IMG/VR virus record: IMGVR_UViG_3300009474_000010 | Coordinates: 1 to 25,430 of that record | Length of the DNA stretch: 25,430 bases | Direction: 5' to 3' (one strand) | Origin: a virus | Part shown: piece by piece, positions 1-25,430 of the stretch | Position numbering within the stretch: position 1 is the stretch's first letter | Layout: each line of letters starts with the position of its first letter | The notes under the pieces: model-generated | What the model saw: the letters and a program-made list of their open reading frames with translations, nothing else | The model's database searches: none | Told to the model about the DNA's origin: nothing | Program-made: the position numbers and the translations under genes

Positions 1-2
1 CA

Positions 3-251
3 ACCCGAGTCGAAATCCCCATCGCTGGCAATGTTGTCGCCATCACGGCAACCGTCACCGTCATCCCTCAAGCGCATGGCGGATTCCTCTCGGGCTTCCC
101 CGGCACATCGTGCCTGAACTGGGGAGACAACCGTGACGCCATCGCCAACACCACTGTCCTGCCGGTGACCAACGGCAAAGTCACGTTGAACGCGTCAACC
201 CCCGTCCACATCATCGTGGACATGCTGGGTACTCACTCACCGACATCGTGA
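3..251 (+). CDS. C-terminal end of surface/cell-wall-type repeat-domain protein (5' partial)
   Basis: The open frame enters from the left edge with no start and ends at TGA 249-251, giving about 82 residues. The visible part is beta-rich: an alternating T/V stretch (ITATVTV), then GGFLSGFPG, a central LNWGDN, TTVLPV, NGKVTLN and a final HIIVDMLG. From memory, this order (GFL..P.G, LN...G, V.PV..GKV, VDV.G) is that of a domain repeated in actinobacterial surface and secreted proteins. In a phage such a domain may end an endolysin or a host-binding protein, but the catalytic or N-terminal part lies outside the window, so the role is inferred. The stop overlaps the next start by four bases (GTGA), indicating translational coupling to the nuclease gene. 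Confidence 0.7.
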   Translation, partial: TRVEIPIAGNVVAITATVTVIPQAHGGFLSGFPGTSCLNWGDNRDAIANTTVLPVTNGKVTLNASTPVHIIVDMLGTHSPTS

Positions 252-916
252 GGTTCATCGTCGCTCCGACCGAGCGCGACCCGCACATCGCTGGGCTTGC
301 CACGAGGGTGTCCATGCTGCCCGAGCGGCACGGATGCGACATCCTCTGGCGAGCACAAAACGAATGGTGGGGAGTGCAGCGGAAGGAGATCAAAGACTTC
401 CTTGCAAGCATCCAAGACGGACGGCTAGCACGTGAAGTGGCCATGATGAAACGACTACCCATCAAGGTGGTCATCATCGAAGGAAGGCTGAAGTTCACCA
501 CCGAGGGCACGTTGCTGATGGGCAAGTGGACATCGAACGTCACACGCACGCAACTAGAGGGCATGGTCATGTCACTCATGGAGAAAGGGGTACACGTAGT
601 ATGGACGGACGACACTCGGGACACCGCACGGTGGACCCAATCGTTCGCTGGGTGGTCATCGAAGAAACGACACGACGCATTGTCGCGACGGCCAGGCCCG
701 GTCAGCCCGTGGGGATCGGTTACCGACGAGGACTGGTCGATCCACCTACTCCAAGGCTTCGACGGACTTGGATCAGAGAAGGCAAGAGCCATCGTCAGCC
801 ACTTCGGCGGGGTTCCGTTCTCATGGTCGGTTACGGAGAAGGAACTACTGGAGGTTCCCGGCATTGGAAAGGTGTTGGCGAAGCGTCTGATCCGAGCCCT
901 CGACCACGAACGCTGA
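248..916 (+). CDS. ERCC4-type nuclease with helix-hairpin-helix domain
   Basis: A 222-residue protein starting at GTG, coupled to the upstream gene through a GTGA overlap. Residues about 28-80 carry the ERCC4 (XPF/MUS81/Hef) nuclease signature: an Asp at 31, VQRKEIKDF at 43-51, SIQDGRL at 54-60 and IIEG at 76-79. The family consensus is ERKxxxD; here the first Glu is Gln44, while Arg45, Lys46 and Asp50 are kept. The C-terminus (about 166-222) has two helix-hairpin-helix elements, LQGFDGLG and LEVPGIGKVLAKRLI, which bind branched or nicked DNA non-specifically. Family knowledge suggests structure-specific cutting in phage recombination or repair. Whether the Gln substitution lowers activity cannot be told from sequence. 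The assignment to the family is firm; the substrate is not. Confidence 0.88.
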   Translation: MRFIVAPTERDPHIAGLATRVSMLPERHGCDILWRAQNEWWGVQRKEIKDFLASIQDGRLAREVAMMKRLPIKVVIIEGRLKFTTEGTLLMGKWTSNVTRTQLEGMVMSLMEKGVHVVWTDDTRDTARWTQSFAGWSSKKRHDALSRRPGPVSPWGSVTDEDWSIHLLQGFDGLGSEKARAIVSHFGGVPFSWSVTEKELLEVPGIGKVLAKRLIRALDHER

Positions 917-941
917 TGGACCTGCACCTGGCGGGGGAGCT

Positions 942-1148
942 ATGACCTCGCTCAGAGAGCGTCGCGGCCCCAAGTCGGCAGCAGAGCTAGCTATCGAAGT
1001 GGCTGACGAGATGATGGCTTACCACGAAGCATCACGTAGCAACTGGCGCGACATGGATGTCCACTGGGAGAAGATCAAGAAGGCAACCGCCAAATATCGC
1101 ATAGCCAAGACACGCGAAAGCAAGAGACAAAAGGAGAAACTGTTGTGA
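942..1148 (+). CDS. small basic protein of unknown function
   Basis: A 68-residue, strongly charged protein starting MTSLRERRG and ending in a Lys/Arg-rich tail (KRQKEKLL). It is predicted to be largely helical, with no Cys and no membrane segment. A purine-rich GGGGGAG lies very close before the ATG. Its TGA at 1146-1148 overlaps a GTG start at 1145, so it appears co-translated with the next small frame. The charge pattern would suit nucleic-acid or protein binding, but no family is recognised. Confidence 0.7.
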   Translation: MTSLRERRGPKSAAELAIEVADEMMAYHEASRSNWRDMDVHWEKIKKATAKYRIAKTRESKRQKEKLL

Positions 1149-1306
1149 CAGACGAAGACACGGAGATGGTCACCAAATACACGCTGGCACAAGCCAGGGC
1201 ATACACAGCACAAGCGGAGGTACATCAGATATGGGCAACTATGACACAAGCGCAACGACACTTGGTAATTTCGGGCGTAAACGACAGACTGGCGAACCCG
1301 GTGTGA
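1145..1306 (+). CDS. possible 53-residue small protein overlapping the methyltransferase start
   Basis: A GTG-started frame of 53 residues (MTDEDTEMVTKYTLAQARAY...ANPV) with AAGGAG about eight bases upstream. It overlaps the preceding stop by four bases, as in other gene pairs of this block. Its TGA at 1304-1306 again makes a GTGA with an in-frame GTG (1303) of the methyltransferase. If the methyltransferase starts at 1231, the two genes overlap by 76 bases, which is unusual; if it starts at 1303, this is a normal coupled small gene. No family is recognised. The sequence is Gln/Ala-rich and probably helical. Confidence 0.5.
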   Translation: MTDEDTEMVTKYTLAQARAYTAQAEVHQIWATMTQAQRHLVISGVNDRLANPV

Positions 1307-2112
1307 CCGAGATCAAACACCCGGCCAAGTACTCCAAGACGGTATGGCTTGCGATCTATCGAGACGTGGCGAAGCTCGTCAACATGCACCCCGAGAAGCA
1401 CGTCTGGAACGTGCTCGATCCGTTCGGCGGGGTCGGCGGGATATTCGATCTTCACGCCTTGTCGATGGAGTACGACGCCAGCGAGGTTGACTTCAAGATC
1501 ACATGCGTGGAAATCGAACGGGAGTGGGCAGACCAGGCACCCATGCACGACAGGTACCGGCAATTGAACGACAACATGCTGGCCATGGACTTCTTCGACT
1601 TCGCTCATCACCCGTCCGCGCACGAATCGTTCGACATCATCATCACGTCACCGACCTACGGCAACCGGATGGCCGACCACCACGAGGCGAAAGACGACTC
1701 TGTACGCAACACCTACCGGCACAAGCTTGGCAGGCCGCTGTCGGAAGGGTCGAGTGCGGGATTGCAGTGGGGCGACGCCTACCGTGACTTCCATCGCGCC
1801 GCATGGGATGAGGTGTTCGAGTTATTGAAACCGGGCGGGTACTTCATCCTCAACGTGAAGGACCACATCCGTAAAGAAGTCAAGCAACCTGTCGCCTCAT
1901 GGCATCGGGCGTACTGCCAGAGCATCGGGTTCACCAAGGTGGAAGAGACACGGGTTCCGGTGCAAGGCAACCGGCAGGGTGAAAACGGCGAAGCGCGTGT
2001 AAGCCACGAGCACGTGTACGTCTTCCGTAAGCCGTACACCGTGTCCATTGACGACATGACCGCCGCCGAGCACGCACAGCAGTCGATCCTCAAGGGACAG
2101 GGAATCGTGTGA
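1231..2112 (+). CDS. DNA methyltransferase (N4-cytosine/N6-adenine type, SPTY variant)
   Basis: A class I S-adenosylmethionine-dependent DNA methylase of up to 293 residues. Visible motifs in order: HPAKYS at 30-35 (motif X region), VLDPFGGVGG at 61-70 (AdoMet-binding motif I), CVEIERE at 92-98 (acidic motif II), TSPTYGNRM at 139-147 (catalytic motif IV, consensus SPPY or DPPY) and LLKPGGYFILNVKD at 198-211. The second Pro of SPPY is Thr; I recall this variant as a recurrent actinobacterial and phage subgroup. It probably modifies phage DNA against host restriction, and no partner restriction enzyme is present. Start choice: ATG 1231 has GGAGGT nine bases upstream; GTG 1303 would give 269 residues beginning just before HPAKYS and a GTGA overlap with the preceding small frame. 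TGATG links it to the next gene. Confidence 0.9.
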   Translation: MGNYDTSATTLGNFGRKRQTGEPGVTEIKHPAKYSKTVWLAIYRDVAKLVNMHPEKHVWNVLDPFGGVGGIFDLHALSMEYDASEVDFKITCVEIEREWADQAPMHDRYRQLNDNMLAMDFFDFAHHPSAHESFDIIITSPTYGNRMADHHEAKDDSVRNTYRHKLGRPLSEGSSAGLQWGDAYRDFHRAAWDEVFELLKPGGYFILNVKDHIRKEVKQPVASWHRAYCQSIGFTKVEETRVPVQGNRQGENGEARVSHEHVYVFRKPYTVSIDDMTAAEHAQQSILKGQGIV

Positions 2113-2279
2113 TGGACCCAATCTTCGACAAGTGGCTCCAAATGGGCATCGACAACGGATGGATCAGCGAGGGCGTTTGCGCTACGCACGACATCCTCCC
2201 GATGACTGAAGAGGAAGAGCATGACTTCGATGACGGCGGAGACCCGTGCATCCCCGCAGTGAGGGTCTACATCCCGTGA
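2112..2279 (+). CDS. small acidic conserved phage-type protein
   Basis: A 55-residue protein starting at ATG 2112, sharing TGATG with the methyltransferase stop. It runs MDPIFDKWLQMGIDNGWIS, then GVCATHD, LPMTEEEEHDFDDGGDPC and ends VRVYIP. Two cysteines (in GVCATHD and GDPCIP), a highly acidic middle and the WISEGVC...HD...GDPC pattern resemble a small family I recall from actinobacterial phages and their hosts, without known function. The paired Cys and His could bind a metal, but this is speculation. The coupling makes it a genuine gene despite its length. Confidence 0.75.
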   Translation: MDPIFDKWLQMGIDNGWISEGVCATHDILPMTEEEEHDFDDGGDPCIPAVRVYIP

Positions 2280-2306
2280 CCGCGAACAGAAAGACAGGTT
2301 GATGAA

Positions 2307-2561
2307 ATGAAATGGCGCTTACTCAAGTCCAAGAACGAGACGCCGTGCTGCCGCCAGACAGTGCGCGTCAAGACCGTGGAGCCTGGCCCACAGCTACGCA
2401 GGTGCCCCATCTGCAAGGCGCACAACTGGTTCGTGCTAGAGCCAAGCACGGTCGTGTTGGACGGACTCAGGTTCCGATGGATGACCAGTGGTCAAGTCGA
2501 TGCCATGCTGGAAGCGTGGCAAGAAGGGATCGCTGAGGGGCTGGACGTAAAGGATCTGTGA
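2307..2561 (+). CDS. small cysteine-containing protein, possibly zinc-binding
   Basis: An 84-residue protein with Cys14-Cys15 and a CPIC knuckle at 33-36, followed by WFVLEP and a C-terminal helical part ending EGLDVKDL. The CC...CxxC arrangement could form a small zinc ribbon, although the first half is not a canonical CxxC. It is the last gene of the rightward block and ends five bases before a strong hairpin. ATGs at 2302 and 2307 lie close together; 2307 is in frame. No family is recognised. Confidence 0.7.
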   Translation: MKWRLLKSKNETPCCRQTVRVKTVEPGPQLRRCPICKAHNWFVLEPSTVVLDGLRFRWMTSGQVDAMLEAWQEGIAEGLDVKDL

Positions 2562-2565
2562 ACGC

Positions 2566-2601
2566 GAGAGAGCCCTGACCGTGGCGGGTCAGGGCTCTCT
2601 C
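2566..2601. terminator. bidirectional hairpin terminator between convergent blocks
   Basis: A perfect 15-bp inverted repeat (2566-2580 with 2587-2601, core GAGAGCCCTGACC) encloses a six-base loop. It sits between the rightward gene ending at 2561 and the leftward gene ending at 2652, where both transcripts must stop. There is no strong T-run on either side, as is often true in GC-rich actinobacterial phages. Confidence 0.85.
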
Positions 2602-2651
2602 CACACACACGTAGCAAGACAGGCAACGTGATGAACGTCAGGGTATCAGAA

Positions 2652-2864
2652 CTACCCTTCGTTGTCACCTGCCGATGAAGCAGTCTTGCGGCTGGTATTG
2701 GCCGTTGCCAAGGCGGATGAACCGATGCCGAGCAAGGCCACGATTGCGCTCGTCCACATTGGCACCTCGTCGGGTCCAACGAACCCGTAAGTCGAGAGGA
2801 CCGCAAGAACGGCAAGCGCAATGCGATAGATGTACGCACGAGTGGACTCGGGAATGTTCAACAT
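2652..2864 (-). CDS. holin-like small membrane protein
   Basis: A 70-residue protein with two hydrophobic segments (about 12-30, IYRIALAVLAVLSTYGFVG, and about 37-56, WTSAIVALLGIGSSALATA) joined by a short acidic turn GPDEVP, and a polar tail. The size, the PES.RAYIYRIALAV start and the ALATANTS end resemble a family of putative holins in actinobacteriophages. It would sit in the host membrane and time lysis or release of the lytic enzyme. AGGAG precedes the ATG and overlaps the stop of the upstream gene, so the two are coupled. It is the last gene of the leftward late region. Holin activity is inferred. Confidence 0.75.
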   Translation of the reverse strand: MLNIPESTRAYIYRIALAVLAVLSTYGFVGPDEVPMWTSAIVALLGIGSSALATANTSRKTASSAGDNEG

Positions 2865-2872
2865 GAGATCTC

Positions 2873-3220
2873 CTAATGATCGTCTGGGTTCACGCGCGAC
2901 GCTAGCGCAAGTATCTCACTGCGAAGAGCAGCAAGCTCGATAGCACACTTATCTCGTTCATTGTGGATGTCGGAGCGAAGTTGGGCAACCTCAGCACGAA
3001 GCGATGCAATCTCCACCTCCATCTTGATTCTCTCCTGGTCACCACGGTTGAGTTGATCTTGCTGGCGAATCATCAATTTGTCGGCTGCATCCACTACAAG
3101 CAGATCTGCTTCCGCGCTCGTCACTCTGCGTCTTGCAACCGAATTGATGAGAGCAGTGATTGAAGCGCCACTCAGCAAAGCCAGTAAACCGACAATGACA
3201 GTGGCAGACATTTCGCTCAT
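2873..3220 (-). CDS. single-pass membrane protein with coiled coil (lysis-cassette type)
   Basis: From the ATG at 3220 the protein has 115 residues: a hydrophobic segment ATVIVGLLALLSGASITALI near the N-terminus, then a long charged heptad-like region (EIASLRAEVAQLRSDI..., IELAALRSEILALASRV). A second ATG lies at 3211, three codons in; neither start has a strong ribosome site. An upstream TTG at 3301 is rejected because it would run through a hairpin. The one-TM plus coiled-coil layout beside a holin-like gene is typical of actinophage lysis cassettes. An outer-membrane spanin role would make no sense if the host is Gram-positive, so a holin partner or antiholin-like role is more likely. Confidence 0.7.
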   Translation of the reverse strand: MSEMSATVIVGLLALLSGASITALINSVARRRVTSAEADLLVVDAADKLMIRQQDQLNRGDQERIKMEVEIASLRAEVAQLRSDIHNERDKCAIELAALRSEILALASRVNPDDH

Positions 3221-3259
3221 CGCTAGCCAATCTTCGTGCGCTCGTTCTACGTTGAGTAA

Positions 3260-3295
3260 CCGGGGTGCTAGTAGCCGTACCAACCAGCACCCCGG
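3260..3295 (-). terminator. hairpin between last virion gene and lysis cassette
   Basis: A perfect 10-bp stem (3260-3269, CCGGGGTGCT, with 3286-3295) and a 16-base loop lie just downstream of the leftward gene ending at 3314 and before the membrane-protein start at 3220. On the minus strand the stem is followed by TTACT. Position and strength suit a partial terminator that lowers lysis-gene expression. Confidence 0.6.
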
Positions 3296-3313
3296 CTGCA
3301 AGAAGACTACCCG

Positions 3314-6300
3314 TCAGATGCCGCCAGCAGAGGTATTCGCAAGCGACGCGCCAGGACCGCCACCCGGCAAGGCAGGGGCGTTCCGCCCCCGCACCCCCAA
3401 GCCCTGAAGTGCTGACGGCCTGACGCCGCCACCCTGGACGAGAGCGACCTGAGTGCGAAGGATCTCCGTCACCCGATCATTGATGTTTGGCGATACAGGC
3501 AGCGTCAACGCTTCGCCAGCAAGCGACGCGTTGGCCAGACCCTTGATCGCTTCACCCTCGCGCTGCTGGAACGCAGACAACTCGTCGGGCGGAATCGAAT
3601 CCAACGCCTCAAGATATTGCTGGAGGTTCGGATACCTCAGCGCTTCGGACCAGTTGCCCGACTTCAACGCCTCGTTCTTCACCGTCTCCTGGCTCTCGTA
3701 CCTGGCCACCTCGGCCTTGAACTGCTCCTGCGGGATGGAGTACTCGCGCCACAGGATCGGCAGTGTCATGTTGGACAGAAAGAACCTGTTCGCCGCAGCG
3801 GGATCGCGACGCATGGTCTCATTGAACTGCTTGTTCATGCCCAGCATTGCAGTCACAATGCCCGACTGGGGGATCGTGTTCTCAAGCATGGCCATCAGCG
3901 GATTGGAGGACTTCGCCGCCAGCCTGCCGGTCTCGGGGTCGTAACGGAGGCTCGGGTACAACTCTGCCTCGCCTTGATCCAGCCCGGCCATCTGGAGTGC
4001 CGTCGAGATCGCCGGGTTGGTCGCGCCAAGGAAGCCTTGAATCGTCATGATGTTGGCAACCTCACCGAACGGGTTCATCGGTGCCAAGTTGAACGCGTTC
4101 TGCTTGCCCTCTTCACTCTGCTCCCCGAAGAACAGCGACGACAAGAACCGCTTCGGCAATCCGTTCATGTCTTCCATCTCAGCAATCGCAAGCTTGCTCA
4201 TGATCTCGGCGCGCAATGGATGGTCGAGCGGGTACTGCATGACGAACCTGACGGCGTGCGACATGAAGCCGTAGAACGGGACGAGGGACTTCATCACCGA
4301 TCGCTCCATCGGAGTCATCCCCATCCAGTCCTGCAACACCTTGCGCGTCTCACCAATGGCCTGAGCCGCAGCGACCTCGGGCTTGGCCCCCTTCTTCATT
4401 GCCTGGTCAAACTCATCCCAATACGAGACGACGCGATACATGTCATCGAACAGACCGTTGAAGTCGTAGAGCTTTTGCGTAGCGCGAGTGATGCCGTCAC
4501 CAGCGCGTGACATCTTGCTCGGCGCACCAGGGGTCTTCGCTGCCTGCTCGGCATTGAACATCTCCGCATACTTCTTGCCCTTGAGGTAGTGGTATGCGAT
4601 CTCGGTGGCCTTACCTCTCACCCGCCCCTGCGACAGATCGTCCAACTCCATGATCGTCGCCTTCTGTGAGCCGACAATCTCTTGTAGCTCACGAGGGAGC
4701 TTGCTGTAATCCCCCGACTTCACGGCATCGAGGTAGTCGCGCACCTTGTCCATCTGCCGGATCATTGAGCCGGGGTTGCGGAGTTCGTTGCTGACCGCGC
4801 CACCGACAATGTTGTAAATCTGCGTGCGGAGGGAGAGACCCACCACTGCGATACGGAACGCCTTGGTGGGCGCATCGAATAGTCCGCCTGCGATTTGCTT
4901 TGGCTTGCTCAGATCTTTGAGGTTGTCCGCGACGTTCCTGGGAATCATCATGCCGTCCGTCTTGAGTTGGTTCAAGTACGGAGACCCCCAGTTGTACCCC
5001 ATCGACTCGGGATCGAACTTCGTCCAGTCCTCGTTGAGCGCATCTTGAAGGTGCTGCTCCACCGACTTCACCGGGGCTCGTGCTGCCCGATACTCAGCCA
5101 CCCCGATGTACTGGTTGCGTAGCGTGCTCTCCGTCTCGCCCACCATGTCCGTCACCTGCTTGATTGCAACCTCTGTCTCACGGCGGCGAAGGAACTCGAT
5201 CATCTGATCGGTGGCTGCGATCGTGAAGTCCTTGTAGCCGGGTGCCAGATCCCATGCTCGCGCCTTGGTACTCGACGGCTTGTTAGGCACGATACTCTCG
5301 CCAGGATGGAGCACCCGACCGATACGGTTCGACGGCACAGTGTGGATGAACATTGGATCGAAGCCGCGCGCCTTCATGTCCTGCCAGGTAGCAACCGTCT
5401 CGCGCTGGATCTTGCGGTGCATGTCTTCGGTCCAACCTGGGATCTGATCCCACATTCCCCGATCCGCCAGTTGAACAACTTGCGCGACCGTGAGGGGATC
5501 ATTGCCAGGGATGAGCCGTTGGTTCTCGTCCAGATTCTTGACGAGTTGTTCGGTTACGCTTGCCCGCGTGCGCCGGTCGATCTCAGGGAGGAAGCGGGCC
5601 GAAGGGGATACGGCCTTACGCTCTGCCAGAGTCCGTCGAGCCTTCTCGACTGCCTCGTCGGCATAGGCTTTGGTCTTCGCCACCTCACGACTGGTATCAC
5701 GGATCTGCCGGATACTGTCAATGAAGAGTTCGTCACTGAGTGCGGCGTTCATCTTCTGCTTACGGAGAGTATCAATCGCCTTCGTGACGACCTTCCACTC
5801 GCCCTTCTGAATGCCAGCCTCAAGGAGTGCGAGGGAGTTGCCTTTGTACGTGCCCTTGTTCGCGCGGATGATGTCGGAAATCTGACTCATGGTGAGCAGA
5901 TCCTTCTTTGCGAGAGTGACGCGACCCTGTAGTACGTCGTCTGCTGCCGCCACCAACTCATCACCCTGCTTGAGCTTGGTGACTACCTTGCCTTTCGCGT
6001 TCTTCGATTTGGTGTAGAAGTGCGAGGTGTCGTATCCACTGGCTTCAAGACTGCGGAGAGCCATGCGACGCGCCGTGTTCTTCTCGCCACCCGAGACGGT
6101 CGTGCCCTGCGCTCTTGCCGCTTTCTGTTGGGCGCGCGTGGCGGTGGCCTGAGTACCCTCACCGACAACCAACGGAGTCATGGCCTCGCGCTCGTAAGTT
6201 TCCTTGAGCAAGGTGAGCACATCGGTCGGGTTGGCAGTACCAGCAATCATCTGGTTGCGGACGACGTTGAATCTCTCCGTGCGTTGCAAGCGACGATTGG

Positions 6301-7579
6301 CCTGCGCCAACGCTAACCCTGCGTCGATGTCGTAGACCTCGCCGTCGAACATGAGGTGGTAGTTGTTGGCCACCGACCACTCGGTGGTTCGGTCAATGAC
6401 TTCTTTGTACATCTGGGCGGCTTGTGCATCCACGCCAGTGAGTTCATCCCATTTACCTTCGGTCATTTTCTGCGTAATCTCGGGGATGCGTGCTTCGATG
6501 GTGGGGTCGAGTTCAAGCAGATCGCCACGGAGCTTCGCTGCGTCACGTGCGATGCGATCGAGTTGCCCATCTTTGGTGGCAATGTCTCCCGCCTGTTGAA
6601 CGCCGGTCACGATGTTGTGGACGCGCTGCTGTGACGAGTTCACCTTGTACATCACGTCACGCTGCGTCTGCGAGAACCATTTCTCCAATGGCCGGACCAT
6701 GCGCGACTTGGTAATGGCATCAATTGCATCACCTGTCGGCGTTCTCACGATGTTGCCGAACTCATCAAGCGTGTTGTTGATGGCCGCTGCCATCGGGCGC
6801 TTCTCCATTTGACGGAGGATGCGCGCTTCTTTCTGGGTGCCTGCTGCCGCACCTCTCGCGATGAGTCCCGCTTCGCCGCCTGCCGACACGGCTCGCGATG
6901 CTTCTGCTGCCGCCTTGGCCACCTTGGTGCCTGCTGCCAACTTGTTTGCCAGGGGCAACACGTCGAGCGCGGTGAACACTGGGTTGGAGATCAATTCCCC
7001 GATGTCGCCTTTGGCCAGATTCTCAGCGATGTACGCACCGGGGAGTAGCCGGATACCGGGAGCACCGGCTATTCCTGCGATGGGGTTGGGTGCGTCGGCC
7101 ATCGACTGCGAGATGTTCTGTATGTCGTTGAACTCACTGACCAGCGCGCTCGGAAGGCGTGGGATCGAACGAACGATGTCACCGATGTTCCGAATAGTGT
7201 TGCCGAACAAGTTGAACATTGACGGCTTGGCTTCTTCGGTTACGGGCACGCCTGTCTGCGCGGTCTGCAAGGCGCGACGTGTGGCTTCTTCATCAAGCGG
7301 ATTCTGCCCTCGCCTCACGCGATCGCTGTCGTACGCGACCATTGCGTTGAATACGCGTGGATCGTATTGCTGTGCAAGCTCCTGCATGTAGCCGGAGTAC
7401 TTGTTCTGAAGAGACTTCTGTGCTCGTGGCGCGTTGGTGATGATGGGCTGGCGTCTGGTATCGCCGCCTCCACCTTGCGGTGCGCCAGGGATCGAGTTCG
7501 CCAAGGGACTCAGGAACGCACCAACGTCTACGGTGGGTACGCGAGTGGCGAAGTCGTTGACGAACCCTACATCTGACAT
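3314..7579 (-). CDS. very large internal virion (ejection) protein, putative
   Basis: A 1421-residue protein, the largest in the window, with no signal peptide. The N-terminus is Pro/Gly-rich; residues about 170-250 contain Ala/Gly-rich amphipathic stretches; the middle is a long charged helical region. Around 915-945 GLSLRTQIYNIVGGAV, and around 1036-1113 FNGLFDDMYRVVSYWDEFDQA and MERSVMKSLVPFYGFMSHAV, resemble the C-terminal region of large podophage internal proteins and polyvalent phage proteins. I see no lytic transglycosylase, peptidase or ART signature. It follows two other low-complexity proteins (genes at 9150 and 7605), matching the gp14-gp15-gp16-like order of podophage ejectosome genes. 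An ejected channel or DNA-translocation role is inferred from size and place. The start is ATG 7579, inside a small hairpin. Confidence 0.65.
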   Translation of the reverse strand: MSDVGFVNDFATRVPTVDVGAFLSPLANSIPGAPQGGGGDTRRQPIITNAPRAQKSLQNKYSGYMQELAQQYDPRVFNAMVAYDSDRVRRGQNPLDEEATRRALQTAQTGVPVTEEAKPSMFNLFGNTIRNIGDIVRSIPRLPSALVSEFNDIQNISQSMADAPNPIAGIAGAPGIRLLPGAYIAENLAKGDIGELISNPVFTALDVLPLANKLAAGTKVAKAAAEASRAVSAGGEAGLIARGAAAGTQKEARILRQMEKRPMAAAINNTLDEFGNIVRTPTGDAIDAITKSRMVRPLEKWFSQTQRDVMYKVNSSQQRVHNIVTGVQQAGDIATKDGQLDRIARDAAKLRGDLLELDPTIEARIPEITQKMTEGKWDELTGVDAQAAQMYKEVIDRTTEWSVANNYHLMFDGEVYDIDAGLALAQANRRLQRTERFNVVRNQMIAGTANPTDVLTLLKETYEREAMTPLVVGEGTQATATRAQQKAARAQGTTVSGGEKNTARRMALRSLEASGYDTSHFYTKSKNAKGKVVTKLKQGDELVAAADDVLQGRVTLAKKDLLTMSQISDIIRANKGTYKGNSLALLEAGIQKGEWKVVTKAIDTLRKQKMNAALSDELFIDSIRQIRDTSREVAKTKAYADEAVEKARRTLAERKAVSPSARFLPEIDRRTRASVTEQLVKNLDENQRLIPGNDPLTVAQVVQLADRGMWDQIPGWTEDMHRKIQRETVATWQDMKARGFDPMFIHTVPSNRIGRVLHPGESIVPNKPSSTKARAWDLAPGYKDFTIAATDQMIEFLRRRETEVAIKQVTDMVGETESTLRNQYIGVAEYRAARAPVKSVEQHLQDALNEDWTKFDPESMGYNWGSPYLNQLKTDGMMIPRNVADNLKDLSKPKQIAGGLFDAPTKAFRIAVVGLSLRTQIYNIVGGAVSNELRNPGSMIRQMDKVRDYLDAVKSGDYSKLPRELQEIVGSQKATIMELDDLSQGRVRGKATEIAYHYLKGKKYAEMFNAEQAAKTPGAPSKMSRAGDGITRATQKLYDFNGLFDDMYRVVSYWDEFDQAMKKGAKPEVAAAQAIGETRKVLQDWMGMTPMERSVMKSLVPFYGFMSHAVRFVMQYPLDHPLRAEIMSKLAIAEMEDMNGLPKRFLSSLFFGEQSEEGKQNAFNLAPMNPFGEVANIMTIQGFLGATNPAISTALQMAGLDQGEAELYPSLRYDPETGRLAAKSSNPLMAMLENTIPQSGIVTAMLGMNKQFNETMRRDPAAANRFFLSNMTLPILWREYSIPQEQFKAEVARYESQETVKNEALKSGNWSEALRYPNLQQYLEALDSIPPDELSAFQQREGEAIKGLANASLAGEALTLPVSPNINDRVTEILRTQVALVQGGGVRPSALQGLGVRGRNAPALPGGGPGASLANTSAGGI

Positions 7580-7604
7580 ATGGGGATGCTACCCCACGGG
7601 TGAA

Positions 7605-9125
7605 TCAGAAGCCTGCGTACTGTGCCGACTGAGCGATCTGCTGGTTCATCAGTTCTTCTTGAGCAAGCTGACGCTGAAGCTGATCGGTGGTACCAGTAGT
7701 GATTGGCGCTGCGGCCATCTGCCTGGCGTACGCGGCCTGAAGGTTGGCGGCTGCTGCTTCGCTCTGCGCTGCCGTGGTCCGGTAGAGAGCGGCGAGTTGC
7801 GGCTGATTTTGGTCGAGGTACGAGGCGGTGTTGTTGGCCTGCGCTGTGGAGCGCAAGTTGGACTGCGACGCCCGGTTCAACGCTTGCTCAAAGATGGGAG
7901 CAAACTGTGCTTGCGCCTGCATCATGGACTCGTAACGTTTCTGCTCCTGGTCCTGAGCTTTCTGCTGTTCGCGAGCCTGGAGCATGAGGGCGGGCAGGCT
8001 GGTCGAGATGCCAGCCATGAAGTTTTTGAGGCCAGCGGTGTCCTTCTGGTCGATGAGCAGAGAAGTCGATGCTTCGTATTGCAGCATGATGTCGTCCAGT
8101 GCCGAACCTTCGATGCCGTACATCCCAGCAAGTTCAAGGATCGTGTCGCGAGTTTCGCCAACGGCCTTGGTGGCCGTTTCCAGCTTGGTGTCGTCGCCGC
8201 CCCACAATGCCCGAGACACACCGAAGAGGGCAGCGCCACCAAGTGCGGCCCAACCGGCAGGGCCAGTGCCAAGCCCGAGAGCAAGGGCTGCGCCGCCGCC
8301 AAGACCAGCACCCATGATCGCGCTGGAGCCACCCTTGTCGAGAATGGACTGCTCGCCACCGATGTTCATGCCGTCGATGAACTGCGAGACCATGTAGCCA
8401 GTGCCAGCAACGCCAGCACCACGCATAAGGGAAGTTTTGGTGACATTGACACCAAGGTTCGACACTGCTGAACGCAACCCTGTCGCACCTGCCTTGGCTT
8501 GCGCTGCCCCGGCTTGGCGTGCGGCCGCGCCAGCCACGTCGTCGGCACCTTGGGCTGCGGCTTGGCCAGCGATATTCACCAAGTCGTCGGTTTGTGCAGC
8601 AAGGGCGCGAGTCGTACCAGCAGTAGGGCCAGCGGTAGGGCCAGCGGTAGGGCCAGGGCCTACCGCCGGACGCACTGGAGTGATGTTGCCAACGTTGACC
8701 GCTGGACCTTGCGGAAGATTGGCCGGAAGCTTGCCGGTCGGTACCGGCATGTTGCCAGTGGGGACTGGCATGTTGCCAGTGGGGACTGGCATGTTGCCGG
8801 TCGGGACAAGAGCGCCTCCGGTGCCACCAGGGGGAAGTGCTGGCCGACCGCCAACCGGGGGGATGTTGCCCATGCCCTGCTGAACGATCTGCCTCCCACC
8901 CATCCCGCTCGGGTTGACCATCGGGGAATTGCGAAACGGGCTGTTGCCTTGGAATGCGCCAGCGCCGATGGCACGGTTGGCCTGCTGCGCTGCGCGACGC
9001 TGCACTCGATTGGTCGCGATGTCCCGATCCAGTTGCTCAAGGAAGCCTGAAGTTTGACCTGAACCGCTGTTGAGGAACTGGTCAACAACCTTGCGGTCTC
9101 GTCGCGCGTTGGGGGTCAGTGCCAT
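7605..9125 (-). CDS. internal virion protein with tandem repeats and glycine-zipper segment
   Basis: A 506-residue protein. Residues 1-80 are polar and Arg/Gln-rich. Residues about 105-135 contain a repeated NMPVPTG unit, and about 155-170 a repeated GPTA unit, both encoded by short tandem DNA repeats. An Ala-rich part follows, then a Gly/Ala segment (MGAGLGGGAALALGLGTGPAG) that could insert into a membrane. The C-terminal third is Gln/Ala-rich and helical. The layout fits a T7 gp14-like membrane-associated ejection protein, though sequence similarity to one cannot be shown here. GAAAGG precedes the ATG at 9125. Confidence 0.65.
   Translation of the reverse strand: MALTPNARRDRKVVDQFLNSGSGQTSGFLEQLDRDIATNRVQRRAAQQANRAIGAGAFQGNSPFRNSPMVNPSGMGGRQIVQQGMGNIPPVGGRPALPPGGTGGALVPTGNMPVPTGNMPVPTGNMPVPTGKLPANLPQGPAVNVGNITPVRPAVGPGPTAGPTAGPTAGTTRALAAQTDDLVNIAGQAAAQGADDVAGAAARQAGAAQAKAGATGLRSAVSNLGVNVTKTSLMRGAGVAGTGYMVSQFIDGMNIGGEQSILDKGGSSAIMGAGLGGGAALALGLGTGPAGWAALGGAALFGVSRALWGGDDTKLETATKAVGETRDTILELAGMYGIEGSALDDIMLQYEASTSLLIDQKDTAGLKNFMAGISTSLPALMLQAREQQKAQDQEQKRYESMMQAQAQFAPIFEQALNRASQSNLRSTAQANNTASYLDQNQPQLAALYRTTAAQSEAAAANLQAAYARQMAAAPITTGTTDQLQRQLAQEELMNQQIAQSAQYAGF
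8623..8658. repeat. 12-bp tandem repeat, three copies
   Basis: GTAGGGCCAGCG occurs at 8623-8634 and 8635-8646, and as GTAGGGCCAGGG at 8647-8658. It encodes GPTA repeats in the internal virion protein on the minus strand and is a likely slippage site that varies in copy number. Confidence 0.9.
8728..8811. repeat. 21-bp tandem repeat, two exact and two diverged copies
   Basis: Units at 8749-8769 and 8770-8790 are identical; 8728-8748 and 8791-8811 are diverged copies. The unit keeps the reading frame and encodes the repeated NMPVPTG segment of the internal virion protein. Confidence 0.88.
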
Positions 9126-9149
9126 ATCGGGATACTACCTTTCAACCGC

Positions 9150-10652
9150 TTACTGGTAGGCCATCATCTGGCTCATGAACGAGTTCGCCTCGGCAATGAG
9201 CCGGGCGTTGCCACTTGCAAGCATCCGTCCAAGACTCTGCTGCGTTTCATTGAGGTCAAGCCCCATGCGATCCACTTGCTGCTCAAACTGGTTCTTGATG
9301 TCGGACTCTTTCAAGCCGTATTCCTTCGCCAGACTTGAAAGCCCTTTGTCCACGTTCTGCAAGTTCGCACGTTGCAAATCGTTGGCCGAGTACTGGCTTG
9401 TGAGCTGGTTGTACTGGCCTTCCGTGCCGATCCTGTTGATGTCTTGCTGGTTCGCTATGCCGCGAGCATCCTGACGGAACCCGATCTGCTGGCCCTCGTA
9501 GCCGAAGCGAAGGTTCTGACGCTGGTTGCCGATCTCGCGATCGCGCTCGTCAATCGACTGGTTCGTCCGGTCAAGCTGGAGCGTGTTGGCGTCCATCGAC
9601 CGGCCATACTGCCCGTAGATGTCCTGCATGTTGTCACCGAAACCGGCACTCCCGAACGCACCTCGTGCTGCTGCGTCACTGCTGGCTGCTCGCGTCTGGG
9701 TGCCCCGGTTGGCGAACGCTTCTTCTTGCGTCTGTGCAAACTGCCGACCAGCGAATCCGTACTGAGCCATGAGATCGCGTGCTTGTTGCCCGGCGTACTG
9801 GTCACTCGATTGGAACTGGTTGTAAGCAAGGTCTTGGCGCTCGTTGAGGAACCCGGTCTGGTCGTTGAGGAAGCCCTGCTGGCGAGTGAAGTCCTGGCCA
9901 ACGAGGCCGCGTGAAACATCCAACACACCACGTTGGTTGGCGTTGTTGATGAGCGAAGCGCGATTGTCGTCACGAGCCAGGTCCACGTTGCGGAATTGCT
10001 GCTGGCCGAGCACGCCGAGGTCGTTGTACAGGTTCGTCTGCATGTGGCCAAGGTTCATGTCATAGCGGCCTTGCGCCATTGCCGATCCCTGGTCGAACTG
10101 CGTCTGGAGGTTGAGCGCGTTGAGATCCTGAATCTGCCCGAACTGGTCAATCAGCGAATTGCTCTGCTGCGTGGATGCTTGCTGATCGTTGAACGCCGAC
10201 TGTTGCTGACCAACGATGTCGCGCACGTTGCCAAGGTTTGTCCCCCATGCGGCTGCTTGCTGTTGCCCTGCTGGAGCTAGCGCAAAGAACGTCTGCGGAT
10301 CCATGCCCGACTTCATCGCCTGCTGAACAAGTTGCGGCGAATACATGTTCTCGTAGTACTGCCTGTTGGTCATCCGCGGATCGCTGGCACCACCCGTCAG
10401 AGCGTTGACACTTTCCCCGGCTACTCCCTGAATGAACCCCTGCGTGCGCTGAGGTGCAGCCGAGTTCCACCCCGACCACGCACCCCGGTTGGAATACTCA
10501 GGCGTAGGCGTGAATGTGGAAGTTGATCCAGCCGTAGACGTAGACGCAGACGCGGGTGCCGATGTTGTTCTGCCTTGACTGGTCGAACGCTGTCGGTTGG
10601 CCGAAGGATTTACGGGGGCGGGCGGGTTGGAGTTGGGTACGCCAAGGGCCAT
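9150..10652 (-). CDS. Gln-rich coiled-coil internal virion protein
   Basis: A 500-residue protein starting MALGVPNSNP. The first 50 residues are Pro/Ser/Thr-rich and disordered; the rest is dominated by Gln, Asn and Asp with helical periodicity (for example QDFTRQQGFLNDQTGFLNERQD). No Cys or enzymatic motif is seen. Gene order directly after the adaptor and before two other large low-complexity proteins suggests a podophage internal or ejected protein. An alternative is a minor tail protein. The composition is typical of phage virion proteins that must unfold on ejection. Confidence 0.6.
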   Translation of the reverse strand: MALGVPNSNPPAPVNPSANRQRSTSQGRTTSAPASASTSTAGSTSTFTPTPEYSNRGAWSGWNSAAPQRTQGFIQGVAGESVNALTGGASDPRMTNRQYYENMYSPQLVQQAMKSGMDPQTFFALAPAGQQQAAAWGTNLGNVRDIVGQQQSAFNDQQASTQQSNSLIDQFGQIQDLNALNLQTQFDQGSAMAQGRYDMNLGHMQTNLYNDLGVLGQQQFRNVDLARDDNRASLINNANQRGVLDVSRGLVGQDFTRQQGFLNDQTGFLNERQDLAYNQFQSSDQYAGQQARDLMAQYGFAGRQFAQTQEEAFANRGTQTRAASSDAAARGAFGSAGFGDNMQDIYGQYGRSMDANTLQLDRTNQSIDERDREIGNQRQNLRFGYEGQQIGFRQDARGIANQQDINRIGTEGQYNQLTSQYSANDLQRANLQNVDKGLSSLAKEYGLKESDIKNQFEQQVDRMGLDLNETQQSLGRMLASGNARLIAEANSFMSQMMAYQ

Positions 10653-10662
10653 GTCAGATCAC

Positions 10663-11352
10663 TCAGTACCCTTCCCAGCCGACCAGCCAGTTCGGGAGCA
10701 TACCCATCGTGGTCGGAATGAACTCGCCGGGCGCGTTGATGTACTCGCCCATGTCGATGATGTCTTGGATCTTCGATTCGTACAACTGGAACGCTTCCTG
10801 CCAGCGAGGGTCGCGATCCTTGCGAAGTGCCTTGTACTCGGCATAGTCGTAGGCCATCTCTAGCCAGCCGGTGGGAGCGTCGATGTTGCCGGTGCCCGCT
10901 GCGACATCAAGCGCGGCAGGCAACCGGCACACATGCAGGGTGAGCGTGCCGTCAGTACTGGGTACGGGGAAGAGCTTGATAGTGAGCGTCGGTGCGTACC
11001 CGAACGTGGTGAAGAACACAGGGTATCCAGAAGATTGATCCTGCCGATCCCACCAGACCTGATTCATCGCCTCAAAGGCTCGCGGCTCCAGTGGGATGTC
11101 TCGCGTTGCGTCGCCGTCAGGGGTGAAGTACACGTGTTTGATGTGGAGCACGTCATCGCTGACGGTGTACTCGCCGTCGTCTGCGGCCACGTCGATCGTG
11201 TCGGTATCCCAGTAATGCCGGGTGCGTCGGGCAATGTCACGAATGCCTTCGTTGAGCCAGCGGCGAAGCTGCACGTCTGTCCATTGAGCCGCGACGGACT
11301 CATCCAGCAAATCCCGCAGTGCGGTCGTGGCGTCAGCGACGGTCGTAGCCAT
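10663..11352 (-). CDS. head-to-tail adaptor (gp4/gp11-like)
   Basis: A 229-residue protein with an N-terminal helical part (ATTALRDLLDESVAAQWTDVQLRRWLNEGIRDIARRT, residues 8-44), a central beta part and a C-terminal helical part (MAYDYAEYKALRKDRDPRWQEAFQLYESKIQDII). The N-terminal pattern of helix, W-T-D-xx-L-xxW-LNEG, helix is the hallmark of podophage adaptor proteins (T7 gp11, P22 gp4 families). It would form a ring under the portal to which the nozzle docks. It is placed after the fibre gene rather than next to the portal. A lysozyme activity, as in P22 gp4, is not evident. Confidence 0.8.
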   Translation of the reverse strand: MATTVADATTALRDLLDESVAAQWTDVQLRRWLNEGIRDIARRTRHYWDTDTIDVAADDGEYTVSDDVLHIKHVYFTPDGDATRDIPLEPRAFEAMNQVWWDRQDQSSGYPVFFTTFGYAPTLTIKLFPVPSTDGTLTLHVCRLPAALDVAAGTGNIDAPTGWLEMAYDYAEYKALRKDRDPRWQEAFQLYESKIQDIIDMGEYINAPGEFIPTTMGMLPNWLVGWEGY

Positions 11353-11371
11353 GGATCATGATGATAGCCGA

Positions 11372-13594
11372 CTACCACCCCTCGTTGCTAAATGCTGTGG
11401 TGAGCGTAGCTATTTCCGTGGGCGTGAGTTCTCGGGGAATGATTGCCAGGTGAGCCATGTTGCCTCTCATGACGGAACCCGATCTGACAGGGTTGGTGCT
11501 GGTGTCGAGTCCGGTGCCAGTCGGCGTTCCCGTAGTCGCCATTGTGCCGTTGACGTACAGGTCGGGGCATGATGTGAGGTCAGGGTAATTGACAACAACC
11601 AGATACCACGGTCCGATACTCAGAGTCGGGCCGTTCGTGGTGTTTACCTCTCCGACGCCATTTCGCAACGATGCTCTGATGGCACCTGATTGGAGAATGA
11701 CGCCCCATTGAGTCTCCAAGAAAACCACTCCTTGAGTGCCAGCACCCGTTGCTGAACGTCGGAGAATGAACACGACGGACATGCCTGCACCGGATGCAGA
11801 AACTTCGTAGCTCGTTCCATGAGAAGCGTCAATCACCCCATTTGGAGGGGCTGATCCAGGGAAGTTGGGATAACTGAACCCATCCCCTCCAGCCTGAGAT
11901 GCCAGCGTAACGCTGGCACCAACGACGCCATTGTTGGCTGAAACAATGTCTACTGCCGGACTGGACGTGTCACGATAAGGCCAGTAACCGACTGGAGAGA
12001 ACGAGTTGATGATGTTGTAAACAGTGAAAGCGGAACTCGTGATCTCCGCAGGGGTAAGCGCTCGCGTCCATCCGTACACTTTGCGGATCTGCATGTCATT
12101 GACAGTGCTGATCGTCACGCTGTTATCAATGTCACTGAACTCGTTGAGGAACGCATTTGAGGATGTATCGACAATGGCTTGGTTGACCCATAGCTGCCTG
12201 CCATCAGCCTCGGACACATCATGCACGTAAAACACGGAGTTCCAGGTTGCGTAGGCAAGATTGTCCGCACGGAAAACGTAGGATCCTCCACCACTGCGCG
12301 GCACCACTACGGTAATGCTGTAATCGGAAACGTTTTGAGTGACGTTGACCAATACAGCGCCCCCCATGTTGAGAATGGTGTAAGCGCCAGTACCCCCAGC
12401 TAAAACTAACGAGTTGTCGGGAACTTTGATTTCCAACGAAATTGTAAAATCGCTTTCATCATGCAGATTCCCTACTTCGGGAACCGTCCCTTGAAGCAAC
12501 CCGGTGTAAATTACGTTAGAAACAGCCGGGTCCGTAGTGTCGTCCGCAATAATTGTCCATTCATCGTCAATGTACTCAATGCACTTGAAACCAGGCTCCA
12601 TTGGGAAGAACTCATCCTGTGTCAGCCCGTCCACAATTTGGAGCCCTGTTCCGTCCCCTTGACACGCTGCTGGGAGGGCAAACATATCGGCAGTTGCGAA
12701 AGGCGATGTGGATTGCGAAATTGACTTGCTGATCCCGAGGCAATCTGGATTGCCAAAGTCTGCGGCCATAAAAGGCTCGCCGTACACCCAGTCCTGAGTT
12801 ACGCCGTTGCAGATCTCTCGATAGGCCAACCGGAACAGGGCGTTGGGATAGGTGGTGAAGGGAGCCGCGCCGGTGTCGATCGTCACATCACCCACGTTTC
12901 CATCAGCGAACGCTTCGGATACAGCGGTATCAGCCCACGCACATGCCGCGCGATATTGAAACTTGTAACCCCACCAGCAGTCGGAGCCACCGACCGCGCC
13001 AGGCGTGCCATCGGTCTCGGGGTATCTGAAGATGACTTCGGTGTTGTCGGTGCCGTTGTCGATCGGTGGGCCGACCCCATCATCGGTGGTAAACACCTTC
13101 GCCTTGATGGAAGATTCGGCTGTGCGTAGAACGGGGACCGATGGGCAGTTGCGCGTCGTGCTCACGAACGAATCGGTCGCCTCAAACACGGCACGAAGCC
13201 GGATCTGAAAGGTGTATTGCGTGCCGGGAACGAGACCTGAAGTTGACCACGATGTCTTCGGGTAGGTGTACGTAGCCCATGTGTTGGGCGAGATTTCTAA
13301 AATGCGTACTTGCACTTCGGTGGGGGTGATGTCATCGCCATCGGGTAGCTCCCACGTAAAGGATGCGGAGTACTCGTTTTTGGTGATGGTGATATTTGCA
13401 GGAGCACGCAAAGGAATGATGCCAGCGTTGAACGTGGCGAGCTTGAAGTCGTAGAAGTCGGTGGAGAGCCGGTTGAACTCGTCCTGCACGAGACGTTTCA
13501 TCTGATCCATGGCGCGCTTGAGTTGCTTGGGATCGTCCGTGCTCGGCATTGGAGGAAGCTCTAGCCGATGACGGCGCGCCTTGAACTCGACCAT
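11372..13594 (-). CDS. tail fibre/receptor-binding protein with FnIII and two LamG-like domains
   Basis: A 740-residue protein. Residues 1-55 are helical and charged (virion attachment or trimerisation). Residues about 63-145 form a fibronectin type III domain (APANITITKNEYSASFTWELPDG ... GLVPGTQYTFQIRLRAV). Residues about 380-520 and 560-735 are two concanavalin/LamG-like folds, each ending in a similar motif (GWTRALTPAEI and IIPRELTPTEI). Such modules bind glycans, so host surface recognition is inferred. Cysteines are frequent in the middle part. DNA encoding the C-terminal two-thirds is clearly richer in A+T than its neighbours, suggesting exchange of the receptor-binding part. GAAAGG precedes the ATG, four bases from the upstream stop. 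Confidence 0.8.
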   Translation of the reverse strand: MVEFKARRHRLELPPMPSTDDPKQLKRAMDQMKRLVQDEFNRLSTDFYDFKLATFNAGIIPLRAPANITITKNEYSASFTWELPDGDDITPTEVQVRILEISPNTWATYTYPKTSWSTSGLVPGTQYTFQIRLRAVFEATDSFVSTTRNCPSVPVLRTAESSIKAKVFTTDDGVGPPIDNGTDNTEVIFRYPETDGTPGAVGGSDCWWGYKFQYRAACAWADTAVSEAFADGNVGDVTIDTGAAPFTTYPNALFRLAYREICNGVTQDWVYGEPFMAADFGNPDCLGISKSISQSTSPFATADMFALPAACQGDGTGLQIVDGLTQDEFFPMEPGFKCIEYIDDEWTIIADDTTDPAVSNVIYTGLLQGTVPEVGNLHDESDFTISLEIKVPDNSLVLAGGTGAYTILNMGGAVLVNVTQNVSDYSITVVVPRSGGGSYVFRADNLAYATWNSVFYVHDVSEADGRQLWVNQAIVDTSSNAFLNEFSDIDNSVTISTVNDMQIRKVYGWTRALTPAEITSSAFTVYNIINSFSPVGYWPYRDTSSPAVDIVSANNGVVGASVTLASQAGGDGFSYPNFPGSAPPNGVIDASHGTSYEVSASGAGMSVVFILRRSATGAGTQGVVFLETQWGVILQSGAIRASLRNGVGEVNTTNGPTLSIGPWYLVVVNYPDLTSCPDLYVNGTMATTGTPTGTGLDTSTNPVRSGSVMRGNMAHLAIIPRELTPTEIATLTTAFSNEGW

Positions 13595-13597
13595 GGC

Positions 13598-15499
13598 CTA
13601 TCCTTTCGCGATTCGTGCTCGGGTGCCGGTGGCCAACGAAACTGCGTGAATCTTCGGAGCGGGTTCGGAGGTGTCGTTGGCATCGGTCACGATCTTCACC
13701 TGGATGTGCGTGGCCTGGAAGTTCGTGACGACATCTTTGTGAAGCATCTGAGGGTTGGTGTTCGCTGCCATCGTGAAGGTCGTTGTCACAGGGGCTACCG
13801 GGGTGCCGTCTGCTGCGTAGCCGGTGAGCGTGATGGCCACCGTTGCCTGGTCGTCCGATGCCGCTGTAGCCAGGAGATGGATCTCTTGCACTGTGACGAC
13901 GCGCGTGCGGGTTTCCACGAGCGGCTGCGACTGCCATGTGTAAGTGTCCGCAAGCACGTCGGGTGAAGCGGTGTACCACATGGGCGACGAGTTCTTGTTG
14001 AGCTTGTGCGGGAACAAGTAGAGCCGGTTGCTGGAGTTCACCACGTCGGCCACGTTGCACGCCACGTTGGTATTCGTCGGGGTGTCGATCCGCCACCACG
14101 ATTCGGTGCGAGAGTCGTAGATGAAGTTGTTGGGCGCGACCACCCACGGGTTCCACCACCCGAACCGGCCTCGGTTGCCAAGGTATTGAAGGTCTCCAGC
14201 GTGGTTCCAGAAGAATCCTTCTAGTTGCGGGGAGAGATGTCGTGACCCTTCGCCACCTTCCCACACGTACACCCCGTTAGATGTTCCGTACACCAGCCCA
14301 AAGTTTGTCTTCGCGGGGATGCTGTAGGCTCCGTGTGTGGATTCGACGTAAGGGAGTTGAACGACTGTGGGGTTATCAAGATCCCCACGCACGAGCACAG
14401 CGCCCTCTCGATCCTTGATGAAAATGATTTCGTCAGCCGTAATGGATGCGACAGCGCCAGAGCGGAACGGTTTCTCTTCACCGAACTGAGCCGTCTCAAA
14501 ACAACCGAACCCAAGCGTGCCATAGAAGTCTTGAACCGGCGAGTACGTGACCGACTCCGAGATGATGCCCCACTCTTCGCTTCCGCCAGTGAGTTCACCC
14601 GTCTGCTTCTGTGTCCGCGTGGTGGCGACCATTCGCCCCTGATGGGCGACAAGGTAGCACGCGTCGGGGAACGTCTCGTCTGCCGTGCCATCGTGCGTTC
14701 CTCCCAGGAAGCCGGAATCGGTCAGTGTGTTGTCGGTTGGGTTCGGGAAGATCCCGACGACGCGGTTGTGCGAGCCGGGGTATGTGGTATTGGTGTAGGT
14801 GTCGTAGTCGGTGAGGGTCTGCTCATTCGCCGTAAGCGTGCCAGATGTCCAAGCACCCGCATCAGCCTGGTAGCCGGGAGAACCAAATGCCACCCACGCC
14901 ACGCAATCGTCTGTGCGCGCGTCTTCGATTGAGTTGCGGACGCGCAGCGGAATGAAGTTGCCACATCCGATCTGCACGGTGGATGAGGTGAACGCCGCCA
15001 TTGACTGCGCGCATTTCGCCCACATGAGATCATGTTGTGCGGATGAAGAATCAAACAGACGGTGAAGCTGTGCAATCACTGTCCAGTATTCATCACCGGA
15101 ATAATCCGACGTGGAGTCATACGGGAATCCGTACATCGTGTAAACGCCAGCGCGATCCGAGTCTGCGGCCTGCTGATCCCCGTACACGAACATGTCGCCG
15201 CGTACATAAGCATCTAAGAGAAAGTTCTCGTGAAGACCCGAAATGAAATGGTTTTCTGCATTTTGTGCTGTAGGAAGACGGTTGGTCGTCTTGCCTTCGA
15301 TCAGCTTCGGTAGCGGGACCAATGCTCCCGTTCGATCGGCGCAGCATCGAGCAGTGTTGTCCACTGTTGCCGACCCGTTGCCAGCGAGGATGGAACCTTC
15401 TTGCGTCTCGACCACAGTGCGCCCTGAGCCATAGTGGTAGTCGCTGAAGATGCCGGGGGTGAAGTCGGTGATTTCAATGAACTGTGCATCTTCACGCAT
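13598..15499 (-). CDS. tail nozzle / stabilisation protein (gp10/gp12-like)
   Basis: A 633-residue, almost entirely beta protein starting with ITDFTPGIFSDYHYG, the typical short N-terminal arm of podophage tail-nozzle proteins. Repeated blade-like elements follow, for example YLVAHQGRMVATTRTQ, IIFIKDREGAVLVRGD, FGLVYGTSNGVYVWEGG, LQYLGNRGRFGWWNPW, FIYDSRTESWWRIDTP, as in the beta-propeller of P22 gp10 and T7 gp12. It would form the hexameric nozzle distal to the adaptor. The ATG at 15499 overlaps the end of the preceding gene by eight bases, so both are co-translated. Fold assignment is by pattern only; the adjacent fibre and adaptor genes support it. Confidence 0.75.
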   Translation of the reverse strand: MREDAQFIEITDFTPGIFSDYHYGSGRTVVETQEGSILAGNGSATVDNTARCCADRTGALVPLPKLIEGKTTNRLPTAQNAENHFISGLHENFLLDAYVRGDMFVYGDQQAADSDRAGVYTMYGFPYDSTSDYSGDEYWTVIAQLHRLFDSSSAQHDLMWAKCAQSMAAFTSSTVQIGCGNFIPLRVRNSIEDARTDDCVAWVAFGSPGYQADAGAWTSGTLTANEQTLTDYDTYTNTTYPGSHNRVVGIFPNPTDNTLTDSGFLGGTHDGTADETFPDACYLVAHQGRMVATTRTQKQTGELTGGSEEWGIISESVTYSPVQDFYGTLGFGCFETAQFGEEKPFRSGAVASITADEIIFIKDREGAVLVRGDLDNPTVVQLPYVESTHGAYSIPAKTNFGLVYGTSNGVYVWEGGEGSRHLSPQLEGFFWNHAGDLQYLGNRGRFGWWNPWVVAPNNFIYDSRTESWWRIDTPTNTNVACNVADVVNSSNRLYLFPHKLNKNSSPMWYTASPDVLADTYTWQSQPLVETRTRVVTVQEIHLLATAASDDQATVAITLTGYAADGTPVAPVTTTFTMAANTNPQMLHKDVVTNFQATHIQVKIVTDANDTSEPAPKIHAVSLATGTRARIAKG

Positions 15500-15788
15500 G
15501 TTTGCCTCTCAAGTGGGCAAGCAACTGATCTAGGTATCGCAGCTCTACGTTGTATCCTTCGATTTCGCCGTTCATCTTGGCGATCTCGGTGGAGTAGTGC
15601 TTCGACGCGAGGTCGGCTGCATGTCTGGCATCGCTTACTGTAGCCCCGTCAGTGATTGCCTGCTGGTAACCCGAGACGCGAGATTCAATCTCTGTTGACG
15701 CGAGATCGCCGCGCTCTCGGTAGAGCGCGGCGAGTTCTCTTGATGCTCGGTTGTATGCCTCAAGGGCGGCGTCGAGCGGGCTGCTCAC
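15492..15788 (-). CDS. small coiled-coil virion-region protein
   Basis: A 98-residue protein starting at GTG 15788, coupled by GTGA with the preceding stop. It is helical throughout, with heptad-like patterns (LDAALEAYNRASRELAALYRERGDL and STEIAKMNGEIEGYNVELRYLDQLLAHL). It lacks Cys and membrane segments. Proteins like this often lie between capsid and tail genes of podophages and may be assembly factors; the exact role is unknown. Confidence 0.75.
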   Translation of the reverse strand: MSSPLDAALEAYNRASRELAALYRERGDLASTEIESRVSGYQQAITDGATVSDARHAADLASKHYSTEIAKMNGEIEGYNVELRYLDQLLAHLRGKHA

Positions 15789-16465
15789 TTCTTGACTGCC
15801 GCTACCTTCTTGGCTACGGCTTTGCGTGCCAGTGCGGGCGGGGCATCGTCGTCGGCGTAGGGGATCTCGCCCACTGTCACTGACTGCGGATCGTCGGTCG
15901 TTGCCGTGTCGTTGTCACCCGCTGTTGGGATGTTGAACACTGAATCGACATCGCCGCCTGGCGAATCCTCTACAGCGGTAGGCGAACTCGATGTGCCCGT
16001 GGCGTTCGGGGTCGGTGCCGCCTGCTCCTTGGAGACAAGACGCGTGACCTGCTTGGTGAGTAGAGCGATCTGGTTCTGGAGGGCCTCGATGTCGGTCTCT
16101 TTGTTGACAGACTTGCTGTTCGGGTTGAACGCGCCGAGGTGTTCACCGGATGGATCGTTGATGAGCATGACGATCTCCGTGTCGCCTTCCAAGTCAAACA
16201 CGCGCACCTTGGGGCGGCGAGCATCCCAATGCTCGGGGGAGTGAAGCCCGTCGCCATAGTTGTAGCGGGCTCGCATCTTCTTGTACATCCGCGTGCGCTC
16301 ATTGGCTGGCGGAATGTCGGGGATGTTCGGGTTGCCGAACAGGGTGCAAGCCACGTTCCACGGAACGATGACATCGCCACCGGGTTCGATGATGCGCTTC
16401 GCATTGTTCTGCATGAAGTCGAACGATTTGTCGTCTTCGTTGATGATCTTGACGAACTCGGGCAT
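15785..16465 (-). CDS. capsid-downstream virion-module protein with disordered tail
   Basis: A 226-residue protein. The first 110 residues are folded and begin VKIINEDDKSFDFMQNNAKRIIEPGGDVIVPWNVACTLFGNP; this pattern (target peptide, EPGG, VPW, LFGNP) is common in a family found downstream of phage capsid genes. Residues about 120-150 form a short coiled coil (DIEALQNQIALLTKQVTRLV). The rest is acidic and disordered, with a basic end AVAKKVAAVKK. TAGGAGA lies eight bases before the ATG. It is the first gene after the terminator at 16525-16560 and is preceded by a putative promoter motif, so it may start a new transcription unit. The function is unknown. Confidence 0.75.
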   Translation of the reverse strand: MPEFVKIINEDDKSFDFMQNNAKRIIEPGGDVIVPWNVACTLFGNPNIPDIPPANERTRMYKKMRARYNYGDGLHSPEHWDARRPKVRVFDLEGDTEIVMLINDPSGEHLGAFNPNSKSVNKETDIEALQNQIALLTKQVTRLVSKEQAAPTPNATGTSSSPTAVEDSPGGDVDSVFNIPTAGDNDTATTDDPQSVTVGEIPYADDDAPPALARKAVAKKVAAVKK

Positions 16466-16509
16466 TGTGTTGGTCTCCTAGTTGATGACGTGCAGGGGTG
16501 TTCAATCAG

Positions 16510-16523
16510 GAGTGTAGTACGCG
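16510..16523 (-). promoter_or_regulatory. candidate late promoter motif, copy 1
   Basis: The minus strand reads CGCGTACTACACTC, identical to a second copy at 19987-20000. It contains TACACT, a good -10 hexamer, about 45 bases before the ATG at 16465 and immediately after a terminator hairpin. No convincing -35 is visible. Promoter function is inferred from repetition and position. Confidence 0.5.
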
Positions 16524-16524
16524 A

Positions 16525-16560
16525 AAGAGCCCTCATCGCGTTCCCGCGATGAGGGCTCTT
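16525..16560 (-). terminator. strong intrinsic terminator after capsid genes
   Basis: A perfect 16-bp stem (16525-16540 with 16545-16560) and a four-base loop lie in the 147-base gap between the decoration gene end (16613) and the next leftward start (16465). On the minus strand the stem ends GGGCTCTT followed by T, giving a short T-run. It would cap the highly expressed capsid transcript. Confidence 0.85.
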
Positions 16561-16612
16561 CACCCGGCTTCCCCTGCACGGCTGTACGGGCGGGGGAATG
16601 GTCAGCCGAGAA

Positions 16613-17131
16613 TCAGGCTCCGGCCTCAAACCTCACGACCGGCGAAGGCGTGATGAAAGCGAGGGCGGTGTCCGTCTGCCCGGCGAGCGTGCCGCCGAGG
16701 TAGTAGCCGACATAGACGCCGTCGTCTACGGCTGCACCAGCGACGACATCGAAGTCGCCAGTGGTGGTGGCCGGTGCCGACACGAGGTCGTAGGCAGCGG
16801 GGTCGTCGGATGCGTCGTGAAGCACGAGGCAGATGCCTTGCGTGCAGACACGGACCTGCTGGCCAGCCGTAGCTGCCTCCAGGGCTGCGCCCACGAATCG
16901 CCACGAATCTCCACCAGTCACAGCGGCTGTCATGGGGGTGACAGTCGCTGGAGCGGTTTCGGTCGGAGCGACCAGCATGAGTGCCTGGCCCTTGAGGATC
17001 GTGCCAGCAGCCTGCCACGATTCGACGGACTGGTTGCCGTAGATGATCTCGTTGCCAGCGTCATCGACACCTTCACGGAAATCACTGACGGTGCGGTGAG
17101 CACCGTTCGGGTTTGCGAGGATGTTGCTCAT
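16613..17131 (-). CDS. putative capsid decoration/stabilisation protein
   Basis: A 172-residue protein, Ala/Thr/Val/Gly-rich and beta-predicted, directly downstream of the major capsid gene with a 21-base gap. It contains AAGTILKGQALMLVAP, a pattern of lambda gpD/DUF2190-like head decoration proteins, and later GICLVLHDASDD and GVYVGYYLGG. AGAAGGGA precedes the ATG. A strong terminator follows, implying high expression together with capsid. The family call is from position and composition and is less certain than the capsid call. Confidence 0.65.
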   Translation of the reverse strand: MSNILANPNGAHRTVSDFREGVDDAGNEIIYGNQSVESWQAAGTILKGQALMLVAPTETAPATVTPMTAAVTGGDSWRFVGAALEAATAGQQVRVCTQGICLVLHDASDDPAAYDLVSAPATTTGDFDVVAGAAVDDGVYVGYYLGGTLAGQTDTALAFITPSPVVRFEAGA

Positions 17132-17152
17132 CGTGATGTTCCCTTCTGCCGA

Positions 17153-18157
17153 TCAGGCGTTGAAGTTGAAGATGCCACCCTGGGCATCGGGGTTGGAGCA
17201 GACCAAGTTGCCCGCCCAGAGCAACGATGCAACCATCGCGTCCTGGTTATGGGGCTCTTGGAACGGCTTGAGGTAGAAGTCTGCACGTGGCGAGACGATC
17301 CAGTGAAGGAAGTTCTCGTTCAGCATGTAGACCCGGCTGTTGTTGGCGTCCACGACACCCTGCGTCACGTGCGAGTCAGCGACCCACGGAACGTTGTTGA
17401 ACAGCAGGTTCGTGAACCCGGCGCTGTACAGGAGGTTGTCATGACCTTCGGGATTGCGGATGAAACGGTCTCCCGTTGCGCCCGATGCACCGAGTGCCCA
17501 GTAGCGGTTCCACTGGTCCTGGCCCGAAACGATCAGCGTGGGGGACTGACCGCCGCGCTGCGCTGCCGTGAACGCTGTCATGAGGGTGGCCTCGTCCATC
17601 GTGTCGGTGCTGGTAACACCAGTGACGCTGGAATCCCACCACGTGTACGAGGTGCGATCGAGTCCTCCGTAGGACTGGTTGCCGATGGTGGAGCCGGTAC
17701 CGATCAGACCGCCGAGGCCGTCGAGATCCTTGGTAGCGGTGATGGTGCCGATGCCGTCTCCGAAGAGGCCGGTCGCCAGGTTCTCCGCCATCTCCATGTA
17801 CGCCTGCTGCGACTGGAGGGTGAGGAAGTTGGCGATCGCCAACGGGGAGTCAGCCTTCAACATGGTCAGTCCATCGACCGACCACGTGACCTGATGCTGC
17901 TTCCAGTTGAAGACGGCGTTGCGGATGGTGTCGTGCGGCGTCGTGTCGAACACGTCGTAGCCCGAGTAAGCACCACCAGTGGTGAAGCGCTTGTACATCA
18001 AGGGAACTTCAATCTGAGTTCCCCCCTGCACCATGCGCTTGTTGCCCTTCATGAGTCGATACAGGAGAACGTTGCTCCCGTAAATCTGATCCGTGATCTG
18101 GGGCATGATGAAATGCCGAGCGATCGACGTGATCGTGTTTGCTCCGATGGCGGTCAT
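17153..18157 (-). CDS. major capsid protein (HK97-fold type)
   Basis: A 334-residue protein following the scaffold gene. It starts MTAIGANTITSIARHFIMPQITDQIYGSNVL, continues with GGTQIEVPLMYKRFTTGGAYSGYD (an E-loop-like segment), then an AENLATGLFGDG spine-helix end, and later VDANNSRVYMLNENFLHWIVSPRADFYLKPF, the typical P-domain/A-domain strands of phage coat proteins. AGAAAGG lies well placed upstream of the ATG. Length, scaffold neighbour, decoration neighbour and a terminator two genes downstream all fit. It forms the icosahedral shell. Confidence 0.85.
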   Translation of the reverse strand: MTAIGANTITSIARHFIMPQITDQIYGSNVLLYRLMKGNKRMVQGGTQIEVPLMYKRFTTGGAYSGYDVFDTTPHDTIRNAVFNWKQHQVTWSVDGLTMLKADSPLAIANFLTLQSQQAYMEMAENLATGLFGDGIGTITATKDLDGLGGLIGTGSTIGNQSYGGLDRTSYTWWDSSVTGVTSTDTMDEATLMTAFTAAQRGGQSPTLIVSGQDQWNRYWALGASGATGDRFIRNPEGHDNLLYSAGFTNLLFNNVPWVADSHVTQGVVDANNSRVYMLNENFLHWIVSPRADFYLKPFQEPHNQDAMVASLLWAGNLVCSNPDAQGGIFNFNA

Positions 18158-18202
18158 CGAATCTTCCTTTCTGCCGTGCCTGGCATTTCAGTGGGTTGGG
18201 AG

Positions 18203-19393
18203 TCAGGACTGTTCGCTCATCTGGGAGAGCGCTCTCGCGATCGCCTCAGATGTGGCGTTCAAGTCCATCTTGTTGCCAGGACCGATGCTTGGGGCACCGT
18301 TCCCGCTCGCTGGTACGGCAGCAGATGGTGTCGAGGCAAGTGTTCCTGCCTTGGCCTTTTTTGCGTTTGTGGCTTGGTTGCGGTCTGCGTCTTTCGCCAC
18401 GCGGGCATTGTAGGCGATGTCGTCGCGGATCTGGCGGAGTGTCGGATCTTGCGACATGGCGATCTCGTATGCGCGATCAACTACTTCAGAAAACGCGGGC
18501 TGGCGGATGACTTGGCCAGTTGGCGAGAACTGCGTCATGTTGCTTTGCAGGGTGGGAATCACCCGTAGTTCGGCAGTCACTTGCTCCAACCGCGCAATTT
18601 GTTCGTCAGACAGGTTGTACTTGCTTCTGTAGCTTTCGTTGATCGTGGCAAGTTCCTGCATCATCACGGTGCGCTGTTCCTCTTGGTGACGGAACGCGGC
18701 CTGAAGTTCTGCTGGTGAAGGCTGTCCGGAATTGTCGGGCTGCCCACCCTGTTGATGCTGGGGGACACGTGCTTCCAACGAGCGGATGTATTCGGCGGTG
18801 TCGTCATCGAGATCATCGAGATCCGGCGCACCGGAAGTCTTCAAGGGCTGCGGGCTGGCTGCTTGTGCCTTGAGATCCGCATACTCCTGAGCAGAGATAG
18901 CAACGTGCGTGCCCTGCTCGATGCCAGCCCATTGCTGCTTGGTTTCGTCAGGCAGGGTCTCCAGCCAGGTGTTGACGCGAAGCAAGTATTCGGCCTGCTG
19001 AGGGTTCAATGAGAACTTCTGGCCGTCCACTTCCAGATCAAGATGAGCACCCGCATCATCCACCGGAGCATCCTCGGCAGGGGGTTCGATGGTGGGATCC
19101 TCGGCAGGGGGTTCGATGGTGAGATCGGCGGCGTCATCGCTGGCGTCCTCTGCGCCGACCTCGCCGTCATCGGCTTTCAACTCAAGAGGGCGCTCTTGCT
19201 CGTCAGGTTTCGGAATCTCTACGCCGCGAGCTTTCATCGCCTCTACGGTCGCTTGATAGATGGGGTCGTTCTCGTCCACCCCAAGGTCGTCCTCGCCGTA
19301 CATGAAGCCGGGGGTCGCGTCGTTGTTCACGTTGGTCGGCAAACCGAAGACTTCGGTGTCGATCGTGAATGAAGTGTCGTTGTTGTTGCTCAT
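18203..19393 (-). CDS. capsid scaffold protein
   Basis: A 396-residue, strongly acidic, mostly helical protein directly upstream of the capsid gene. Residues about 60-115 are Asp/Glu/Pro/Ala-rich and hold a nine-residue repeat TIEPPAEDP encoded by a 27-bp DNA duplication. The middle is Gln/Glu-rich (EYADLKAQAAS, EYIRSLEARVPQHQQGG). The C-terminus has Lys-rich and Ser/Ala-rich parts ending ATSEAIARALSQMSEQS, an amphipathic helix of the kind scaffolds use to bind coat. No protease motif is seen. It would be lost from mature capsids. Only a weak ribosome site precedes the ATG. Confidence 0.8.
   Translation of the reverse strand: MSNNNDTSFTIDTEVFGLPTNVNNDATPGFMYGEDDLGVDENDPIYQATVEAMKARGVEIPKPDEQERPLELKADDGEVGAEDASDDAADLTIEPPAEDPTIEPPAEDAPVDDAGAHLDLEVDGQKFSLNPQQAEYLLRVNTWLETLPDETKQQWAGIEQGTHVAISAQEYADLKAQAASPQPLKTSGAPDLDDLDDDTAEYIRSLEARVPQHQQGGQPDNSGQPSPAELQAAFRHQEEQRTVMMQELATINESYRSKYNLSDEQIARLEQVTAELRVIPTLQSNMTQFSPTGQVIRQPAFSEVVDRAYEIAMSQDPTLRQIRDDIAYNARVAKDADRNQATNAKKAKAGTLASTPSAAVPASGNGAPSIGPGNKMDLNATSEAIARALSQMSEQS
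19071..19124. repeat. 27-bp tandem duplication in scaffold gene
   Basis: Units 19071-19097 and 19098-19124 are near-identical and begin TCCTCGGCAGGGGG. They encode two copies of a nine-residue acidic-proline unit in the scaffold protein. Confidence 0.88.
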
Positions 19394-19432
19394 GATGAAT
19401 CCGTTCGTGCAGGGGAAAGCGGGTCGTCTGGA

Positions 19433-19765
19433 TTACGCTGGAAGGCCACCGGGGCCTCCAGCACCAAGAAGGCGCTGGAGTTCGTCGGGGTTGGGCATCT
19501 GCGGGCCAGCGGACATGCCGCCACCCATCGCTGCGCCCGCGGGCATTGGAGGTCCGCCCATTCCAGGTGGTGGTCCTTGCGGCTGTGCGAGCGGGCCTCC
19601 TTGCTGCTGCATGGCCTGGACTGGTTCTTTGATCTTGTTGAGAACCATGCTTTCCAACTCCACGAGCCAAGGCAGGTCAGAGTCCGCGAGGGTCTTCATT
19701 TGTGCAACGTCGGTCAAGAGGCGCTGAAGCGCTTCTTGCATCGTGTTGGTTCCTCTTACGGCCAT
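19433..19765 (-). CDS. small Pro/Gly/Met-rich head-module protein
   Basis: A 110-residue protein. Residues 1-52 are helical (MQEALQRLLTDVAQMKTLADSDL, LVELESMVLNKIKEPVQ). The rest is a low-complexity QGG/PPG/MGG region ending PDELQRLLGAGGPGGLPA. Position just before the scaffold suggests an assembly role. The first ATG is 19765; an internal ATG at 19741 (MQEALQRL) has GAGGAA at good spacing and may be the real start, giving 102 residues. The function is unknown. Confidence 0.7.
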   Translation of the reverse strand: MAVRGTNTMQEALQRLLTDVAQMKTLADSDLPWLVELESMVLNKIKEPVQAMQQQGGPLAQPQGPPPGMGGPPMPAGAAMGGGMSAGPQMPNPDELQRLLGAGGPGGLPA

Positions 19766-19805
19766 TGGTTACCTACCTCGGCTAGTGAGTTGGATGGGTT
19801 GGCAA

Positions 19806-19946
19806 TCAGCGGAACGTCTGCTCGCTGGGCTCCGCTGCACGGCCGCGCTCTTTGGCCATCGGCTCGCTGCCGAACTTGCCCGAGTAGGTGTGACCGACCT
19901 TCTTGATCGGAGCGGAACCAGTCTTGCTCTTGATGTTCTTGTCCAT
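19806..19946 (-). CDS. 46-residue basic small protein
   Basis: Reading leftward from ATG 19946 to TGA 19806-19808, the product is MDKNIKSKTG SAPIKKVGH ... PSEQTFR, rich in Lys, Gly and Ser. AGAAAGG lies upstream, the same ribosome-site type used by the capsid gene. A candidate promoter motif (19987-20000) lies about 40 bases before it. It is probably a real small late gene; no family is recognised. The charge would suit binding DNA or acidic virion proteins. Confidence 0.7.
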   Translation of the reverse strand: MDKNIKSKTGSAPIKKVGHTYSGKFGSEPMAKERGRAAEPSEQTFR

Positions 19947-19986
19947 GATGGGTGCCTTTCTGGCGTAGGTGCTGGTGGTCAACCGC

Positions 19987-20000
19987 GAGTGTAGTACGCG
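19987..20000 (-). promoter_or_regulatory. candidate late promoter motif, copy 2
   Basis: The minus strand reads CGCGTACTACACTC, an exact match to 16510-16523, in the 56-base gap between two small genes and about 40 bases before the ATG at 19946. It contains TACACT as a possible -10. It would start transcription of the 46-residue gene, the 110-residue gene, scaffold and capsid. Confidence 0.5.
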
Positions 20001-20002
20001 GG

Positions 20003-20179
20003 CTACTTGTTGAACGGTTCACACTCTCCAGAACCAGCGTTGAAGATCATCTGGTTGTCGATCGAACCGTGGATGTAAAAATCGTTCGATGCAGCGTTGC
20101 GACCGCGAGGGTCTGCGGGCTTGAGGTCAGGACGGCTGGAGTTGGGGAAGAACCCCTCGGTGGAAAGATCGTCGCTCAT
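20003..20179 (-). CDS. 58-residue small protein
   Basis: Reading leftward from ATG 20179 to TAG 20003-20005, the product begins MSDDLSTEGFFPNSSRPD, continues PADPRGRNAASNDFYIHG and ends GSGECEPFNK. A good GAAAGGA lies seven bases before the ATG. It is polar, with one Cys and no membrane segment. It belongs to the run of small genes between the fibre-like gene and the scaffold. No family is recognised; the ribosome site and tight packing argue it is real. Confidence 0.72.
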   Translation of the reverse strand: MSDDLSTEGFFPNSSRPDLKPADPRGRNAASNDFYIHGSIDNQMIFNAGSGECEPFNK

Positions 20180-20236
20180 GGTGATTCCTTTCGTGTCAAG
20201 TACGAATTGTTGATGGTGAAGCGCAGCGTGGTCATG

Positions 20237-20509
20237 CTACGCCTCGTCGCCGGTGTCGCCGGTGTCGCCGGTGTCGTCCGCCCAAGCCGCCGACCAGTCA
20301 GCATCGACAGCCTGACGGGCCTCATTCTCGGCTTCACGTCGTGCAGCGTCGAGCACGCTGCGAACCTCGGCTCGTAGCGCCTGCTTGCATGTCCGCTCAG
20401 CCCACGCTTTGATCTGTGCGGGCTGGGCGTCCGGGGCGACGATCGCTGCCGCCTCCACGATCTTTGCCTGCTGTGCGTCGGTGATTTCGATAGTGAGTGT
20501 GATTGCCAT
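20237..20509 (-). CDS. 90-residue helical protein with repeat-coded acidic tail
   Basis: From ATG 20509 the protein begins MAITLTIEITDAQQAKIVEAAA, followed by a helical Ala/Glu/Arg-rich body (IKAWAERTCKQALRAEVRSVLDAARREAE) and a DDTGDTGDTGDEA tail coded by three 9-bp repeats (GCCGGTGTC, 20249-20275). GAAAGG precedes the ATG. A longer upstream frame to 20593 is rejected because it overlaps the preceding gene and lacks a ribosome site. The function is unknown; the form resembles small virion-module proteins of actinophages. Confidence 0.75.
   Translation of the reverse strand: MAITLTIEITDAQQAKIVEAAAIVAPDAQPAQIKAWAERTCKQALRAEVRSVLDAARREAENEARQAVDADWSAAWADDTGDTGDTGDEA
20249..20275. repeat. 9-bp tandem repeat, three exact copies
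   Basis: GCCGGTGTC is repeated three times in a row and encodes the DTG units of the acidic tail of the 90-residue protein. Confidence 0.9.
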
Positions 20510-20523
20510 GTGTGCCTTTCGGG

Positions 20524-21468
20524 TTACCAGGATGCGGGGGCGGACACTTGCGTGCCGGGCAGCGAGGTGGGCCAGGTGTCGGTGGTCACCCAACTGATGC
20601 TGAAGTAGACCGTGGATACCGTGCTCGTAAGAATTGCTTGAGCTGGACCAGCCGTATTAAGGCGGATGAACGGACCGGCGGCCCCGGTCGTCGACGGGTT
20701 GCGTGTCGGCATGTCAAGCAGTTGTGAGGAGCGATAGCCGGACGGCAACGTGTAAAACGTGTCCGATGTTTTGGCGTCGTCGGCCGTGATCGGCCAAACT
20801 CCACGAAGCGTGCAATGGGCACCGCTGCGATGCAGTTCGATCAAGGTGAATGCCCAGCCGTTCACCTGTAGTGCTGTGATGTCCCGCCAGCCGGTGTCGC
20901 TGCCCGCATACCCTGGCAGACCGAGATCGCCGGTCACCGCCGACGGGGTACGCACCAGCCGGGCCGCATGAGTCGACGCCGACGGCGACGGCACGGTGAC
21001 GGATGCGGCACCGGTCATCCGTACTTCCGATGTCGTGCCCGACCTGACTAGCGTCAGAGGGATTGACTGGTATGCGCCGGTCGATAGATCACTCTGCGCC
21101 ACCGCCAAGTGGCCGGTGGTGGCCTGGCGCTCAATCGTCCACACGCCGCTACCGTCTACCGTCCATCTGATACGTGACGGTAGACCTACCACCGTTTCGA
21201 GGTTGAGCGTGTTGTAGCTGCTCGCCATGGTGACGTTGCCGGTACTCGTCAGCCCTGCAAGTCGTGCGCCTGCCTGGTCATAGGCGATCGCCTCGCCATC
21301 AGCGTCAGCGTCCGGCACCACCACGTTGCCGGTGAACGTCGGGTTGGCGAATAGCGCGGCCTTCGTGGCTTTCTTCGTTTCGCCCGCGGAAGTGTCAACA
21401 AGGGCCAATAGGTCGTCGTCATCAACGGCGGACAATGCAGCAAGTTCAGAAATCTTTTGATCTGGCAT
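20524..21468 (-). CDS. fibre-like protein with virion-anchor N-terminus
   Basis: A 314-residue protein starting MPDQKISELAALSAVDDDDLLALVDTSAGETKKATKAALFA, an anchor pattern seen at the start of many phage tail fibres and spikes (KISELPAAS...D...V....TKK). The middle (about 45-170) is Thr/Ser/Gly-rich beta. The C-terminal part, with GWRDITALQVNGWAFTLIELHR, LRGVWPI, YTLPSGYRSSQLLDMPT and a late IRLNTAGPAQAILTS, resembles fibre-tip beta-sandwich domains that bind receptors. It lies between portal and scaffold, away from the other fibre gene at 11372. A head fibre or decoration role is an alternative. Only a weak ribosome site is seen. Confidence 0.75.
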   Translation of the reverse strand: MPDQKISELAALSAVDDDDLLALVDTSAGETKKATKAALFANPTFTGNVVVPDADADGEAIAYDQAGARLAGLTSTGNVTMASSYNTLNLETVVGLPSRIRWTVDGSGVWTIERQATTGHLAVAQSDLSTGAYQSIPLTLVRSGTTSEVRMTGAASVTVPSPSASTHAARLVRTPSAVTGDLGLPGYAGSDTGWRDITALQVNGWAFTLIELHRSGAHCTLRGVWPITADDAKTSDTFYTLPSGYRSSQLLDMPTRNPSTTGAAGPFIRLNTAGPAQAILTSTVSTVYFSISWVTTDTWPTSLPGTQVSAPASW

Positions 21469-21496
21469 GATTGGCTATCTCAGCTTTCTGTTGGAC

Positions 21497-21628
21497 TTAT
21501 TCAAGCAAGATCTTGTCACCCGATTCCAACAGCAAGTGGCCACCGGATTCGGTCAACAATGCAGAGGCGGTCAAGAGTGAGTCGGTGTTGCCAAAGAGCA
21601 CCAGCGCTCGGTGAAACCAAGTCAGCAC
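21497..21628 (-). CDS. 43-residue small protein with LLLESGDKILLE end
   Basis: Reading leftward from GTG 21628 to TAA 21497-21499: a short hydrophobic N-terminus (LTWFHRALVLFGNTD) and a repeated motif, LLTESGGHLLLESGDKILLE. LLLESGDKLLLE-type ends occur in many small phage proteins. GAGGAA lies at good spacing and overlaps the end of the upstream 89-residue gene, so the genes are coupled. It fills most of the gap between 21468 and 21633. Confidence 0.7.
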   Translation of the reverse strand: MLTWFHRALVLFGNTDSLLTASALLTESGGHLLLESGDKILLE

Positions 21629-21632
21629 AATA

Positions 21633-21902
21633 TCAGTTCCTCAGTACCATGACATTGATCGTCGGTGTCCCAGATCCAGCAACCGCCCAAAGATCGTCAC
21701 CAGGACCAAGCAGAATGGTGAGTGTGCCAGATCCGATTGGGTACCCGTCTGTCGCATCTACGTTGGCCCCGCCAATGTAGATGTCGTCTGCGGAGCCCCC
21801 CGTGAGAACAACCGTCTTCGGTAGGCCACCCGTCGCGCCTTGCGATGCCACGAGCAGTTCAGCAACAGTGCTGAGTGTTTCGATGTTGGTAAAGATTGCC
21901 AT
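21633..21902 (-). CDS. small beta-rich virion-module protein
   Basis: An 89-residue protein: a short start MAIFTNIETLSTVAELLVASQG, then beta strands KTVVLTGGSADDIYIGGANVDATDG, GSGTLTILLGPGDDLWAVAGSG and a final TINVMVLRN. The pattern of I.IGG..V.A..G.PI..G....L.PGD.L.AV is that of a small conserved phage structural protein common near portal and capsid genes. AAGGAG precedes the ATG at good spacing. It is probably a virion decoration or connector component; the precise role is not known. Confidence 0.75.
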   Translation of the reverse strand: MAIFTNIETLSTVAELLVASQGATGGLPKTVVLTGGSADDIYIGGANVDATDGYPIGSGTLTILLGPGDDLWAVAGSGTPTINVMVLRN

Positions 21903-21917
21903 GATGGTTGCTCCTTG

Positions 21918-23762
21918 TTATTGACTGCGTGTCGCTTGACGCTTGCCTGGGGCTTGGCCAAGTTCTCCGGCCATCGCTTTCATCTCCTGCACGCGAGAGG
22001 CTACCTCGCGCCAGTTCGGCCACTTCTCAGCTTTGAGAACTTCGATTTCGTCAATCGCCCCCATCGCGAACAGACGCTCGGCCTGCGACTGCCGGGCACC
22101 GCGACTCGTCGGATGTTCGGAACCGGCGTCGGCCATGATCTGGAAACGCATCGGCGTGCCGTCTTCTTCAGAATTGTCCGTGGGAGCAAGCGTGTAGAAC
22201 TGTCGGGCACGAAGAGCAAGACGCGACTTGGTGCCATCAACGCCCACGGTCGCGACCATGCGTGGCTCGGTGTAGAACTCAGCGATCAACGCTGCTTGCT
22301 TGGAAGTGACACCACGCAGACACCTCTCCAGATTGCGAAGGGTTGCGCGCACACGCACGAACGCAGAGTCCTGCACGCTGGATAGCACGTCTGTCGAGTT
22401 GCGCCCCGATGGGGAGAAGCCTCGGACAATAGCGGAGAGGCCAGAAATGGTTTCGATCTTGGACTCGTAATACTGGATGAGGTTGATCTGGTCGGGGTGA
22501 AGAGACGGAGGCTCCAGCCAACCGACCTCATCGCGACTCGCTCCCTTGATCCGCTGTCCAGGTCGGTTCGTCTTGGTGGTCGAGTTGGCACGACGACCCT
22601 CGTAGAAGATGGGGTTGCCAACGAGCATGATGTTCTGCTCGATGTTGGCCAGCATCCGATTGATGGACTCCTGCGGCGAGGTGAGGAACTGCACGAGCCC
22701 CGGCCCGTACCACTCGCCAGTCTCAAACAACACCATGCGATCGTAAGGGTGCGTCGTAAACGCGTAGATGTCATCGGCATACTCGTTCATGAGTACGGTG
22801 TTGCCGCACGTGACCACACACTTCCAACGGTCAATGACGCGTGCAGTGCCTTCTTGGATCGAATCATCCTCAGCGTGCGTGATGGTTTCGTGGGTACGAA
22901 TCCACGTCTCCAGCACCACAACGGTGGGATCTTCGTTGATCGAAACCTTGTTGCCCCGCTCAGACGGCGCGAAGCGAGAGTTCGTAGAAGGTGAGATTGC
23001 AGCCAGGTTGACGCGTGGCTCGGTAGCGGAAGTCTTGCTCTCCAGCGCGTGCGGCGACTCGTCAATGTCCTCGGTGTGCCCAGCCATGACCCGATCAACC
23101 GCTCCGGGGAATGCCCGGTCAAGATCGTCCAACGTCATGATCTTTGCTTCCGTGATGTAGCCAAGATCCTTCGGAGACTTGGCAAGAGGATCGGGGTAGA
23201 TCGTGAACGGGTCAACGCGACGGAAAGCCGCATCGCCATAACCGTCAGCGAGCCATGGCTCCCACGTCGTCTTCATGTAACCGATCTGGTAGGTGCAGAC
23301 ATCCCACAACATCCGCTCGATCTCGGCGTCCAAGTCGTTGCCCTGGAACGTTGCCTTCAGGGCAGCGTTCATGTGCTCGGCTACCTTGTCGTAGTAATCA
23401 GCATCGGGGCTAAAGGGAGGGATGACTGGAGTGGTCTCCGTGATCGGACGTTGATCCGTCATCCACGCAACCATCGACGCAACGATCGGCCAGATGTTGG
23501 AAATCTCAGGGGCAGGCATCCACGGTTCCGCACGAGGCGACCACGTGCGATTGTTCAAGACGCGATAGTTCTTCTTCCACTGGCCCACAAGAGGACGACG
23601 AGCATCACGAGCACGGTAGAAGAGTTCCCGCATCGTCTGCGCGATCTGCGCTTCCTTGATCTCATCGGACTCAGGAACCGGCTCGGTGATACCACGAACC
23701 GACCCCGACGCAAGGGCATCGCCCATTGCCTGCATTGAAGCCTGGTCACCAATGTCACTCAT
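21918..23762 (-). CDS. portal protein
   Basis: A 614-residue protein. After a polar N-terminus, residues about 45-100 carry RPLVGQWKKNYRVLNNRTWS..EPWMPAPEISNIWPIVASMVAWM, typical of podophage portals. Next come DADYYDKVAEHMNAALKATF, WDVCTYQIGYMKTTWEPW and FRRVDPFTIYPDP (wing strands), and the helical FETGEWYGPGLVQFLTSPQESINRMLANIEQN leading to the stem/crown. The C-terminus is helical (EIEVLKAEKWPNWREVASRVQEMKAM). The order terminase, zinc ribbon protein, portal supports the call. It forms the dodecameric DNA entry ring. A hairpin in the gap just upstream (23778-23800) may affect expression. Confidence 0.88.
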   Translation of the reverse strand: MSDIGDQASMQAMGDALASGSVRGITEPVPESDEIKEAQIAQTMRELFYRARDARRPLVGQWKKNYRVLNNRTWSPRAEPWMPAPEISNIWPIVASMVAWMTDQRPITETTPVIPPFSPDADYYDKVAEHMNAALKATFQGNDLDAEIERMLWDVCTYQIGYMKTTWEPWLADGYGDAAFRRVDPFTIYPDPLAKSPKDLGYITEAKIMTLDDLDRAFPGAVDRVMAGHTEDIDESPHALESKTSATEPRVNLAAISPSTNSRFAPSERGNKVSINEDPTVVVLETWIRTHETITHAEDDSIQEGTARVIDRWKCVVTCGNTVLMNEYADDIYAFTTHPYDRMVLFETGEWYGPGLVQFLTSPQESINRMLANIEQNIMLVGNPIFYEGRRANSTTKTNRPGQRIKGASRDEVGWLEPPSLHPDQINLIQYYESKIETISGLSAIVRGFSPSGRNSTDVLSSVQDSAFVRVRATLRNLERCLRGVTSKQAALIAEFYTEPRMVATVGVDGTKSRLALRARQFYTLAPTDNSEEDGTPMRFQIMADAGSEHPTSRGARQSQAERLFAMGAIDEIEVLKAEKWPNWREVASRVQEMKAMAGELGQAPGKRQATRSQ

Positions 23763-23777
23763 GCGGGGAAGACTATC

Positions 23778-23800
23778 ACCAGGGGGCTTCGCCCCCCGGT
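23778..23800 (-). terminator. hairpin between zinc ribbon and portal genes
   Basis: A six-bp GGGGGC/GCCCCC stem with a three-base loop, extended by three more pairs after one mismatch, lies in the 49-base gap before the portal start. No T-run follows, so it may be a weak terminator, an mRNA-processing or stability element, or a translation control. Confidence 0.4.
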
Positions 23801-23811
23801 ACCCCCGAGTA

Positions 23812-24183
23812 CTAACCGTTCAGGTGGATGGGCTTCTTGCCTGACGCCACACGCGCCCGGTTGGTGGAATCCAAGCCCACACCACCCGACGCCTCTACAG
23901 CCTTGCGCGTCTCGGTAGGGTCCGATGGCACATAGTCCGCAGGGATGCCGGTCTTGAGGAAGTGCTCTTCGGACTTGCGCTTGAGTTCGTCACGGAACTG
24001 CCGGTCGGAACTGATGGGCTTGCCAACGGACGTGTTGAAGTGCTCGTGCATTGGCCGGTGGACAGCAACGGAGTACTTGCGCTTGATCGGCTGGCCGCAA
24101 CAATCGCGATCAAGAAGGTCGGCACGGATCTCGCTCGTGTACTCCTGGCCACACTCGCGGCATTGGTACCCGTACAGAGTCAT
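23812..24183 (-). CDS. FmdB-like zinc ribbon protein
   Basis: From ATG 24183, which overlaps the terminase TGA as ATGA, the product has 123 residues. It starts MTLYGYQCRECGQEYTSEI with a Cys8-Cys11 knuckle and a second Cys pair at 28-29 (DCCGQPIKRKYS), the FmdB-type zinc ribbon layout, although the second knuckle is CC rather than CxxC. The rest is polar and helical (DRQFRDELKRKSEEHFLKTG). A frame six codons longer (to 24201) is less likely given the coupling. Its place between terminase and portal is common in such phages and suggests a packaging or head-assembly role, which is inferred. Confidence 0.8.
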   Translation of the reverse strand: MTLYGYQCRECGQEYTSEIRADLLDRDCCGQPIKRKYSVAVHRPMHEHFNTSVGKPISSDRQFRDELKRKSEEHFLKTGIPADYVPSDPTETRKAVEASGGVGLDSTNRARVASGKKPIHLNG

Positions 24184-25430
24184 TGGTCCCACCCTTCCCA
24201 CGGCGCATCAATGGCTTCTTGCATCTCTTCACTCACTTCCGTTGGTCCATTCTCTTCCATGTGGCTGATGATTTCCCTGGCCTGCTCGACCTGACTTGTA
24301 ACGGTGTAAGCGGGAACGGGCGGGTCGATGTAATGCGATGAAAGTGCAATGCCGAGCGCCATCACCCGATCATCGAACATGCTCCCCTCGCCGTTGCAGA
24401 ACCCGCCCTTCTCGTCACTCACATAATCCTTCATCTCAGCGAAGGTCTCTTCGTCGTGGATCATCAGCCCGTAAGTGGTATCGCCCACGCGCTGGAGTGG
24501 CTGGCTGAGAGCGTTCACGAGGTATCCCATCGCCATTGCCTTTGTCGCCTTGTTCGTGCCCCAACCAAACACATCCGTCTGGATCTTGCCTGGCGTCTTG
24601 TCCACTTTCTGTGATTCCCAAACCATTGGATAACCAGCACCCAAAAGATGACCAACAGTGGCATAACCCGGTCCCTCCTTCTCGGGGGCGATCGTTGCAG
24701 TGTTGTAGTACTCGCCCAGAAGGAAGAGTTGCTTGCCAAACTCGATGGGGTCGAGGTGCGCGCTCAAGACGGCAGCTTGCTCCAGCGTCCTACGGTTCAG
24801 CACTTGCCCGCACGCCTTGTCCCCACTGATCGTGTGCGTAGGGTCGGCTCCGATCTGATAGATCCCCCAGTTCTGATCCGCGCTCGGGAAGCGGAAGATC
24901 TTCAACATCCCATCGGGGTTGTCCACGAACTCGACGCGCTGGCCACGCCGTTTCAGATTCCCAACACGCGGCCGCATAGGTCGGTAATGATCGAGAAGAT
25001 GGTTGATATTGAATACGTTGCGACCTGTAGACAGGAAGGCTTCGTGGGGTGTGGTGGGGTACTCCTGGTGGAACTTGTCGATGTCTCCCTGGCAGAGTTC
25101 CGCGATTGCATACCTGCGCCAAAGTAGCCGCCCGTCCGAAATGCCCATTGACCTGAGCGCCTTCTCTTCGGTGGTCAGGGTCTCCAGTTCCGAGTACCTG
25201 CCGTGCTGCATCCGCGGGATGTAGGACGCGACGTACTCGGGGTGCCGGTGCCAGGGGTAGAACTTGGGAGCGAACTCTGATCTGCCAGCGGTCGCCTCTT
25301 CCCACGTCTTGTGAAAGAAGTTGCCGACACCATTCGCTGTCGATTCGTAGAAGATCATCGTGACGCCTTGCGATGGGATCGCTTGACGGAGGCCAGTCAC
25401 CAGTTCCTCGGGACTGTCCCAAAACGCCAC
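24180..25430 (-). CDS. terL: terminase large subunit (N-terminal part beyond window)
   Basis: Visible are 416 C-terminal residues; the frame remains open at the right edge, so the Walker A and B part is missing. Numbering from the edge: AFWDSPEELV at 2-11 follows Walker B in the family; MIFYESTANG at 25-34 is the ATPase coupling motif; RNVFNINHLLDHY at 138-149 leads into the RNase H-like nuclease domain. Its acidic residues are Asp196 (YQIGADPT), Asp204, Glu250 or Glu252 (APEKEGPG) and Asp353/354 (DDRVMALG). All catalytic positions seem kept. It cuts and packages phage DNA with the portal. Its stop overlaps the zinc ribbon start. The acidic C-terminal tail ends EGWDQ. Confidence 0.93.
   Translation of the reverse strand: MAFWDSPEELVTGLRQAIPSQGVTMIFYESTANGVGNFFHKTWEEATAGRSEFAPKFYPWHRHPEYVASYIPRMQHGRYSELETLTTEEKALRSMGISDGRLLWRRYAIAELCQGDIDKFHQEYPTTPHEAFLSTGRNVFNINHLLDHYRPMRPRVGNLKRRGQRVEFVDNPDGMLKIFRFPSADQNWGIYQIGADPTHTISGDKACGQVLNRRTLEQAAVLSAHLDPIEFGKQLFLLGEYYNTATIAPEKEGPGYATVGHLLGAGYPMVWESQKVDKTPGKIQTDVFGWGTNKATKAMAMGYLVNALSQPLQRVGDTTYGLMIHDEETFAEMKDYVSDEKGGFCNGEGSMFDDRVMALGIALSSHYIDPPVPAYTVTSQVEQAREIISHMEENGPTEVSEEMQEAIDAPWEGWDQ

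Follow-up and report, generated by a model that had tools for sequence, protein, structure and literature searches.

In modular receptor-binding proteins of phages, the C-terminal part, which determines specificity, is exchanged (PMC8262889, PMC10408124). The Klebsiella phage KP32/K11-type receptor-binding proteins (PMC8262889) and the E. coli O-antigen tailspikes (PMC10408124) carry a conserved N-terminal anchor followed by a variable, often exchanged distal part, and the fibre described here likewise has a conserved anchor and a variable, probably exchanged distal part. It differs from both in its tip, which is LamG/ConA-like and in which no depolymerase was recognised; the likeness is one of architecture, and no sequence relation was found. 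With respect to the Laminin_G_3 family (PF13385), the outer part of the tip scores above the family cut-off, while the inner domain has no Pfam match, its likeness to the fold coming from a model of low confidence.

The fibre is encoded in a virus record of 25,430 bases (IMGVR_UViG_3300009474_000010, positions 1-25,430), the whole of which was analysed and is called the window in the following. Its portal is distantly homologous (21-23% identity, with E values as low as 6e-13) to those of Arthrobacter phages of the genus Jasminevirus, such as Brad, whose annotation places a tubular-tail gene next to a connector gene, and of Microbacterium phage Shocker, and this remote likeness is all that points to a possible actinobacterial host; the fibre and the gene next to it (g13598), however, find no match anywhere in the phage collection. 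A variable tip of low G+C is the well-known, textbook pattern of modular receptor-binding proteins and is not new. In this case, the boundary between anchor and tip is set from data, not by eye, and for a podovirus lineage that has been little sampled; this is of help in predicting hosts. Furthermore, the G+C step alone overstates 'acquisition', the low-G+C inner domain being shared and homologous, and the outermost domain the most divergent.

The fibre gene, its neighbours and its domains

The fibre gene (11372-13594, minus strand) is a single open frame encoding a probable modular receptor-binding protein of 740 residues, with a homologue in the same slot of two related contigs, L002 and L003. 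It lies between g13598 (13598-15499, minus strand), which encodes a nozzle-like (by position) protein of 633 residues with no Pfam or PHROG match, and the adjoining SU10-type adaptor gene (10663-11352, minus strand; PF24175, E=1.5e-24). A P22/SU10-type portal is encoded further upstream (21918-23762), and the gene set of the window suggests a podovirus-like phage. The window also encodes an ERCC4/HHH nuclease-like protein (248-916, plus strand) and an N6/N4 DNA methylase-like protein (1231-2112, plus strand), and it contains two 27-bp copies (16497-16523 and 19974-20000), 85% identical and both with GAGTGTAGTACGCG, which are possibly a regulatory site.

The protein begins with a conserved N-terminal segment (residues 1-62; 13409-13594, minus strand), a predicted helix with the motif R-R-H-R-L..P..DEFNRL, which probably serves as the anchor. 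It is followed by an FnIII domain (residues 64-135; 13190-13405, minus strand; PF00041, 28.7 bits against a cut-off of 25) and by a shaft part (residues 136-285; 12740-13189, minus strand) with no Pfam match and 71% identity to L002 over residues 161-285. An inner LamG-like domain (residues ~286-525; 12020-12739, minus strand), homologous in L002 and L003, contains the deepest G+C dip, and the outer tip (residues 516-740; 11375-12049, minus strand) includes a Laminin_G_3 domain (residues 605-729; window 11408-11782; PF13385, 43.8 bits against a cut-off of 27.6).

The initial annotation had equated the low-G+C part with two LamG-like domains. This stands for the outer one on the basis of the Pfam score just given, but for the inner one, where the dip is deepest, it depends on a fold model, as no Pfam family, PF13385 included, was matched (its L003 homologue reaches PF13385 at a sub-threshold 15.1 bits). 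Modelled alone, the inner domain gave a low-confidence structure (pLDDT 40 on average, about 50-69 in the core), which superposes on ConA-like lectin jelly rolls with Z about 12 over about 170 residues, and may thus adopt a ConA-like jelly-roll, LamG-like fold. Its best fold matches are the binding domains of clostridial neurotoxins; at about 12% identity and with so poor a model, this implies a shared ConA-like jelly-roll fold class only, and not a relation to the toxins. The only PDB sequence match of the inner domain, 35 residues of a designed TIM barrel with no stretch passing alone, was judged spurious. A PDB search with the sequence of the outer tip returned nothing credible, and the full-length AlphaFold model of the fibre (pLDDT 33) was unusable.

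Base composition and codon use along the fibre gene

The hand counts on which the low-G+C claim had been based (23/60, 25/60, 27/60, 39/60 and 41/60 G+C) were reproduced exactly on recounting, and the sliding-window analysis that it called for does reveal a step. The window as a whole has 58.7% G+C, and its lowest 500-bp value (48.8%, at 12090) falls within the fibre ORF; outside 11372-12800, the minimum is 52.4%. The dip lies inside the interval originally proposed (11372-12800, 53.0% G+C), but in raw G+C it is narrower: a two-change-point fit spanning 9150-17131 places the best-fit low segment (49.7%) at 11930-12640, between flanks of 58.6% and 58.7%, and 11372-12000 has 55.8%. The likelihood gain of this fit was equalled in 1/200 block-resampled nulls. 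At residue 273 (window ~12778), not far from the edge anticipated near 12800-13000, G+C in third positions goes down from 70% to 57%. The stretch 12801-13594 has 57.6% G+C, and residues 1-300 give a synonymous chi2 of 56.

Synonymous codon choice is, instead, atypical across residues ~300-740, as the codon-use check proposed at the outset revealed: chi2 for residues 301-740 is 158 on 41 degrees of freedom, and the maximum among 110 overlapping windows of equal length in the other genes is 118. When the codon preferences of the other genes are applied to the amino acids of the fibre, the expected G+C content is 56.1% for residues 286-515 (observed 50.9%) and 60.5% for residues 516-740 (observed 55.3%), and both segments thus have a synonymous deficit of 0.052; among windows of 225 codons taken from the other genes, the synonymous deviation has an SD of 0.014 and a minimum of -0.035. 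These values bear on one rival explanation of the dip, namely that lectin-like sandwich domains favour amino acids whose codons are rich in A+T (N, I, Y, D, T) and have no special history. Amino-acid make-up does account for 0.033 of the dip of about 0.085 in residues 286-515; the synonymous share is, however, the larger one, and the amino acids of residues 516-740 predict a G+C content above average where a lower one is observed. Since the dip is mostly synonymous, amino-acid composition is ruled out as its sole cause by this decomposition, and we consider an account by composition alone very improbable.

Relatives and divergence along the fibre

A search for relatives with g13598 as bait yielded two contigs in which the gene order is conserved, L002 (76% identity in this upstream gene) and L003 (53%). 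A third relative, L006, was found through the N-terminus of the fibre, and a profile search added more distant loci (L009-L021). The fibres of L002 and L003 are colinear with that of the window up to residue ~515. Identity to L002 is 71% over residues 1-62, 64% over 63-160, 71% over 161-285, 41% over 286-515 and 23% over 516-740; the corresponding values for L003 are 58%, 48%, 44%, 25% and 17%. In all three pairs, L002 against L003 being one of them, identity declines over the same portion of the fibre, the anchor being 52-71% identical and the outer tip 17-29% identical in any pair (window against L002: 23%, blastp E=0.003). With L006, the anchor alone is significantly shared (E=1.6e-10, other segments 0.04 or worse), and an early impression that L006 retains the inner LamG-like domain was dropped (LamG1 profile E=0.04). 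In loci more distant than L002, L003 and L006, residues 1-62 found no significant match.

A two-step fit to the comparison with L002 gives identities of about 69%, 37% and 23%, the drops falling at residue 322 (window ~12631) and residue 510 (window ~12067), close to the G+C edges, although identity declines gradually and the support interval is wide. The inner domain (residues 286-515) is 41% identical to L002 and 25-26% identical in the other pairs, so that its branching order is that of the upstream gene, with the same sister relation.

The inner domain of L002 has near-normal G+C (60.5% vs 62.6%) and a synonymous deviation of -0.001. In L003, the synonymous shift towards A+T is strongest at residues 156-278, just after the FnIII domain, reaches -0.032 in the inner domain and is absent from the outer part. 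On the tail side, the genes at window 9150-10652 and 7605-9125 are 46% and 50% identical to L002, their neighbours being 72-87% identical, and have no G+C dip despite this divergence.

Origin of the tip and the slot across loci

The variable module of this podovirus-like fibre is its distal part. The step in G+C and codon use, the conserved anchor and the step in divergence close by occur together in this gene, and we lean towards exchange of the tip with a lower-G+C allele as their probable cause, in a modular receptor-binding fibre subject to both exchange and rapid divergence. In the proposed mechanism, the helical, conserved N-terminus would fix the fibre to the tail at the adaptor/nozzle region, as gene position suggests; FnIII and shaft domains would follow and, then, two lectin-like sandwich domains as the tip, which probably contacts glycans of the host surface. 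From residue ~300 on, the tip half would evolve through exchange with other alleles and rapid divergence, the outermost domain being presumably the most exchangeable. A related phage with a lower G+C content probably supplied the present tip through recombination, which would be why the synonymous codons of the tip are not yet matched to the genome.

Exchange is favoured by the G+C step, the synonymous deficit, the steps in identity to L002, the divergent outer tip, the fact that L006 keeps the anchor only, and the usually low G+C of slot ORFs. Against it stand the homology and colinearity of the inner domain in L002 and L003, with backbone branching, the near-normal G+C of this domain in L002, the lack of a donor, the gradual identity step, and two neighbouring genes that are equally divergent from L002 (46% and 50%) and have no G+C step. 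Because of the homology of the inner domain, the composition of its L002 counterpart and these divergent neighbours, composition is suggestive and not proof. The modular acquisition suggested by the initial annotation thus keeps part of its ground, as G+C and codon use step where homology weakens and the anchor is conserved and the distal part variable, but it meets an inner domain that has colinear homologues in both L002 and L003. Relative to these two, the inner low-G+C domain is not new: it is shared with L002 (41%) and L003 (25%), branches like the upstream gene and has near-normal G+C in L002.

The tip may, instead, have been inherited vertically and have diversified in place, several times faster than the backbone, through co-evolution with the host, its lower G+C reflecting relaxed codon selection or mutation towards A+T. 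That identity is lost in the same fibre part in all three pairs, that the inner domain keeps the sister relation of the backbone (41% vs 25-26%) and that slot ORFs are low in G+C in many relatives all agree with such a history, to which we give real weight while holding it somewhat improbable: the synonymous shift exceeds that of every control window of other genes and is missing from the homologous domain of L002, and the outer tips of the window and L002 show hardly any relation (23% identity; blastp E=0.003). Chimeric assembly, or the action of a diversity-generating retroelement on the tip, has nothing specific in its favour besides a tip that is hypervariable among relatives. The window holds no template/variable-like repeat pair, no reverse transcriptase was found among the genes scanned, and the fibre ORF is unbroken and follows the same order as in two independent contigs, all of which make these origins extremely unlikely, although the part of the genome beyond the window may carry such an element.

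The phage collection gave no match, either by DNA similarity to window 11000-16000 or by tblastn with the fibre and g13598; genome-contig scans found no relatives. Scans with single fibre domains, whose reach is limited to fairly close relatives, found no donor, and, within the same reach, neither a donor nor another carrier of the distal module was found on a phage of another backbone.

Across 15 loci, the ORF in the slot between g13598 and the adaptor gene ranges from 147 to 840 residues, and its G+C is low relative to windows of the same length in its own locus (median percentile 0.14), a tendency for which the KS p-value (9e-5; 2e-4 without this window) is no more than indicative, given the kinship between the loci and the doubtful start of some ORFs. 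We tentatively entertain that, in a podovirus lineage not yet described, receptor-binding modules are exchanged at this slot in general: proteins differing greatly in size and sequence would be swapped there, low G+C being a lasting mark of this exchange and not of one event. In L009-L021, where the slot extends from the g13598 homologue to the next conserved adaptor-sized gene, short ORFs of 147-268 residues replace the fibre of 740-840 residues, and L020 has an ORF of 501 residues that appears beta-helix-like by eye. As 0/9 slot proteins scanned from distant loci exceed a Pfam cut-off, their roles are suggested by position. In L020, a separate gene two ORFs past the slot (13787-14638) matches Laminin_G_3 near threshold (25.1 bits against 27.6), and LamG modules thus recur near the slot in a distant relative.
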